From contig CAILHZ010000013.1 in the NCBI GenBank assembly GCA_903834135.1, forward strand, positions 1 to 64,000: a stretch of DNA of 64,000 bases, written 5' to 3'. Under the pieces are notes generated by a model, which was not told the origin of the DNA, did not search any database, and saw only the letters and a program-made list of their open reading frames with translations. Numbering within the stretch: position 1 is the first letter of the stretch; every line of letters starts with the position of its first letter. The position numbers and the translations under genes were made by a program. The stretch comes from an uncultured Opitutia bacterium (GTDB lineage: Bacteria > Verrucomicrobiota > Verrucomicrobiia > Opitutales > Opitutaceae). Of this stretch, positions 1-64,000 are shown in pieces.

Positions 1-19
1 ACTCGTCTTCTTTAGGCAT
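1..19 (-). CDS. possible 5' end of a minus-strand gene (partial)
   Basis: An ATG on the minus strand (17-19) opens a frame reading M-P-K-E-D-E before the window ends. This resembles the first residues of translation initiation factor IF-1, but six residues cannot settle it. Between here and the tRNA-Asp gene (20-111) I see no other gene. Confidence 0.22.
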
Positions 20-111
20 TGGAAAGAGTATAAATATCTACAGGCAGGGATTTAATCGTAAAAATAAGCCCACCACTTTTGTAAGTTACTTCTGTTAAGC
101 CATTTATGTAA

Positions 112-188
112 TGGCGGGATGGACGGGACTCGAACCCGCGACCTATACAGTGACAGTGTATCGCTCTAACCAGCTGAGCTACCACCCC
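112..188 (-). tRNA. tRNA-Asp (anticodon GTC)
   Basis: The reverse complement folds as a full cloverleaf. The acceptor stem GGGGTGG pairs with CCATCCC with one G-U, the anticodon stem ATACA/TGTAT encloses the loop CTGTCAC with anticodon GTC, and the T arm carries GGTTCGAGTCC. The discriminator base is G and the CCA end is encoded in the DNA (112-114). It is transcribed away from the tRNA-Arg gene. Confidence 0.96.
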
Positions 189-206
189 TTAAAACAGGAA
201 AGGCTC

Positions 207-234
207 AAAGTAAGTCCCTACAGCTTCTAGTCAA
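207..234 (-). promoter_or_regulatory. candidate sigma70 promoter of tRNA-Asp
   Basis: On the minus strand a -35 box TTGACT (229-234) is followed after 16 bases by a -10-like TACTTT (207-212). The mature tRNA 5' end lies about 18 bases downstream. Placement is good but the -10 is imperfect. Confidence 0.42.
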
Positions 235-298
235 GCAATCCTTACCTCGATTTTTACCTCATTTATGAAGGTACTTTTGATTCCACCTACCTTACGTC

Positions 299-326
299 TT
301 GCCCGAGATGCTCTGACTCTCATAGT
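299..326 (+). promoter_or_regulatory. weak candidate promoter of tRNA-Arg
   Basis: TTGCCC (299-304), a 16-base spacer and CATAGT (321-326) lie just upstream of the tRNA-Arg 5' end at 340. Both boxes deviate from consensus; the position is the main support. Confidence 0.28.
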
Positions 327-339
327 TTTGGCTCTACAT

Positions 340-416
340 GCGACAGTAGCTCAGCTGGATAGAGCAATGGTTTTCTAAACCATGGGTCGAGAGTTCGAGT
401 CTCTCCTGTCGCACCA
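340..416 (+). tRNA. tRNA-Arg (anticodon TCT)
   Basis: The acceptor stem GCGACAG pairs perfectly with CTGTCGC (406-412). The anticodon stem ATGGT/ACCAT encloses TTTCTAA with anticodon TCT, which reads AGA and AGG codons. The T-arm is GAGAGTTCGAGTCTCTC, and an encoded CCA follows the A discriminator (414-416). A run of seven T residues right after the gene (418-424) may end transcription. Confidence 0.96.
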
Positions 417-464
417 CTTTTTTTGCAAAAAACCCCGATTAGCATATCATTTAAAACTTATCCT

Positions 465-1025
465 ATGAACCTCCTCAAACTCACCCTCCTAGTTACCAGT
501 GTAGCTTTGCTCTCACTGCCGCTCTCTGCCCAGCAAAAACGAGTCAGCCCGCATGAAACCATCAGTAAAGTGATAGGAAGCAAAGCTGAAGCAAATCGGG
601 TAACGATTGTCTATGGTAGACCTTACTCAAAGTCTGCAAAGACAGGTGAAACCAGAACAATCTGGGGCTCTTTAGTATCCTGGGACAAGGCTTACCGTTT
701 AGGTGCTGATGAATCCTCCCTGCTCTTAACCCAGAAGGCACTAATCATTGGCTCAACAACAATTCCTGCAGGTGCATATACAATCTACTTAGTGCCTTCA
801 GAAAACGGCGCTTCAAAACTAGCATTCAGTTCTAAACTAGGCACCTGGGGTGAACCTGTAGATGAAGGTCACGACGTATGCCGAGTTGATTTAGAAAAAT
901 CGACACTCGAAGCAGACGTACCTCAGCTCACCATTAAAATTGAAGCAGTTGCTACAGGTGGTGGAGTAATCAAAATCAGTTGGGAAAAAACACAGTTTGC
1001 TTTGCCTTTCACGGTTCAAAAGTAA
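465..1025 (+). CDS. DUF2911 family exported protein
   Basis: About 186 residues. A hydrophobic signal peptide (roughly residues 1-23, ending ...LSLPLSAQ) precedes a mature domain with features I associate with DUF2911: V-x-I-x-Y-G-R-P near residue 50, an I-W-G-x-L stretch, W-R-x-G-A-D/E-like 'YRLGADESS', and 'IPAGAYTIYLVP'. I start at the ATG at 465, because the upstream in-frame TTG at 423 would add a non-signal leader and abut the tRNA. DUF2911 has no established biochemical role; it is widespread in Bacteroidota and Verrucomicrobiota and is exported. It lies 12 bases before the PIG-L gene, so probably co-transcribed with it. Confidence 0.85.
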   Translation: MNLLKLTLLVTSVALLSLPLSAQQKRVSPHETISKVIGSKAEANRVTIVYGRPYSKSAKTGETRTIWGSLVSWDKAYRLGADESSLLLTQKALIIGSTTIPAGAYTIYLVPSENGASKLAFSSKLGTWGEPVDEGHDVCRVDLEKSTLEADVPQLTIKIEAVATGGGVIKISWEKTQFALPFTVQK

Positions 1026-1037
1026 AATCGAAGTAAC

Positions 1038-3545
1038 GTGAAGCGCCTATTAAATGCTGCGCTAGTAATAGGCGCGCTGAGTTGTGTTTTCATTTCTAAG
1101 CTCTGCAGTAAAGCGATTGAGCCTACCAAGACTCAGATCATCGCACATGAACTACGCAGCTTAAGTGAAACAGCAAGTATACTCTATATTGCAGCACACC
1201 CAGATGATGAGAACACACAACTTATCACTTATTTCTCACGCGGTAAGAGTTTTAGAACTGCTTACCTTTCACTCACCCGCGGCGACGGAGGACAAAACCT
1301 CCTAGGCCCTGAGTTTGGAGATAGTCTTGGAGTAGCAAGGACTCAGGAACTACTTGCAGCTCGTTCTATAGACGGTGGGGAACAGTTCTTTAGCCGTGCA
1401 CGTGACTTCGGGTATTCGAAAGACTATCGGCAAACACTAACCAAATGGGATCATGAAGGAGTTCTCTCAGATATTGTAAGAGTTATTCGAGAATTCAGGC
1501 CTGATATCATTATCACCCGGTTTTCGCCAGAGCCTAGTGGTACGCATGGTCATCACACAGCTTCCGCTTACCTTGCCCAAGAAGCATTTTCTTTATCGGG
1601 AGATCCACTCAGTTTTCAAGAACAGTTAAGTACTTTAAAGCCATGGAAAGCACGCAGTATTTTCCTAAATGCAGGAATGAGAAATGCAGACGCTGCTTCC
1701 CCTAACCCATCGATTATTACATTAGATACGGCAGGCCAAGATCCAGAAACAGGTGAAACCTTTGGCTCACTAGCAGCACGCAGTCGCTCAATGCATAAAA
1801 CCCAAGGGTTTGGTTTATTTAATGCAAGTAACCCAAGCGGCCGTCACCTTGAATACTTTAAATTATTAAAAGGCGATCCAGTCTCACATGATCTGTTTGA
1901 GAATATAGACTGTACCTGGTCACGCTTTCCAGGTGGCGGAGCTATTAACGAATTAGTTAAACAGATAACAACTCATTTTGATGCAACTAATCCTGAGGCA
2001 AGTGTTTCAGAACTGCTTAAGTTACGGCTTAAATTAAACGAACTTGAGAAATCACAACTCACTGAGAATAAGCTTCAGCACTTAGATAATCTAATAGCTT
2101 TATGCCTAGGACTGTCTTTCACAACACAGACTGCTCATACTGAAGTAATCCCAGGAGAATCTGTCTTACTAGAACTGTACGCTCGTATCAAAGCTAAGAC
2201 ACACGTCACATGGGTCAGTATTAATTATCCCTTAATTAATAAAAAAGAAATTTTAAATCTCAGCCTATCGCCCGGCGATACAACTACCCTTTCACGCAGT
2301 GAGGTAATTCCTAGTAATGCCCATGTAAGTCAGCCCTACTGGTTACAAACACAAGGTTCAGCAGGTATGTTTTCAGTAGAGGACAAATCCTTAATCGGTA
2401 GACCTACTAATTTACCGAGTTTTCCAGTAATAGCAGAATTTGAAATTGAAGGCCAACGCCTTGTCGTTAGCACCCAGCCTACTGCAAAACCGGACGAAAA
2501 ATACACAACTAAACGTCCCGCACCTCTCATAGTCATTGCACCAGTTTCCCTGACTTTTACGGCACCTGTACTTATACTAGCACCCAAGCATACAAAGTCA
2601 GTCGAAGTTGACCTTGAAGCCATACGTGAGCGCTTATCAGGTAGCGTAAGTTTAAACGTACCTAATGGTTGGTCCTATACTCCAAAAAATAAGGTATTTA
2701 GCCTAGAGCACAAAGGTGATCACTGTTTAGTTCATTTTGAGGTCACATCCCCTGACTTAATTACTACTACAAATATTACAGCTTCTGCAGTGATTGACTC
2801 AGTGACCTATAACACGAGTCGCACCTCAATTCATTACGCTCACATACCTGAGCAAGTCTTGCTGCCTACATCAGAAATAAAAGCCCTTAGTATAAATCTT
2901 GAAACTAAAGGCCATGCAATTGGCTACCTGCCAGGCGCAGGAGATAATGTAGCTCACTGTCTTGAACAGATGGGCTATAATGTAACCTCACTTAAAACAA
3001 GTGATCTTACTTTAAAAAATCTGACCTCTTTTGATACCATAGTAATCGGTGTAAGAGCATTCAATACACGTGACGATCTAGCTGTAGCACTACCCTGTTT
3101 ATTTGATTATGTGAAACAAGGTGGCACAGTAATTGATCAGTATAATACACCTAATGGGCTTAAGGTAGATCAGTTCACTCCGTACCACTTAAGTCTTTCG
3201 CGTGATCTACCTAAGTACCGGGTAACCAATGAAAATGGCCCTGTCGTATTTCTTAAACCAAATGATTTAGCACTCACTATTCCTAACCGTATCACTGAAG
3301 ACGATTTTACTCATTGGGTACAAGAAAGAGGCCTTAACTTTGCAAGCAGCTGGGATGAGACCCATTTTGATTCACTGATTGCCTGCAGTGATGTAAATGA
3401 AGCACCCCTTAAAGGCGGTCTACTTGTATCCCACTACGGCAAAGGTATATTTATCTACACAGGACTCTCCTTTTTTAGGCAATTGCCTGCAGGTGTACCT
3501 GGTGCGTACAGGCTAATGGCTAACTTAATTGCCCTTGGAAAATAA
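1038..3545 (+). CDS. exported PIG-L/LmbE-type deacetylase with C-terminal GATase-like domain
   Basis: 835 residues from a GTG start. An N-terminal hydrophobic segment (about 1-25) suggests export or lipid anchoring. Residues about 45-260 are a PIG-L (LmbE) de-N-acetylase domain with the zinc motif A-H-P-D-D-E and the second histidine motif G-T-H-G-H-H. The family removes N-acetyl groups from GlcNAc-type substrates using a zinc-bound water. The middle is beta-rich and unassigned. The last ~200 residues contain a ThuA/glutamine-amidotransferase-like stretch (D-T-I-V-I-G-V-R-A-F-N-T-R). This long form is distinct from the short BshB at 6141 and is followed by a small membrane protein and a symporter. 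I infer periplasmic deacetylation of a compound that is then imported; the substrate is not readable from the sequence. Confidence 0.85.
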   Translation: MKRLLNAALVIGALSCVFISKLCSKAIEPTKTQIIAHELRSLSETASILYIAAHPDDENTQLITYFSRGKSFRTAYLSLTRGDGGQNLLGPEFGDSLGVARTQELLAARSIDGGEQFFSRARDFGYSKDYRQTLTKWDHEGVLSDIVRVIREFRPDIIITRFSPEPSGTHGHHTASAYLAQEAFSLSGDPLSFQEQLSTLKPWKARSIFLNAGMRNADAASPNPSIITLDTAGQDPETGETFGSLAARSRSMHKTQGFGLFNASNPSGRHLEYFKLLKGDPVSHDLFENIDCTWSRFPGGGAINELVKQITTHFDATNPEASVSELLKLRLKLNELEKSQLTENKLQHLDNLIALCLGLSFTTQTAHTEVIPGESVLLELYARIKAKTHVTWVSINYPLINKKEILNLSLSPGDTTTLSRSEVIPSNAHVSQPYWLQTQGSAGMFSVEDKSLIGRPTNLPSFPVIAEFEIEGQRLVVSTQPTAKPDEKYTTKRPAPLIVIAPVSLTFTAPVLILAPKHTKSVEVDLEAIRERLSGSVSLNVPNGWSYTPKNKVFSLEHKGDHCLVHFEVTSPDLITTTNITASAVIDSVTYNTSRTSIHYAHIPEQVLLPTSEIKALSINLETKGHAIGYLPGAGDNVAHCLEQMGYNVTSLKTSDLTLKNLTSFDTIVIGVRAFNTRDDLAVALPCLFDYVKQGGTVIDQYNTPNGLKVDQFTPYHLSLSRDLPKYRVTNENGPVVFLKPNDLALTIPNRITEDDFTHWVQERGLNFASSWDETHFDSLIACSDVNEAPLKGGLLVSHYGKGIFIYTGLSFFRQLPAGVPGAYRLMANLIALGK

Positions 3546-3555
3546 GCCACAAATC

Positions 3556-3693
3556 GTGATTAATCCCAAGCCTGAGAATGAATCAACGGGAGTACCCCTG
3601 CTTAGAACGTGGCCTAGCGTATACACTACAGTTGTGTGTGTACTCATTATCTGGATTTTGCTTCTCACAGCATTTGCCTACCATTTCGCGTGA
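3556..3693 (+). CDS. 45-residue single-helix membrane protein before the symporter
   Basis: A short frame from GTG 3556 to TGA 3693. The first ~20 residues are polar (V-I-N-P-K-P-E-N-E-S-T-G...). Then comes the pattern R-T-W-P-S-V-Y, and one clear transmembrane helix (about residues 23-43) with the core VVCVLIIWILLLTAFAY. It begins 10 bases after the PIG-L stop, and its TGA overlaps the symporter GTG in the sequence GTGA (3690-3693), a typical translational-coupling arrangement. Small one-helix partners encoded just before sodium:solute symporters are known for some SSS systems. I infer a symporter accessory subunit. It is shorter than many gene-calling cut-offs and would easily be missed. 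Confidence 0.72.
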   Translation: MINPKPENESTGVPLLRTWPSVYTTVVCVLIIWILLLTAFAYHFA

Positions 3694-5399
3694 ATTGGAC
3701 CGACTACATCGTACTTATAAGTACCCTGCTTATCATTGCAGGCTATGGCCTATGGTGCTCACGAAAAAAAAAGAACCTGCATGAGTATTTAAAAGGGAGA
3801 AGTGATACACCGTGGTTCACCATTGGCTTAGCTGTAATGGCCACTCAAGCCAGCGCTATTACTTTTTTATCTACCCCAGGCCAAGGCTATGAAGATGGGC
3901 TTGGGTTTGTACAAAATTATTTCGGAGCACCTATTGCACTAATTATAATTTCAGCGGTTTTTTTACCGTATTACCGCAAATTAAATGTCTATACAGCGTA
4001 CGAATTTTTAGGTCACCGCTTTGACAAGAAAACATCGCTTCTTGGGGCAACACTTTTCCTAATTCAGCGCGGTCTTGGTGCAGGAATCACTATCTATGCT
4101 CCAGCAATTGTTCTATCTACTGTAATGGGATGGAATTTAAATACGACCATCATCTTAAGCGGTATACTGGTCATTATCTATACAACAATTGGTGGTAACG
4201 AAGCAGTAAATGTAACGCAGAAATATCAGCTTGGAATAATCTTTGCAGGAATGTTTGCCGCATTCCTGATTATTCTAAAGTCAATGCCATCTGAATTAAC
4301 TCTTCATGACACATTTGCTTTAGCAGGCCTATTTAAGAAATTAGATGCAGTGGATTATTCACTAGATGTACATAAGCGCTACACAGTTTATTCCGGAATC
4401 TTAGGTGGCATGTTTCTAGCCTTATCTTATTTCGGTACAGACCAGTCTCAAGTCCAGCGCTACCTCTCTGGTTCCTCTTTAAGAGAAAGTAGATTAGGCT
4501 TAATGTTTAATGCTATTTTTAAAATTCCGATGCAGGTATTCATCCTTTGTTTAGGCGTTTTGATCTTCATTTTTTACCGCTTTGAAAAGCCTCCACTCTA
4601 CTTTAATCAATCGGTGTGGAATCAAGCACTAGCTGAAGATTCCTCAGGGCGTTTTAAAGCATTAGATAAGTCTTACACTGAGGCCCATCTTCATGAAACT
4701 GAGCAGATAAAAACATGGATTAAGCTTCGCAACTTAAATGATCTTCCACGTGTAGCGCATGCAAAGACTGAAGTCCTTAAGGCGCATGAGACGACACAAA
4801 TGATCAGAAAAGAGGCAACCCAGGCTCTGATTAATACTCACATTAAGGGCTCATCTAATGATTCAGACTATGTGTTTGTAAGTTTTATAATCTCCTATTT
4901 ACCCCACGGCTTAATTGGCCTTCTTGTTGCGGCCTTCTTTGCGGCCGCTCTATCCTCAAAAGCAGGAGAGCTTAGTGCTTTAGGAACAACGACCTTCATT
5001 GATCTTTATAAGCCCTTAGCTAATAAAACACCTAGTGATAGCTATAGCTTATTTCTTACTAAACTTTTTACCGTAATCTGGGGAATTGTGGCTATTGCTT
5101 TTGCACTTTTTGCCTCACTCACAGAAAATCTTATTCAAGCTGTAAATATTGTGGGTTCTATTTTCTACGGCGTAGTGCTTGGTTTATTTTTAGTCGCCTT
5201 CTTTATTCGAAGCATTCGTGGCACTGCTGCATTTTGGGCAGCAATTATATCCCAAACAATCATTTTTTGTCTGTATTACTCCTTAAGTATCTCTTACCTC
5301 TGGTATAATCTCATTGGCTGTGGACTGTGTATTATTCTAAGCCTCATCCTTCAAGGTATACTGCCAACCTTAACCAAGCCTACAGAAAGTAAATCATGA
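3690..5399 (+). CDS. sodium:solute symporter (SSS family)
   Basis: About 569 residues with many transmembrane helices. Start chosen at GTG 3690 because the protein then begins V-N-W-T-D-Y-I-V directly before helix 1, as in family members, and overlaps the preceding small gene by 4 bases; an upstream GTG at 3636 would add 18 unconvincing residues. SSS features include the G-L-A-V-M-A-T-Q-A-S-A-I-T-F-L-S stretch of helix 2, G-Q-G-Y-E-D-G, and Y-F-G-T-D-Q-S-Q-V-Q-R-Y in the middle. A hydrophilic, charged segment (about residues 310-395) separates helix groups. The family couples sodium entry to uptake of sugars, amino acids or other small solutes; the substrate is unknown. Its stop overlaps the next gene by ATGA, tying it to the bacillithiol genes. 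Confidence 0.88.
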   Translation: MNWTDYIVLISTLLIIAGYGLWCSRKKKNLHEYLKGRSDTPWFTIGLAVMATQASAITFLSTPGQGYEDGLGFVQNYFGAPIALIIISAVFLPYYRKLNVYTAYEFLGHRFDKKTSLLGATLFLIQRGLGAGITIYAPAIVLSTVMGWNLNTTIILSGILVIIYTTIGGNEAVNVTQKYQLGIIFAGMFAAFLIILKSMPSELTLHDTFALAGLFKKLDAVDYSLDVHKRYTVYSGILGGMFLALSYFGTDQSQVQRYLSGSSLRESRLGLMFNAIFKIPMQVFILCLGVLIFIFYRFEKPPLYFNQSVWNQALAEDSSGRFKALDKSYTEAHLHETEQIKTWIKLRNLNDLPRVAHAKTEVLKAHETTQMIRKEATQALINTHIKGSSNDSDYVFVSFIISYLPHGLIGLLVAAFFAAALSSKAGELSALGTTTFIDLYKPLANKTPSDSYSLFLTKLFTVIWGIVAIAFALFASLTENLIQAVNIVGSIFYGVVLGLFLVAFFIRSIRGTAAFWAAIISQTIIFCLYYSLSISYLWYNLIGCGLCIILSLILQGILPTLTKPTESKS

Positions 5400-6169
5400 A
5401 TAATCCAGTGATTTGCTTTGGCCAGCAACCGTGCGGATTTTTTCCGAAAAATTTCCTGTATGCAAAGATTAAAACAGCTTTAAGACTACAGTCCGATATT
5501 GGAGGAAAGATTGTGTTTTTCTTTCATGATAGTGACCATGACTTAAGAGAAACCCAAACCCTTCTTAAGAATAAAGTAACTCTAGCGCCAACGACATTTA
5601 ACTTTACTGCAGTTAATAAGATTCAAAAAAAGTGGTCCCCACTTTATTTAAAACGAATCGAATCAGATTGGATTTCAAACACTGCTCGCCAATTGCCTGC
5701 CTATGTTGATAAACAGGCCGCTAGCCTATTTAAATCCTGCACTGCAAGCGACGTAGCAACTTTCTGTCTTAAGCTCTACGAAACAATGGGAATACTTAAG
5801 GGAATAACAGTGGTACGTTCAAGTGATCCAGAACTAAGAAATAAGGCCTGCGACATTGATGACTACTTTGTGGATATACCCTATAAAGGTGAAATCGTAC
5901 GAGCTAGGAAATCAGGGGATAAGCTACTCTTACATGAAGGTGGAACATCCTACATCAGTCTAGATCCTGTTATAGAAACTAAGGCCATGATTAGCCCAAC
6001 CCGTGATTCTAGGCTAGTATGGATGCAATCTGCTCTTCACTGCACACATTACATTGCCGGGCTTGGAGAACGTGCCTATCTTAGTACCAGTCAGGCCCCT
6101 GACATTACCTTTGTAGATCGAGACCTTATCGAAAATCCAAATGAAGCTTACCCGTTTATCTCGCACTAA
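5396..6169 (+). CDS. bshC: compact BshC-like (putative bacillithiol cysteine ligase)
   Basis: 257 residues; BshC proteins usually have about 520-540. Two recognisable pieces are present: G-Q-Q-P near the very N terminus (residues 9-12) followed by F-H-D-S-D-H-D (43-49), matching the family's GQQPG...GEDHD core, and near the C terminus a block M-Q-S-A-L-H-C-T-H-Y-I-A-G-L-G-E-R-A-Y that resembles the ...YVGGPGEIAYW region. What is missing is the usual N-terminal ~75 residues and the C-terminal helical/coiled-coil part. BshC is thought to add cysteine to GlcN-malate, the last step in bacillithiol synthesis. Position between a symporter (4-base overlap) and bshB (29-base overlap) supports the pathway. 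No frameshift is visible; the frame is intact. Confidence 0.7.
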   Translation: MNNPVICFGQQPCGFFPKNFLYAKIKTALRLQSDIGGKIVFFFHDSDHDLRETQTLLKNKVTLAPTTFNFTAVNKIQKKWSPLYLKRIESDWISNTARQLPAYVDKQAASLFKSCTASDVATFCLKLYETMGILKGITVVRSSDPELRNKACDIDDYFVDIPYKGEIVRARKSGDKLLLHEGGTSYISLDPVIETKAMISPTRDSRLVWMQSALHCTHYIAGLGERAYLSTSQAPDITFVDRDLIENPNEAYPFISH

Positions 6170-6875
6170 AGGCTCCATACTTATCTTTGGAGCACATCCT
6201 GATGATATCGAATTTGGCTGTGGAGCCATCGTTGCCAGTGAATACTTAGCGGGTAGTAAAATTACTTTTATCGTATGCTCCCGGGGCGAATCTGGAAGTT
6301 TTGGTAATCCTAAAACACGTGCAAAAGAAGCCACTAAAGCTGCAAAACTTTTGGGTGCTGAACTTCAGCTTATAGACTTAGACGGTGATGCTCACTTAGA
6401 AATTAAGACTGCACACATCTTAACCTTAGCTGAAAAAATACGGGCCCTAAAGCCAGCGATGGTTATAGCACCAAGCACCACTAAGACGCAGCATCCCGAT
6501 CATTATAAACTTGGAGAAATGGTACGGGATGCAACACGCTTAGCAAGATATGGAGGTGTTAAGGAGCTTAAAGCACTTACTGCTCATAAAATTAATCAGC
6601 TTTTGTTTTACGCAGTTACCCCTGACGCAGAACCTAAAGATAGTTTACCGCTTCTTTTTGATGTTTCCTCACCCAAAGTAATTTCACTTTGGAAAAAAGC
6701 GATGCAAGCACACGCCTCTCAGGTAAAATCTAAAAAGTATGTTGAATTTCAATTAGCCAGAGCACGAGTCCTCGGCTTAAATTCTAGTCTAGAGTACGCT
6801 CAAGCCCTGTATCACGAGCACTCACTAGTCTTTAACTCGTTAAGTCAATTCGGTACAAGTGCTCGTAGTTTCTAG
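6141..6875 (+). CDS. bshB1: bacillithiol biosynthesis deacetylase BshB (PIG-L family)
   Basis: 244 residues, typical length for BshB1. No signal peptide, so cytoplasmic. The zinc-binding motif A-H-P-D-D-I-E-F-G-C-G lies near residues 18-28 and the second zinc histidine in Q-H-P-D-H-Y near 117; C-S-R-G-E-S-G-S-F-G matches the family signature after strand 2. It would deacetylate GlcNAc-malate to GlcN-malate. The ATG lies 29 bases inside the bshC-like gene, and the next gene (bshA) starts one base after its stop, so the three act as a translationally coupled unit. Confidence 0.9.
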   Translation: MKLTRLSRTKGSILIFGAHPDDIEFGCGAIVASEYLAGSKITFIVCSRGESGSFGNPKTRAKEATKAAKLLGAELQLIDLDGDAHLEIKTAHILTLAEKIRALKPAMVIAPSTTKTQHPDHYKLGEMVRDATRLARYGGVKELKALTAHKINQLLFYAVTPDAEPKDSLPLLFDVSSPKVISLWKKAMQAHASQVKSKKYVEFQLARARVLGLNSSLEYAQALYHEHSLVFNSLSQFGTSARSF

Positions 6876-6876
6876 T

Positions 6877-8004
6877 ATGCCTAAGAAGCTTAATATAGGT
6901 ATCACCTGCTACCCTTCAATTGGCGGAAGTGGTATTTTAGCATCCGCTTTAGGGGAAAAACTAGCTCTTAAGGGTCATGACGTGCACTTCATAAGCTATG
7001 AAAGACCAATACGATTACCTCACTTAGATAATAATCTTTTTTTTCATCCCGTAAAAATTAGCGATTACGGCTTATTTAAATATCCAGATTACACGCTGCC
7101 CTTATCTGTCAAAATGGCTGAGGTAGCACAGTCCGCCTCGTTAGATATTCTACATGTGCACTATGCAGTGCCCCATGCCACGGCTGCAGTCCTAGCTAAG
7201 CAGATGATAGCACAAGCAAGCCTTCCCAAAGTAGTCACAACACTTCACGGCACAGATACTACACTTTTGGGCCAAGATCCATCGTATGGTCCTGCAATTC
7301 GGTATGCACTTGAAAGATCAGACGCAGTTACAGCAGTGTCTCATTTCCTAGCCAGTGAAACACGTCGCATTATTGGTACCACAAAACCAATTGATGTGAT
7401 TCATAATTTCTTTGAACCTAAGAAAGCACTTAAAACACGTGAGGAAATTAGAACTTCACTTGGTCTTAAAGATGAAGTGCTTTTATGCCATGCTTCAAAC
7501 TTAAGACCCTTAAAACGAATCGACCGCTTATTGAATCTAATTGCAGGTCTTAATACCCAGACTCCATTTAAACTGCTTATTTTAGCGGGAGGTGATTTTT
7601 CTACCCATAAAGCCCAAGTAGATCGCCTTAAATTAAATAATAAAGTAATCGTTTTGGATAATGTAGCTTCGATTGAAGACTATTTAAATGCCTCAGATAT
7701 GGGCTTATTTACCTCAGATTCAGAAAGTTTTTGCTTAGGTATTCTTGAAGCAATGTGCTTTGGCGCACCAAGTGTCTCAACTCAAGTTGGTGGAATTCCT
7801 GAAGTCATTGAAGAAGGAAAGACGGGCTTAATGTGCGATCCGGAAAATTTACCCGGTTTAATTGAAGCTGCAGCTCGGTTAATTGATAACAAAGCTCTTA
7901 GACAAACAATGGGAATAGAAGCTAAGAAAAGAGCCTCTGAGTTATTTTCAAGTGATACTGCAGTTGCTGCTTATGAAGCAGTCTATAACCGAGTACTTAG
8001 CTGA
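6877..8004 (+). CDS. bshA: BshA, N-acetyl-glucosaminyl L-malate synthase
   Basis: About 375 residues from ATG 6877, right after the bshB stop. GT4 (GT-B fold) glycosyltransferase. The N-terminal domain reads K-L-N-I-G-I-T-C-Y-P-S-I-G-G-S-G near residue 5 and has H-V-H-Y-A-V-P-H-A and T-L-H-G-T-D-T, all typical of BshA. The C-terminal nucleotide-sugar site has S-N-L-R-P-L-K-R and S-E-S-F-C-L-G-I-L-E-A-M. The enzyme joins GlcNAc from UDP-GlcNAc to L-malate, the first step of bacillithiol synthesis. With bshB and the bshC-like gene the pathway appears complete here. Confidence 0.93.
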   Translation: MPKKLNIGITCYPSIGGSGILASALGEKLALKGHDVHFISYERPIRLPHLDNNLFFHPVKISDYGLFKYPDYTLPLSVKMAEVAQSASLDILHVHYAVPHATAAVLAKQMIAQASLPKVVTTLHGTDTTLLGQDPSYGPAIRYALERSDAVTAVSHFLASETRRIIGTTKPIDVIHNFFEPKKALKTREEIRTSLGLKDEVLLCHASNLRPLKRIDRLLNLIAGLNTQTPFKLLILAGGDFSTHKAQVDRLKLNNKVIVLDNVASIEDYLNASDMGLFTSDSESFCLGILEAMCFGAPSVSTQVGGIPEVIEEGKTGLMCDPENLPGLIEAAARLIDNKALRQTMGIEAKKRASELFSSDTAVAAYEAVYNRVLS

Positions 8005-8045
8005 AGTTATCCTACCTAAGCGTTAAAACTTAAGTCGTTTCACAC

Positions 8046-8510
8046 TTAAAGAGCTGGCTCTTCAAGAGGAGGTGTTGATGGAATTGGCGGCACATGCGCC
8101 TTAAATAAGCGCTTAAGTACAACATCAATCATATCCACTTCAGAACCACCTGTGAAAGATGGTCTAAAATAACTATCTTCAGCTACAAGATTAGCGGGGT
8201 GACTATTATACACCTGAAGGTCGATCTGGATCATGTAGGTTGTAAAATCAAAAGTCCAACGATCCTGATAACGAATCACAACATCTGCATATTTAGGCAT
8301 CATGGTCTGTGGACCGCTTGAGGCATCGTAACCTAATTTAATTAATTCTCGTGTAATAATCTTATCCATCCCACGGCCATCGGTGAGTGAATGAATAATA
8401 TAAGGATGTTTATACTTACTTAGATCTACGTTTTTGGCCGTTCTCGAAGCTACCTGAGCACACGAGGAAAAAATAAGCAAAGACGCTAGGCATACAAAAA
8501 TCTTAGTCAT
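8046..8510 (-). CDS. small putative lipoprotein
   Basis: About 154 residues from ATG 8510 (a GTG six codons upstream is less likely). The N terminus is a signal peptide ending L-I-F-S-S-C, a plausible lipobox with Cys as the lipidated residue. The mature part has alternating strands (Y-A-D-V-V-I-R-Y-Q-D-R-W, I-Q-I-D-L-Q-V-Y) similar in look to small DUF4136-type periplasmic lipoproteins, and a proline-rich C-terminal tail. Function unknown. It converges on bshA, 42 bases away. Confidence 0.7.
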   Translation of the reverse strand: MTKIFVCLASLLIFSSCAQVASRTAKNVDLSKYKHPYIIHSLTDGRGMDKIITRELIKLGYDASSGPQTMMPKYADVVIRYQDRWTFDFTTYMIQIDLQVYNSHPANLVAEDSYFRPSFTGGSEVDMIDVVLKRLFKAHVPPIPSTPPLEEPAL

Positions 8511-8594
8511 GTTTACTGCAGGACGCACGTAAAAGTATTAGGTGATAACAAAACCAATGTCCACCGTACAAAATTTAGACTTAATTAGCTTACT

Positions 8595-9590
8595 TTAACT
8601 GATTTTGAGTACGATTTTACCAAACTGACCACCCTTTTCCATGAGCTTAAAAGCATCTGAAGCTTCTGCTAAAGAAAAGACGTTACTTATGACAGGTTTA
8701 ATTGAATACGTTTCAACAAAGGCAATCATCGCCTTCCAATCTGAAGGACTTCCCATGGTAGTTCCTAGTAAAGAAATTTGCCGCCAAAATATTTTAAGTA
8801 GAGCAATCGAAGTAGGATTTCCGCATGTAGCGCCGTAAAACACAATCTTACCTCCTGAAGCTACGGCATCGATTAAATCATTAAGTCCTTCTCCACCTGC
8901 GCTATCAATTATCACATCAAAAGCACCAGTTTGTTTAAGAGCATGAGTTACCCAACCAGTTTCAGTATATAAAAACCCTCCTTTAGCTCCCAAGCTAATT
9001 GCTTTTGAAATCTTTTCTAGAGAACTGGATGTAACCCAAACCTCTGCTCCCGAAGCTACAGCAAATTGAAGGGCAAAAAGTGCCACGCCACCACCAATAC
9101 CGGAAACAAGAACACGGTCTGTAGACTTTAACTGCGCACGCTCTTTAAGAGCTCTCCAAGCAGTTAAACCTGCTAGTGGCAGTGCTGCTGCCTCACTCCA
9201 GGACAAGGCCTTAGGTTTAAGTTCTAACTGGCTTTCAGGTATAGTAATAAATTCAGCACATGTTCCCTCACGTGGCAGTCCAAGAATAGTAAACTGATCA
9301 GACTGTGCAGACTCTTTATTACCCCAATTAAAACTAGGATTTATAATTACTTCTTTTCCAATCCAAGAACCAGATACGCCTGCACCTACTGCAGTCACAA
9401 CACCAGCGCCATCAGATCCAGGAGTACACGGATACTTAAGTCCCATGTACTGTCCTTTTTTAATCCACACATCTCTGTGATTAAGAGCAGCAGCCTTGAG
9501 TGTGATAAGGACTTCTCCAGCTTGAGCTACGGGTTGAGCAACCTGAGCAATTTCAAAAGCGTTAGCGGCAGGGAATTGAACAGCAATCAT
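8595..9590 (-). CDS. MDR-family zinc-type/quinone oxidoreductase
   Basis: About 331 residues from ATG 9590. The GroES-like N-terminal part has N-H-R-D-V-W-I-K-K-G-Q-Y and P-G-S-D-G-A-G-V-V, and the Rossmann domain has the loop G-I-G-G-G-V-A-L-F-A-L-Q (about 155-166). The order resembles medium-chain dehydrogenases of the YogA/quinone-reductase type, using NADPH to reduce an alkenal or quinone. The cysteine cluster of a structural zinc site is not visible, so it may be zinc-free. Exact substrate unknown. Soluble. Transcribed alone from the minus strand, with 66 bases to the neighbouring gene. Confidence 0.8.
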   Translation of the reverse strand: MIAVQFPAANAFEIAQVAQPVAQAGEVLITLKAAALNHRDVWIKKGQYMGLKYPCTPGSDGAGVVTAVGAGVSGSWIGKEVIINPSFNWGNKESAQSDQFTILGLPREGTCAEFITIPESQLELKPKALSWSEAAALPLAGLTAWRALKERAQLKSTDRVLVSGIGGGVALFALQFAVASGAEVWVTSSSLEKISKAISLGAKGGFLYTETGWVTHALKQTGAFDVIIDSAGGEGLNDLIDAVASGGKIVFYGATCGNPTSIALLKIFWRQISLLGTTMGSPSDWKAMIAFVETYSIKPVISNVFSLAEASDAFKLMEKGGQFGKIVLKIS

Positions 9591-9670
9591 AGTATTAAAC
9601 TTTGAATACAACCTCAGGTTTATCAAAAATATATATATTTAACAACTTGTACTATTAACTTAACAAAATC

Positions 9671-11221
9671 CTACTTCACTAATTTACGTTTAACCAAACT
9701 AACCAACTCTTCCCTACCTTCAATTTTTAAGACAAAAAGAAGAACCCCATATACAGCAACTGCACATGGGATTATAAATCCTACTGCAACTAAACCCTTC
9801 ACTAGATTAGTAACTAGCCATGTATCCACGTAGTGCCAAAGTCCTGCTACAACTATTGCCATAAGAGCTGTCGCAGCTATGACTTTTAATAAACTAATCC
9901 ATAAAGGCTTAAAGGTAAGTCCAGGTATTTTTTTAACTAGAGCTCTTTGAAGTAGCAGCGTTTGTACGATGATAGCCGAAGTACTAGCGATCACTAACCC
10001 TCTTACACCCATTAGATGCATAAGGGTGATACTTAAAATAACATTTAAAACGAAATCTATAGTCGCCACTTTAACTGGTGTCTTAGTGTCTTTGACTGAA
10101 TAAAATGCTCTCACGGTAAGATTAACGACCGAGAAAAACGGCATCCCGAGTGCAAACAGTGCAACTAAGGTAGAGAGATCTGTGGCATTATCTGCGGTGA
10201 AACGCCCGTGTCTATAAATCAGATTAACAATTGGATGACTTAAGAGGACTAAGCCAACCGCGGCAGGTACATTGATAATTAAAATAAGTCTTAAGCCCTT
10301 TCTAAAATCCTCAGCCATCAAATCGAACTTCTTTTCAACGGCGTGTTTTGCAATCAGAGGATAAACTACCGTTGATACAGCAATCGCAAATACCCCAATT
10401 GGAAATTCCATTAGCCGATTACCCATAAAGTAAAATGTTGCCGAAGCATCATCCAGGGAGAACGCAAGAAAACGAGATACAGCAATATTGATTTGATAAA
10501 TTGCAGTGCCAAAAATACCAGGAGCCATCAGTAAGGCTATTTCCTTCACATGGGGAGCAAGTCTTAAGTCAAAGCTAGGCTTCCATCCCTCTTTAATTAA
10601 AATAACTGCAGGTACAGCCATTTGAAAGAATCCTCCCACTAAGACACCTGCACAAAGCCAATGTACCTGACCTAAAGTGGTATGAGAAAAATGAAGTCCA
10701 GCGCCTGCAATCGAAACGATCATAGCTAAATTTAGCCAAGTCGGTGATAAAGCAGGTTCTAGAAAATGGTCTAAGATATTAAGAGCTGCGTTGAAGGCTG
10801 CTGCTAAAGCAATGAAGGCAAGATACGGGAAAAGTATAACGGTAAGATCTGCTGCAAGATACCATTTATCATCCTGCCCTGAAATAAGACGAGAATGACT
10901 AAAAGTCATCATAGCAAAAGTAGTCATAACTCCAGTAATGACTACAAGCCATGAAGCCACTTGAGATAGAAGATTAAAGGCTCCTTCTTTTCCTTCCTTA
11001 TGAAGCGCTTCTTGAAAGGTTGGGACAAAAGCTGCTGTAAGGGACCCTTCAGCAAGGAGTCGTCTAAATAAATTAGGAACTACAAATGCCGTTAAGAAAG
11101 CCGAATACACGGCACTAGCTCCAAACACAGCTGCACTAAGAGAATCCCTTACTAACCCAAGAATACGCGACACCACCGTTAAGAAAGAAACAACACTGAT
11201 GTCTTTAAGGCGTTTTGACAC
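9671..11221 (-). CDS. murJ: lipid II flippase MurJ
   Basis: 516 residues with about 14 transmembrane helices, the MOP-superfamily layout. The start is GTG. N-terminal signature S-V-V-S-F-L-T-V-V-S-R-I-L-G-L-V-R-D (about 8-25) and the P-N-L-F-R-R-L-L-A-E-G-S-L-T-A-A-F-V-P-x-F block are diagnostic. MurJ moves the undecaprenyl-linked peptidoglycan precursor across the inner membrane. It is followed upstream by the small FmdB gene on the same strand, with 27 bases between them. Confidence 0.95.
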   Translation of the reverse strand: MSKRLKDISVVSFLTVVSRILGLVRDSLSAAVFGASAVYSAFLTAFVVPNLFRRLLAEGSLTAAFVPTFQEALHKEGKEGAFNLLSQVASWLVVITGVMTTFAMMTFSHSRLISGQDDKWYLAADLTVILFPYLAFIALAAAFNAALNILDHFLEPALSPTWLNLAMIVSIAGAGLHFSHTTLGQVHWLCAGVLVGGFFQMAVPAVILIKEGWKPSFDLRLAPHVKEIALLMAPGIFGTAIYQINIAVSRFLAFSLDDASATFYFMGNRLMEFPIGVFAIAVSTVVYPLIAKHAVEKKFDLMAEDFRKGLRLILIINVPAAVGLVLLSHPIVNLIYRHGRFTADNATDLSTLVALFALGMPFFSVVNLTVRAFYSVKDTKTPVKVATIDFVLNVILSITLMHLMGVRGLVIASTSAIIVQTLLLQRALVKKIPGLTFKPLWISLLKVIAATALMAIVVAGLWHYVDTWLVTNLVKGLVAVGFIIPCAVAVYGVLLFVLKIEGREELVSLVKRKLVK

Positions 11222-11248
11222 AGGTAGTGTTACTGACTTAGAAACAAC

Positions 11249-11503
11249 TCAAGTCTCTTTCTTTTTAGAAGGCTTAGCTGCCTCTGGCTTTGTAGCGGAG
11301 GCATCAGAAGAGCTAGAGCTCTTTTTATAGTCGGTAATATAAAAGCCCGTGCCTTTAAAAATAAGCCCAGCTCCACCACCCACAAGACGCTTCACTCCAC
11401 TCTTCTTACACTTAGGACAAGTCTTAAGCGGATCGTCCTTCATGGACTGATACTGCTCGAACTCATGTCCACATTTAGGACAGGCGTATTCGTAGGTAGG
11501 CAT
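11249..11503 (-). CDS. FmdB-family zinc-ribbon protein
   Basis: 84 residues. Begins M-P-T-Y-E-Y-A-C-P-K-C-G-H-E-F-E and has a second C-P-K-C pair, giving a four-cysteine zinc ribbon of the FmdB/CxxC_CXXC_SSSS type. It then has G-F-Y-x-T-D-Y followed by a serine, lysine and alanine-rich tail. Members are small putative regulatory proteins of unknown function, common in Verrucomicrobiota and Planctomycetota. Divergent from ispA. Confidence 0.88.
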   Translation of the reverse strand: MPTYEYACPKCGHEFEQYQSMKDDPLKTCPKCKKSGVKRLVGGGAGLIFKGTGFYITDYKKSSSSSDASATKPEAAKPSKKKET

Positions 11504-11610
11504 AATTGGTAAAGCTGTATTAGAAACAGTAAACGCCCCGTGCGGAAGTCGAAAGATTACAATAAGCTCTCACTTGCCAGAGTCTCTTTTTGGGGCTAAT
11601 CCTAAGCTTT

Positions 11611-12489
11611 ATGAGTTTTAACGAGGTGTTTGCAGGCTATGTGACCCAAACTGAGGCAGCGATTGACCGCTACCTACCTTTGGCTAGCACCCGCCCTGAG
11701 AAGCTGCATACAGCCATGCGTTATGCCATGCAAGGGGGCGGAAAGCGCCTTAGACCCGTATTAGTGCTGGCAGCTAAGGACCTTTTTAATACGAAAGCCC
11801 AAGACGGCCTAGCGGCTGCAGTGGCAGTCGAATGTGTGCACACCTATTCCTTAATCCATGACGACTTACCGTGTATGGATAATGATGACTTAAGACGCGG
11901 TAGAGCTACTGTCCATAGAGCCTTTGATGAAGCAACTGCTTTACTCGCTGGAGATGCCCTCTTAACCCACGCTTTCATACTACTAAGCCACCACTATCCT
12001 GCAGCAATTGCTCTTAACCTAGTGCGTGAACTATCGAGTGCCTCAGGCAGTGAAAAGTTAATTGGTGGACAAGTGGAGGACTTGCTTGCCGAAAAAAGAA
12101 AAGATGTTTCAAAAGCAGATTTAGAATTTATTCATCTTAATAAGACTGCTGCGATGATTGAATGCTCGCTTGTTCTTGGGGCAATCATTGCAGAAGCCTC
12201 ACACGAGGAGACTGAAAAAATACGTCATGCAGGACGTCACTTAGGTTTAGCTTTTCAAATCATTGATGATATTTTAGATGTCACTTCTGATAATGCGACC
12301 TTGGGTAAAACCGTGGGTAAAGATGCAAAGGCAGGAAAAACAACGTTTGTCTCTATGCACGGTTTAGAAAAATCTAAACTATTAGCTGAAGCATCTTCAG
12401 AGGCCGCAATTGCAGGCTTCAAATCCTTATACAAAGGGTCTGATTTTTTCACAGATTTGACAAAGAGTCTATCTCAGCGAATCACTTAA
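11611..12489 (+). CDS. ispA: polyprenyl synthetase (farnesyl diphosphate synthase type)
   Basis: About 292 residues from ATG 11611 (an upstream TTG is in frame but less likely). Motifs: G-G-G-K-R-L-R-P-V-L (~46-55), first aspartate-rich motif H-D-D-L-P-C-M-D-N-D-D-L-R-R-G (DDx4D form with a Pro-Cys-Met insertion typical of bacterial FPP synthases), and second motif F-Q-I-I-D-D-I-L-D. Condenses isopentenyl diphosphate with allylic diphosphates in the cytoplasm, giving C15 (possibly C20) precursors for quinones and undecaprenol. The methyltransferase gene follows after 36 bases. Confidence 0.92.
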   Translation: MSFNEVFAGYVTQTEAAIDRYLPLASTRPEKLHTAMRYAMQGGGKRLRPVLVLAAKDLFNTKAQDGLAAAVAVECVHTYSLIHDDLPCMDNDDLRRGRATVHRAFDEATALLAGDALLTHAFILLSHHYPAAIALNLVRELSSASGSEKLIGGQVEDLLAEKRKDVSKADLEFIHLNKTAAMIECSLVLGAIIAEASHEETEKIRHAGRHLGLAFQIIDDILDVTSDNATLGKTVGKDAKAGKTTFVSMHGLEKSKLLAEASSEAAIAGFKSLYKGSDFFTDLTKSLSQRIT

Positions 12490-12525
12490 TCCTTTTAAAG
12501 TAAGGATCTGGCTTAATAAAAAACC

Positions 12526-13131
12526 ATGAGTGCGAATTTTTGGAATGAACGCTACGAAACATCCACGTTCATCTACGGTACTAAGCCTAATGATTTTGTT
12601 GCAGCTGTGGCTCACAGAATACCCGCTGGCCCTACCCTTTGCTTAGCTGAAGGAGAAGGAAGAAACGCTGTTTACTTAGCTGAAAGAGGCCACGCTACAA
12701 CTGCTGTAGACTTGTCTACAAAAGGACTGGCAAAAGCACAGGCTTTAGCTTCATTACGTGGAGTAAGTATCACGACTCAGGCCGTTGATTTAGCAGCTTA
12801 CACGATCACACCAAATGCATGGTCAGGTATTATAGCAACATGGGCGCATTTGCCACCCGCTTTACGCAAAGTTGTTTTTTCTCAGGTTGTAAAAGGTCTA
12901 GTGCCGGGAGGTGTTTTTATACTCGAAGCCTACACTCCTGCGCAGCTTACCTTTAAAACAGGTGGGCCTAAAGACGAAGCGCTGTGCATGAGCTTATCGG
13001 ACTTAAAAGAGGAACTCTATGGTCTTAAGTTTCTCGTGGGCCACGAGTGCCAACGCGAAGTATTCGAGGGTACCCATCATACCGGTATGGGTGCAGTTGT
13101 TCAAGTGCTCGCGATCAAACCTGCCAGTTAA
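12526..13131 (+). CDS. class I SAM-dependent methyltransferase (TehB-like)
   Basis: 201 residues, length typical of small TehB-like enzymes. Begins F-W-N-E-R-Y and Y-G-T-K-P-N-D-F. SAM-binding motif I reads L-C-L-A-E-G-E-G-R-N-A-V-Y-L-A near 38-52, with the acidic end of strand 2 in A-V-D-L-S. Substrate unknown; relatives act on thiols, tellurite or small metabolites. Convergent with the cytochrome gene downstream, only 4 bases apart. Confidence 0.82.
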   Translation: MSANFWNERYETSTFIYGTKPNDFVAAVAHRIPAGPTLCLAEGEGRNAVYLAERGHATTAVDLSTKGLAKAQALASLRGVSITTQAVDLAAYTITPNAWSGIIATWAHLPPALRKVVFSQVVKGLVPGGVFILEAYTPAQLTFKTGGPKDEALCMSLSDLKEELYGLKFLVGHECQREVFEGTHHTGMGAVVQVLAIKPAS

Positions 13132-13135
13132 AAAA

Positions 13136-14182
13136 TTAAGGAAGCGAACTGACATAGGCAACTATAGCAGTAATGTCATCGTCTGATAATTGACTGACAA
13201 CAGGCTGCATTTGAACGGCAAGTAAGCCCTTACGCGTCCCCTGTTTCATATCATAGATTTGCCGAGCAAGATAACTCGGAGAACGCCCTGCTATACTAGG
13301 TGCATCCTTTAGTCCCATAAGACCTGGGCCATGGCACGTAGCACAGGCAACTGTTTTACCTGGGATAACTTTCGAACCACGAAGCGTTGAACCTCCCGTT
13401 GTGACTAAGGCCTCGCCTTTTTTAAGACTGCCTTTTGGCACATAAGCAATAAAGCCCGAATGTGGATTACGCATTGCCTGAGCCTGTTCCTCATCCTCTG
13501 GAATTTCAATAATACGTCCTGCAATTGGTTCTGTAAGTTTTTTCTCAGCGGCTAAAAAAAGACTATTTTCAATATGCGTTCGAGGAACTAGGTCTGTCTC
13601 AATAACTCGAATCCAACGTGTCCAAGGAATGGCTGCAAAGTATTCTGCCGCTTCAATCTCCTCCTGCTTAGTCATTGCCTTAGCCAAGGCAATCATCAGT
13701 GGCGTATTAGCCTTTCTGTTATCTGAGGTATATCTAAGACCTGATTTAAAATCCTGAAGTTGCCTGATAAAATATTCAACACTTTGCCCAGAAACAGGTG
13801 CATTCTCAGGACGGCCTTTACCATTAGGTAAATGACAAAAACCACACGCATAAGCGGCTTTCCCTAGTCCTTTTGAACCATGTGCAACAATATACGGCAT
13901 ATTGGGATGCTCGCTTGGATACCAATCCGCTACAGATCCACCATAATGAATATCAATTAAGGAATAACTCGCAGTACTACCTGGCAAATGCTGGGGTGCT
14001 AATTGAACTTCTACAGATTTATCTGCTTTAGGTTTACGTGTTGGAGGAAACGTTGGATTTGCAACGTCTGTTGGTTTAGCAGGAGTTAAAAACCCGTACG
14101 CCCACAGTGGCTCAGCTAGCCCCTGTGAAATTAAACCACTCACGGATAGACTAAGTGCTACTACCCGCAGTAATTTAAGCAT
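13136..14182 (-). CDS. diheme class I cytochrome c (c4-like)
   Basis: About 348 residues from ATG 14182, with a signal peptide (L-L-R-V-V-A-L-S-L-S-V-S-G-L). Two heme-binding motifs: C-G-F-C-H in the first domain and C-A-T-C-H-G-P-G-L-M-G in the second. Both domains end in the c4-like pattern of a methionine or P-rich loop and a helix ending ...I-V-A-Y-V-S-S-L. Periplasmic electron carrier. The linker between domains (about 190-260) is long and acidic. Its gene begins 5 bases after the threonine synthase stop, which is odd functionally and probably reflects tight packing rather than a shared pathway. Confidence 0.85.
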   Translation of the reverse strand: MLKLLRVVALSLSVSGLISQGLAEPLWAYGFLTPAKPTDVANPTFPPTRKPKADKSVEVQLAPQHLPGSTASYSLIDIHYGGSVADWYPSEHPNMPYIVAHGSKGLGKAAYACGFCHLPNGKGRPENAPVSGQSVEYFIRQLQDFKSGLRYTSDNRKANTPLMIALAKAMTKQEEIEAAEYFAAIPWTRWIRVIETDLVPRTHIENSLFLAAEKKLTEPIAGRIIEIPEDEEQAQAMRNPHSGFIAYVPKGSLKKGEALVTTGGSTLRGSKVIPGKTVACATCHGPGLMGLKDAPSIAGRSPSYLARQIYDMKQGTRKGLLAVQMQPVVSQLSDDDITAIVAYVSSLP

Positions 14183-14186
14183 AAAA

Positions 14187-15545
14187 TTAGACACCGTTTT
14201 TTGTTATAAACGCTTTAATGAGAGCTGCATTTGCAGTAATATGCGTTTTCACAATTGGTCTAAGTTTCAGAGCTTCAAGAGTCGGATCCTTAGGCTCAAT
14301 TCCAGTCGCAGTTTGTATCGTATCTGGGAACTTAGCAGGACTTGCGGTTGCTAGAACAATACTGACTTTACCTACCGTATGCTCCTTAAAACCGCAAGCT
14401 GTATGCGGATCAATTACCATACCATACTGCGTGTAAACGGATTTAATAATTCCTGGAATTTCACTATCAGTGCAGCGTGATGCGGAAAATTCTCCTGCTT
14501 TAAATTCTGGTAAAATAAACGATCCATTATGTTTAAACTCATCCATTGCACGGCTTACTTGGATTGGATCGCAGCCTAAGCGGTAATACAATAAGCGCTC
14601 AAAATTGGAAGCCACTTGAATATCCATTGAAGGTGCAAGACTTGGCTCTACTTGGCCTACTTTGTATTCACCGGTATTAAACAAGCGGTAAAGAATATCG
14701 TTTTGATTGGTTGCTACTTTAAAGCTGCCTATGGGCACACCCATTTGAGTAAGTAACCACCCGGCTAAAACATTTCCAAAATTTCCCGTAGGAACGACAA
14801 ATTCGATGCGACTTCTGTCCTGTTCGGGAATTTGAAGCCACGCATATAAATAATATACACACTGTGCTAAGACACGGGCTAAATTGATTGAATTTACTGC
14901 TGAAAGACGGTGCTTTTTTCTAAAGTCTTGATCGCCAAAAATTTCTTTTAAAGCAGCTTGTGCATCATCGAAACTACCATCGATAGCTAATGCAAAAACA
15001 TTAGCCGCTTGTGAGCATGCCATTTGACGCTCCTGAAGTGCAGAGACTCTGCCATTAGGATATAAGATAAAAACAGCTGTATTTGGCTTACCTAAAAGGC
15101 CATGAATTGCAGCAGCACCCGTATCTCCTGACGTGGCTCCGAGTACATTAATAGACTCGGATTTTTGCGCACACAAATAGCTGTATAAATTACCTAGAAG
15201 CTGGAGTGCAAAATCCTTAAAGGCCAACGTTGGACCATGAAATAATTCTAAAACATACAGGTCTTTAGAGAGCTTTTTTAAAGGCGCAATCTTAGGATCA
15301 CTAAAATGAACGTAAGAATCCAAAACGATCTGCTTTAGATCTGCTTCAGGAATATCCGTTGCAAAGAGTTTCATGAACTCAAAGCACAAGTCCGCGTAGC
15401 CCAACTTCTCCCAAGCGACTAACTTTGTAGTAATCGTTGGGAATTTCTCAGGTAGAAACAAACCTCCATCAGGAGCTAGCCCTACTGCAACAGCCTCACT
15501 AAAGGAGTGCGCTGCAGTCTTACCGCGTGTGGAGATGTAACGCAT
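14187..15545 (-). CDS. thrC: threonine synthase
   Basis: 452 residues, the long form of ThrC. N terminus M-R-Y-I-S-T-R-G and V-G-L-A-P-D-G-G-L-F-L-P-E are typical, and the PLP lysine is in F-H-G-P-T-L-A-F-K-D-F-A. G-A-T-S-G-D-T-G-A-A-A binds the phosphate of PLP. Converts O-phosphohomoserine to threonine in the cytoplasm. Last of the minus-strand run hom-lysC-thrC. No thrB (homoserine kinase) is in this cluster. Confidence 0.95.
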   Translation of the reverse strand: MRYISTRGKTAAHSFSEAVAVGLAPDGGLFLPEKFPTITTKLVAWEKLGYADLCFEFMKLFATDIPEADLKQIVLDSYVHFSDPKIAPLKKLSKDLYVLELFHGPTLAFKDFALQLLGNLYSYLCAQKSESINVLGATSGDTGAAAIHGLLGKPNTAVFILYPNGRVSALQERQMACSQAANVFALAIDGSFDDAQAALKEIFGDQDFRKKHRLSAVNSINLARVLAQCVYYLYAWLQIPEQDRSRIEFVVPTGNFGNVLAGWLLTQMGVPIGSFKVATNQNDILYRLFNTGEYKVGQVEPSLAPSMDIQVASNFERLLYYRLGCDPIQVSRAMDEFKHNGSFILPEFKAGEFSASRCTDSEIPGIIKSVYTQYGMVIDPHTACGFKEHTVGKVSIVLATASPAKFPDTIQTATGIEPKDPTLEALKLRPIVKTHITANAALIKAFITKNGV

Positions 15546-15570
15546 GACTTAAACAGACAAGGCCTAGCGC

Positions 15571-16788
15571 TTATAGCGTATCTAACTTAAAGGCACCGTG
15601 CGCAACCCGTGATGCTTCATCTGCTTTATCTACAGCAATTGCGACAGTGATTTTAATTTCTGAAGTACTGATTAAATCAATATTCACTCCCGCTGCAGCA
15701 AGTGCTTCAAATAAAGTTGCTGCAACACCGCTGTGGGTCTTCATACCTACGCCAACAACCGAGAGTTTAGCAACCTGGCCATAGACGGCCACTTCACCAC
15801 CCCCGAGAGCTTTTAAGACAGGCTCTAGAGCACGCACTGCTTTAGCGCTATCACCTTGAGGGACTGTGAACGTTAAATTAGCCACACCTTGGCGGCCTAA
15901 ATTTTGGACAATCATGTCCACAATGATGTTTGCTTCGGCGAGCGAGCGAAACACTTTGCCAGCAGAACCCGGCTTATCCGGAATATTGCTCACAGTGACT
16001 TTAGCTTGGTCTTTATCAACGGCTACGCCGCGAACAACGACCTTCTCCATATAAGCGACTTCTTCTTTCACGATTGTACCTGGGTTATAATTAAACGAAG
16101 AACGGACTTCAAAAACGACTCCATATTTTTTTGCGAACTCAACAGAACGAGATTGCATGACCTTGGAACCTGAAGAAGCAAGTTCTAGCATCTCATCATA
16201 GGAAATTTCTTCTAATTTGCGTGCGTTTTTAACTACACGTGGATCAGCGGTATAGACGCCATCAACGTCAGTATAAATTTCACACTTATCAGCTTTAACT
16301 GCTGCAGCCAGAGCGATTGCTGTTAAATCAGAACCCCCACGACCTAAGGTTGTAACTTGTCCATCAACATTGACGCCCTGAAATCCAGCAACAATAACCA
16401 CTTTTTTAGACTTCAAATCTTTAACGATTGGAGAAGCGTCAATACTCTGGATTTTAGCCTTTGTAAACGAGGTGTCTGTTACAATACCCGCTTGAGCACC
16501 CGTGTAGCTTACGGCTTGCACGCCAATGCCTTGTAAGGCCATAGCGACTAAGGCAATCGTCTCTTGCTCACCAATGGAGAGCAGCTGATCTAGTTCACGC
16601 TCACTTGGTTCACTGCATACTGCACGAGCCCTAGCAAGTAACTCATTAGTCACACCAGCTCTAGCTGAAACAACGATAACTAATTCGTTACCGTCTTCAT
16701 GCGAAGCTTTTACTCGCTCAGCGACTTTTTTGATTCTCTCGACATCTCCTACAGAGGTGCCGCCATACTTTTGAACAATACGTGCCAT
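15571..16788 (-). CDS. lysC: aspartate kinase
   Basis: 405 residues. Starts with the signature K-Y-G-G-T-S-V-G; the catalytic domain includes T-L-G-R-G-G-S-D-L-T-A-I-A-L and Y-T-D-V-D-G-V-Y-T-A-D-P. Two C-terminal ACT domains (from about residue 265) are expected to mediate feedback inhibition by lysine and/or threonine. First committed step of the aspartate-family amino acids. Single-function form, not fused to homoserine dehydrogenase, 13 bases downstream of hom. Confidence 0.95.
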   Translation of the reverse strand: MARIVQKYGGTSVGDVERIKKVAERVKASHEDGNELVIVVSARAGVTNELLARARAVCSEPSERELDQLLSIGEQETIALVAMALQGIGVQAVSYTGAQAGIVTDTSFTKAKIQSIDASPIVKDLKSKKVVIVAGFQGVNVDGQVTTLGRGGSDLTAIALAAAVKADKCEIYTDVDGVYTADPRVVKNARKLEEISYDEMLELASSGSKVMQSRSVEFAKKYGVVFEVRSSFNYNPGTIVKEEVAYMEKVVVRGVAVDKDQAKVTVSNIPDKPGSAGKVFRSLAEANIIVDMIVQNLGRQGVANLTFTVPQGDSAKAVRALEPVLKALGGGEVAVYGQVAKLSVVGVGMKTHSGVAATLFEALAAAGVNIDLISTSEIKITVAIAVDKADEASRVAHGAFKLDTL

Positions 16789-16801
16789 GTGTAATGAAAG
16801 A

Positions 16802-18121
16802 TTAGTCTGTAAAATTTCCTATGCGTAAGACAAGAGGAGTTTCTAGAACACTATCTAAGTTAGTGAGCTGTTTTAAAGCCTGACCGATTGATTTTTCGTT
16901 ACTTTCATGCGTTGTAAGGACAAGTGACGCAGCTCCTGTGTGTGCAGGATTTTGAATAACAGTTGCAATACTGACTTTATTTTTTGAAAGCACATTAGCA
17001 ACATTTGCAAGTACCCCTGATTGATCCTTCACGGTGAGTCTAACGTAATAGCAGCCTATAATTCTTTCTGCAGGAGCTAACTTACAGCCCTTCTGATTTG
17101 GCTCGTAGGATTCACTGGTTAAATGAGTTCCCTTACCATGTTTAATTAATGCAACTGCATCAGCGATGTCACTTATCACTGCACTGGCTGTTGCATCCTG
17201 CCCTGCACCGCGGCCAATATAATGCGTTGTGCCAACGACGTCTCCAGTAACTGCTACGGCATTAAATACGCCACCTACACTAGCAACCACACTATTGATT
17301 GGTAGCAATGTTGGATGGACTCTAACTGAAAGTTCATTCTTTTTAAAATCACGGCTAATTACTGCCAGTAGCTTAATTGTATAGCCTAGAGTTGTTGCAT
17401 TGTGAAGATCCGCAGGACTTAGGCGGTTAATACCCTCAACAATCATATCCTTTGGCTGAACCCATACGCCGTGCGCTAACCAAGCTAAGACAGAAGCTTT
17501 ATGTGCTGTATCCCAGCCCTCTACATCCAAGGATTCATCTGCTTCAGCGTAGCCTAGTGCCTTAGCCTCACGCAGCACTTCACTATAAGCAAGACCTCGA
17601 GTTCCCATCTGAGTTAAAATATAATTACATGTCCCATTAAGTATTCCATAAATACGAGGGAAACGATTAGCCACTAGGCCTTCACGCAAGGCTTTAATAA
17701 TTGGAATACCACCAGCGACACTAGCTTCAAAAAAGAAGTGACCTCCATGCTTGCGTGCAGCTTCAAAAATTTCTGCACCGTGATCACAGATAAGCGCCTT
17801 GTTAGCTGAGACTACAATTTTACCATTCTTAAGAGCAGCCAATGTAACTTTACGAGCAAGTGTAGTGCCACCAATTAATTCACATACAACGTGAATTGAA
17901 GGATCGTTCGCAATTTCTAGCGCATCTTCAGTTAACTTAGAAACGGGCACTTTCACGGAGCGTTTCTTCTTTAAATCTTTTACTGCTATACGGGTTACTT
18001 CGACATTAGCACCTAAGCGCGAAGTTAATTCAGCACGTGAATGCTGTAAATGTTTCCATACCCCTTGGCCCACAGTGCCAAAGCCACAAAGACCAATGTT
18101 AACAGTGAGTATTGTCTTCAT
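16802..18121 (-). CDS. hom: homoserine dehydrogenase
   Basis: 439 residues, usual length for the enzyme with a C-terminal ACT domain. NAD(P)-binding loop G-L-C-G-F-G-T-V-G-Q-G-V near residues 10-21; catalytic region G-G-I-P-I-I-K-A-L and G-I-L-N-G-T-C-N-Y-I-L; L-G-Y-A-E-A-D-x-x-x-D-V-E-G-W-D. The ACT domain is about residues 360-430. Reduces aspartate semialdehyde to homoserine. Sits between plsY and lysC on one strand, with gaps of only 4 and 13 bases. Confidence 0.95.
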   Translation of the reverse strand: MKTILTVNIGLCGFGTVGQGVWKHLQHSRAELTSRLGANVEVTRIAVKDLKKKRSVKVPVSKLTEDALEIANDPSIHVVCELIGGTTLARKVTLAALKNGKIVVSANKALICDHGAEIFEAARKHGGHFFFEASVAGGIPIIKALREGLVANRFPRIYGILNGTCNYILTQMGTRGLAYSEVLREAKALGYAEADESLDVEGWDTAHKASVLAWLAHGVWVQPKDMIVEGINRLSPADLHNATTLGYTIKLLAVISRDFKKNELSVRVHPTLLPINSVVASVGGVFNAVAVTGDVVGTTHYIGRGAGQDATASAVISDIADAVALIKHGKGTHLTSESYEPNQKGCKLAPAERIIGCYYVRLTVKDQSGVLANVANVLSKNKVSIATVIQNPAHTGAASLVLTTHESNEKSIGQALKQLTNLDSVLETPLVLRIGNFTD

Positions 18122-18125
18122 GAAA

Positions 18126-18734
18126 TTATTTCTTTTTTGCGTCCCAACGATTTTCGGTGCCGTTTACTAAACGCACAATATTTGCGCGGTGACGCACGAT
18201 AATAAAGAGCGCTGAAGCAACACACATTAAAATTAAAGCTGTTTGTCGATGTGAAAAATAAGCTGCCAAAGGTAGAACTATTGCTGCTCCAATACTCGCT
18301 ACAGATACATAGCGAGTGGTATAAAACAAAATTACCCATGAAAGTAATGCGAGTGCAGCCATCAGTGGCATTAATACAAAAAATCCGCCTGCGCCAGTGG
18401 CTACTCCCTTGCCTCCCTTGAATCGCGTAAAGCAGGAAAAGCTATGACCTAAAATAGCAAAAACAATCGCCATTAAACGTAAGTTTAGTACGTCACTGCC
18501 ATTACTCCAAAGAATTATAGGCAGATAAGCCGCAGCAGCTCCTTTCAGTGCATCCAGTAAGAATACAAGATTTCCTGCATGCTTACCCACCGAGCGTTTT
18601 ACATTGGTAGCTCCAGGGCTTTTACTACCAACTTCAAAAATATTTACTCCGTTTGCACGCGCAACAAGCCACCCAAAGGGCAAAGCCCCTAAGAGGTAGC
18701 CTAAAGCTGCTGCAATTAAAACGGAGTAATTCAT
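18126..18734 (-). CDS. plsY: acyl-phosphate glycerol-3-phosphate acyltransferase PlsY
   Basis: 202 residues with five to six predicted membrane helices. Family signatures: L-L-G-A-L-P-F-G-W-L-V-A-R near residue 14, G-S-K-S-P-G-A-T-N-V-K-R, and F-K-G-G-K-G-V-A-T-G-A-G, the acyl-phosphate binding loops. Makes lysophosphatidic acid at the inner membrane from acyl-phosphate and glycerol-3-phosphate. Lies 6 bases downstream of serA and 4 upstream of hom. Confidence 0.95.
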   Translation of the reverse strand: MNYSVLIAAALGYLLGALPFGWLVARANGVNIFEVGSKSPGATNVKRSVGKHAGNLVFLLDALKGAAAAYLPIILWSNGSDVLNLRLMAIVFAILGHSFSCFTRFKGGKGVATGAGGFFVLMPLMAALALLSWVILFYTTRYVSVASIGAAIVLPLAAYFSHRQTALILMCVASALFIIVRHRANIVRLVNGTENRWDAKKK

Positions 18735-18740
18735 ATAAGC

Positions 18741-20330
18741 CTAGAGCTGAACAAACTTTGCTAGCTTGATTGCAGCATGACCTTTAATTTCTGCACGTGC
18801 ATTTGAACTTGGTTCATTATCTACACGAACGACCATGTAAGCTGTGCCACCAGGTGTAATACGACTTAAGGACATATCAGCAATGTTGACTCCATCTTTA
18901 CCTAAGATGGTACCAATAGTACCCACCATACCTGGCTTATCTAGATTTTCTAAAACGAGTAACTTACCATCCGCAGCGACTTCAACATCGCGGCCATTGA
19001 TTTCAACAATGCGTGGTTCATTAGATTTTCCAGCGAGTGTGCCTACTGCTGAGAAGACAGCCCCTTCAGGACTTGTAGCTTCAACACTGACAGCTTCGCT
19101 ATAAATACTATCCCCACTGGACTTCACAACTTCAGCTTGAATACCTAAGCGCTGAAGCATGAATGGAGCATTTACAAAATTTACTTCTTCTCCACTGATC
19201 CGCTTTAAGTAGCCGCGTTGAATTGAACGGGTCACTGAATTTGCATCTATATCCAGCATTTTTCCACTATATGTGATGCGCAGTTTTGCGATCTGAGCAG
19301 GAGAAATCTGTTGCACCAAGGTACCTAGTTTAGCACCGAGATCTAAATAAGGAGAAAGTACCTTAAGCGCATTTGCATCTATTGATGGCATATTAACGGC
19401 ATTACGGATGACACCACCGTTTAAGACGTCAGCAATCTGCTCAGCAACTTCAAGACCAACGGCGTCTTGGGCTTCAGCTGTGGAAGCACCTAGATGGGGG
19501 GTTAAGACAACATTAGCAAGTGTGCGCAGTTCACTATTTTCTGCGAGAGGTTCATCCTCAAATACATCCAGTCCTGCGGAGCCTACATGGCCTGACTTAA
19601 GTGCTGCAATAAGAGCAGACTCTTTAATAATTCCCCCACGTGCACAGTTAAATAAACGAATCCCTTTCTTGGTTTTCGCGAGTGCTGCCTCATCGATTAA
19701 ATACTTCGTATCATCAGTAAGCGGCATGTGAACTGTGATGAAGTCAGCTTGTTTTAAGAGTTCATCTAGAGTTACTGCTTCAACCTGAATTGCTTTAGCA
19801 CGAGCAGGTGCTAGATACGGATCAAAAGCGAGTACACGCATACCAAACGCTTGAGCTCTTTTAGCGACTTCTCCACCAATACGACCAAGGCCAACGATAC
19901 CTAGCGTTTTCTTAAAGAGTTCTACGCCTGAAAAACTTTTTCGGTCCCACTTACCTGCCTTCATTGAAGCTGCAGCTTGGGGTACTGGACGAGCACCGCA
20001 CAGAATATGAGTAAAAGTAAGTTCAGCAGTAGCGACTGTATTACCAGCCGGTGTATTCATGACGATAACGCCATGCTCTGTTGCAGCATCAACATCAACG
20101 TTGTCTACACCTACCCCAGCACGACCTACCACTTTAAGTAAAGGAGCAGCTGCAAATACCTCTGCTGTAATCTTGGTTTCAGACCTTACTGCTATTGCAT
20201 GAACATCACGTACCAACTCCAGAATTTTTTCTGGGGATGATCCATAAGCCTCCACAACATCTAAGCCAGGCTGCTGACGCAGATAGGCTACTCCCTTAGG
20301 TGATATTTTATCGGCAACGAGTACTTTCAT
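18741..20330 (-). CDS. serA: D-3-phosphoglycerate dehydrogenase
   Basis: 529 residues, the long SerA type with substrate, NAD, allosteric (ASB) and ACT domains. NAD loop [10 protein letters not shown] near 146-155; catalytic Arg in N-C-A-R-G-G-I-I; catalytic His in L-T-P-H-L-G-A-S-T. The C-terminal ACT domain (about 455-529) fits serine feedback. Oxidises 3-phosphoglycerate in the first step of serine synthesis. First gene of the minus-strand run through plsY, hom, lysC and thrC. Confidence 0.96.
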
Positions 20331-20421
20331 AGGAGAAACTATCCAGAAAAAAGTCTGCGTGCCTTCCTAGCAAGGAAAAGCGACTAAAGTAGCTGTATAT
20401 TAAGCAATTAATACTTAAAAG

Positions 20422-20460
20422 ATTAGGTGGAAATAGGGCCTAATATACCCCATATTGGGG
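20422..20460. promoter_or_regulatory. two palindromes in the serA/RND divergent intergenic region
   Basis: ATTAGG and CCTAAT form an inverted repeat with an 11-base spacer (20422-20444), and CCCCATATTGGGG (20448-20460) is a second, near-perfect palindrome right beside it. The 221-base gap separates the divergent serA and efflux operons. They could be operator sites for a regulator of the efflux genes; no regulator gene is adjacent. Confidence 0.4.
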
Positions 20461-20551
20461 ATTACTTTGGTTACACCCAAGGCTAGTCACCGGGATACTA
20501 TTTTGGCATTCTGCGCATCCTTAGTGTTGTAACCTACGTCTACTCAATTTC

Positions 20552-23500
20552 ATGTGGATTGTCCGCTTAGCACTACGTAAGCCCTATACCTTCACTGTGA
20601 TGGCACTTGCCATCATTATTTTGGGGCTTTTGTCGGCACTAAGGATGCCAAAAGACATCTTCCCGACAATCAATATACCTGTGGTTAGTGTGGTTTGGTC
20701 TTACACAGGCCTTACTCCAGCAGAAATGGAGCAGCGTATAGTTACACAATCTGAGCGCTCCATCACGACGACTGTAAATGACATTGAGCACTTAGAGTCT
20801 CAATCATTGTTGGGTTACGGGGTTATTAAGGTTTTTTTCCAACCTGGTGCCAGTATTGACGCCGCAGTAGCTCAAATCACTGCAATTAATCTGGCTGTTT
20901 TGTCTCGTATGCCTCCAGGGATTAACCCTCCCGTTGTCATTCGTTTTAGTGCAACGAATGTACCGATTTTACAACTCGGCATCTCGAGTCCAACAATTGC
21001 GGAGCAAACGCTATTTGATTTAGGTCTCAATTCAGTGCGACTGCAGCTAGCTACAGTACAAGGCGTGGCAATCCCACTGCCAACGGGAGGTAAGGCTCGT
21101 CAAATCGATATCGATATTGATCCAAAACTCTTACAAGCAAAAGGCATAACTCCAGCCCAAGTAAGCGCAGCAATTAATGCTCAAAATCTAACACTTCCTT
21201 CCGGAACAGTCAAAATTGGTGACCGTGAATACGGTGTACTACTTAACAATAGTTCAAATTACGTTTCCGACTTAGCGAAACTTCCCATCACAGTTATAAA
21301 TGGTGCTACCATCACCATTGGTGATGTAGCCCAAGTGCGCGACGGCTTTCAGCCCCAAACAAATATTGTAAGACAAAACGGACATCGCGGTGTTTTACTA
21401 ACAATTATGAAAAACGGAGAGGCTTCAACCTTAGCCGTTATTGCCCGCATAAGAGCTACCCTTCCTCGCATTCTGAGCACAATCCCAGAAAACGTAAATT
21501 TAGTCCCTCAATTCGATCAATCTATTTTCGTACGAGCAGCCTTAAACGGTGTACTTCGTGAAGGTGTGTTAGCGGCTTTACTGACTGCTACAATGATCCT
21601 TTTGTTTTTAGGTTCATGGCGTAACACCTTAGTTGTAGCGCTATCAATACCACTGTCCATTTTTTGTTCTATCATTTGTCTAGCGGCACTTGGTCAGACC
21701 ATTAATGCTATGACACTTGGAGGGTTAGCACTTGCGGTTGGAATTCTTGTGGATGATGCAACAGTAACGATTGAAAATATTGAGAGAAACTTAGCTCAAA
21801 AGAAAACACTCATTGCTGCCATACTAGACGGAGCTGAGCAAATTGCAGTACCTGCGTTCGTATCAACACTGTGTATTTGTATCGTTTTTATCCCCATCTT
21901 CTTTCTAAGCGGAGTGGCTAAATTTTTATTTTCCCCGTTAGCACTTGCGGTAATTTTTGCGATGTTAGCATCTTATCTTTTATCGCGAACCATTGTTCCA
22001 ACCTTTGTTCATTTTCTTCTTAAAGGTCATGCTGGCAAAGGGCATGAAGAAACTCCGTCAGGCTTCATTTGGGAAATCCACTCACGTTTCAATTCGAAAT
22101 ATGAGCAATTTAGGACACATTATCTTTCTCTACTTAAGTGGTGCTTAAACCACACAAAACGCGTTATTATAATAATGGCTTCAATAGTAGCCATATCTGG
22201 GGTCTTAGCTAGTTTCATTGGCAGAGATTTTTTCCCAAAAGTAGATGCAGGATCATTTAAGTTACATGTACGAGTCCCACCTGGAACACGTATCGAAGAA
22301 ACTGAACGTGTATTCAGTAAAGTAGAGGCAGTGATTAAAGACTTAATACCTGCAGAACAATTAGTAGCGATTGTAGATAACATAGGCCTTCCCAATAGCG
22401 GTATCAATATTGCTAATAGCGATCTAGCTACCGTGGGCACTGCAGACGGAGATATTTTAGTTTCTTTAAATCCAGATAAACACGATTCAACGTTTAAATA
22501 TCTTTCGGCCATTCGATCACGTCTGATACGCGAGTTCCCCGACTGCCAATTTTTCTCTCAAAGTTCTGATATTGTAGGACAAATCCTAAACTTTGGTTTA
22601 CCTGCTCCAATAGATTTACAAATCGCAGGTAAAGATTCAGAAAATAATTACGCTATCGCTCAATCACTTACCCGTCGCATCGCTCAAATACCTGGTGCCA
22701 TCGATGTTCACGTACACCAAGTCGTTAACGCTCCAGCACTTCATATTGAGGTAGATCGCACAAAAGCTGAAGGCTTAGGCTTTGGCCTAAATACCGTTGC
22801 AAGTAATCTCCTTATTTCACTTTCAGGTTCAGGTGTTACCGCTCCCAATTTTTGGGTAAGTCCAGAAAACGGAGTTCAGTACTCAGTTGTGACACAATCC
22901 CCTCAGTACAAAATGAACTCTCTAGATAGCCTACTGAATATACCAATCAGTGGTAGATCTGACACCCTCATGCCTCAGACTTTGCGAAACGTTGCAAAAA
23001 TTACACGTACGCAGAGTCCATCGGTAGTAAGTCACTACAACATACAACCTGTTTTTGACATCTATGCAAATGTAGAGGGTAAAGATCTAGGATCTGTAGC
23101 ATCAAGAGTACGTGCTTTACTCCCTGAATTTAGCGCTAAATTAAAACGCGGCAGCTTTATTACTTTAAGAGGCCAAGTCCAAAGTATGGACGATGCATTT
23201 CTAGGGCTTGGAATCGGTATCCTATTTGCAATTATCTTAGTATACCTTGTGATGGTGGTGAACTTTCAGTCATGGATTGATCCACTGATAATCATCATGG
23301 CTTTACCCGGTGCGCTATGCGGAATTGTGTGGGCCTTACTATTAACGCATACAACACTCAGTGTGCCTTCCATGATGGGAGCAATCATGAGTATTGGTGT
23401 AGCTACAGCGAATTCCATTTTGATTGTCACATTTGCAAACGATATGCGCAAAGAAGGTAAAAATGCCAGAGAAGCAGCAATTGAGGCAGGCTCGACACGC

Positions 23501-23758
23501 CTTCGCCCAGTACTTATGACTGCGCTTGCAATGTTAATTGGTATGCTTCCTATGGCCTTAGGCATGGGAGAAGGTGGCGAGCAAAATGCACCATTAGGAC
23601 GCGCAGTTATTGGAGGACTAGCTCTTGCTACAGTAGCCACCCTATTGTTTGTACCTGTTATTTATGCGCTTCTAAGAAAACATAGCGTCCATAGACCAGA
23701 AGATGAAATTTTAGAAGAACTTAGCGAGACCGCTACAGATAATCCTCCCCACTCTTAA
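20552..23758 (+). CDS. RND efflux transporter permease
   Basis: 1068 residues with the RND layout: an N-terminal helix, large periplasmic loop, six helices, second loop, and five to six more helices. N terminus R-L-A-L-R-K-P-Y-T-F-T-V matches the family. Helix 4 keeps the proton-relay aspartates (G-I-L-V-D-D-A-T-V). The helix-10 lysine of AcrB (...A-K-N-A-I-L-I-V...) is replaced: here T-A-N-S-I-L-I-V. The pump sits in the inner membrane and would act with the following adaptor and outer-membrane factor. Drug, lipid or other substrate not readable. The gene order, pump first, differs from the common adaptor-pump order. Confidence 0.92.
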   Translation: MWIVRLALRKPYTFTVMALAIIILGLLSALRMPKDIFPTINIPVVSVVWSYTGLTPAEMEQRIVTQSERSITTTVNDIEHLESQSLLGYGVIKVFFQPGASIDAAVAQITAINLAVLSRMPPGINPPVVIRFSATNVPILQLGISSPTIAEQTLFDLGLNSVRLQLATVQGVAIPLPTGGKARQIDIDIDPKLLQAKGITPAQVSAAINAQNLTLPSGTVKIGDREYGVLLNNSSNYVSDLAKLPITVINGATITIGDVAQVRDGFQPQTNIVRQNGHRGVLLTIMKNGEASTLAVIARIRATLPRILSTIPENVNLVPQFDQSIFVRAALNGVLREGVLAALLTATMILLFLGSWRNTLVVALSIPLSIFCSIICLAALGQTINAMTLGGLALAVGILVDDATVTIENIERNLAQKKTLIAAILDGAEQIAVPAFVSTLCICIVFIPIFFLSGVAKFLFSPLALAVIFAMLASYLLSRTIVPTFVHFLLKGHAGKGHEETPSGFIWEIHSRFNSKYEQFRTHYLSLLKWCLNHTKRVIIIMASIVAISGVLASFIGRDFFPKVDAGSFKLHVRVPPGTRIEETERVFSKVEAVIKDLIPAEQLVAIVDNIGLPNSGINIANSDLATVGTADGDILVSLNPDKHDSTFKYLSAIRSRLIREFPDCQFFSQSSDIVGQILNFGLPAPIDLQIAGKDSENNYAIAQSLTRRIAQIPGAIDVHVHQVVNAPALHIEVDRTKAEGLGFGLNTVASNLLISLSGSGVTAPNFWVSPENGVQYSVVTQSPQYKMNSLDSLLNIPISGRSDTLMPQTLRNVAKITRTQSPSVVSHYNIQPVFDIYANVEGKDLGSVASRVRALLPEFSAKLKRGSFITLRGQVQSMDDAFLGLGIGILFAIILVYLVMVVNFQSWIDPLIIIMALPGALCGIVWALLLTHTTLSVPSMMGAIMSIGVATANSILIVTFANDMRKEGKNAREAAIEAGSTRLRPVLMTALAMLIGMLPMALGMGEGGEQNAPLGRAVIGGLALATVATLLFVPVIYALLRKHSVHRPEDEILEELSETATDNPPHS

Positions 23759-23766
23759 TTGCATTT

Positions 23767-24858
23767 ATGAAAGCTTTTTCTCTACTTTTTTATTCTCGCT
23801 TTGCCCTAAGTGGACTTCTTTGTATGGCAGTACTCAAAGCAGCTGAAGAATCAAGTAACCAGATCTCTGTCACAGTAACACTGACACAAAAAGCAAAACG
23901 CTCCCAAGAGATCACTCTTCCTGGAGCATTGATGGCAATCAAAGACACAGCAATAAGAGCACGTACTAATGGCTACATTGGAAGTTACGCTGTAGATATA
24001 GGCGATCATGTAACGGAAGGCCAACTACTCGCCACCATTGAATCTCCTGAAGTTGATCAAGACTTAAACCAAGCTCTAGCAAACTACGATCAAGCAAAAG
24101 CAAATCTCGAATTAGCTCAAATAGCGGCTAAAAGGTGGAAGAATCTCGGCGAAAAAAATGCCGTCTCTCAACAAGAAGTAGACCAAAAAGAAGCAGACTA
24201 TCTATCACGAAAAGCGGATTTAAACGTAGCTAAAGCACACGTTAAAAAATACGAAGACCTAAAAAAATACGAACAAGTTGTAGCACCCTTTAGCGGGAGT
24301 ATATCTGTACGTAATATTGATATTGGCTCGCTAATCAATGCAGGCACTGGACCTGAACTTTTTCACATAACCCAAAGTGATATGCTTAGAGCTTATGTGA
24401 ACCTTCCGCAAAGCGCAGTACGTAGTATAAAAATTGGCCAAACTGTAGAGGTTCTTATCTCTGAATACCCACACACATTGTTTCCTGCGCATATTACACG
24501 GATTTCCAGTGCACTTGACGCTCCATCTCGAACATTACTTACCGAGGTACTAGTTCCAAATCATGAAGGTAAACTACTGCCAGGAATGTATTGCCAGGTT
24601 CGTTTGACTTTAACCCAACCAGAGCCGGCAATCGTGATACCCTCCAATAACGCAATAATAAGAGCCGATGGAACCTGGGTTGCCACTCTAAATGCAGAAA
24701 ATAAAATCCATATTACTAAAGTACTACTAGGGCGTGATTTTGGTACTGAGATTGAAGTTTTAGATGGGCTTATCGAAGGTGTACGTACTATAAATAATCC
24801 CAGTGATACACTTCAAGAGGGTCAATTGGTAGAAATACATAATTCGCAGACTAAGTAA
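23767..24858 (+). CDS. RND efflux periplasmic adaptor (membrane fusion protein)
   Basis: 363 residues with a signal peptide (about 1-25, ending ...V-L-K-A-A). Lipoyl-type motif G-D-H-V-T-E-G-Q-L-L-A-T-I-E-S-P-E near 80; a helical hairpin (about 95-155) rich in Q, A and K; then a beta-barrel and C-terminal membrane-proximal domain. Joins the RND pump to the outer-membrane channel. Eight bases after the pump gene. Confidence 0.9.
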   Translation: MKAFSLLFYSRFALSGLLCMAVLKAAEESSNQISVTVTLTQKAKRSQEITLPGALMAIKDTAIRARTNGYIGSYAVDIGDHVTEGQLLATIESPEVDQDLNQALANYDQAKANLELAQIAAKRWKNLGEKNAVSQQEVDQKEADYLSRKADLNVAKAHVKKYEDLKKYEQVVAPFSGSISVRNIDIGSLINAGTGPELFHITQSDMLRAYVNLPQSAVRSIKIGQTVEVLISEYPHTLFPAHITRISSALDAPSRTLLTEVLVPNHEGKLLPGMYCQVRLTLTQPEPAIVIPSNNAIIRADGTWVATLNAENKIHITKVLLGRDFGTEIEVLDGLIEGVRTINNPSDTLQEGQLVEIHNSQTK

Positions 24859-24863
24859 GTACT

Positions 24864-26267
24864 ATGTCGCGATATCTTTATACTAGCTTAGTTATTGTTC
24901 TACTTTCCGCAGGCTGCGCGGTAGGACCAGACTATGTTAAGCCTACACTGGTAACTGTTTTATCTTACTCAGAAAAAAACCCTTGGAAAGTAGTCGCACC
25001 CAAAGATAACTTACCTAAAGAGGGCTGGTGGCTCGTATTTAATGATACAACATTAAACCAACTTGAAAAACAAGCTGTAGCTAGCAATGCATCACTTGAG
25101 GCAGCATACGCTAGGCTTATGCAAGCAAGAGCTATAGCTAGAGTAAGCGCCGCTAATCTCGGACCATCTCTTAGTATACAAAGTTCAGGTGGTAAAACAA
25201 GTTACTCAGCTAATCGTCAAGTCCCTCCTAGATCAACAGCCTATTCATATACAACTAATAGCTATGATCTTCCCTTAGACTTTAGCTATGAAGTCGATTT
25301 ATTTGGGAAAGTAAGGCGAAGCGTAGAGAGTTCGCAAGCGTTAGCAGAAGCAACCGAAGCCTCGTATAATAATTTCCTGTTAAGTTTAGAAGCTGAAGTA
25401 GCTGAAAATTATTATAGCCTTAGATCCTATGAAACTGAGAAAAAACTACTTCAGTCAGCAGTGGAAGATCGTAGGCAGGAATTAAATCTCATTGAGATAC
25501 GTAAAGAAGGCGGAGCAAGTACTGACCTAGAGCTTTATCAAGCAAGAATCCAACTCGATACTGCACTAGCCGCACAAATTACACTCAATCAGCATAGTGC
25601 AATCCTACGTCATGCACTAGCAACACTCGTTAATAAAACAGCGGATAGTTTTACTATTGAAATAGCACCCCTAACTCAGGAACCGCCTGCAATTCCTGTA
25701 GGACTATCTAGCGAATTAATTGAACGACGCCCAGATCTAGCACAAGCTGAGAGGCAACTCGCTTCTGCCTCAGCTCAAATCGGTGTAGCTAAAGCAGCCT
25801 TTTTTCCAGCTATCAAACTAACAGCTTCTGCTGGATACAACAGTGCAGCGTTTTCAAATCTGCTAAAAAATAGCAGCCAAGAAAGCTCTCTTATACCCTT
25901 CATATCTCTGCCCGTTTTTAACGAAGGTCAAAATAGAGCAAACTATGAAAGCTCAAAACAAGCCTACAACGAAGCACGTGCATCGTATAAACAAAAATTA
26001 CTGACTGCATTTGAGGACGTTGAAAATAGCCTCTCAGATATAAGATATTTAAGTGAGCAATCTAGTATCTTACGTGACAGTGTTGATGCATCCCGGAAAG
26101 CTGCTGAACTCTCGCTACTTCGGTATAAAGAGGGCGTAGCAAACTACTTTGAAGTTGTTGATGCAGATCGCACTACCCTTCAAAATCAAATGACTGATAC
26201 TCAGCTAGAAGGACAGCGCTTTATAGCAAGCATTCATCTCATCAAAGCTCTTGGCGGTGGATGGTAA
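24864..26267 (+). CDS. outer-membrane efflux lipoprotein (NodT/TolC family)
   Basis: 467 residues with a lipoprotein signal, L-L-S-A-G-C, followed by A-V-G-P-D-Y-V-K-P, which is the typical start of NodT-type OMFs. Two repeated OEP helical regions follow (about 60-260 and 270-460), with R-R-P-D-L-A-Q-A-E-R-Q-L in the second. Forms the trimeric exit duct of the pump. Five bases after the adaptor gene. A 15-base palindrome TGGTTTAATTAACCA (26269-26283) lies just after its stop. Confidence 0.92.
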   Translation: MSRYLYTSLVIVLLSAGCAVGPDYVKPTLVTVLSYSEKNPWKVVAPKDNLPKEGWWLVFNDTTLNQLEKQAVASNASLEAAYARLMQARAIARVSAANLGPSLSIQSSGGKTSYSANRQVPPRSTAYSYTTNSYDLPLDFSYEVDLFGKVRRSVESSQALAEATEASYNNFLLSLEAEVAENYYSLRSYETEKKLLQSAVEDRRQELNLIEIRKEGGASTDLELYQARIQLDTALAAQITLNQHSAILRHALATLVNKTADSFTIEIAPLTQEPPAIPVGLSSELIERRPDLAQAERQLASASAQIGVAKAAFFPAIKLTASAGYNSAAFSNLLKNSSQESSLIPFISLPVFNEGQNRANYESSKQAYNEARASYKQKLLTAFEDVENSLSDIRYLSEQSSILRDSVDASRKAAELSLLRYKEGVANYFEVVDADRTTLQNQMTDTQLEGQRFIASIHLIKALGGGW

Positions 26268-26302
26268 TTGGTTTAATTAACCATATGACCTAATGATCAA
26301 GT

Positions 26303-27385
26303 GTGACTGCTAATATAAAAAGAGATTTACGCTTTGATTCATTACGTGGCCTTTTGATTATTTGCATGACTGCAAATCATCTACCCACTCGTCTACGAGT
26401 TCTAACAGATGAATCGCTTGGATTGTTTTCTGCAGCAGAAGGCTTTGTCTTTTTATCGGGCCTCATGGCAGGTTGGATTTACACACGAAAATTAAGAGAA
26501 TCAAGTGTTGATACCCTTTACGTACAATGCAGAGAAAGAACGCGTACGATTTATCTCTGGCATATTGCATCTTTTACCACGTGTCTGACTTTAATATACC
26601 TTTCTAGCCTTATTTTTGGTTTTGCATCGTTAAATACGCCGCGGCTATTTTACCAAAATCCACTACTCGCATTATCCTTAGGTGCTATTTTCCTGCATCA
26701 ACCAGGACTTCTAGATATTTTACCTATGTACTGCGTGATGTATGCCCTGCTACCTGTTGTACTTACTTGTATTGAAACAGGGCACCGGCTTAAAGTACTT
26801 ATAGGCAGCTTTCTTATTTGGCTTGTTACTCAATTTGCACCGCAAATTGACACCATCTCTTTTTTCCCAGTTGTACTGGGTTCTTTTAATTTATTTGCAT
26901 GGCAATTTATTTTTATCCTTGGAGTACTCGCTGGCCATAGCCGTCTAGAATCAAAAAATCAGCACGTACGACCCCATTTAAGTCTACTACTTGGTTCGGC
27001 CTTAGTCATTATAGCCTGTTATTCAATTCAACATCTTGGATGGCGCCCTTTTTGGACAGACGACTTTTTTGGAATATCCCTTAATAAGCCAGCACTCGGG
27101 TTTATGCGCTTAACGGATTTTGCCTGTGTAGCCTATCTAGTTACTCTAATTGGGAGCGCTATCCCACGTCTTATAACCTGGCCCGCAATTGCCTTTCTTG
27201 GACGTCATTCTATAGCTGTATTTGCAGCGCAAAGTGTCACCGCCATGGTGCTACTGCAATTCCCTCGCTTTTTTAATTCATTACAAGGCGATATCCTATG
27301 CACCTCAGGTTCGATTGCCCTACTCTATCTTGCTGCATTTCTGCATAGCAAATGGCAGAATAGAGCACCTAGTAATACAGTCTAA
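26303..27385 (+). CDS. OpgC-like membrane acyltransferase/succinyltransferase
   Basis: 360 residues from a GTG start, about ten transmembrane helices. N-terminal R-F-D-S-L-R-G-L-L-I-I and F-S-A-A-E-G-F-V-F-L-S-G match OpgC-domain proteins, which succinylate periplasmic glucans or related glycans in proteobacteria. Substrate here unknown. Follows the OMF by 35 bases so may share the efflux operon, though a role in efflux is not implied. Confidence 0.78.
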   Translation: MTANIKRDLRFDSLRGLLIICMTANHLPTRLRVLTDESLGLFSAAEGFVFLSGLMAGWIYTRKLRESSVDTLYVQCRERTRTIYLWHIASFTTCLTLIYLSSLIFGFASLNTPRLFYQNPLLALSLGAIFLHQPGLLDILPMYCVMYALLPVVLTCIETGHRLKVLIGSFLIWLVTQFAPQIDTISFFPVVLGSFNLFAWQFIFILGVLAGHSRLESKNQHVRPHLSLLLGSALVIIACYSIQHLGWRPFWTDDFFGISLNKPALGFMRLTDFACVAYLVTLIGSAIPRLITWPAIAFLGRHSIAVFAAQSVTAMVLLQFPRFFNSLQGDILCTSGSIALLYLAAFLHSKWQNRAPSNTV

Positions 27386-27432
27386 CTAACTGCATGCTCG
27401 CAATATAGGCTCTAGCGTATTAATTCTTGGAG

Positions 27433-28041
27433 ATGATATCAGAAAGGCTAAAAAGCCAGATAAACTTCATTTTAGAAGTAGATAAATTAAAAGAAATTTT
27501 TCGGCAGACCATTAATACACAAAGCAAGCGCGCTGAAAACGATGCTGAACATTCATGGCATTTGTGTCTCACCACGATCGTACTCGCTGAACACGCTAGC
27601 ATACCCAATCTCGATGTCTTAAGAGTACTTAAAATGCTTATTATACACGATTTAGTTGAAATCGATGCGGGTGATACTTTTGCTTACGACACGGCTCGTA
27701 TGATTGATCAGCATGCCCGCGAAGCCATTGCAGCAGACCGAATATTTGGAATACTTCCCAATGATCAGGGTAAAGAATTTAGAGCTTTATGGGATGAATT
27801 TGAGGAAAGAAAAACTCCGGAAGCTCGTTTCGCTTTAGCGATGGACCGTTTCCAACCTATGCTACTTAACTGCGCTACAGAAGGTGCGGCGTGGAAAAAA
27901 CACGGTATTACTGAAGACCGAGTACTTGCTCGCAATGCGGCTATAGGCGACGGATGTCTACCCTTATGGGAATATGCAGTGGATATGGTACGCAAGGTTG
28001 TTGCTTCAGGACACTTACCTCCAGCACCACCTATCACTTAG
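27433..28041 (+). CDS. HD-domain nucleotidase (YfbR-like)
   Basis: About 202 residues. HD motif residues: A-E-H-S-W-H near 38 and I-I-H-D-L-V-E-I-D-A-G-D further on, with the final Asp in M-D-R-F-Q-P. This pattern is that of HD_3/YfbR-type 5'-deoxynucleotidases, metal-dependent enzymes that strip phosphate from dNMPs; substrate not proven. I use ATG 27433; a TTG two codons earlier is also possible. The last 4 bases overlap the 3' end of dgt on the other strand. Confidence 0.8.
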   Translation: MISERLKSQINFILEVDKLKEIFRQTINTQSKRAENDAEHSWHLCLTTIVLAEHASIPNLDVLRVLKMLIIHDLVEIDAGDTFAYDTARMIDQHAREAIAADRIFGILPNDQGKEFRALWDEFEERKTPEARFALAMDRFQPMLLNCATEGAAWKKHGITEDRVLARNAAIGDGCLPLWEYAVDMVRKVVASGHLPPAPPIT

Positions 28042-29306
28042 GACAGATCCCTAAAAGATCCAAATTGAGGATCAAATAAGCGCCGATAAGTATGAACAAT
28101 CATACCGTCAGTTAATCCTGCCAGCCAGTCACAAATCCTGCGAGCCTTCATGGCCTCTGTTTTCTCATTATCAATGAGACGTCCTACCTGTGGAGGTAAA
28201 ACACGTATTGTACGACCCTGCTTCACCACATAGTTTTTCCATGCAGTATCCCAAAGTTCAAATAAAACAATACGTGCTTTGTGTTCCATTTGCTGGAGCT
28301 GTGGACTTTCAAAAATAATATCATTTGCAATCCGTTTATAAACTGAAGCCTCGAGTTGAGCGGCCTCAGCTACAATTAACTGATAGCGAAACCGGTTTGT
28401 TTTATCAGCCAAAAATCCATCTCGTTTAGCAAGGCTGCATGCCTTGATGAAATAACCGATTTTTTGAGAAAATACATTTTCTATCCGGTCATCATTAATT
28501 GCTGCCAATAGGTCTTTAATGACAGGATTTTTTTCGGGTTTAAATCCGTTCTGCTCTGCCCACACAAGTATTCGCTCAGGTGTTAGAAAGCCTGCTTTTA
28601 CTCCATCGACAATATCATTGAGCGAATAGGCTGCATCATCTGCCCAGTCCATAATTTGGCATTCTACACTCTTAAACGCATTAAGCTTTTCTGCTTTATG
28701 TAATGCAGCTGGTATTTTTGATCCTCCCGTTACAAATAAGCGTATATTTTTTTGAGAGTCATACAGAAAATGATTTTCAGGACGTTTTAAAAATTCACTG
28801 AAAAGTTTTTTGTACTTTAATACGCCGTCAAGTAAAGCACGCGTAGGCTGCATACCATGCACACCCTGGCTGGTTTGATACATAGTATCCGTTAATAGAT
28901 GTAGGGTTTGAGCATTACCCTCAAATCCACCGTAAGCTTTCATTAACTCCTGAAGCGTTCTTTCCCCAGAATGACCAAAAGGAGGATGACCCAAGTCATG
29001 GGCCAAACATACCGCCTCAACTAAATCACTATCGATATGAAATGTAGCGCTGAGTGGCTCAGCACAGCTGAGTAAATAATTACAAATAGAGCGTCCAATT
29101 TGAGCTGCCTCAATAGAATGCGTTAAGCGTGTACGGTAGAAATCGTATTCACCGGATAAGAACACTTGAGTCTTCGACTGCAGCTTGCGAAAGGCATGTG
29201 CGTGTATAATTCTGTCACGATCAATTTGAAAAGCACTGCGGTAATCTGTTTTACGCACAGCACCATAAGTCTCGTAGTCGAATGCGGTATAAAATCGGTT
29301 AGTCAT
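28038..29306 (-). CDS. dgt: deoxyguanosinetriphosphate triphosphohydrolase-like (Dgt)
   Basis: 422 residues. HD phosphohydrolase motifs R-L-T-H-S-I-E-A near 61, C-L-A-H-D-L-G-H-P-P-F-G-H near 103, and D-W-A-D-D-A-A-Y-S (metal Asp). Cleaves dNTPs, usually dGTP, to deoxynucleosides and triphosphate. Convergent and overlapping with the YfbR-like gene by 4 bases, so the two genes share their stop region. Confidence 0.92.
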   Translation of the reverse strand: MTNRFYTAFDYETYGAVRKTDYRSAFQIDRDRIIHAHAFRKLQSKTQVFLSGEYDFYRTRLTHSIEAAQIGRSICNYLLSCAEPLSATFHIDSDLVEAVCLAHDLGHPPFGHSGERTLQELMKAYGGFEGNAQTLHLLTDTMYQTSQGVHGMQPTRALLDGVLKYKKLFSEFLKRPENHFLYDSQKNIRLFVTGGSKIPAALHKAEKLNAFKSVECQIMDWADDAAYSLNDIVDGVKAGFLTPERILVWAEQNGFKPEKNPVIKDLLAAINDDRIENVFSQKIGYFIKACSLAKRDGFLADKTNRFRYQLIVAEAAQLEASVYKRIANDIIFESPQLQQMEHKARIVLFELWDTAWKNYVVKQGRTIRVLPPQVGRLIDNEKTEAMKARRICDWLAGLTDGMIVHTYRRLFDPQFGSFRDLS

Positions 29307-29436
29307 ACAGTCGATGCGTGAACCATAACTGTATTAGCTTTTGCACCTGAATTCAAGCTTTGCAAAGACTCCAGCTCCATTAAGCATTGTCTGAGACTCA
29401 AAATTGAAGGATACTTATTTATCTAATCACTAAGCC

Positions 29437-29853
29437 ATGTCTACAAATCCTCTTTCTTTGAAACTTTTGAAAAAACTTGAGATTGCAGCACGACGTGCTT
29501 CCACCAAGGCATACGCCCCTTACTCAAAATTTAAAGTTGGAGCAGCGCTACTTACAGAATCAGGAAAAATCATTACAGGATGTAATGTAGAAAATGCATC
29601 ATACGGTCTTTGCATGTGTGCTGAGCGTAACGCGATTAATACCATGGTTACTTCAGGCGAACGTCATGTCCGCTATGTTATTGTTTACACCCCAACAACA
29701 AAACCAACTGCTCCGTGTGGTGCATGCAGACAAGTAATCAGTGAATTTGGTCCAGCAGCACGCGTGATCAGCGTTTGTAAATCTAAGAAGCGTATTGAAT
29801 ATTCGATACGCACACTACTTCCTGAAGCGTTTGGTCCAAGCGACTTAAAGTAA
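29437..29853 (+). CDS. cdd: cytidine deaminase
   Basis: 138 residues, typical homotetrameric length. Motifs A-Y-A-P-Y-S-K-F-K-V-G-A-A-L, G-C-N-V-E-N-A-S-Y-G and catalytic C-A-E-R-N-A plus P-C-G-A-C-R-Q give the zinc site. Deaminates cytidine and deoxycytidine in pyrimidine salvage. Divergent from dgt, 130 bases apart; together with the two HD enzymes it makes a small nucleotide-salvage cluster. Confidence 0.94.
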   Translation: MSTNPLSLKLLKKLEIAARRASTKAYAPYSKFKVGAALLTESGKIITGCNVENASYGLCMCAERNAINTMVTSGERHVRYVIVYTPTTKPTAPCGACRQVISEFGPAARVISVCKSKKRIEYSIRTLLPEAFGPSDLK

Positions 29854-29876
29854 GCTAATCGAAACGATTACTTACT
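29849..29876. terminator. hairpin at the cdd/hisS convergent junction
   Basis: AGTAAG pairs with CTTACT and TAATCG with CGATTA, with a three-base loop and one bulged C; it overlaps both stop codons. Neither strand has a strong T run after it, so it may be a weak bidirectional terminator or an mRNA 3' end structure. Confidence 0.38.
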
Positions 29877-31181
29877 AAAAAATTCACGCACCGTAGATTC
29901 TAGCTCACTTCTGGCTATCTCTTCTTCAGAGCGCACAGCCATATCGCGAATTTTTACACTACCCTTTGCGACTTCATCACTACCAAAGATGAGAGCTAGT
30001 TTCGCACCTGACTCAGCAGCTGCTTTAAACTGTTTTCCAAAGCCTAAATCCTTAAAAGGATAATCAACACTGTAACCCAGTGCTCTTAAGCTACTGATCG
30101 CACCAAAGGCTACTTTCCTCTCTAATTCACCACCGATAACGACATAGATATCAGGAGCTTTTACTATGGTCGGCATAAGACCGCGCTCTTCTAACAGTAA
30201 ACCAAAGGTCATATCTCCAATAGCAAATCCCACTGCAGGTAAATCAGGACCTCCTAATTTTTTAACTAAATTATCATACCTACCTCCACCAGCAAGTGCG
30301 CGTAGTTCACCCTTACGATCAAAGGCTTCAAAAACAAATCCCGTATAATATGCAAGTCCACGCACAACACCTAAATCTACTGAAACAAATTCAGATAAAC
30401 CCATAGCATCAAGTCCACCGAGAACTTTTTCCCAGTCAGCTAAGCGAGCCGTTAACTTTTCAGACGATGCCTGTTCTGCAATTAAAGCCTTTAAAGCAGA
30501 AAGAGAATTAATTTTTAGAAAACTAAGTACTTTAGCTTTTAGTCCTTCATCAAGACTTCCGAATTCTGTGATATACGCCTTAAACGCATCATCAGCATAC
30601 TTCTCGTACTTATCTACAGCACTAAGCATAGCGCTAGTCTTAGCGTCATTGAGCCCAAGACTTGCTAAGTAATAGACCCATAAATTGCGGTCACTTAAAC
30701 GAACATAAAAATCTGCAGATGTAAGACCAAAACCACGCATGCATTGAATTAAAAGCCCTATTAATTCAATTTCAGCCTCAGGGCCGCTCTCACCAAAAAT
30801 ATCCGCGTTAAATTGAGAGAAACAGCGGCCACGGCCTTTCTGCATACGCTCGTAACGATAAAATTCTGCAATGCTATACCACTTAATAGGTCTCTTAAGA
30901 GAACCAGCTCTCTCTCCTACTAAACGACACACCGTTGGTGTCATTTCTGGTCTAAGCGCTACTTCGCGTCCTCCCTTATCTGTGAACGAAAAAAGTTGTC
31001 CTTCAATTTCTTCTCCTGATTTAGCGCGGTATAAATCCAGTGGTTCAAGAACCGGCGCGTCATACTCGGCAAAGCCGTATGCGTTAGCTGCCTGACGCCA
31101 CAAGCGAAACACATGGTTTCTGCGTGCTAAATCTTCAGGATAAAATTCTCTAAAACCGGGAAGCGTCTGGAACTCAGGCAT
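29868..31181 (-). CDS. hisS: histidine--tRNA ligase
   Basis: 437 residues. Class II aaRS: motif 2 R-Y-E-R-M-Q-K-G-R-G-R-C-F-S-Q-F, HisA-type stretch G-L-A-Y-Y-T-G-F-V-F-E-A, motif 3 region A-G-G-G-R-Y-D-N-L and G-F-A-I-G; an anticodon-binding domain fills the C-terminal ~90 residues. Charges tRNA-His in the cytoplasm. Separate transcription unit with a hairpin-rich upstream gap to the HU gene. Confidence 0.96.
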   Translation of the reverse strand: MPEFQTLPGFREFYPEDLARRNHVFRLWRQAANAYGFAEYDAPVLEPLDLYRAKSGEEIEGQLFSFTDKGGREVALRPEMTPTVCRLVGERAGSLKRPIKWYSIAEFYRYERMQKGRGRCFSQFNADIFGESGPEAEIELIGLLIQCMRGFGLTSADFYVRLSDRNLWVYYLASLGLNDAKTSAMLSAVDKYEKYADDAFKAYITEFGSLDEGLKAKVLSFLKINSLSALKALIAEQASSEKLTARLADWEKVLGGLDAMGLSEFVSVDLGVVRGLAYYTGFVFEAFDRKGELRALAGGGRYDNLVKKLGGPDLPAVGFAIGDMTFGLLLEERGLMPTIVKAPDIYVVIGGELERKVAFGAISSLRALGYSVDYPFKDLGFGKQFKAAAESGAKLALIFGSDEVAKGSVKIRDMAVRSEEEIARSELESTVREFFSK

Positions 31182-31212
31182 GGAAAACTTAAAAGTGTAA
31201 ACAGTTCCAGAT

Positions 31213-31238
31213 AAGAGCGAATTTAAAAATTCGCTTTT
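31213..31238. other. inverted repeat between HU/IHF and hisS genes
   Basis: AGCGAATTT and AAATTCGCT (31216-31235) form a stem. A second hairpin GGAGTC-AAAATTA-GACTCC lies at 31259-31277 directly after the HU stop. Neither has a good T run on the minus strand. They may terminate HU or shape the hisS leader. Confidence 0.35.
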
Positions 31239-31283
31239 AAAACCTATCCAAATACTACGGAGTCAAAATTAGACTCCTTAATA

Positions 31284-31613
31284 TTATTCGGTTGGTTTAG
31301 CTGGTTGTATTTGAGTTAAATCCAATTTCTTAAGCTGTTGTTTAAGAATCTTACCGGATTTAAATTTTACAACTGCACGCTGAGGGATAACGACTTCTGC
31401 TTCTGGCTTGTTAGGATTACGTCCAACACGCTGCTTGCGCACTTGAACTTCTAGGACACCAAAGTTTCTTAATTCAACATTGCGGCCTTCGGAAAGGGCC
31501 TTCTGGACAATATCCAGTGTCTGTTGCACAGTATCCACTATCTGCTTCTGCGGGAATCCTGTCTTCCGGTAGATTTCCAGCACGACTTCACGTTTCGTTA
31601 GGTTCGTAGACAT
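31284..31613 (-). CDS. HU/IHF-family DNA-binding protein
   Basis: 109 residues. Has the family layout: two N-terminal helices (T-K-R-E-V-V-L-E-I-Y...), then E-L-R-N-F-G-V-L and the DNA-clamping arm G-R-N-P-N-K-P with the intercalating proline. The C-terminal ~15 residues (Q-I-Q-P-A-K-P-T-E) are an extra tail. Nucleoid-associated; could act as HU or IHF. Transcribed toward hisS. Confidence 0.92.
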   Translation of the reverse strand: MSTNLTKREVVLEIYRKTGFPQKQIVDTVQQTLDIVQKALSEGRNVELRNFGVLEVQVRKQRVGRNPNKPEAEVVIPQRAVVKFKSGKILKQQLKKLDLTQIQPAKPTE

Positions 31614-31707
31614 TAAAATTCCCTTTGTTTCGGCGTTAGTAGATTCGTATAAATTATTTGCAGGAATCGAATTACGTCAATAATAATGGGATTAGTACCT
31701 ATAAATA

Positions 31708-32409
31708 ATGATCAAACCTGAATCAGCAGCAGTAAATTCCATGTTTTCGCGCATTGCAGCGCGTTATGATGTTGCTAATAGGCTACTTAGCTTTGGGTTA
31801 GATATCCACTGGCGTAACCGCCTTGTTAGAGATCTAAAATTACATAAACCTCTGACTGTTTTAGATTTAGCTACAGGAAGCGGTGACGTTGCATTCACTT
31901 TAGCTCAAAAGCTACCCAGGGATGTTACTATTACTGGTATGGACTTTTGCGAACCCATGCTCGCTGAGGCCAGAACTAAGAAAAAAGGCATACCAACTGC
32001 CCAAAACATCGAATTCGTGCAAGGTGATGGGCTAAATTTGCCCCTAGTTGATGCTTCTTATGATGCAGTGACCATCTCGTTTGGCCTGCGTAATATGTCA
32101 GATAGGGCCCTGTCCTTAACAGAAATGAGGCGCGTTCTTAAGCCAATGGGCCACCTATTCGTCTTAGAATTCTCTCAGCCTTATGCGTGGTTCAAGCCCT
32201 TCTATTTTATTTATTTAAGATATATATTGCCGATTATTGCTGGAGTAGTAACGAAAGATCGTGAGGCCTATGTGTATTTAAATAAAACAATAGAAGCTTT
32301 CCCTAACCGTTTTGCTTTAGGAAAAGAAATCGAGGCAGCTGGATTTTCGAGCGTTAAATCAACGCCTCTTTTATTTGGAGCGGTAGCACTACACGAGGCT
32401 ACACGCTAG
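31708..32409 (+). CDS. ubiE: demethylmenaquinone/ubiquinone methyltransferase
   Basis: 233 residues. SAM motif I is V-L-D-L-A-T-G-S-G-D-V-A near 51, with the family's early R-I-A-A-R-Y-D-V-A-N and the later I-S-F-G-L-R-N-M-S-D. Performs the C-methylation step of (demethyl)menaquinone; menaquinone is the more likely quinone for an ACIII-bearing Verrucomicrobium, but I cannot see other quinone genes here. Divergent from the HU gene by 94 bases. Confidence 0.9.
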   Translation: MIKPESAAVNSMFSRIAARYDVANRLLSFGLDIHWRNRLVRDLKLHKPLTVLDLATGSGDVAFTLAQKLPRDVTITGMDFCEPMLAEARTKKKGIPTAQNIEFVQGDGLNLPLVDASYDAVTISFGLRNMSDRALSLTEMRRVLKPMGHLFVLEFSQPYAWFKPFYFIYLRYILPIIAGVVTKDREAYVYLNKTIEAFPNRFALGKEIEAAGFSSVKSTPLLFGAVALHEATR

Positions 32410-32433
32410 AGTCTTGCGTAGAAAAAATCAGTT

Positions 32434-32751
32434 TTAATTAAACGATTTTCCGCAGCCGCAGGTACTTTTTGCATTGGGATTTTTAATTTCAAATCCCTTA
32501 CCATGCAGACCGTCATCAAAATCAATACTGCAGCCCTTAAGAAATGAGGCGCTTGTTGGATCCATTACAATGGGAACTCCCTCACTCTCTAAAGTTACAT
32601 CGTCGGGCTTTGCCTCTTCAAAGGACATACCATACTGCATTCCAGAGCAGCCCCCATTTTCGACAAGCAAACGTAATGGTGCATTGGGTGCACTAGAATT
32701 GGTCCGTAATTCACGAACTTGAGCTGCTGCGCGTGGCGAAAGGGAAATCAT
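32434..32751 (-). CDS. A-type iron-sulfur carrier (IscA/ErpA/SufA family)
   Basis: 105 residues. Three conserved cysteines: G-G-C-S-G-M-Q-Y (about 34) and S-T-C-G-C-G-K-S-F at the C terminus, the HesB/IscA signature. Delivers or scaffolds Fe-S clusters in the cytoplasm. Which paralogue (IscA, ErpA or SufA) cannot be told. Convergent with ubiE, 24 bases away. Confidence 0.9.
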   Translation of the reverse strand: MISLSPRAAAQVRELRTNSSAPNAPLRLLVENGGCSGMQYGMSFEEAKPDDVTLESEGVPIVMDPTSASFLKGCSIDFDDGLHGKGFEIKNPNAKSTCGCGKSFN

Positions 32752-32917
32752 TTATAATTAAGCCCTACGTTTTAAGTAGAACATGTCGTTAAGGTACTCG
32801 TTTTATCTGTATGCGCAAGGCCTGCTAATCGCTATTTAGGTCGCTGGACGAGTCAACGAAATATAGACAGCATTTTTCGAGCCAGATCTGCATCATTGCT
32901 TGCTCAGAGCTTACTTC

Positions 32918-32934
32918 AGCTGTTTAATACAGCT
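32918..32934. promoter_or_regulatory. palindrome upstream of rpoN
   Basis: AGCTGT-TTAAT-ACAGCT is a perfect 17-base inverted repeat about 55 bases before the rpoN start, in a 238-base divergent gap. It could be a regulator site; nothing next to it names the regulator. A Shine-Dalgarno AAGGAG (32975-32980) is placed well before the rpoN ATG. Confidence 0.35.
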
Positions 32935-32989
32935 ACGTGATAGCCTTAGCCCATAGTATTAACCTAAGCCGAAAAAGGAGTATTTCCCT

Positions 32990-34468
32990 ATGAGCGGAAC
33001 CTCCTTTGGCCACGGTTTACAGCAGCGCCAAAGCCAGTCCTTGGTTCTTGCGCCGCAATTAAGACAATCACTTAAGATATTGCAGGTAGCTGCTTTAGAC
33101 CTGCGAACAGTCATACAAGCAGAGCTTCAAAGTAATCCAACTATTGAAGAACTTCCCATGGAAGGCATTAGTCTTGAAGAGCCATCGAAAGACACTCAAG
33201 TCGATGAAGAATCAGCACAATTAGACACCTTAGGTGAGAGAGATAGTTCGAAAAATGATGAAATGGATTTCTCTAAAGAATTTCAGATTTTAGAAAAATT
33301 TGATGATGACTGGCGAGACACGCCAGGTATTACCTCAAAAACGCATACCGCTGAGGATGCCGAAAAACGCCAACATTTCTTCGATTCCTTAGTTAGTAAG
33401 ACGTCTCTTCAAGATCACCTCATGCAACAAGCTGATGTATCTAACCTAAGTGAAGACGTACGCCTTGCTATGAGCCACTTGATAGGAAGTTTAAATGAAC
33501 AAGGCCTACTTACACAAAAACTTGCTGACATTGCGCTGCAAACAGGCCTCCCATTAAGTGCGGTACAAGAAGCATCAAAATTGTTAAAAACATTTGATCC
33601 ACTTGGTATTGGCTGCAGTAGCTTAGCTGAATGTTTAATCGCTCAGCTTGCAGCAAAAGGCAGAGCTGAGTCTCTGCCAGGTCGCATACTTAGAGATCAT
33701 TTCGAGTTGCTTACTCGAAGACGAATTCCAGAAATTGCACGCAAATGTGGAATCGCTCAAGACGATGTCCAAGAGGCAATCGAAGAAATTGGCCGCCTAG
33801 ACCCTGCCCCAGGTAGACAATTTGCAGAAGACAACAACCGCGTAGTTGTTGCTGATGTAACTGTAGAAAATGATGACGGAGAATGGAAAATTCATCTCAA
33901 TAGTGACTATATTCCAAAATTAAGAATCTCAAATACGTACCGTGAAATGATAGCACGGGGAAAATTAAATAAACAAGAAGGCGATTATTTACGTGAAAGA
34001 ATTAGAGCTGGAAAATTTCTGATTGATTCAATTGAACAGCGTCAAAGAACAATTGAGCGAATTACCCGTGAAATTCTTAAAAATCAAAATGACTTTTTTG
34101 AAAAAGGAGTAGCTCATCTCAAGCCACTCACGATGACTGTTATAGCAGATATTGTTGGGGTACATGAAACAACGGTGAGTCGCGCAATTGCCAATAAATA
34201 TATTAAAACACCCCACGGAGTTTTTGATTTTAAATACTTTTTCACACCTGGTTACCAAGCTGATAGCGGCGCTTCTGTTTCTAATACAAGTGTCAAAGAA
34301 ATGATCGCTGATTTAATTAATATAGAAGACAAATCATCACCCTTAAGCGACCAAGAGCTTGTTGCTAAACTTCTAGGTAAAGGAATTAAAATTGCCCGTA
34401 GAACAGTAGCAAAATACCGAGAAGAACTAGGTGTACTTCCAAGTAATTTAAGACGCGATTACCGCTAA
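32990..34468 (+). CDS. rpoN: RNA polymerase sigma-54 factor
   Basis: 492 residues. Region I is Q-rich at the N terminus (Q-Q-R-Q-S-Q-S-L-V-L-A-P-Q-L-R-Q-S), then an acidic linker (about 60-110), a core-binding domain, and the C-terminal RpoN box A-R-R-T-V-A-K-Y-R-E. Binds -24/-12 promoters and needs enhancer-binding ATPases. Strong SD. Convergent with tsaD, two bases between stops. No -24/-12 promoter is convincing in this window. Confidence 0.95.
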   Translation: MSGTSFGHGLQQRQSQSLVLAPQLRQSLKILQVAALDLRTVIQAELQSNPTIEELPMEGISLEEPSKDTQVDEESAQLDTLGERDSSKNDEMDFSKEFQILEKFDDDWRDTPGITSKTHTAEDAEKRQHFFDSLVSKTSLQDHLMQQADVSNLSEDVRLAMSHLIGSLNEQGLLTQKLADIALQTGLPLSAVQEASKLLKTFDPLGIGCSSLAECLIAQLAAKGRAESLPGRILRDHFELLTRRRIPEIARKCGIAQDDVQEAIEEIGRLDPAPGRQFAEDNNRVVVADVTVENDDGEWKIHLNSDYIPKLRISNTYREMIARGKLNKQEGDYLRERIRAGKFLIDSIEQRQRTIERITREILKNQNDFFEKGVAHLKPLTMTVIADIVGVHETTVSRAIANKYIKTPHGVFDFKYFFTPGYQADSGASVSNTSVKEMIADLINIEDKSSPLSDQELVAKLLGKGIKIARRTVAKYREELGVLPSNLRRDYR

Positions 34469-34470
34469 TT

Positions 34471-35496
34471 CTAAAGTCCTAAACCAGGTTCAATTTTTAG
34501 GTCAAAACCGCCCGCCAATACACGCGCAGTATCAACAAAACCAGCAAAGGCGATCATTGCTGCATTATCTCCTGTGTGTTCAGGACGTGCTGCAAAAAAA
34601 GGGATTTGTTTTCTATGTGCCTCCAAACCCATCGTTTTTCTAAGTAAGCCATTATTAGCAACCCCTCCTGATAGCCCAAGACTACGGTAATTTCCAAGCT
34701 GCAGTGCTGCACGACTTTTTCTAGCTAAGGCATCCACCACGGCCTGCTGATAACTTGCACACAAATCACTCATTTGCACTTCGACTGCTGTTTTTTCCAT
34801 CGCTTCAAGCGTGTAACGTAAACTTGTTTTAAGTCCTGAAAAACTAAATTCTAATTCACTTTTCCTTCCAAGACCTCGAGGAAAATCAAACGCATTTACA
34901 TTTCCCCCTACTGCTAACTTCTCTATTAATGGCCCTCCTGGATATCCAAGTCCAAGTAGCTTTGCTCCTTTATCTAAGGCCTCACCAGCAGCGTCGTCCC
35001 GTGTTGAGGACAAAAAGTCTATAGTTCTATCCTTATTAATACGGCATAAAATAGTATGCCCACCTGAAGCAATAAGCGATAAGTGAGGTAATACTTTATC
35101 TAATGCATCATCGAAATGACTTGGGTCAGCACGGTGTGTATCAATAAAGACTGACCATACATGCCCACGTAAATGATTTACTCCTTTAACAGGAATATTA
35201 AGTGCCAAGGCAAGCGCCTTTGCTGCGGCCACACCAAGCGCTAAGCAAGGAGCAAGCCCAGGACCGTAGGTCACGGCAATCGACTCTAATTGGCCACTAC
35301 TCCACTTACTTTTACTTAATTGAATTAAGGGTCCAAGCTCCTTTACGTGCTCTCTTGAAGCAAGATCAGGAACGACTCCACCATGCTTTCCATGTAGTGC
35401 AATTTGGCTACGTATCCATTCGCCTTGGATGCCTATCTTTGGATCAAAGACAGCGATAGCTGTTTCATCACATGAACTTTCTATTCCTAAAATCAT
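34471..35496 (-). CDS. tsaD: tRNA N6-adenosine threonylcarbamoyltransferase TsaD
   Basis: 341 residues. ASKHA-fold enzyme with I-L-G-I-E-S-S-C-D-E-T-A at the start and the metal-binding histidines in V-N-H-L-R-G-H. Adds the t6A modification to tRNAs reading ANN codons, with TsaB/E/C. Shares one base with the ctpA stop (TAATG). Confidence 0.96.
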   Translation of the reverse strand: MILGIESSCDETAIAVFDPKIGIQGEWIRSQIALHGKHGGVVPDLASREHVKELGPLIQLSKSKWSSGQLESIAVTYGPGLAPCLALGVAAAKALALALNIPVKGVNHLRGHVWSVFIDTHRADPSHFDDALDKVLPHLSLIASGGHTILCRINKDRTIDFLSSTRDDAAGEALDKGAKLLGLGYPGGPLIEKLAVGGNVNAFDFPRGLGRKSELEFSFSGLKTSLRYTLEAMEKTAVEVQMSDLCASYQQAVVDALARKSRAALQLGNYRSLGLSGGVANNGLLRKTMGLEAHRKQIPFFAARPEHTGDNAAMIAFAGFVDTARVLAGGFDLKIEPGLGL

Positions 35497-36887
35497 TACG
35501 AAGAGTGCCCTTCGGGTATCCCACTAAACTTACTGTGAGAATGACCTGCTACTTTTTTTATAAAAATCAATTTAGGTGCAGGCAATAAAGCAGTAGGCGT
35601 ATCTTTTACTTTTTCAATCATACCCTGTAAATCAAAGAGCTGAACACCTTTAAGTAAATCCAAGGCGGTTTTAAGCTGAATATCCACAATAGGTTCAAAT
35701 CCAAAGCGTTCTTTAAATTCTTTGGGATCAGTAATGTCTGATCTACTAATCTGACGACTTACCTTAGAGTCATCCTCACTACTGAGCACGACCTCAACGT
35801 GTGGAGAAATTCCCTTCTGGTGAATAATCGCTCCACTAGGTGTATAGTAGTGAGCTGTAGTTAAACGTAAGGCTTCGCCACGGTTAAGTTTAATGATGGT
35901 TTGCACAGAGCCCTTACCAAAAGATCTCTCACCAACCACAACTGCTTTACCGGTATCTTTCATAGCGCCTGTAACAATTTCTGCAGCACTTGCAGTGCCT
36001 TCATTAATTAAAATAGCAACCGGCAAACTGAGCGGCTCCCCTTCTGATTCAGACAAAAACTGTTCTTTATCAGACTCTTTTCTACCCTGGGTGTATAAAA
36101 TCATCTCCCCTTTTTTAAAAAAGGGCTCAGCTACCTCAACAGCTGAATCTAAGAGGCCTCCTGGGTTATCTCTTAAGTCAATGACAAGACTTTCAATATT
36201 TTTTTCTAAAAGTTTATTTAGCGTTTTCCAAAACTGCTCTCCCGTATTTTCAGAAAATTCAGTCACTCTTAAATAGCCAATATTTTGGTCTAAAATTTTA
36301 GCATCTGTAACACTCTCTACTTTTATAATTTCCCGAGTAATCGTTAAACTTAGGGCCTTATTTAATTTAGGCCTAAAAATAGTAACAGCTACGTTTGTCT
36401 TAGGCTTACCTCTTAAGCGCCCCACCGCTTCCTGCATTTTAGCTGAGCCTTCAATTGTGTAACCATCAATTGAGGTAATGTAGTCACCACGCTGAAGACC
36501 TGCTTTAGAACTAGGAGCGTTAGGTGTTACTGCCACAATAATTAAATGCCCAGCGTGAAGTTCTACCTCGATACCCACCCCACCAAACTGACCATCTAAA
36601 TCTTCTTCAAATGCTTTATTATCCTTAGATTCAAGAAATTCAGAATGCGGATCCAACGTCTCTACCATACCATGGATCGAATTATGTGCGAGTTGCTCAT
36701 ACGTTACTTTCTGTGGATCGACGTAATTTTCATTCACCAATTTAAGCACATCTCTAACCGATGAAGATGCTTTCTCAAATTCACGACCCGGGAAAAGTCC
36801 CCATAGCAGTGCAATCGGAGCAACACCAAGAACCATCCCTATACTGAGTAATTTCACAGATGAACCTGTGAAGAAGCCTTTTTGCAT
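35496..36887 (-). CDS. ctpA: C-terminal processing peptidase (S41 family, CtpA/Prc)
   Basis: 463 residues. N-terminal membrane anchor or signal (residues 14-30), PDZ domain around 100-180 with L-D-G-Q-F-G-G-V-G-I-E-V, then the S41 protease: substrate groove D-L-R-D-N-P-G-G-L, catalytic Ser in N-E-G-T-A-S-A-A-E-I and Lys in S-F-G-K-G-S-V-Q. Periplasmic processing of C termini. Transcribed with tsaD downstream. Confidence 0.93.
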   Translation of the reverse strand: MQKGFFTGSSVKLLSIGMVLGVAPIALLWGLFPGREFEKASSSVRDVLKLVNENYVDPQKVTYEQLAHNSIHGMVETLDPHSEFLESKDNKAFEEDLDGQFGGVGIEVELHAGHLIIVAVTPNAPSSKAGLQRGDYITSIDGYTIEGSAKMQEAVGRLRGKPKTNVAVTIFRPKLNKALSLTITREIIKVESVTDAKILDQNIGYLRVTEFSENTGEQFWKTLNKLLEKNIESLVIDLRDNPGGLLDSAVEVAEPFFKKGEMILYTQGRKESDKEQFLSESEGEPLSLPVAILINEGTASAAEIVTGAMKDTGKAVVVGERSFGKGSVQTIIKLNRGEALRLTTAHYYTPSGAIIHQKGISPHVEVVLSSEDDSKVSRQISRSDITDPKEFKERFGFEPIVDIQLKTALDLLKGVQLFDLQGMIEKVKDTPTALLPAPKLIFIKKVAGHSHSKFSGIPEGHSS

Positions 36888-36953
36888 ATTTAGCAGTGTG
36901 ACACTCCTTGAAGGATTGTAAATAACTGGCCACTTAGTTTATGTAAGTTTGTT

Positions 36954-37958
36954 GTGCCCGATTCCTTAACTACACACCACGCCGCTTTAGACATACTTCG
37001 TGTCTTAAAAACAGAAACAACGGAAGGTCCAATCTCTTTCGAGCGTTTCATGCAGGTGTGTTTATATCACCCGAATTTCGGCTATTACATAAAATCGCGC
37101 AAACGTGTTGGGTACGGCGAGGGCACTGATTTTTATACAGCTAGTACCTCACCCCTGTTTGCAGAACTTATCATCGCAGCCTGCACAAGTCTTCTAAAAG
37201 GAAAACAATTATCCGATTTTACCTTTGTTGAACTTGGGGCTGAACCAAACCTAGAAAATCCCGAAAAATCAGGTGGTATTTTAAGTGCAATTAAACATCC
37301 CTTCAAAGCCTCTGTAGCCTTAGGCAGCAAAGATCTGATTAAACTTACAGGGCCTTTAATTGTATTTTCGAACGAACTTTTTGATGCACAGCCCTTCAAG
37401 CGGTATCGTTTTTCTAAAGGTCAGTGGAAAGAACTCGGTGTTACTTTTACTGGCAATACACTAGCTGAAGTAGAGCTTACCTCAACTCTACCTGATTACT
37501 TACCTCATGAAGCAGAGGAAGGTTACCTAATCGATAGTCCTGAACGATCTGTTAGTCTGCTAGAAACCCTTGTTAGCCAACCCTGGACAGGACTTTTTAT
37601 AGCCTGCGATTATGGCAAATCCTGGGAAGTACTTAGCCACGAGACTCCCCAAGGAACAGCACGAGCCTATTACCAGCATACCCAGTCAAACGACCTTTTA
37701 GCTCAACCTGGTGACCAAGACCTGACCTGCCACCTTTGCTGGGACTGGCTTGAAACTGTCTTGAAGAGGGCCAATTTCAGCTCAATTTCTCTTCAAAACC
37801 AGGAAGCTTTCTTTGTAAACCACAGTTCTGAGTGGATAAGTGCTGAAATAAGTAGAGAAGCCGGGTCTTTTAGCCCTCGAAAACGCTCCTTAATGCAACT
37901 CATACACCCAGCTCATCTAGGAGCTAAATTCCAGATCCTCAACGCTTCCCGCATTTAA
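36954..37958 (+). CDS. SAM-dependent methyltransferase of the MidA/NDUFAF7 family
   Basis: 334 residues from a GTG start. N-terminal I-S-F-E-R-F-M-Q-V-C-L-Y-H-P and G-Y-Y; D-F-Y-T-A-S-T-S-P-L-F-A; S-N-E-L-F-D-A-Q-P-F-K-R-Y-R match the family. In eukaryotes the homologue methylates an arginine of a complex I subunit. Bacterial targets are unknown. The SAM motif is less conserved than in UbiE (V-E-L-G-A-E-P). Divergent from ctpA by 66 bases. Confidence 0.78.
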   Translation: MPDSLTTHHAALDILRVLKTETTEGPISFERFMQVCLYHPNFGYYIKSRKRVGYGEGTDFYTASTSPLFAELIIAACTSLLKGKQLSDFTFVELGAEPNLENPEKSGGILSAIKHPFKASVALGSKDLIKLTGPLIVFSNELFDAQPFKRYRFSKGQWKELGVTFTGNTLAEVELTSTLPDYLPHEAEEGYLIDSPERSVSLLETLVSQPWTGLFIACDYGKSWEVLSHETPQGTARAYYQHTQSNDLLAQPGDQDLTCHLCWDWLETVLKRANFSSISLQNQEAFFVNHSSEWISAEISREAGSFSPRKRSLMQLIHPAHLGAKFQILNASRI

Positions 37959-38039
37959 ATCGTCTAAAAGGCAATCTTTGCCCTTGCCAGAGGCTAAACC
38001 AAACTTTTACATTAACCCTTTTAACAACAGGAAACCACC

Positions 38040-38270
38040 ATGGCTAGAGTCTGCGCAATCACAGGTCGTCGCCCCGTCAAGGGCAACATCATCAACCGCA
38101 AGGGACAAACTAAGAAGAGCGGAGGCATCGGCACGCACGTGACGAGCATCACTCGTCGTAAGTTCCGTCCTAACCTTCAAAAGGTTAAGGTAAGGCTCGC
38201 TAATGGCGGCACCAAGCGCATTTGGGTATCCGTAAAGGCACTCAAAGCTGGTTTAGTACAGAAAGCCTAA
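38040..38270 (+). CDS. rpmB: 50S ribosomal protein L28
   Basis: 76 residues. Starts A-R-V-C-A-I-T-G-R-R-P-V-K-G-N and contains R-R-K-F-R-P-N-L-Q-K-V, the standard L28 pattern. A Shine-Dalgarno-like AGGAAA precedes the ATG. It sits alone, not beside rpmG here. Confidence 0.96.
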   Translation: MARVCAITGRRPVKGNIINRKGQTKKSGGIGTHVTSITRRKFRPNLQKVKVRLANGGTKRIWVSVKALKAGLVQKA

Positions 38271-38295
38271 GCTTTCTTAAAGCAATCGCACAATT

Positions 38296-38331
38296 TTTGA
38301 GCTAAGTGAGGAAATCCCTCGTTAGCTCAAA
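38296..38331. terminator. hairpin between rpmB and fabF
   Basis: TTTGAGCTAA (38296-38305) pairs with TTAGCTCAAA (38322-38331), and an inner GAGG/CCTC stem extends it. It overlaps the fabF stop. T-rich sequence lies on the plus strand before it, not after it, so a true intrinsic terminator is not certain. Confidence 0.45.
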
Positions 38332-39577
38332 GTGCTTTAAATACTGCAGCGGCATTTTGACCGCCAAAGCCTAAGTTGTTACTGAGTACTGTACGTACTT
38401 TAGATTCGCGAGCTACGTGAGGGACATAGTCCAAATCACAATCTGGATCAGGCTCGTTTAAATTAATTGTCGGCGCAATACGGCCTGTTTGTAGGGTTTT
38501 AACTGCGATTACCGATTCAATGCCGCCTGCAGCTCCAAGTAAGTGACCTGTCATCGATTTAGTTGAACTAATTGCAACTTTACTCGAGTGCTCACCAAAC
38601 ACTTTCTTAATCGCTAAAGTTTCGAAGCGGTCGTTGTAAGGAGTCGATGTACCATGCGCATTAATGTAATCCACATCACTTGGATTTACACTGGCAGTAT
38701 CAAGTGCTCTACGCATTGCTAAAGATAAACCGCGGCCTTCAGGATCAGGCATGGTGATATGATGTGCATCACAAGTCGCTGCGTAGCCTGCAAATTCACA
38801 ATAAATTTTTGCTCCACGTTTTTGCGCGTGTTCAAGCGATTCAAGCACTAATACGCCAGCGCCCTCTCCCATCACAAATCCGTCACGTCCTTTATCAAAA
38901 GGACGACTCGAAGTCTGGGGATTATCGTTGCGCGTACTCATTGCTTTCATAGCGCAAAAACTTGCGTACGCAAAAGGCGTGATCGCTGCCTCAGCTCCAC
39001 CTGCAATCATCACATCGACTTCACCACGTCGAATACAGTGAGCCGCTTCACCCAAGGCATGTGTTCCAGAAGCACAGGCAGAAACAACACCAAAATTAGG
39101 GCCACGAGCTCCGTACTTAATTGCGACTAATCCAGAGCACATATTTACAATAAGTGCGGGTATCGTAAAAGGAGAAATCTTTCGCGGTCCTTTTTCAGCG
39201 AGTACCTTGAGTTGTGACTCATACGTATACATACCGCCAATACCGGAGCCAATCATGACACCTACTCTATCACCATCCTCAGTTTCAAAATTTATTCCTG
39301 AATCATGTGCAGCCTGAGTTGCAGCAACATAACCAAAATGTGTGTAGCGGTCATTACGTCTGACTTCTTTAGGATCCATCACACTAGCTGGATCCCAATC
39401 TTTTACTTCCGCTCCAATATGACTAGCATAGAGAGTTGGATCAAAAAGAGAGACGCGATTAATCCCACATTTTCCTGCAAGTAAACTCGCCCAGAAAGTA
39501 TCTACATCATGACCTAGGGACGTAACAACGCCCAAGCCCGTGACGACTACTGTGCGATTAGAAATCGGAGACTGCAT
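38327..39577 (-). CDS. fabF: beta-ketoacyl-ACP synthase II
   Basis: 416 residues. Catalytic Cys in V-S-A-C-A-S-G-T-H-A (~165), catalytic His in N-A-H-G-T-S-T-P-Y-N-D and G-H-L-L-G-A-A-G. Condenses malonyl-ACP with acyl-ACP. Last of the minus-strand fabG-acpP-fabF group. Convergent with rpmB. Confidence 0.96.
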   Translation of the reverse strand: MQSPISNRTVVVTGLGVVTSLGHDVDTFWASLLAGKCGINRVSLFDPTLYASHIGAEVKDWDPASVMDPKEVRRNDRYTHFGYVAATQAAHDSGINFETEDGDRVGVMIGSGIGGMYTYESQLKVLAEKGPRKISPFTIPALIVNMCSGLVAIKYGARGPNFGVVSACASGTHALGEAAHCIRRGEVDVMIAGGAEAAITPFAYASFCAMKAMSTRNDNPQTSSRPFDKGRDGFVMGEGAGVLVLESLEHAQKRGAKIYCEFAGYAATCDAHHITMPDPEGRGLSLAMRRALDTASVNPSDVDYINAHGTSTPYNDRFETLAIKKVFGEHSSKVAISSTKSMTGHLLGAAGGIESVIAVKTLQTGRIAPTINLNEPDPDCDLDYVPHVARESKVRTVLSNNLGFGGQNAAAVFKAL

Positions 39578-39613
39578 GATCCTAGCCGACGTGATGTGGC
39601 TAGAAACGCCTCA

Positions 39614-39877
39614 TTAGGCCTGACCAGCCTTAGCCTTGATATAATCAATGACTTGGCCGACTGTTTGAAGCTTCTCGGCATCAGACTCAGGAATTTCTCC
39701 CTTAATCTCATCCTTGAATTCTTCTTCAAAAGCCATAATCAGCTCGACTGTGTCGAGTGAATCTGCGCCTAGATCATTAAGAAATGATGCTGTCGGTGTG
39801 ATCTGGTCCTCGTTAACATTCAATTGGTTAACGATGATCTCTTTGACGCGTTGTTCGATGGATTTTTGGTCGGCCAT
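39614..39877 (-). CDS. acpP: acyl carrier protein
   Basis: About 87 residues from ATG 39877 (upstream starts add an unlikely leader). The phosphopantetheine serine is in [11 protein letters not shown], and the acidic helix pattern follows. Carries acyl intermediates for FabG and FabF, encoded on either side. Confidence 0.96.
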
Positions 39878-39906
39878 TTTGAAGGGATCTTGTAGACACA
39901 GAGCCT

Positions 39907-40656
39907 TCACATAGCCATGCCGCCGTCAACGGCAAAAACTTGACCTGTAATATATCCTGCCTCTTCTGAGCACAAATAAGCGGTCATATTGGCAATGTCT
40001 GCCGCCTCGCCAAATCTCTTAAGTGGCACAGCTTCAAGGACTTTTGCAGCTATTTCAGGCTGATTAACGAATTCTGTGGTCATATCAGTCTTAATAAAGC
40101 CTGGGGCGACCGCATTTACAGTAATATTTCGAGAAGCAAACTCCTTAGCCAAGGTTTTGGTTAAACCAATCATACCTGCCTTAGCTGCCGAATAGTTAGC
40201 TTGGCCAGCATTACCCATAACACCGCTTACTGAGGCCATATTTACAATACGTCCCCACCTAGCGCGTGTCATCGGACGAGCTAAATGTTTAGTCCAATGA
40301 AAACAGCTGGTTAAATTTGTTGTTATTACATCTGACCAATCCGTTTCACTCATACGGAATAAGAGTCCGTCCCGAGTAATACCGGCGTTATTGACCAAGA
40401 TATCAATAGCGGGAAATTCCTTAAGCAAATTCTCGCATGCTTCTGCAACGGCTGTTCCATTAGCAACATCAACAGCTAAGGCTTTTGCTTTCCCGCCTGA
40501 TGCATTGATTGAAGCCGCAACAGCTCCACACGACTCAGCAGACTTAGAGACACAAATTACTGTGACTCCTTGCTTAGCGAGTGTTTCAGCAATGGCTTTA
40601 CCGATACCACGTCCCGCACCAGTTACAAGGGCAGTCCTATTATTAAAAGTGAGCAT
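39907..40656 (-). CDS. fabG: 3-oxoacyl-ACP reductase
   Basis: 249 residues, SDR family. NADPH loop G-A-G-R-G-I-G-K-A near 14, N-N-A-G-I-T-R-D and catalytic Tyr-Lys in Q-A-N-Y-S-A-A-K-A. Reduces 3-oxoacyl-ACP. Gap to acpP of 29 bases, so co-transcribed. Confidence 0.95.
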
Positions 40657-40706
40657 GTTGATTAAATTTTTAGTATGAGTGTCTTAATGCCTGAAAGCCT
40701 ATGACG

Positions 40707-41870
40707 TCAATAAACGTCGCGTTGATATCTGCGGTCTTTTTTAAGCTGTTTTACAAAGGCTATTGCTTCCTCAGTACTCATAGAACCTTCTTTAGCGATA
40801 ATTTCGTGCAGTGCTTGATCGACATCTTTCGCCATTTTTTTTGCATCTCCGCAGACATAAAAATAAGCCCCAGAGTTTATCCACTGCCATACCTCTTTGG
40901 AAGCTTCGCGCAAGCGATCTTGTACGTAAATTTTATTTTCCTGGTCTCTAGAAAATGCAGTATCTAAGCGTGTAAGTACTCCAGATTTTAAATACTCTAC
41001 CCACTCTTCTTCATACAGAAAATCGGTTTTACTATGTTGATCGCCGAAGAATAACCAGGCTTTCCCTGATCCTGCTTTAGCAGCTAATTCTTGAGCAAAA
41101 GCCCTAAAAGGTGCGATGCCTGTTCCAGGTCCAATCATGATCACATCCTTTGTGCGATCTTCGGGTAATTTAAAGTGAGAATCGGTAATGAAAACAGGAA
41201 CCTCTGTTAGTCCCAATTCAACACGGTCTGCTAAGAATGTAGAACATACACCGTAACGTTTTTTATTATTTGTAGTGTAACGTACTACTGCAACGGTGAG
41301 GTGAATCTGGGTTGGACTTTTAAGTGGTGAAGAAGCAATCGAATAAAGACGCGGCATAAGCCTTCTCATATTATCGACTAATTCTTGTGCACTAAGTTTC
41401 GCACTCGGAAAACTCTGTAGTAAATCCACAAATTCACGGTCATCTAAATACTCAAGGGCCTTAGGTTTTACTTCTACTGTGAGTAAAGACTCTAGCTGCG
41501 CTTTCTCTTCGGGATTTGTTGCCTTAGCTGCGAGTACCCCTAAAAATTTAAGTGTTGGTCCAGCAAGCGCAAGACGTGCTGTAAGAGCCTCCTTAATAGA
41601 AATAGGTGCTGCAAGTTTAGGCAGTGAAACAAGTTCACTTCCCGTAAGAGCCAAGGCCTTCAGTATTTCATGCACCTCTTCACTACGATTTGTAGGATAA
41701 ATGCCTATAGAATCCCCTGAACGATAAGTTAAATCACTGCCCTTTAAATCCACTACAAAGTGTCTAGTCTCCTTAAAAGAGCCTGGTTTATTCAGCATTC
41801 TTGCTTCGGAAATCCGAGCTAGGAATGGGTTATCTTTTGTAAAAAGCGGTGCAGATGTGCTTTCAGACAT
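40707..41870 (-). CDS. CysJ-type FAD/NADPH reductase lacking the flavodoxin domain
   Basis: About 387 residues from ATG 41870. FAD-binding pattern R-L-Y-S-I-A-S-S-P, NADPH site G-P-G-T-G-I-A-P-F-R-A-F, and C-terminal R-Y-Q-R-D-V-Y, which is the end of CysJ/diflavin reductases. CysJ is about 600 residues with an N-terminal FMN domain, which is absent here. So a single-flavin reductase, perhaps passing electrons to a separate flavodoxin, ferredoxin or sulfite reductase. No cysI or other partner is beside it. Confidence 0.8.
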   Translation of the reverse strand: MSESTSAPLFTKDNPFLARISEARMLNKPGSFKETRHFVVDLKGSDLTYRSGDSIGIYPTNRSEEVHEILKALALTGSELVSLPKLAAPISIKEALTARLALAGPTLKFLGVLAAKATNPEEKAQLESLLTVEVKPKALEYLDDREFVDLLQSFPSAKLSAQELVDNMRRLMPRLYSIASSPLKSPTQIHLTVAVVRYTTNNKKRYGVCSTFLADRVELGLTEVPVFITDSHFKLPEDRTKDVIMIGPGTGIAPFRAFAQELAAKAGSGKAWLFFGDQHSKTDFLYEEEWVEYLKSGVLTRLDTAFSRDQENKIYVQDRLREASKEVWQWINSGAYFYVCGDAKKMAKDVDQALHEIIAKEGSMSTEEAIAFVKQLKKDRRYQRDVY

Positions 41871-41990
41871 GAAGTGCAAATATAATCGAAATGCGCGAGA
41901 TGGGGCAAGCGCCAAGCAAATCCCTTTTATTAAGCTCTTTAGGTCAGCAAAGCTTGCGCCGAGACTACTTTTTGAGTGCTCTTAAGGCAC

Positions 41991-42773
41991 ATGGATTCTT
42001 CTGAAATACGGGTGCAAAAATTAATCGCAGATGCCGGAGTATGCTCCAGGCGGGCTGCGGATGCCCTGATCACACAAGGTGAAGTCTGGATAAACGGCAA
42101 AATTGCTGTCTTAGGCCAAAAAGTTAATCCCTTGGTGGACAAAATTACGGTTGCTGGAAAACCCCTTCGCTCTACAGCACAGCCTAAAATTACGCTTGCT
42201 GTAAATAAGCCGCGAGGACTCATCTGCTCAAACGATGATCCTTATAATCCAGAAACAGTATTTAGTGTGCTCCCTAAAGAACTGCGCAAATACCGTTTTT
42301 TCTGTGCAGGCAGATTAGATAAAGACAGTGAGGGGCTTCTGATTTTAACTACCGATGGAGAATTAGCTAACCGCTTAATGCATCCATCCAATCATGTGGT
42401 AAAACGTTACCATGTGAGCTTATCAGATCCATATCCAGCGGAACATTTACCGAAACTCATTCGAGGTGTAGTCGTTGAAGGTGAACGCTTAAAAGTTGAA
42501 CGCGCTACCTTAATTGGTGCAGGACCAAGTAAAGCCTCCACCCAACTTGATGTTCATATGCATCATGGTAAGAAACGTGAAATTCGCCAACTTTTCACCG
42601 TATTTCGATATGAAGTAAAACGCCTAAGACGTTACCAGATTGGTTCAATACGTCTGCAAGGAATCCCATTGCGCGGAGGCAAACAACTCTCTACAAAAGA
42701 TATTGAATTATTATTCAAATCACCACGGACACCTCGTGGGGAACATACTGTATCTTCAGACACTCATACCTAA
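41991..42773 (+). CDS. RsuA/RluB-type pseudouridine synthase
   Basis: About 260 residues from ATG 41991. N-terminal S4 RNA-binding domain I-R-V-Q-K-L-I-A-D-A-G-V-C-S-R-R; catalytic Asp in G-R-L-D-K-D-S-E-G-L-L-I-L-T-T-D-G. Modifies rRNA uridine; RluB (23S) is the likeliest type, but RluE/F or RsuA cannot be excluded. Divergent from the reductase gene, 120 bases apart. Confidence 0.87.
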   Translation: MDSSEIRVQKLIADAGVCSRRAADALITQGEVWINGKIAVLGQKVNPLVDKITVAGKPLRSTAQPKITLAVNKPRGLICSNDDPYNPETVFSVLPKELRKYRFFCAGRLDKDSEGLLILTTDGELANRLMHPSNHVVKRYHVSLSDPYPAEHLPKLIRGVVVEGERLKVERATLIGAGPSKASTQLDVHMHHGKKREIRQLFTVFRYEVKRLRRYQIGSIRLQGIPLRGGKQLSTKDIELLFKSPRTPRGEHTVSSDTHT

Positions 42774-42777
42774 GTCT

Positions 42778-43554
42778 ATGAACAAGCGTATTTGTTTTAT
42801 TTTCTCTGCCCTTCTCTTAGTAGCAGGTATTGCTCGCGCTACACCTGTCATGCAGACAACGGCTATCATGTCGAAGCCCGACAGTTCTTCAGCACCTCTG
42901 GGTGTTGTTACTGCAGGAACAGAACCTGAGGCAGCTATCGGTGAAACAGCACCTGAAGGCTGGTTGGCTGTTAAAGTAGCAGGTCCTTTTGACCTCTACA
43001 TAGAAAATAAAGATTTATCCAAAGGCTTGGACCCTAAAGCAGGAAGCCCTCTACGTCTTGAACCAAAGCCAGAAGCTCCTGTAGTTATTATATCACAAAA
43101 AGGAGATCCTCTTACGATCACTGGCTTACGCGGTAAATGGACACGCCTTAAACTTACTAAAGACTTAGTAGGATATATTCAGACAACAGTACCTGCAAAT
43201 ACCTCAGCTCCTCAAACCGGTGTGATTGCAGTAGCAACTCAAGTTCCTGTTTCGATTGCTCCTGGTAAAGCTGCAGATTCCTCAGCTACAGATTCCAAGG
43301 CTGCACAGCCTCGCTATTTTGAAGGCAAGATGGTCTCTAGTCACCACACCTTTGCATTACGCAATTCAATTTTCGCTTGGGAGATCCAAGACAGCACAGG
43401 AGCACGTATTGCATACCTTGATTTAGAAAAGATTATGCAAACTGAGCAGATCGAAAGCTATGTAGATCACCAAATTCAAGTTTACGGAATTCCACGCCTT
43501 GAGGTTGGTTCAGACGCTATAGTTGTTTCCGTTGAAAGCTTGCAGGCTAAATAA
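42778..43554 (+). CDS. exported SH3-like domain protein
   Basis: About 258 residues from ATG 42778 (signal peptide F-S-A-L-L-L-V-A-G-I-A-R-A). Two SH3b-like repeats are suggested by the V-x-x-x-P-(D/E)-x-x-x-x-V pattern around residues 25-60 and 100-135 (L-R-G-K-W-T-R-L-K), then a proline/alanine/threonine linker and a C-terminal beta domain. Probably periplasmic. Function unknown; such domains often bind cell-wall material. Confidence 0.7.
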   Translation: MNKRICFIFSALLLVAGIARATPVMQTTAIMSKPDSSSAPLGVVTAGTEPEAAIGETAPEGWLAVKVAGPFDLYIENKDLSKGLDPKAGSPLRLEPKPEAPVVIISQKGDPLTITGLRGKWTRLKLTKDLVGYIQTTVPANTSAPQTGVIAVATQVPVSIAPGKAADSSATDSKAAQPRYFEGKMVSSHHTFALRNSIFAWEIQDSTGARIAYLDLEKIMQTEQIESYVDHQIQVYGIPRLEVGSDAIVVSVESLQAK

Positions 43555-43560
43555 GTTATT

Positions 43561-44439
43561 ATGCAATTAATCGACGGCAATAAGATCGCTGCCGATATTA
43601 TCTCTGAATTAAAAGCAGAGGTAGCAGAGTTTAGCGGTCGCAAACCATGCCTTGCACTTGTGCGCGTAGGCGAAGATCCAGCTTCAGTTTCCTACGTAAG
43701 AAAAAAAGAGAAAACAGCAGAAGAAATCGGAATCGATGGTAAAATTATTTTACCTCCTATAACCATTTCTCAGCAAGAATTAGAATCACTGATAGAATCC
43801 CTTAATGCGGATCCTTCTGTAGATGGCATCTTAGTGCAATCCCCTCTGCCCTCTCCTTTGGATGAGAAATCTGCATTTAAAAAAATAAGCCCAGATAAAG
43901 ACGTAGATGGTTTTCATCCCATTAACATCGGTAAAATTGCTCAAGAAGATGAGTCAGGTTTTATTTCCTGCACACCTGCTGGCATTATGGAGCTACTTAA
44001 GCGCAGTAACGTAAACCTTAAAGGTAAACACGTAGTTGTGCTAGGACGTTCTTTAATTGTGGGTAAACCTGTAGCCTTACTGGCTCTGCAAAAGAAGGCA
44101 GGTGCAAATGCAACGGTCACTATTTGCCACTCAGGTACTGAGAATCTTTCTACAATTAGTAAGCAAGCAGACGTTCTAATCGCTGCGATTGGAAAATCAG
44201 AATTTGTCACACGCGATATGGTTAAACCTGGGTGTGTAGTAATCGACGTAGGAATTAACCGCGTTGCTGATCCAAGTAAAAAAACAGGTTTTCGTTTAAC
44301 TGGAGATGTTCATTTCCCAAGTGTCTCAGAAATTGTCTCACATATAACACCAGTGCCAGGTGGCGTAGGCCCAATGACTGTTGCGATGTTAATGAAAAAT
44401 ACCGTAAAAGCATACAAGATGCGGACTGAGAAAAAGTAA
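43561..44439 (+). CDS. folD: methylenetetrahydrofolate dehydrogenase/cyclohydrolase
   Basis: 292 residues. [13 protein letters not shown] and the catalytic K (in Y-V-R-K-K-E-K), [15 protein letters not shown], and the C-terminal P-G-G-V-G-P-M-T. Interconverts one-carbon forms of folate. Immediately followed by proC (stop TAA directly before ATG). Confidence 0.96.
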
Positions 44440-45243
44440 ATGAACTCCATTGCATTTATAGGCGCAGGCAACATGGCAGCAGCCATGATTGAAGGACTTC
44501 TTTTAAAAAAACTTATTTCAGCAGATAAAATTACCTGTCTAGGTGGAGCTGGCATTTCGGCCCAGAAGCTAGCTGATAAAACAGGTGTAAAACGAGTCAC
44601 CACAGCTGATGAACTACTAGCTTCAGCAGACACCTTAGTAGTCGCCTTTAAACCACAGCACTTGGCCCAGACAAATAACACTTACACAGAAACAACTAAA
44701 GGCCTACTGGTTGTATCTGTCTTAGCTGGGAAACGACTTGAGACTTTATCGAGCATTTTTCCTCAAGCACGAAACATTGTGCGCTGCATGCCTAATACCC
44801 CTGGTAAAATTGGTGCAGGAATTACCGGTTGGTGTTCAAAGGCAACATTGACTACCTCAGATCATCAAATAGTGACCGCCCTATTAGGTGCATTAGGTAA
44901 GGCAGTAGAAGTGAGTGAAAACCAAATGGACGCTTTAACCGGTGTCAGTGGAAGTGGACCTGCCTATGTCTTTGAATTTGCTGCAGCGCTTAGAGATGCA
45001 GGCATTAAAGCCGGTCTCAATGCTGAAACTGCAAATACACTCGCTGTTGAAACACTTCTGGGTGCAGCAAAATTACTTGCAAGTGAGAATAAACCTGCAG
45101 AAATTTTACGAGATCAAGTTACCTCACCCAACGGAACAACCTTTGCTGGATTAAATCGTCTTAAAGAAGGTAATTTTAGGGAATTAATTGCCGCTACTGT
45201 ACAAGCAGCGAAAGCTAGATCAGAAGAACTTTCTAAATCATGA
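44440..45243 (+). CDS. proC: pyrroline-5-carboxylate reductase
   Basis: 267 residues. NAD(P) loop F-I-G-A-G-N-M-A-A-A-M near 4-14; R-C-M-P-N-T-P; and the signature S-G-S-G-P-A-Y-V-F-E-F. Last step of proline synthesis. Its TGA overlaps the hldD ATG (ATGA). Confidence 0.96.
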   Translation: MNSIAFIGAGNMAAAMIEGLLLKKLISADKITCLGGAGISAQKLADKTGVKRVTTADELLASADTLVVAFKPQHLAQTNNTYTETTKGLLVVSVLAGKRLETLSSIFPQARNIVRCMPNTPGKIGAGITGWCSKATLTTSDHQIVTALLGALGKAVEVSENQMDALTGVSGSGPAYVFEFAAALRDAGIKAGLNAETANTLAVETLLGAAKLLASENKPAEILRDQVTSPNGTTFAGLNRLKEGNFRELIAATVQAAKARSEELSKS

Positions 45244-46238
45244 GTGCTCTCGACGGAAAAATTTTAGTTACCGGTGGAGCCGGTTTTATCGGAAGTGCCT
45301 TAATTTGGGCCCTTAACGAACGTGGTCATAAAGATATAATCGTTACTGATTTTTTAGGCTCGGACGAAAAATGGCGTAATTTAACGCCATTAAAATTTAG
45401 TGATTACGTAGAAGCAGGTACATTTAGATCTACCCTAGCAGGAAATCCAAAGGCATATGGAAAATTCTCTGCCGTTTTCCATTTAGGTGCTTGTTCTGCT
45501 ACAACGGAGCGTAATGCCAGTTACCTAGTAGATAATAATTTTGCAGTGACTAAAGAACTAGCTTCCTGGTCACTTGCTCAAGGCTCCCGGTTTATATATG
45601 CCTCCTCCGCTGCAACCTATGGCGATGGAAACCAAGGCATGGATGATAAGAATCCAAATATTGAATCCTTTAGACCACTCAACATGTACGGCTATTCAAA
45701 ACAGATGTTTGATGTTTATGCTAAACATCACGGGTGGCTAGATCAAATTGTAGGCTTAAAATACTTTAATATCTTTGGACCAAACGAGGACCACAAAGCA
45801 GATATGCGATCAGTGGTTCATAAAGCGTTTCAACAAATTAAGACGACTAGTTGTGCTCAACTCTTCAAGAGTTACCACCCTGACTATAAAGATGGAGAAC
45901 AAAAGCGTGACTTTTTGTATGTCAAAGATGCTATAGCAATGACGCTTCATTTTGCAGAAAAAGGTTTAGGTAAGTCTGGTCTCTACAATATTGGATCAGG
46001 TGAAGCCAACACCTGGCTTTCACTCACGAACGCTATTTTTGTCGCCTTAGACAAGAAGCCGCAAATCAACTTCATCGACATGCCTGAGATTCTTAAAGAA
46101 AAATACCAATACTTTACTCAGGCTGATACAAGTAAGCTTAAATCTAGCGGTTATACGCATTCTGCAACACCTCTAGTAGATTCGGTTAAGGATTACGTAC
46201 AAAACTACCTCGCAAAAGATAAGCGTCTTGGTGCTTAG
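45240..46238 (+). CDS. hldD: ADP-L-glycero-D-manno-heptose 6-epimerase
   Basis: 332 residues, typical for HldD. NADP loop T-G-G-A-G-F-I-G-S-A near 9-18, and the conserved D-E-K-W-R-N-L that separates HldD from other epimerases; catalytic Tyr-Lys in Y-G-Y-S-K-Q-M-F-D. Makes the heptose precursor for the LPS inner core, so the organism likely has LPS. Confidence 0.93.
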   Translation: MSALDGKILVTGGAGFIGSALIWALNERGHKDIIVTDFLGSDEKWRNLTPLKFSDYVEAGTFRSTLAGNPKAYGKFSAVFHLGACSATTERNASYLVDNNFAVTKELASWSLAQGSRFIYASSAATYGDGNQGMDDKNPNIESFRPLNMYGYSKQMFDVYAKHHGWLDQIVGLKYFNIFGPNEDHKADMRSVVHKAFQQIKTTSCAQLFKSYHPDYKDGEQKRDFLYVKDAIAMTLHFAEKGLGKSGLYNIGSGEANTWLSLTNAIFVALDKKPQINFIDMPEILKEKYQYFTQADTSKLKSSGYTHSATPLVDSVKDYVQNYLAKDKRLGA

Positions 46239-46533
46239 GGATATCAAATAATCAACTATTAAAAAACAATTCTAAGTGTTTTAACTTTTGAACGTGTAAA
46301 TTCGATGTCATTTATTTTGGACATACTAAATAAAATTTAACCAAAGTTAAGTTTGCGATCTAGTGATACATAATGTGATGAAAGTTTACTTTTATTAGAA
46401 TATCATATTTCTTACAGACACAGAAAAAGAAGTTAGTAGTTTTTGCTTTTTTTATAAAAAAAATTAACTCATATAATCAATTATCGAGCCTTTAATTTGT
46501 ACCCATTTAATCTCGAAAGTGAATTTACCCACT
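46239..46533. other. AT-rich gap with a possible promoter
   Basis: A 295-base stretch clearly richer in A and T than its neighbours, with T-tracts and A-tracts around 46440-46465. A perfect -10 box TATAAT lies at 46472-46477, 57 bases before the next gene; no clear -35 at 17 bases. I find no gene or good terminator in it. It likely separates hldD from the SGNH hydrolase unit. Confidence 0.4.
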
Positions 46534-47643
46534 ATGAAAATCGACTTACCCCTTACGCTTATTGCTTTAACAGCCTGCAGTCTTTTGCAGGGTCAGCCAG
46601 TTGTTCCAGAAAATGAAAAATCAATATGGGACACCGAATATAAATGGACTCAGGCCAGTCTTAAAGGTGATGCAAAACTAAGATCCGAGATCGAGCTTAA
46701 AGGATATAGCTTAACAGAGCTAAACGGTGACGTTAGAACACGTGAGGATGAAATCGAGGAACTCACATCAGGACGCATCGTTTACAAAAGCTTTAGTAGT
46801 CATGAACTCAGTTTAAAGAACTTCGAAAATACAGCTATAATTACAGGCAGAATTGCAGCACAGCTCGTTGTAGATGGAAAACCACTGGAAGGCATTTTTG
46901 CTTTCACAGATACACTCATTAAAACAAATGGTGTTTGGAAAAAAGCAGCGACTCACTTATCTCAGATTGGTACTTCTTCAAAACTAGCCCTTGAACCCGT
47001 ACCACGTGAAGCAAAGTGGGTAAGAAGACATGAAAGTTTTGTTAAGCTAGCCAATAAAGAAAATCCAGAAATTATGTTTTTAGGAGATTCTATAACTGAT
47101 CTTTGGCGTAATCCAGATCGTGGTGCAACTGTACTAAAAAAACACTGGCCCGATACTTCGATCATTAATTTAGGCATTAGCGGTGACCGAACACAGCACG
47201 TACTGTGGCGTTTAATTAATGGTGAAATTGGAAACCAACACCCTAAGGCTATTATGCTCATGATAGGCACTAACAATCTAGGCATTGAGCGTGATGGAAT
47301 CACACCGCGCAACACACCTGAGGAAACAGCAGAAGGCATTAAAGCTATCGTTGAATTACTGCGCAGTAAACTACCCCAGTCAAAAATATTACTCTTAGCT
47401 GTTTTCCCTAGGTCTCACTTACCAACTGATGAAATCAGACTTCAGGTAAATGAGGTAAATAAACAGATATCTAAATTAGCAGATGATAAATTTGTGACCT
47501 ACTTAGACATAGGCTCCCTGTTTTTAACACAAGACGCAGTCTTAGATAAATCCATGATGGCAGACTACCTTCATCCTACCACAGCAGGTTATGAAATCTG
47601 GGCTAAGGCAGTTGAAGGCAAACTAGCTGAGTTAATCAAATAA
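46534..47643 (+). CDS. exported SGNH hydrolase with N-terminal NTF2-like (DUF4440) domain
   Basis: About 369 residues from ATG 46534. Signal peptide (about 1-20, L-T-A-C-S-L-L-Q-G-Q, possible lipobox). Residues about 30-145 look like a DUF4440/NTF2-like domain (W-x-x-A-x-L-K-G-D, F-x-D-T-x-I-K-x-x-G-x-W-K). The rest is a GDSL esterase: block I F-L-G-D-S-I-T-D-L-W, block II G-I-S-G-D-R, block III G-T-N-N-L, and block V D-Y-L-H-P with the catalytic His. Likely an esterase or acetylhydrolase of the cell surface. The fusion is unusual. Confidence 0.8.
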   Translation: MKIDLPLTLIALTACSLLQGQPVVPENEKSIWDTEYKWTQASLKGDAKLRSEIELKGYSLTELNGDVRTREDEIEELTSGRIVYKSFSSHELSLKNFENTAIITGRIAAQLVVDGKPLEGIFAFTDTLIKTNGVWKKAATHLSQIGTSSKLALEPVPREAKWVRRHESFVKLANKENPEIMFLGDSITDLWRNPDRGATVLKKHWPDTSIINLGISGDRTQHVLWRLINGEIGNQHPKAIMLMIGTNNLGIERDGITPRNTPEETAEGIKAIVELLRSKLPQSKILLLAVFPRSHLPTDEIRLQVNEVNKQISKLADDKFVTYLDIGSLFLTQDAVLDKSMMADYLHPTTAGYEIWAKAVEGKLAELIK

Positions 47644-47652
47644 GCTCTAGCT

Positions 47653-48615
47653 TTAAGCGAGCGCTTTTCTGCAGTAGGCCACGCAGCGCGCGATTTCTGC
47701 CATGCGTGTTGAGCCTTCAGGAACTTTATATTCGAATTCGATAGCAGCCATAATTGGCCACTTATTATCCCGAATAAGGCGAAGCACTTCAGTTATTGGA
47801 GTATCACCTTTACCGTATTCAGTATTTGGACCGTCATGTAGTCTACGGTCCTTTACATGAATATGTGTAATCTTGTCATGATGTTTTTTCATGAACTCCA
47901 CAGGTGAGTAGTTATTGCCTGCAATAAAATGACCAATGTCTAGATTAGCACCGTTAAATTTAGCTAAATCAAAGCCAGCCTCCCACATCGATTCAGTCAC
48001 CGCAGTATGACCATGATAGCCAACTGTCATTTCGTGCTTATCGGCAAAGCTACCAATACGCTGTAGATCTTTAGCATTAATGTGAGCACTACCCTCTTTA
48101 CCCACAATCGACATTTCACAGGAAATAGCGTTTGCGCCTAAAGTCTTAGCTAAAGCAAAGAAGTAATTTAATTCTTCATCCGACATCTGGTAGATATTAT
48201 CTACTTTAAAAACAGAAATAGTAACACCTGCATCATTCCATTTTTTGCGGAATGCCAGAGCTTTGTCTATTGAGACACCCTTACGCCATTCGCGCATCTT
48301 TAGAGTATCCTCTTCTTTCATCTTTTTTTTGCCATACACTGGGCAGCCTAAAAATTGTTCTACAGGCTGGGCACGTAGTTCAACAAAGCCTAAGCCAAGC
48401 TCAAGTACATGGGCTAAAGTTTCATCTCCTGACATGAAATTATTTCCGAAACTGTAAGGTACATTAATTCCCAACTGAACACCATTGATTGTAGAATTAG
48501 GCTTTAAAGGTACTTCTTCTGAAGCGCCATATGCTTTAAGATAAGACAGTAGGCCAGCAGCAGGAACTGCCATGAGTGCTAATTTAGTAAAATCGCGACG
48601 AGTATAGTGTGCCAT
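47653..48615 (-). CDS. Tat-exported TIM-barrel sugar phosphate isomerase/epimerase
   Basis: 320 residues. Twin-arginine signal Y-T-R-R-D-F-T-K-L-A-L-M-A-V-P-A-A-G at residues 4-21. Then an AP-endonuclease-2/xylose-isomerase-like barrel: V-E-L-R, E-M-S-I, Y-H-G-H, D-I-G-H, H-V-K-D and A-I-E-F motifs carry the metal ligands. Probably acts on a sugar in the periplasm. Convergent with the SGNH gene, 9 bases apart. Confidence 0.84.
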   Translation of the reverse strand: MAHYTRRDFTKLALMAVPAAGLLSYLKAYGASEEVPLKPNSTINGVQLGINVPYSFGNNFMSGDETLAHVLELGLGFVELRAQPVEQFLGCPVYGKKKMKEEDTLKMREWRKGVSIDKALAFRKKWNDAGVTISVFKVDNIYQMSDEELNYFFALAKTLGANAISCEMSIVGKEGSAHINAKDLQRIGSFADKHEMTVGYHGHTAVTESMWEAGFDLAKFNGANLDIGHFIAGNNYSPVEFMKKHHDKITHIHVKDRRLHDGPNTEYGKGDTPITEVLRLIRDNKWPIMAAIEFEYKVPEGSTRMAEIARCVAYCRKALA

Positions 48616-48793
48616 AATATTTAAGCGTTAAGAAGTCTGAGACTAAGCGGGGTAAAAGTAAGTCAATCTAAAGTCCTCCACTGTTAGAATTGGAGCAAGC
48701 GAAAATATGTCGCCTAGTTACAACAAATCATCAAAATAATACCACCCCCCTGAATAGCCAACCTGGTTATTTATACTTCTGGTCGCTCTACTT

Positions 48794-50110
48794 ATGTACT
48801 CTGCAAAGCCAAATAAGTCTCAACTGTTATTTATCTACATTTGGACAGGCGCATTTTCGCTTTGGACTGGATCGTTAATTGCATCAATTAGCCCTTGGCT
48901 TCACTGGAGCCATCATCCAATAGAAGCAGCACTAATCCAGGGTGTCATCGCAGTCATTTTGGCACTACTGCTGAGTGCCCTGTTTATATACATACTTAAG
49001 TCAGGCTTATCTACTGAAGTAGAAAGTCAAAATATACACTATATCCCTAGGCTTGATCATTTAAGATTTTTAGCAGCCTCTCTCGTGGTACTTTATCATT
49101 ACTTTCATACTATTGTAGTCCCTGGAAGGATTGTGACAGGTCTATTTAGTGAAATCGCAAGCGAAGGCTCAAGTGGAGTAGATCTGTTCTTCGTACTCAG
49201 CGGGTTCATCTTTGGTACCATAGCTTATCAAAAACGAATCCATTATGGTAATTTCATCATTTCACGCCTTTTTAGAATTTATCCTTTATACCTCTTTGCA
49301 GTCACAATTGCCGTAAGTGTTCACTACAATCTTTTTAGCACACTGGATTGCCTACTTCTTTTCTTTCCCTTTTTCCAAGTTAATCATATCGCAGGTACAC
49401 TCAATGATTTCGGTCAACTTTGGAGCATAGGTTTAGAATTTCAATTCTATCTGATATTTCCCTTCTTGGCTGAATTTGTCTTACGTTTTGGATATCGTTA
49501 TCTCATTGCACTCACGCTAGCCATTATTGCCTTACGTTATTTCTATTTCACTCAAACAGGCACTGTACGAGATTTTGTTTATTGGTCACTCCTGGGTCGA
49601 ATTGATGAATTTGCAGTGGGTATACTAGCAACCGCTATATCCATCAGAAACCCTTCCTTCTTTAAGAACCCACTACATTTACTGTGTTCACTGGTATGCG
49701 CTGTACTAAGCTTTCACTGGCTACAGGCTTGGGGTGGCTATTACAACGGCGTTAATTCTGCCCTATGGGTCATTTGGCCAACGTTTGAGGGTTTAGTATG
49801 GGCTTACTTAATAGTAAGCTACCTAAGAGCTAGAATCACTATCCCTGATTTTTTGAATAATAGCCTAGCTAAGCTTGGTCACTTAAGTTTCTCAATTTAT
49901 GTGATGCACGGCTACGCAGTTTTTATTACACTTAAGTACTTTGGCGTCTATCACTTCACTGCCTCGCGTGAAGGCGATGCAATTATAGCTGGCTTACTCA
50001 TATGCCTACCTCTCTCAGTCTGTATAGCACTGCCGACTTTTCACTTTATTGAGAAACCGTTCTTTGTATTTAAGAAAAAATATACAGAGAATTCACTACG
50101 CGGTCGGTAA
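48794..50110 (+). CDS. acyltransferase 3 family membrane protein (OafA-like)
   Basis: 438 residues, about ten helices. Family motif R-L-D-H-L-R-F-L-A-A-S-L-V-V-L-Y-H near 78, then G-V-D-L-F-F-V-L-S-G-F-I and C-terminal S-F-S-I-Y-V-M-H. Transfers acyl (often acetyl) groups to surface or exported glycans. Two extra N-terminal helices (about 8-75) precede the usual domain. Ends at a bidirectional terminator. Confidence 0.87.
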   Translation: MYSAKPNKSQLLFIYIWTGAFSLWTGSLIASISPWLHWSHHPIEAALIQGVIAVILALLLSALFIYILKSGLSTEVESQNIHYIPRLDHLRFLAASLVVLYHYFHTIVVPGRIVTGLFSEIASEGSSGVDLFFVLSGFIFGTIAYQKRIHYGNFIISRLFRIYPLYLFAVTIAVSVHYNLFSTLDCLLLFFPFFQVNHIAGTLNDFGQLWSIGLEFQFYLIFPFLAEFVLRFGYRYLIALTLAIIALRYFYFTQTGTVRDFVYWSLLGRIDEFAVGILATAISIRNPSFFKNPLHLLCSLVCAVLSFHWLQAWGGYYNGVNSALWVIWPTFEGLVWAYLIVSYLRARITIPDFLNNSLAKLGHLSFSIYVMHGYAVFITLKYFGVYHFTASREGDAIIAGLLICLPLSVCIALPTFHFIEKPFFVFKKKYTENSLRGR

Positions 50111-50124
50111 TTGTAATAGCTAAT

Positions 50125-50160
50125 AAAAAAGCCGAACGATTTAAGATCATTCGGCTTTTT
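50125..50160. terminator. bidirectional intrinsic terminator
   Basis: AAAAAGCCGAACGAT and ATCATTCGGCTTTTT form a long stem with one mismatch, with A/T tracts on both sides. It serves the acyltransferase from the plus side and the sulfatase from the minus side. Confidence 0.86.
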
Positions 50161-50176
50161 GTTGTGTTAATTTAAA

Positions 50177-51721
50177 TTAGTTCTGAGGCAATGCAGCACG
50201 CCATCCCGCTTTCCACTCGGTCATGAGTGAGGCGACGAGCTCTTTATTTTCAGATAGATTAGCAATATTCACATTTTCCTGAGGATCAGTTTCATGGTCA
50301 TACAGTTCGATTGCATCAACCTTAGAATGATCCTTACGTCCTACCCATACCGTGAAGCGGTAACGCTGAGTGCGCATCGAATACCCCATCAAGGCACCTG
50401 CACCTGTTTTACCTGTTGCCCGTGGGTATTGGCTGAAAGCGGCTTTCTTCCAAGATAAATTAGGATTATCTAAGAGTGGCTTAAAGCTATAGCCTTCAAC
50501 CGTAGATGGCACAGACAACCCTGCTACGTCGGAAAGTGTTGGATATATATCAACAAATTCAACAAGCGCTGCAGAATGCTCCCCTTTAGCTTTCATGTTT
50601 GGTGTAGAAATAATCAAAGGAACATTAGTGTCGTTTTCTACATTAGTATGTTTACCCCAGCCACTATGCTCACCTAACTTCCAACCATGATCACCCCAAA
50701 GAATAACGATTGTATTATCGCGTAGTCCAAGACGATCAAGCTCTGCCATAACACGGCCTACCTGAGCATCTGTATAGCTAACCCCAGCGAAGTAAGCATG
50801 CTTGAGTTGACGAGCAAGCGCATCTGAAAAAGGTCCTGTAGCAGGAATTCCATGATAATGACGGATCTCACCATCATTTGGATTTACTGCATAAATGGGT
50901 GAATCTTTAGCGAGAAATGGATTAGGTGCTAATGCGATTTTCGATTCATCATACATGTCCCAATACTTTTGCGGAGCGACCCATGGCAAATGTGGTTTGA
51001 TAAAACCAACAGCTAAGAAGAATGGCTCTTTGCGATTTTTTAATTTAGCTAAACTTTCGATCGCCAGGTCAGCTACTTTACCATCCTGATAAGTATTATC
51101 AGGTACATCTGCGTGCTCGAATGCTGGCCCACGTGTTCCGGGACCATCTTCGTCGCTAGCGAGTGATGCTTTTTTCTTCTTTTTTGGTTTTTCCTTAGCC
51201 AGCGCCTGGTTAACGGTGTCATCTGGTTCCCCTTCAACTTTTAAAGGACTTACTGAAAGACTTTCTTTTAGTACATAAATAGGCGCTTTAGGTGTTACCC
51301 ATGGTATACTCCAAGAGGCTGGATCATTGTAACCCACGTGAAATATTTTGCCCATACCTTGAACAAAATAACCATTATTCATGAAGTTTTGTTGCAGCGT
51401 TACTACATTAGGTAGTGCGGTACGAAAATGAGTAAACAAATCCCAAACCTGAGTTGTATCGGGACGAGTGCCGGTTAAGAGACTAGACCTAGTAGGTGAG
51501 CATACCGCTTGTTGACAGTATGCATGATCAAATACCATGCCCTGTTTGGCTATGGCATCTATATTAGGCGTCTTCATGTAGTCTTTACCGTAACATCCCA
51601 ATTCAGGCCGCAAATCATCAACGGCGATGAAAAGAACATTAGGACGTGCTGCTGGTGTTGAACTACTTTGTGCAAATAAAGTAGGCGCAATTAATGCGAG
51701 TAATAACAAGGTACGTTTCAT
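50177..51721 (-). CDS. exported sulfatase (iduronate-2-sulfatase-like)
   Basis: About 514 residues from ATG 51721; signal peptide L-L-L-L-A-L-I-A-P-T-L-F-A. Active site C-S-P-T-R-S-S-L-L-T-G: the Cys would become formylglycine. Metal ligands in F-I-A-V-D-D-L-R-P-E and W-G-D-H-G-W-K-L-G-E-H. Sulfated-glycan degradation in the periplasm. A lysine-rich insertion (K-P-K-K-K-K-K, about residue 181) sits in a surface loop. No anaerobic maturase (anSME) is in the window. Confidence 0.88.
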   Translation of the reverse strand: MKRTLLLLALIAPTLFAQSSSTPAARPNVLFIAVDDLRPELGCYGKDYMKTPNIDAIAKQGMVFDHAYCQQAVCSPTRSSLLTGTRPDTTQVWDLFTHFRTALPNVVTLQQNFMNNGYFVQGMGKIFHVGYNDPASWSIPWVTPKAPIYVLKESLSVSPLKVEGEPDDTVNQALAKEKPKKKKKASLASDEDGPGTRGPAFEHADVPDNTYQDGKVADLAIESLAKLKNRKEPFFLAVGFIKPHLPWVAPQKYWDMYDESKIALAPNPFLAKDSPIYAVNPNDGEIRHYHGIPATGPFSDALARQLKHAYFAGVSYTDAQVGRVMAELDRLGLRDNTIVILWGDHGWKLGEHSGWGKHTNVENDTNVPLIISTPNMKAKGEHSAALVEFVDIYPTLSDVAGLSVPSTVEGYSFKPLLDNPNLSWKKAAFSQYPRATGKTGAGALMGYSMRTQRYRFTVWVGRKDHSKVDAIELYDHETDPQENVNIANLSENKELVASLMTEWKAGWRAALPQN

Positions 51722-51834
51722 GGTAATAAAATGGGGCAATTCTAATCTCTGTGTACTATCTCTTAATGACCTATTTAACGAAAGGCCTAAATCTACGTAT
51801 TTTGTACGATAGACAAAACGATCCGTATGGCCAC

Positions 51835-51866
51835 AAAAAAACCCAGAGCCATTAAGCTCTGGGTTT
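51835..51866 (-). terminator. intrinsic terminator ending the ACIII operon
   Basis: On the minus strand AAACCCAGAGC, loop TTAATG, and GCTCTGGGTTT form an 11-bp stem followed by a T run to 51835. It lies 16 bases after the stop of the last cytochrome gene and before the sulfatase gene, so it defines the operon end. Confidence 0.87.
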
Positions 51867-51882
51867 GATTCAAAAAATTATA

Positions 51883-52548
51883 TTACTTGATCTGTAAAAG
51901 CTCTGTTGAAGACCATTCTTTACGGTCACCAGCTTGAGAACGAATACGAGCAACCGCGTCAGCTGTAATTACTGCTCCTTTATTGCCCCACTCCTGTCTT
52001 ATGTAGGTCAATACATTAGCTATTTTTTCATCAGTCCAGTTGTAACCAGCTGTTCCAAAAGCAGGCATCGCTGCAGCTCCGGCATATGAAGTACCGCTAA
52101 CAGTCACTTGTCCTTTTAGTCCGTGTAAAAGAATACGAACGACACGTTCTTCTGATCCTGTTACCCATTCTGAGCCAGCTAAAGGAGGATATACTCCTGC
52201 AATACCCTGACCATTAGGTTGGTGGCAGCTATAGCAAGCACCAGGAGAATTGAACAGTTTCTTTCCAGCTGCTACTGGATCTGCTTTAACAACAACTTCA
52301 GCTCCTGTGTGAGGTAATGCTGTTTCGTTGTAAATGGAAGCGCTGTAGTGACCAGAATAGCGATTAACGTACGTTGCTGCAAAAAGCACGAAAGTACTTA
52401 ATAAAAACAACATCAATAAAGGGCGCAGGTTATAATTACCGGCATCATCCTTTTGAGGCCCAAGGGCTTTTTCGTGAGAATCAAGAACTTGTGCATCATC
52501 ATTTGCTGCACGTTCAAAGCGTGAATCGTTATGTGAGGAGTTACTCAT
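51883..52548 (-). CDS. CcoP-like membrane-anchored monoheme cytochrome c
   Basis: 221 residues. Polar N terminus, one transmembrane helix (about 43-62, L-L-M-L-F-L-L-S-T-F-V-L-F), then a periplasmic cytochrome c domain with one C-Y-S-C-H and an axial-ligand loop A-A-M-P-A-F. cbb3 CcoP usually has two hemes; this has one. Periplasmic electron carrier tied to the membrane. Last gene before the terminator, its start overlapping the CcoO-like gene by ATGA. Confidence 0.85.
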   Translation of the reverse strand: MSNSSHNDSRFERAANDDAQVLDSHEKALGPQKDDAGNYNLRPLLMLFLLSTFVLFAATYVNRYSGHYSASIYNETALPHTGAEVVVKADPVAAGKKLFNSPGACYSCHQPNGQGIAGVYPPLAGSEWVTGSEERVVRILLHGLKGQVTVSGTSYAGAAAMPAFGTAGYNWTDEKIANVLTYIRQEWGNKGAVITADAVARIRSQAGDRKEWSSTELLQIK

Positions 52549-53183
52549 TTTTCGCCCTCCCCTTTAGCACCAGCCACAGGATGGGCTTCAGGATAATCAT
52601 ACGTTGTGTTTAAGCTAAGCAGATAAGCTACAAGTTCTTTAGCACGCGTAGTTGGAATAATTTCAAAACCAGATTGTGGTTTTTGCTTTCCAGTTAACTT
52701 GAGTGCTTCGCTTGAAGCCTCGCCTTGAATCTTATGTGTTTCAAAAAGGAATTGGTAGGAAGGCATAGCGCCTTGACCTTGATAGAGCATGTGAAGCAAA
52801 TCGTCTTGATCAGGAGCGCTTGGCTTACGGCCAGCCAAATTAGTTAAATCTTGGCCAATACGTGATTCACCTAATTGGACTGATGTCTGGTAAATATAAT
52901 CGCGTGCTACACTTTGACGCTCACCCCAACCACGATCTTGGTCAGAGCCAAATCCAGGACGGCGTACCTGCTGGGTATGGCAAGAAGCACAGCCTAAATC
53001 TTTATAAACTAAAGCACCTTGTGCCGCTAGTCCTGAAGGACGAGCAGGATAGGATGTGCTATCAGTGTCATCATAGTAACCCGCAAGGGAACCAATCTGA
53101 GCATTGGAAGAGACTACAATGCCAACCCAGGCTAAGCCGAGTGCAGCAAATAATCCTAAAAAGAATAAAGAACCGTTCTTCAT
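52545..53183 (-). CDS. CcoO-like monoheme cytochrome c
   Basis: 212 residues. N-terminal helix (about 5-26), then the cbb3-CcoO pattern L-G-C-A-S-C-H-T-Q-Q-V-R-R-P-G near 67-81 (CcoO usually has G-C-Y-N-C-H-S-Q-M-I-R), Y-I-Y-Q, and the distal methionine in M-P-S-Y. Heme ligands are intact. In oxidases CcoO passes electrons to CcoN; here the CcoN partner lacks its metals (see next gene). Overlaps both neighbours by 4 bases. Confidence 0.86.
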   Translation of the reverse strand: MKNGSLFFLGLFAALGLAWVGIVVSSNAQIGSLAGYYDDTDSTSYPARPSGLAAQGALVYKDLGCASCHTQQVRRPGFGSDQDRGWGERQSVARDYIYQTSVQLGESRIGQDLTNLAGRKPSAPDQDDLLHMLYQGQGAMPSYQFLFETHKIQGEASSEALKLTGKQKPQSGFEIIPTTRAKELVAYLLSLNTTYDYPEAHPVAGAKGEGEK

Positions 53184-54589
53184 GAGGCTAAGGCTCCTTC
53201 CTTCGAACTGTCTGATTTACAGCAGCAGGTAATAACTGTTTTGAGAAAGTTTACTGCTAAAAGAAGACTACTAGTGAGAATAATAAATTGTCCTGCAGAA
53301 GCGACCAAGAGGTACGGCCTCATTTGAACAGCAATATCTGAGAAATTAACTTTAGCATCAGCGAGTGCATTGCCCTGAACAAGTCCTGCAGCTGCAAGAC
53401 TAAGTACAGTTACAAGAATTCCCACAGCAGACAAAATCAGTTGGCCTTTGATTAAAGCACCAGAGGACCATGCCGCACCTTTAAGGCGAGGTAGTGCAAA
53501 ATAAAGAGCACCAAAGAACATCATGGAAGCACCACCATAAAGGGCTAATAATTTCTGAGCATCCTCATAAACAGTAAATTGTGTTATAGCTGCGTAAGCA
53601 CGCATTGATGTAAGAGCATCCACAAAACCACCAGCAACGTAGCAGATCAGGCCGATTGCAACGAAACCTAAACTCAGTGAGCCACCCTTTAGCGCCATAC
53701 GTAAGTTTAGAAAAACAACGATATAGTGAAATACAAGTGTTACGGTCATGACAATCGCAACCGAGGAAATCCAGGCAGGTATTGGTCCTCCAATTAAGTG
53801 ACGGGCACCGGTCCAACCACCCACAACAAGTAAAGTCCAAAAGCCTAGTGCTGCGCTATCATACGCAGGAATAACTTTGCCGCTCATGCGGGGCACAACG
53901 TAATATGCTGCTGTAAGTGCTAGAGGAGCAATCCATAATGTCCATAGGCCTTGAGCGTACCAACCGCCAACAACGGCTTGTAGAACACCTCTCACGGGAG
54001 AGCATTCTAGCATCACGTAAGCTATAGATAATAACCAAGGGAAAAGAAACAGTGCAGCAATAGCATACCACTGAGAAGCGAACATCATTTCACGGCGACG
54101 TCCCGTCCAGGATAAAAGTCCAGCTACAGCAATTCCTCCATATGAACAGAACAATAAAGGCTGAACGTAACTAGGCAGCTGATACATCGAGATTGAGGTT
54201 AAATCCCCTAGAGCAAGACCGCCTAGAGCAACAGTTACTGCAAGATTCCAGAATAAGGCTCCTACAAATACCCAATTAGCACCACGTAACTTTTCTCCAG
54301 ATAAACGAGCAAGAATCCATAACGCTAAGCCTAAACCTACATTACCAATCCAACCATAAATAAAGGAAGTTTCTGCCATAGCACGTACGCGGCCATATGA
54401 TAAGACCGGGCACTCTGCTAGGAAACTAGGTGTATGCAGTTGAATCGAAGTAATAAGGGCAAATACCCCACTCACAACGAGCCACAGGACCGAAGATCCT
54501 AAAAGATAAAGCAAAGGATAACGCCCTGTAGATTCAGCCGGAGTTTGATCGGCAGAATCAGCGCTTGGTGATGTCGATGCGTGGGTCAT
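53180..54589 (-). CDS. CcoN-like oxidase subunit I homologue lacking heme and CuB ligands
   Basis: 469 residues with about 12 helices. Family resemblance is clear along its length: S-Y-G-R-V-R (cf. F-G-R-L-R-P), W-Y-A-x-A-A-L, G-G-W-Y-A-Q-G (cf. W-W-Y-G-H-N), G-W-T-G-A-R-H-L (cf. G-P-H-H-L), F-F-G-A-L-Y-F-A-L-P-R-L (cf. F-G-A-L-Y-Y-L-I-P-R). But the ligands are gone: the helix-2 His is Ala72, the first CuB His is Gln213, the HH pair is Arg263-His264, and the helix-10 His pair is replaced in T-V-Y-E-D-A-Q-K. The whole protein has only His3, 52, 264 and 288. It cannot bind heme b, heme b3 and CuB as an oxidase does. I infer a structural or docking role. Frame is intact and it is co-transcribed with working cytochromes, so not an obvious pseudogene. 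Confidence 0.85.
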   Translation of the reverse strand: MTHASTSPSADSADQTPAESTGRYPLLYLLGSSVLWLVVSGVFALITSIQLHTPSFLAECPVLSYGRVRAMAETSFIYGWIGNVGLGLALWILARLSGEKLRGANWVFVGALFWNLAVTVALGGLALGDLTSISMYQLPSYVQPLLFCSYGGIAVAGLLSWTGRRREMMFASQWYAIAALFLFPWLLSIAYVMLECSPVRGVLQAVVGGWYAQGLWTLWIAPLALTAAYYVVPRMSGKVIPAYDSAALGFWTLLVVGGWTGARHLIGGPIPAWISSVAIVMTVTLVFHYIVVFLNLRMALKGGSLSLGFVAIGLICYVAGGFVDALTSMRAYAAITQFTVYEDAQKLLALYGGASMMFFGALYFALPRLKGAAWSSGALIKGQLILSAVGILVTVLSLAAAGLVQGNALADAKVNFSDIAVQMRPYLLVASAGQFIILTSSLLLAVNFLKTVITCCCKSDSSKEGALAS

Positions 54590-54930
54590 TTCGAAGAATT
54601 TGAAGCGTTCGTTTCGTTTACGTAGAGTTCCATCGCGCGCTCGATTGGAAGTTGTACTGCACCCTTTGATTTATCAATCCATGCGTAACTCGTGGCCTGT
54701 GTGGATTGCTTATCCTTGAGTTCAAGTAAGTAAGCACGACGCGTTTCATGAGTTGCCTTCCATGCAAGATCTGCAGGCAGTTTCTCAGGAGCTACATTTT
54801 GCGGAGCAGCAGGCACATGGGAAATATACATCCAACGTGTCAGGATAAAAAACACACTGAGTCCGAGTGTGACAGCAATAAGTGCTGACCATGATACTGG
54901 GCGTGAAGGACGTGTAGATGAATCACTCAT
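54586..54930 (-). CDS. small single-helix protein of the ACIII operon
   Basis: 114 residues. One transmembrane helix (about 15-33, A-L-I-A-V-T-L-G-L-S-V-F-F-I-L-T), then a soluble segment with the motif Y-A-W-I-D-K-S-K-G-A-V-Q-L-P-I-E-x-A-M-E-L-Y near residues 82-103. Similar Y-x-W-x-D-x-x-x-G-x-x-x-x-P-I-x-x-A-M stretches occur in small proteins near bacterial respiratory genes, as I recall. It could be the ActG-like accessory subunit. Overlaps actF by 8 bases and the CcoN-like gene by 4 bases. Confidence 0.7.
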   Translation of the reverse strand: MSDSSTRPSRPVSWSALIAVTLGLSVFFILTRWMYISHVPAAPQNVAPEKLPADLAWKATHETRRAYLLELKDKQSTQATSYAWIDKSKGAVQLPIERAMELYVNETNASNSSK

Positions 54931-56167
54931 GGAAAGTTAGGGATTCAGTGATACGAGGATCGTGAATAGGGATCAGTTTAGTAGTTGGGAAACTCTTTAA
55001 GTAAGACCATACACAAATACCACCAATTCCGATGGTCGAGGTGAGGGCCCAAAGTAAACCAAGCGAGAAAAAGGGCAGCGGATTACCTGCGGCATCTTTT
55101 ACGGCAGGAAGAATATTCCAGCACATATCAATAAAGATAACACCAAGGATCCAAAGTGCGATGCGGCGAATAGGAGCTTTATTCACTTTACGTGAATAAG
55201 AAAGCAGTAACAAGAATGGGAGAAGGAAGTGACCGAATACTAGAACCATACCTATTCCCCACCAGTCACCGTACTCACGTAAATTATACCAGAATGTTTC
55301 TTCAGGAACGTTAGCATTCCAGATTAAGAAATACTGAGAGAAACTGATGTAGCCCCAAAATACTGTGAATGCGAACATCATCTTACCAACACTGTGCCAG
55401 TGATCAGAATGAAGAATACCTTTGAAATCACCACGGTTGTATAACCAAACCATTATCAAAATGGTGCAGGAGTAAGCTCCTCGCATACAATTTGCGAAAT
55501 ACCATACACCGTACATGGTTGAAAACCAGTGATACTCTAAGCTCTTAAGCCAATATACAGCTGCAAAAGTGAGTGTAAGAGCAACGAGCGGGATACCAAA
55601 TCCAGCCGTCATACGGTTCATCTTAGTCCAGGAAGCATTGCCATCTTTATCTTGAGTAAAGGAAGCCTTACGTAGGCGAGATGAAATCCAGATCCATACA
55701 ACAAAGAAAAGCACAGAGAAGATGGTGAATGCGTTTAAATTCAAAAACGCAGACTTTTTTGCATAGACCATATCATTAGCTACGGTCTTACCTTCTCCCT
55801 CGAGAAGATGTGCTGGATTCATCCATGGCCATATTGTGTCTTTAGCACCAAACCATGTAATCAAAAGTAGCGGTAAAAATAACAGTGCAAGCCACTTGAA
55901 AGCACTTAGTGCATGTTCGAATTGGCGGCGTAGTACCGTCGACCACTGTGCATCAAAAATATGATGGATTAAAGTTAGCAGTAAAAAACCGATCGCAATA
56001 GCACACCAGTAAGCAATGCCTACTAGCCAGCTCGTTGCTACGATATGTACAGGTGATAAAACAAGACCCAGAAGCGTGACTGCAATACCTGCAAGTCCGA
56101 TTGTGAGTGCTTTGTTAGAGGCGGGAGCCCCTGCTGAATGCGTAGAAGTGACCTCGGGGTTACTCAT
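54923..56167 (-). CDS. actF: ACIII subunit ActF (quinol:cytochrome c oxidoreductase)
   Basis: 414 residues, about ten helices, the ActF/NrfD-like quinone-subunit type. W-F-S-T-M-Y-G-V-W-Y-F-A and D-H-W-H-S-V-G-K-M-M-F-A-F-T-V-F-W are recognisable. Integral inner-membrane part of alternative complex III, with ActC forming the quinol site. Overlaps actE by 4 bases. Confidence 0.88.
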   Translation of the reverse strand: MSNPEVTSTHSAGAPASNKALTIGLAGIAVTLLGLVLSPVHIVATSWLVGIAYWCAIAIGFLLLTLIHHIFDAQWSTVLRRQFEHALSAFKWLALLFLPLLLITWFGAKDTIWPWMNPAHLLEGEGKTVANDMVYAKKSAFLNLNAFTIFSVLFFVVWIWISSRLRKASFTQDKDGNASWTKMNRMTAGFGIPLVALTLTFAAVYWLKSLEYHWFSTMYGVWYFANCMRGAYSCTILIMVWLYNRGDFKGILHSDHWHSVGKMMFAFTVFWGYISFSQYFLIWNANVPEETFWYNLREYGDWWGIGMVLVFGHFLLPFLLLLSYSRKVNKAPIRRIALWILGVIFIDMCWNILPAVKDAAGNPLPFFSLGLLWALTSTIGIGGICVWSYLKSFPTTKLIPIHDPRITESLTFHE

Positions 56168-56814
56168 TTGATTCCAAGCTCCGTTTTGACCTGCGCAGGC
56201 ACGTCATTGATTGTTCCGAGCTGAGCACGTTGTAATGATCTTACGTAAGCGATGATTGCCCAACGATCTTTAGGTTCGATCTTATCAGCATATCCACCCA
56301 TCTGATAAGCTGGCCCTTTGCCATTAGTAATGACATCGAAAATATCTCCTTCTGGAAGATTACGAATACGGTCATCATGATAGCTTGGTGTAGCACCCAT
56401 TCCGTAACGTTTAGTAATACCATTGCCATCGCCAACATTACCGTGACAAGGCGAGCAATAAATTGTGTATCGCTCACGACCACGTTGTACAAAAGCGAGA
56501 TCTACCTTAAGTGAGGCAGGATACCCACGTACCCAAGATCCATCTGCAGCTTTACCTAGGTAAAGTACTGAATCGTCACCTCTAAAAGGTTGGCTGTAAG
56601 CCACAACCCCTGAAGGAGGTAAACGATCTGAGCGACCATCCGAGAAAAATGAGAATCCTCCTTGAGTACGCACTTTCGATGTAAATTTCATACCTGGGAA
56701 AAGGGTATCAGGAAATACATCGATAGGAGATTTCGTGAAATACCCTCCTCTTAATCCGAGTACGGAAAGAGTAAGTACGACTAAAAAGGTGGTGATGAGA
56801 TATACGTTACGCAT
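56164..56814 (-). CDS. actE: ACIII subunit ActE (monoheme cytochrome c)
   Basis: 216 residues. N-terminal helix or signal (about 5-22), then one heme site C-S-P-C-H-G near 119 and a distal Met in Y-Q-M-G-G-Y. Carries electrons out of ACIII to a periplasmic acceptor. Sits between actD and actF. Confidence 0.9.
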   Translation of the reverse strand: MRNVYLITTFLVVLTLSVLGLRGGYFTKSPIDVFPDTLFPGMKFTSKVRTQGGFSFFSDGRSDRLPPSGVVAYSQPFRGDDSVLYLGKAADGSWVRGYPASLKVDLAFVQRGRERYTIYCSPCHGNVGDGNGITKRYGMGATPSYHDDRIRNLPEGDIFDVITNGKGPAYQMGGYADKIEPKDRWAIIAYVRSLQRAQLGTINDVPAQVKTELGIK

Positions 56815-56819
56815 GGGGC

Positions 56820-57353
56820 TCAGGCTTCGAGTTCTGCGATTTCTAATCCGCCTGCCTCTGCTAGGAGTGCACGGGTATTATCTGCGTTGAAACGCGGATC
56901 GCTGGTTTCAATGACGATGAAAAATGAATCGTCAGTAGCTCTATGTATCTTGTCGTATTTTAAAACTGGATGATAAAGCTGAGTGAGTCCGTTTAGAAAA
57001 AACATTCCGCCAATTGTAGCAAAAGCTGTGAATAGAATTGTTAATTCATAGGACACAGGAAATGCAAACAAAGGACTAAATAAAGGCTTACCACCTACGA
57101 TTATTTTATAATCATAGGCATTCATCCACCAAATCATGGACATACCTGTGCAAAAGCCAGTAATGCCACCAGTCAATGAGAAACGAGGAACGATAGATCG
57201 TTTAACTCCCATTGCTGTATCAAGTCCGTGGATAGGCATTGGTGTTAAGCAGTCCCAATTTTTGTAGCCCGCATCGCGAACTTTCTCAGCCGCGTGGTAT
57301 AAATCACCAGGCGTATTGAAACGAGCAATTAGACCGTAGGGATGTTCAGCCAT
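56820..57353 (-). CDS. actD: ACIII subunit ActD (DUF3341)
   Basis: About 177 residues from ATG 57353 (a TTG two codons upstream is possible). Begins E-H-P-Y-G-L-I-A-R-F and includes two transmembrane helices (about 60-80, 95-120), as in DUF3341 proteins. Structural inner-membrane subunit of ACIII with no cofactor. Confidence 0.9.
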   Translation of the reverse strand: MAEHPYGLIARFNTPGDLYHAAEKVRDAGYKNWDCLTPMPIHGLDTAMGVKRSIVPRFSLTGGITGFCTGMSMIWWMNAYDYKIIVGGKPLFSPLFAFPVSYELTILFTAFATIGGMFFLNGLTQLYHPVLKYDKIHRATDDSFFIVIETSDPRFNADNTRALLAEAGGLEIAELEA

Positions 57354-57355
57354 GG

Positions 57356-58786
57356 TCAAGCGTGTGGGTTTTTATGGCCGTTAAAAGCATCGGCCTGAGG
57401 AGTTACTCCCTTAATTTCTGCCATAGCCATCAGCGGGAGGAAGCGGATGAACAAGAGGAACAATACGGAGAAGACACCGAACGTTCCAAAAAAAGTAAAA
57501 ATATCGATAACGGTTGGAGATAAGTAACCCCAACTAGAAGGCAGGAAGTCACGCGTAAGCGACGTACAAATAATAACGAAGCGCTCAAACCACATACCTA
57601 AGTTTACAAAGAGAGATAGAACCCAGACAAATGTCGTATTATTGCGTACAGCCTTAAACCAGAAGAACTGCGGCGTTATCACGTTACAGCTAATCATGAT
57701 CCAATAAGCCCAAGCATACGGACCGAATGCACGGTTAATAAAGGTAAAGCCTTCGTACGGATTACCACTATACCAAGCGATAAAGAATTCCATTGCATAA
57801 GCATAACCTACCATGGTTCCTGTCGCTAAGGTAATCTTACACATACAGTCGATGTGATACTGTGTGATAAGATCTTCTAACTTATAGATCGCACGTAGTG
57901 GTAGCATCAATGTAAGCACCATTCCGAATCCAGAGAAGATAGCACCGGCAACGAAGTAAGGAGGGAAGATTGTCGTATGCCAACCAGGTATTAGTGATAC
58001 AGCGAAGTCGAATGAAACGATAGTATGCACCGATAATACAAGAGGAGTAGCGATACCTGCTAAGATAAGGTAAGCCATTTCATAGTTGCTCCAAGCACGA
58101 GCTGAACTGCGCCAACCTAATGCGAAAAAGCCATAAATCTTTGCGCGTGTTTCACGTCCCGCTAAAGCAAAGCGGTCACGTAATGTAGCTAAATCAGGCA
58201 AGAGGCCAACATACCAGAATAGAACAGAAACTGTTCCGTAGGTTGATACTGCGAATACGTCCCATTCTAGTGGCGAACGGAATTGTGGCCAAATATTATT
58301 GTAATTCGGTATCGGGAAAAGAAACCACGCATACCAAACACGGCCTACGTGAAATACAGGGAAAATACCCGCACATACTACAGCAAAAATGGTCATTGCT
58401 TCTGCAGCACGGTTAATCGATGTACGCCACTTTTGACGTAGTAAGCACAAGATTGCAGAAATAAGAGTACCAGCATGGCCGATACCGATCCAGAAAACGA
58501 AGTTAACAATAGGCCAACTCCAATTTACTGGGCTTCTATGACCCCATACACCAACGCCAGTTGCTACTACATATGTAATACCAGCAACCGTGAAGCATGC
58601 CATGAAGCAAGCTACTGCGAAACACCACCACCACCAAGAAGGAGTTTTACCTTCTACGATACCGCAGATTTTATCCGTGATCCATGCAAAGTCACGGTCG
58701 TTGTCGACCATCTTTGCACGAGGAAGTGAGGTTGCCTTAACCTCATTCAAAATCGCCGGAGCAGAATGTTCAGATGCGTGTGACAT
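57356..58786 (-). CDS. actC: ACIII subunit ActC (NrfD-like)
   Basis: 476 residues with about ten helices. NrfD/PsrC family: [47 protein letters not shown]. Quinol-binding membrane subunit. One base shared with the actB stop (TAATG). Confidence 0.92.
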
Positions 58787-61700
58787 TAGCTCTTACCTTC
58801 CTTTTTTTCTGATACAGCTGCAGATTTTTCAGCAGCACCTGTGCCCGCGTTATTCTTGCTATCGTGTTCGACACGGCTAAGCGGGAGTGATTTGTAATCA
58901 GGCATACGTGGATTTGGATTACGTAAACGTGCGAGATAAGTCGTACGAGGACGTGTGTTCAAGTAACCGAGTAGTGAGTAATCTTGTTCACGAGATTTCG
59001 CAATTGAGACAGCACTCTTTGGATCTAGAAGATTTCCGAATACGATGGATTCAGTTGGGCAAACCTGTTGGCAAGCCGTTTTGATCGTTCCATCTGGAAC
59101 TGAAACATCTCCCGGACGACCTTCGCGTGTTGCTTGGACCTTCCATTGGATTTTTCCGTTTTCAATACGTTGTACACAGTACGTACATTTTTCCATTACG
59201 CCGCGCATGCGCAGTGTAACTTCTGGATTCTTAGCCATCTGAACAAGCTCCGGCATTCCGTGCTCGCCTAATGGTCCCATGTAAAGACTGTCTAATTTTT
59301 TATCATTCCAGTCGAAATAATTGAAACGACGTACTTTATACGGACAATTATTCGCACAGTAACGAGTACCAACACAGCGATTGTACGCCATGACATTTAG
59401 ACCTTCATCGTCGTGAACAGTAGCATTTACAGGGCAAACCATTTCGCATGGAGCGAGTTCGCACTGCATACAACCAATAGGTTGTAACGAAACCTGAGGA
59501 TCTTCTGGAATTTCACGATTGCCTTCACCACCGAATGGACCGCCGTCTAATTTACCATCAGAGTAGTAACGGTCTAAACGAATCCAGTGCATCGAACGAC
59601 CACGGATTGTTTGATCACGACCAACGATTGGAATATTATTCTCAGACTGACATGCAACAACACAGGCGTTACAGCCTACGCAGGTGTTCAAGTCGATACT
59701 CATACCCCATTGATGCACACCATCAAAGCTTGGAGTTTTATAAAGAGAATTTCCGCGAGGGATTTCTGAATTGCGCTGAGCAAGCGTCATCTTTTCTCCT
59801 TCAGGACCAATGTCTGAAGGTGATTCAGATTCCATACCTACTTCTTTTACGAAAGCTGGGTTCTCGTGATATTCTTCAAGATTAGCTTCACGAACTAAGT
59901 CACGGCCTTCCATTGACCAATGATTTTGTACATTTGCTAATACGTGACGCTCACCAGTGAGTACGAGTGTTGCTCCTGAAGCAAACGACATCGCCTTGGA
60001 AGAGCGCAGTGGATAAGCATTAAAACCAATGTTATCTCCTACTCTGCCAACTACTGTGCGGCCGTGGCCGACAGGAATAATCAGGGTGTAGTTAGAAAGT
60101 CCTGGTTGAATATGCAGAGGACCACGAATCTTACGCCCATCGAGCGTAATTTCTGCGATCTCTGCCATCTGCTTACCTTTTTCAAATACTTCTGTTTCGT
60201 CGCGAGCGACTTGGATAAGTGATCCCTTGGAAGTGATTCCTAATTCTTTAGCTAAACGTGGGCTTACCCAAATAGCATTATCCCAAGCTATTTTAGTGAT
60301 AGGATCAGGACATTCTTGTAGCCAACCATTATTAGCAAAACGGCCGTCGTCGACCTTGCTATCATTGGTAAAACGAACTTCTAAATTATCTTTGGATAAA
60401 GCGAGATGCTTAGGTGCATGCTTAACGAGATTCCCTAATGCTTGTCCGTTATATTCAACAGGAACTTTAGGATATGAGGAGTCTGCAAGAAGTCCGTCGT
60501 GTAAGAAACGATCAAATGCTGTGGACGTTCCATCAGTTAATTTACCAATTGTTGCCTGCACTAATAAATTAGGTTCAGTTTGGCTTTCACCTAAAATGCG
60601 AGCAAGGACTTCAATTTCAGTTAGTCCACCAAACAGTGGATTAATCATTGGCTGAATAGCAGCAATCGTTCCGTCGATCGTGCGTGCATCACCCCATGAC
60701 TCTAAATAGTGAGCTTCTGAAATGTTAACTGAAGCTAATGCTGAAGATTCATCTAAGCGGTAGCCTAAACGAATTACTTCGCCTACGGATTTTTGAGCAG
60801 CTGCCCAATCTAAATCTGCAGGTGCATTGTAAACAGGATTACCACCTAAGATAACAAGTGTCTTAACAGATCCTGCAGAAATTGCTTTGGTAACATCACC
60901 AAGAGGTGCAGCTTTGAATTCTGGAACTTCAAGGAAATCAACCGTTGAACCAATGTTACCTAATGCTGCATTAATTGCGTAAGTGATCGCGTGTACAGCT
61001 GCTGGTAAGTGAGCACCTGCAATAACAAGACCGTGTGCTTTATTGTTTGAAAGATCTGCTGCACATTCGTCAATCCAACCTGCTTTTACATCAAGACCCT
61101 GTGCTAATTTTTCAAAGGAGGAGTCTCCTGTAACTTTAGCTGCTAAGGCTGCTGTGAAAGCAAGCATGTGAGAGCTTGCTAAACGTAAGCGGTGATCTGC
61201 CATGCTGCCAGCGAGAGTGAAACCACTCTCTGCAACATATAGACGATTCATGTCATCGTCCTTAGTTTTTACACGACGACCTTTAGCAAACTCACGGGCG
61301 TAGAAAACGCTGCCAGCTTCAGATTGAAAGAAGTCTGAATCGATGGAAACGATACGCTTTGCTTTTCCAAGTTGGTAAACAGGTTTTACGCTTTTACCAA
61401 ATACAGTTAAAGCTGCTTCTAGCGGAGCTTCGTCTGAAATCGGTTCGTATTCAGACCAAATTGCCTTAGGGAATTTAGCCTGTAAATCACGTACTAAACG
61501 AGCACGTGTAGGAGAGGATGATTCAGAGGCTACAAAGGCAAGGCCTTCACCTTGGTTACCTGAGTACTTCGCATTTACCGAAGTAAGAATTTGATTTACT
61601 GCAGCTGTATCTACTTTAGAGCCATTTTGATAATGAGCTGTAGCGCGATCTGGATCGTAAAGATCAAGAATTGAAGCCTGAGCAACCAGCGAGGTAGCAC

Positions 61701-62103
61701 CACCATAAGGAGCAAAACCAGGATTGCCTTCAATCTTAGTTGGACGGCCTTGATGAGTTTCTGCTAAAACAGGGAGTGCAGATTTACGCAGCGGCATGGC
61801 CGTTGCATAATAAATTGGTAAACCTTGGATGTAGCCTTCAACAGATTTACCAAAAGGTAAAATACGTGTCTCTGGTCGGCGGCACCCTGCCATACCCACG
61901 CCACCTAGGGCAAAGGAGGCAGCCATAATTTTTAAGAAATTACGGCGGTCTACTCCATCTATTGATGAAGCACCCTCAGGAAATTCACGCTCAAGTTGAG
62001 CTTGGAAGCCAGGCGAGCCCTTGAGCTCGTCTAAACTACGCCAATAATTTGGGCCACTCAACGCTCTAGCGGAAGGGGCGGGATGTACGATTTTGCGTTT
62101 CAT
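58786..62103 (-). CDS. actB: ACIII subunit ActB (molybdopterin-fold and Fe-S protein)
   Basis: 1105 residues, the fused B1-B2 type. Tat-like signal [14 protein letters not shown] (about 53-66). The molybdopterin-like part lacks an obvious cofactor. Four Fe-S cysteine groups fill about 770-1020: [37 protein letters not shown], and C-T-Y-C...C-Q-Q-V-C-P. Passes electrons within the complex at the outer face. Overlaps actA by 4 bases. Confidence 0.94.
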
Positions 62104-62753
62104 CTGTGACAGCCTGAGCAGCTCTGAGGAGGATTTACTTTCCAGTCGTGGACAAACTTAGCACCCATCGTGAGCTGTTCTGCTTCGCTAGAAGCTTTCC
62201 AGTCAAGATTTGTGACTTGATCTCTAGGGCGAATGTGGGCCGCAGGATTACGGTGACACTCTAAACAGAATCCCATTGTAAGGGACTTTGCTTCGCCTAC
62301 CACTTCCATCTGGTTGATTTGGCCGTGACATTCTACGCAGCTTACGCCGCGTGCAATGTGTACGGAGTGATTGAAATAAACAAAGTCAGGAACACGGTGG
62401 ATTTGCACCCACGGTACAGGTTGATTGGTTTCGTAGCTCTTGCGGACCACTGCCAACAGAGGACTGTTTGGTTTAATGATCTTATGGCAATTCATGCAGG
62501 TCTGCGCGGTAGGCAGATTTGCAAAACCAGACTTTTCTACATTGCTATGGCAGTAGCGGCAATCGATGCCTAATTCGCCCGCGTGCTTAGCGTGGCTGTA
62601 TGGGACGGGCTGAACTGGAGCGTAGCCGACCCGAGTATACTTCGGGGTCATGTAATAGGTAACGCCAGCAGTCGCTAAACCCGAAATAACAAACAGATAT
62701 ATTATAATCTGCAGCGGGAGCTTATTGACTGATTTCGGGAAGTGCTTCGACAT
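62100..62753 (-). CDS. actA: ACIII subunit ActA (pentaheme cytochrome c)
   Basis: 217 residues. N-terminal helix (about 11-34), then five C-x-x-C-H sites: C-R-Y-C-H, C-M-N-C-H, C-V-E-C-H, C-L-E-C-H and C-S-G-C-H. First gene of the operon. Electron exit or wire of ACIII. Its promoter region is the 299-base gap upstream. Confidence 0.94.
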   Translation of the reverse strand: MSKHFPKSVNKLPLQIIIYLFVISGLATAGVTYYMTPKYTRVGYAPVQPVPYSHAKHAGELGIDCRYCHSNVEKSGFANLPTAQTCMNCHKIIKPNSPLLAVVRKSYETNQPVPWVQIHRVPDFVYFNHSVHIARGVSCVECHGQINQMEVVGEAKSLTMGFCLECHRNPAAHIRPRDQVTNLDWKASSEAEQLTMGAKFVHDWKVNPPQSCSGCHR

Positions 62754-62812
62754 GTTACAGGATTCGAGTGTGTCGCTGTTTCAGTGAGTAATGGTTGTGT
62801 TAAACAGCCAAA

Positions 62813-62841
62813 CTAAAATACATACCACGCAATGTGGTCAA
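62813..62841 (-). promoter_or_regulatory. candidate promoter of the ACIII operon
   Basis: On the minus strand TTGACC (62836-62841) is followed 15-17 bases on by TATTTT/TTTTAG (62813-62820), about 60-90 bases before the actA ATG. The rest of the 299-base gap (62754-63052) has no gene I can defend; part of it is open in the lolD frame (see findings). Confidence 0.38.
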
Positions 62842-63052
62842 AGTTTGGCATGTATTGATTGGATGTTGGAGCACGGCTTGAGAAAAGAGTGACAATTCAG
62901 GTCCAAAACAATGGATCAACGTGTGTGTTGTAAATCAAATTTTGGATAAGAAGTACAAATGGCATGATCATAAGCGCAAACAACGCATGAAATAGATATT
63001 CTAATACTCTATTAGATAAACTTAAGTCCCTGCTAAATGATTCAAAAAATGG

Positions 63053-63745
63053 TCACTCTACAAAGAGTCCATCCCGCATAGGACGCCGGACGTCACAACG
63101 AGCAGCGATTTCAGGGTTATGGGTTACAAGAACGACTGCCTGGCCATTTTCCTTAGCTAGGCGCGTAAGCAGATCAAAAACGATGCCAGAATTAGTTACA
63201 TCCAGGTTACCTGTAGGCTCATCCGCCAGAATAATAGACGGTTGGTTAGCTAGTGCCCGAGCAACTGCAACACGCTGTTGTTCGCCACCTGAAAGCTGAG
63301 TTCCTAAACGATGTGTTTTTTGCCCAAGTCCAACAGATTCAAGTAGTTGCGTAGCTCTAGCTACCATCTGCGTCTGAGACAATCTACCTAATTTACGCAT
63401 AGGCATCATAACATTTTCCAAGGCTGTAAATTCGAGCATCAAAAAGTGAAACTGAAAGACAAAGCCAATATGCTCTCCCCGTGCTAAGGTACGGGAACTA
63501 TCCTCGTCATTAGACATTAACTTACCATCAATAGAAATTTCTCCCTGATCTGGCTTATCTAATAGACCTAAAAGATAAAGTAGTGTCGATTTGCCACACC
63601 CAGAAGGCCCTACAATTGCGTAAACTTGGCCGCGGCGAGCTTCAAAGGATACACCCTTTAAAACATGCACCCTGCCCTCATCTTGACCTAAGTAGCGATG
63701 AAGCCCCTTGCAGCTTAAAACAACTTCTCCGAGTTGGGTACTCAT
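63053..63745 (-). CDS. lolD: lipoprotein-releasing ABC transporter ATPase LolD
   Basis: 230 residues. Walker A G-P-S-G-C-G-K-S-T-L near 43, signature L-S-G-G-E-Q-Q-R-V-A, Walker B I-L-A-D-E-P-T-G, and the H-loop T-H-N. Powers extraction of lipoproteins from the inner membrane. The ATG overlaps the upstream permease stop (ATGA). Confidence 0.92.
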   Translation of the reverse strand: MSTQLGEVVLSCKGLHRYLGQDEGRVHVLKGVSFEARRGQVYAIVGPSGCGKSTLLYLLGLLDKPDQGEISIDGKLMSNDEDSSRTLARGEHIGFVFQFHFLMLEFTALENVMMPMRKLGRLSQTQMVARATQLLESVGLGQKTHRLGTQLSGGEQQRVAVARALANQPSIILADEPTGNLDVTNSGIVFDLLTRLAKENGQAVVLVTHNPEIAARCDVRRPMRDGLFVE

Positions 63746-64000
63746 TGAGCTGTCCCCCGGATAATATCACCAGGCTCTAAGCGCGCGGCCCTACGAGAAG
63801 GAACCAAACTTGCAATCATCACCATGACGACTGAAATAAGCACAGCCTCAATGTAATAGCTTACAGACCAGGATACGATAAACGTGTTTGTTTTAAACAG
63901 TGTGCTAATCTGAAGCGGCACGCGTGATACCGCAAAGGTGCCTAGTGCACCTAAAATACAGCCACCTAGTGAACCTAGCGCTAAAACAATTACAGCCTGC
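63742..64000 (-). CDS. LolC/LolE-type permease, C-terminal part (cut by the window edge)
   Basis: About 86 codons of a minus-strand frame ending at TGA 63742-63744. The segment has two hydrophobic stretches, the loop V-P-S-R-R-A-A-R-L-E-P-G-D-I-I-R-G and G-S-L-G-G-C-I-L-G-A-L-G-T, which match the last transmembrane region of FtsX-like LolC/E proteins. Partner of LolD; which of LolC and LolE cannot be told. Confidence 0.85.
   Translation of the reverse strand, partial: QAVIVLALGSLGGCILGALGTFAVSRVPLQISTLFKTNTFIVSWSVSYYIEAVLISVVMVMIASLVPSRRAARLEPGDIIRGTAQ

What the first reader, a model, noticed from the sequence alone, without database searches (positions are those of the whole stretch)
53180..54589. 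CcoN-like subunit with its heme and CuB histidines missing, inside the ACIII operon
The sequence aligns by eye along its length with cbb3 subunit I, but has only four His (3, 52, 264, 288) where six metal-ligand His are needed. Expected ligand sites read Ala72, Gln213, Arg263-His264 and Glu/Asp-rich near 341-346. There is no His at all after 288. The frame is intact and genes overlap by 4 bases on each side, so it seems under selection. It suggests a re-purposed, oxygen-inactive oxidase scaffold attached to ACIII. Divergent oxidase-like proteins are, as I recall, known in other phyla, but I know of none described as an ACIII-linked unit.
Basis: partly seen in the sequence, partly recalled or inferred. 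Interest (0 to 1): 0.88.

Follow-up and report, generated by a model that had tools for sequence, protein, structure and literature searches.

The report
Emptied oxidase kept inside ACIII operon
In these Verrucomicrobiota bacteria the core subunit of an oxygen-consuming enzyme, encoded in one tight operon with respiratory alternative complex III, has lost five of its six metal-holding histidines, a loss that likely happened many separate times in its relatives while the gene was kept, so it is predicted to serve now as a metal-free scaffold for electron-carrying partner proteins rather than as an oxidase.

Summary
The protein (window 53180-54589, minus strand) is a full-length CcoN fold (predicted TM-score 0.89 to a cbb3 structure) with one of six metal-ligand histidines and no cross-linking tyrosine, inside actABCDEF-orf114-N-O-P. 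It is not a one-off. Of 175 distinct ACIII-linked relatives, 43 keep all six histidines and the tyrosine; 132 keep 0-3 histidines; none keeps four or five. Dead genes stay open (44 close pairs, median dN/dS 0.11) and next to act genes, and O and P keep their haem-c motif wherever found. On an ActB+ActC+ActF tree the losses recur: 12 label changes; 16 losses if irreversible; 11-13 on well-supported branches. The N tree alone shows only two dead groups, but its data did not reject four ACIII-predicted live+dead groupings. All 80 dead genomes searched have another haem-copper oxidase; two near-complete live genomes have no other haem-copper or bd oxidase. In 26 dead operons an aa3 coxA follows within 2.4 kb. 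Best reading: an ACIII-cbb3 operon whose oxidase core was repeatedly emptied and kept as a structural subunit for haem-c relays. Physical association and electron route are inferred.

The parts
53180..54589 (-). N: CcoN-like oxidase core with 1 of 6 ligand His; the finding itself
   Evidence: PF00115 127.4 bits; ligand columns; AlphaFold2 pLDDT 91.2; TM 0.89 to 3mk7 chain A
52545..53183 (-). O: CcoO/FixO-like monohaem cytochrome c subunit, CASCH motif, keeps the Met (AMPSYQF)
   Evidence: PF02433 41 vs cut-off 29.6 bits; solved CcoO chains at E 2.7e-06; motif in the translation
51883..52548 (-). P: monohaem cytochrome c in the place of CcoP (CYSCH)
   Evidence: PF00034 49.6 bits; TIGR00782 ccoP only 29.5 bits, far under its cut-off
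54586..54930 (-). orf114: small protein between actF and N, kept in many live and dead operons
   Evidence: no family over its cut-off; gene order in relatives
54923..56167 (-). actF
   Evidence: solved ActF chain 6f0k_F at E 9.1e-55; no Pfam match
56164..56814 (-). actE, monohaem cytochrome c (CSPCH)
   Evidence: PF13442 45.1 bits; place in the operon
56820..57359 (-). actD
   Evidence: PF11821 219.7 bits
57356..58786 (-). actC (NrfD-like)
   Evidence: PF03916 90.5 bits
58786..62103 (-). actB (iron-sulphur subunit)
   Evidence: solved ACIII subunit B chains, best E 1.7e-248; Fer4 domains
62100..62753 (-). actA (multihaem cytochrome c, five CXXCH)
   Evidence: five motifs in the translation; cytochrome c7/c3 Pfam matches; place at the head of the operon

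Best explanation
The gene encodes a cbb3-type oxidase core subunit that has lost five of six metal-ligand histidines and is therefore predicted to bind neither its b haems nor CuB and to reduce no oxygen; it is likely kept as a structural subunit that would anchor the two haem-c proteins O and P to alternative complex III (ACIII) and so extend ACIII's haem wire toward a separate, intact oxidase. SHOWN: ligand loss, a confidently predicted CcoN fold, conserved gene neighbourhood, purifying selection, retained c-haem motifs in O and P, other haem-copper oxidases in the same genomes, and six-His versions of the same operon in relatives. INFERRED: the ancestor was an ACIII-cbb3 operon with a working oxidase; the core was emptied repeatedly once another oxidase could take over; the N-O-P module still sits on ACIII; electrons run from quinol through ACIII (ActA/ActE) and the O/P haems c to aa3 or the other cbb3. 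UNTESTED: binding, haem and copper content, electron route.
Against: Nothing here shows N, O or P in the ACIII complex. The N tree puts the dead into only two groups; on the ACIII tree the labels are scarcely more clustered than shuffled ones (12 changes vs mean 13.2; 101 of 500 shuffles as low), which fits recurrence but also gene replacement or tree error. In 23 dead operons O's Met has become His and in 13 Cys, so the relay is not kept unchanged everywhere. In 81 dead operons no coxA lies in the held flank. Four dead operons (L231-L233, L266) show only actE and actF in the fetched stretch.
Confidence: 0.62

Rival explanations
1. N has taken up a new active role: the emptied pocket was rebuilt into a polar path that conducts protons or binds a quinone or another ligand, as redox-free NrfD-like subunits do in ACIII.
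For: In 66 Opitutaceae-type dead proteins the vacated sites are refilled the same way: Q213 63/66, R263 66/66, H264 59/66, Q345 50/66, Q347 60/66, plus E73 62/66 and H288 65/66, absent from the live form.
Against: Another dead group keeps a different set and further dead lineages show many other letters, so no single new site is shared; the window's own protein departs at 347 (Leu). Such packing may only stabilise an empty scaffold.
Confidence: 0.18
2. The dead N arose once or twice and spread by replacement of N alone (or N-O-P) between operons, so the loss was not recurrent; the scaffold role would be unchanged.
For: The N tree needs only two changes of state.
Against: N data do not reject four live+dead groups predicted by ACIII (p-AU 0.455, 0.327, 0.608, 0.323), one of them with a better likelihood than the free tree; dead rows have long branches; ligand sites carry different letters in different lineages.
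Confidence: 0.2
3. N is a decaying remnant held only by operon polarity, with no function.
For: Dead copies have about twice the dN/dS of live ones (0.11 vs 0.058).
Against: dN/dS was 0.05-0.24 over the 44 dead pairs; N is present in 92 of 94 ActD-bearing genomes of the class outside genus g54; the fold is confidently predicted. The filter kept only frames of 380 aa or more, so broken copies could have been missed there.
Confidence: 0.04
4. N still binds a metal or haem through other ligands and has an unknown redox role.
For: H264 and H288 are conserved in 59 and 65 of 66 Opitutaceae-type dead proteins; L225 and L226 keep both low-spin haem ligands.
Against: No dead row keeps all three CuB His, and both low-spin His are kept in only 2 of 132.
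Confidence: 0.08

Closest known systems
cbb3 (C-type) oxidase subunit CcoN, e.g. PDB 3mk7 chain A
   Different: 1 of 6 ligand His, no TM7 Tyr; under the ccoN model's cut-off; partner P is monohaem; sits in an ACIII operon
Six-His ACIII-linked relatives in Opitutales, e.g. L148 (Verrucomicrobia bacterium IMCC26134, CP011265)
   Same: Same family (36% identity) and same gene order actABCDEF-orf114-N-O-P
   Different: All six His and the Tyr present, hence likely a working oxygen reductase
ACIII-(c)aa3 supercomplexes of Rhodothermus marinus and Flavobacterium johnsoniae (PMC5928083, PMC8361435, passages)
   Same: ACIII tied to an oxidase; oxidase genes often follow act genes
   Different: There the oxidase is A-type and active; here the operon partner is a C-type core without its metal ligands, and in 26 dead operons an aa3 coxA follows it
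Cofactor-free NrfD-like membrane subunits of ACIII (ActC, ActF)
   Same: Membrane subunits without redox cofactors in the same complex (PMC8076601, abstract start in a listing only)
   Different: Other fold family; N is an oxidase core that lost its cofactor ligands, with live relatives

Membership tests
C-type haem-copper oxidase subunit I (CcoN) | Twelve-helix COX1 fold | tested here: met
   Pfam COX1 over cut-off; TM 0.89 to 3mk7_A
C-type haem-copper oxidase subunit I (CcoN) | Six His ligands of low-spin haem, high-spin haem and CuB | tested here: not met
   1 of 6
C-type haem-copper oxidase subunit I (CcoN) | Cross-linking Tyr in TM7 | tested here: not met
   G257
C-type haem-copper oxidase subunit I (CcoN) | NCBIfam TIGR00780 equivalog cut-off | tested here: not met
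   80.6 vs 583.15 bits; three six-His ACIII-linked or class relatives tried also stay under it at 217-250 bits
C-type haem-copper oxidase subunit I (CcoN) | Reduces oxygen; binds haem and copper | not testable with these tools
   needs purified protein
Alternative complex III operon | actA-F gene set in one cluster | tested here: met
   ActD, ActC, ActF, ActB, five-CXXCH ActA and monohaem ActE
CcoO (FixO) subunit | FixO profile over cut-off and one CXXCH | tested here: met
   41 vs 29.6 bits; CASCH
CcoP subunit | Dihaem cytochrome c, ccoP model | tested here: not met
   one CXXCH in the translation; 29.5 vs 179.95 bits
ACIII-oxidase supercomplex | Physical association of ACIII with N-O-P | not testable with these tools
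   only gene neighbourhood is known

The most novel reading that the evidence does not exclude
Across one bacterial class ACIII captured a cbb3 oxidase as a permanent partner, and evolution then emptied that oxidase of its metals a dozen or more times independently, each time keeping the hollow core as an ACIII subunit and rebuilding its pocket into a lineage-specific polar network: a haem-copper oxidase turned into a metal-free structural or ion-conducting subunit.
Probability: 0.3. Interest if true: 0.9.

Novelty: new variant of a known kind. Interest (0 to 1): 0.82.

Why it matters
The metal-ligand histidines are the defining mark of the haem-copper oxidase superfamily, and one classifier paper discards sequences in which they are absent (PMC3084760, passage), so such proteins would drop out of a census made that way. 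Meanwhile sources name dead relatives 'cbb3-type cytochrome c oxidase subunit I' (four so named, P0044, P0069, P0098, P0119, lack the ligands by eye), so genome-based claims of cbb3 (microaerobic) respiration in Verrucomicrobiota can be wrong. If the parallel losses are real, they give many natural replicates of one change, with live relatives in the same operon as controls: a direct way to ask what an oxidase core does inside a respiratory complex besides catalysis.

Tried and rejected
Decay to a pseudogene: disfavoured by dN/dS and retention. Sequencing error: excluded by relatives. Misalignment of the ligand columns: a local-pair and an automatic MAFFT alignment gave the same ligand letters for every row compared. 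One dead origin within Opitutales on ACIII data: rejected (p-AU 3.8e-05). Nitric oxide reductase: not pursued; six-His relatives carry the TM7 Tyr, which PMC3084760 (passage) says NORs lack. A second profile-library look at relatives added only that the live form also stays under the ccoN cut-off.

Literature: ten searches. Their listings (titles and abstract starts) showed no paper describing an ACIII-linked oxidase core without metal ligands; two searches returned none, and searches were swamped by unrelated papers. Passages only were read in seven papers, none whole, so absence from print is not shown. Other phyla: the genome-contig scan kept the best 80 of 221 relatives, all bearing names of Verrucomicrobiota lineages; the other 141 were not seen, so spread beyond the phylum is open.

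L275 was counted as ACIII-linked because of one ActE-like cytochrome; it is left out of the 43 live given in the summary but sits in the 44 used by those calls. Five dead same-genus genomes (G003, G007, G008, G010, G011) were not in the oxidase searches. One planned test (L034 with L069 on N data) did not finish and was not repeated. Model coordinates were not in the Python box, so pocket distances were not measured.

Full report
WHAT IS THERE. The window frame at 53180-54589 (minus strand, 469 aa) sits in a run of ten genes: eight neighbour pairs overlap by 1-8 bases and one is 5 bases apart. They are actA, actB, actC, actD, actE, actF, orf114, N, O, P. The ACIII identity rests on Pfam ActD (219.7 bits) and NrfD, on solved ActF and ACIII subunit B chains and on five CXXCH motifs in ActA. 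O matches FixO/CcoO. P is a monohaem cytochrome c. orf114 has no family over a cut-off.

A FAMILY WITH TWO STATES. A profile of 25 relatives matched in 131 of 387 Verrucomicrobiota genomes, canonical CcoN included. Of these, 57 have six His and the Tyr, one truncated row shows five His plus the Tyr, and 134 have 0-3 His. With an act gene on the same strand there are 176: 132 dead and 44 live; their His counts are six in 44, three in 3, two in 8, one in 92, none in 29. One of the 44 live, L275, is linked only by an ActE-like cytochrome, so 43 strictly. The two dead rows without a seen act gene are L137, on a 3.0-kb contig, and L056, beside orf114 near a contig end. Among the 132 dead, the Tyr is kept in one (L040), the first paired CuB His in one (L041), both low-spin haem His in two (L225, L226), and no row keeps all three CuB His. 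All six act genes were seen in 139 of 176 (102 dead, 37 live); many of the rest are short contigs, but L231-L233 and L266 show only actE and actF, and in their genomes ActD lies on another contig or about 9 kb away. In the phylum sample 94 genomes of the own class outside genus g54 have ActD; 92 of them match the family strongly, G044 not and G398 only weakly. The 13 g54 genomes with a weak ActD match have no family match. In the 29 ActD-bearing genomes of other classes the family profile finds nothing or matches at the strength of canonical CcoN or weaker.

SELECTION. For 44 dead pairs at 80-99.5% identity the median dN/dS is 0.11 (0.05-0.24); for 28 live pairs it is 0.058 (0.012-0.116). Pairs share members and some dS values are saturated. 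Of 142 columns at least 95% invariant in the live form, those most lost in the dead include the ligand His, the Tyr, W209 and R430; 20 are kept at 95% or more. In 66 Opitutaceae-type dead proteins the vacated sites are refilled consistently (Q213 63/66, R263 66/66, H264 59/66, Q345 50/66, Q347 60/66, with new E73 62/66 and H288 65/66); a second dead group of 22 uses another set.

THE HAEM-c PARTNERS STAY. O was found in 132 of 132 dead and 41 of 44 live operons, P in 128 and 38; each has at least one CXXCH. The Met likely to be O's second haem ligand (by likeness to the CcoO part of the own genome's N-O fusion) is Met in 41 of 41 live (40 by pattern, L036 by eye). In the 132 dead it is Met in 72, His in 23, Cys in 13, Lys in 3 and unparsed in 21; several unparsed rows, such as L117, L231-L233, L245, L256 and L259, show Met by eye. 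The window's O keeps Met. In part of the dead lineages O's haem has thus probably been retuned, which speaks for a changed rather than an unchanged relay.

HISTORY. A tree of N without its ligand and Tyr columns (78 ACIII-linked rows at 70% redundancy plus 5 outgroup rows) needs two changes of state. A tree of ActB+ActC+ActF from the same 78 operons needs 12, at least 10 forced by strong branches; shuffled labels need 13.2 on average, and 101 of 500 shuffles are as low. If loss is irreversible it needs 16 losses, or 12 (quick tree) to 13 (careful tree) when only branches of SH-aLRT 95 or more are kept, and 11 at 99 or more. That tree used a model without site mixture and has one long row, L249. 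Holding the 48 Opitutales dead rows together is rejected on ACIII data (p-AU 3.8e-05). N data do not reject live+dead groups that the ACIII tree suggests: L072+L132+L230 p 0.455, L150+L043+L044+L248 p 0.327, L196+L247+L261 p 0.608 and L199+L042+L067 p 0.323. A fifth did not finish. These groups were chosen after seeing the ACIII tree. Dead rows have long branches, so I read the two-group N tree as partly attraction; replacement of N between operons is the alternative.

OTHER OXIDASES. All 80 dead genomes searched have at least one further haem-copper oxidase match (in G412 in pieces at contig ends), against 29 of 32 live ones (Fisher p 0.022, not corrected for kinship; two of the three exceptions share a genus). 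Ligands of these further oxidases were checked only in the window's genome. G034 and G178 (99 and 98% complete) have only the live ACIII-linked oxidase and no bd match, so there it is likely the terminal oxidase; G029 (80% complete) looks the same. The window's genome has an aa3-type and a cbb3 N-O fusion and no bd match. In 26 dead operons (families f20, f21, f24, f28) an aa3 coxA follows 1.4-2.4 kb downstream on the same strand, and in one live one (L217) at 2.5 kb; 81 dead and 35 live have none in the held flank, and 25 dead and 8 live could not be seen.

MECHANISM. Inferred: the ancestor was an ACIII-cbb3 operon. Where another oxidase took over oxygen reduction, the b haems and CuB became dispensable, but N still had to hold O and P, so the core was emptied rather than deleted. 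Electrons would leave ACIII by ActA/ActE and O/P toward aa3 or the other cbb3. Published ACIII supercomplexes make direct hand-over plausible (passages of PMC5928083; PMC8361435), and a split of electron paths at ActA/ActE has been proposed for F. johnsoniae (PMC8552683, passages).

KNOWN OR NEW. One haem-copper oxidase classifier discards sequences lacking the six His (PMC3084760, passage). Verruconatronum is listed with ActABCDEF beside Cox genes (PMC13274419, passage). Nitrospina's cbb3 oxidase is described with unusual residues at the CuB site but with its three CuB His numbered as in the family (PMC3578206, passages). The ten searches named under Tried and rejected listed no description of an ACIII-linked, ligand-less oxidase core; the library lacks most subscription papers and all preprints, so absence is not shown.

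Noticed in passing
O genes of dead operons, e.g. L099, L111, L124 (His) and L235-L242 (Cys): The Met likely to be the second haem ligand of the CcoO-like subunit is replaced by His in 23 and Cys in 13 of 132 dead operons, in none of 41 live ones; this should change the haem's potential.
   Followed up: partly
L225 and L226 (genomes G048, G198): Possible intermediate: both low-spin haem b His kept while the CuB and high-spin haem His are gone.
   Followed up: no
L064 (G001:C41): A second ACIII-linked dead N in one genome, beside an act set in which actB and actF were not seen.
   Followed up: no
13 genomes of genus g54 in family f20: Weak ActD matches (37-71 bits) without any N-family match: ACIII remnants or divergent ACIII that lost N.
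   Followed up: no
L217 (G289): A live six-His N with an aa3 coxA 2.5 kb downstream in the same direction: both oxidases in one neighbourhood, as expected of a state before the loss.
   Followed up: no
window 50177-51739 and 48794-50110: Beyond the P end of the operon lie a sulfatase (minus strand) and a membrane acyltransferase (plus strand), with no evident link to respiration.
   Followed up: no
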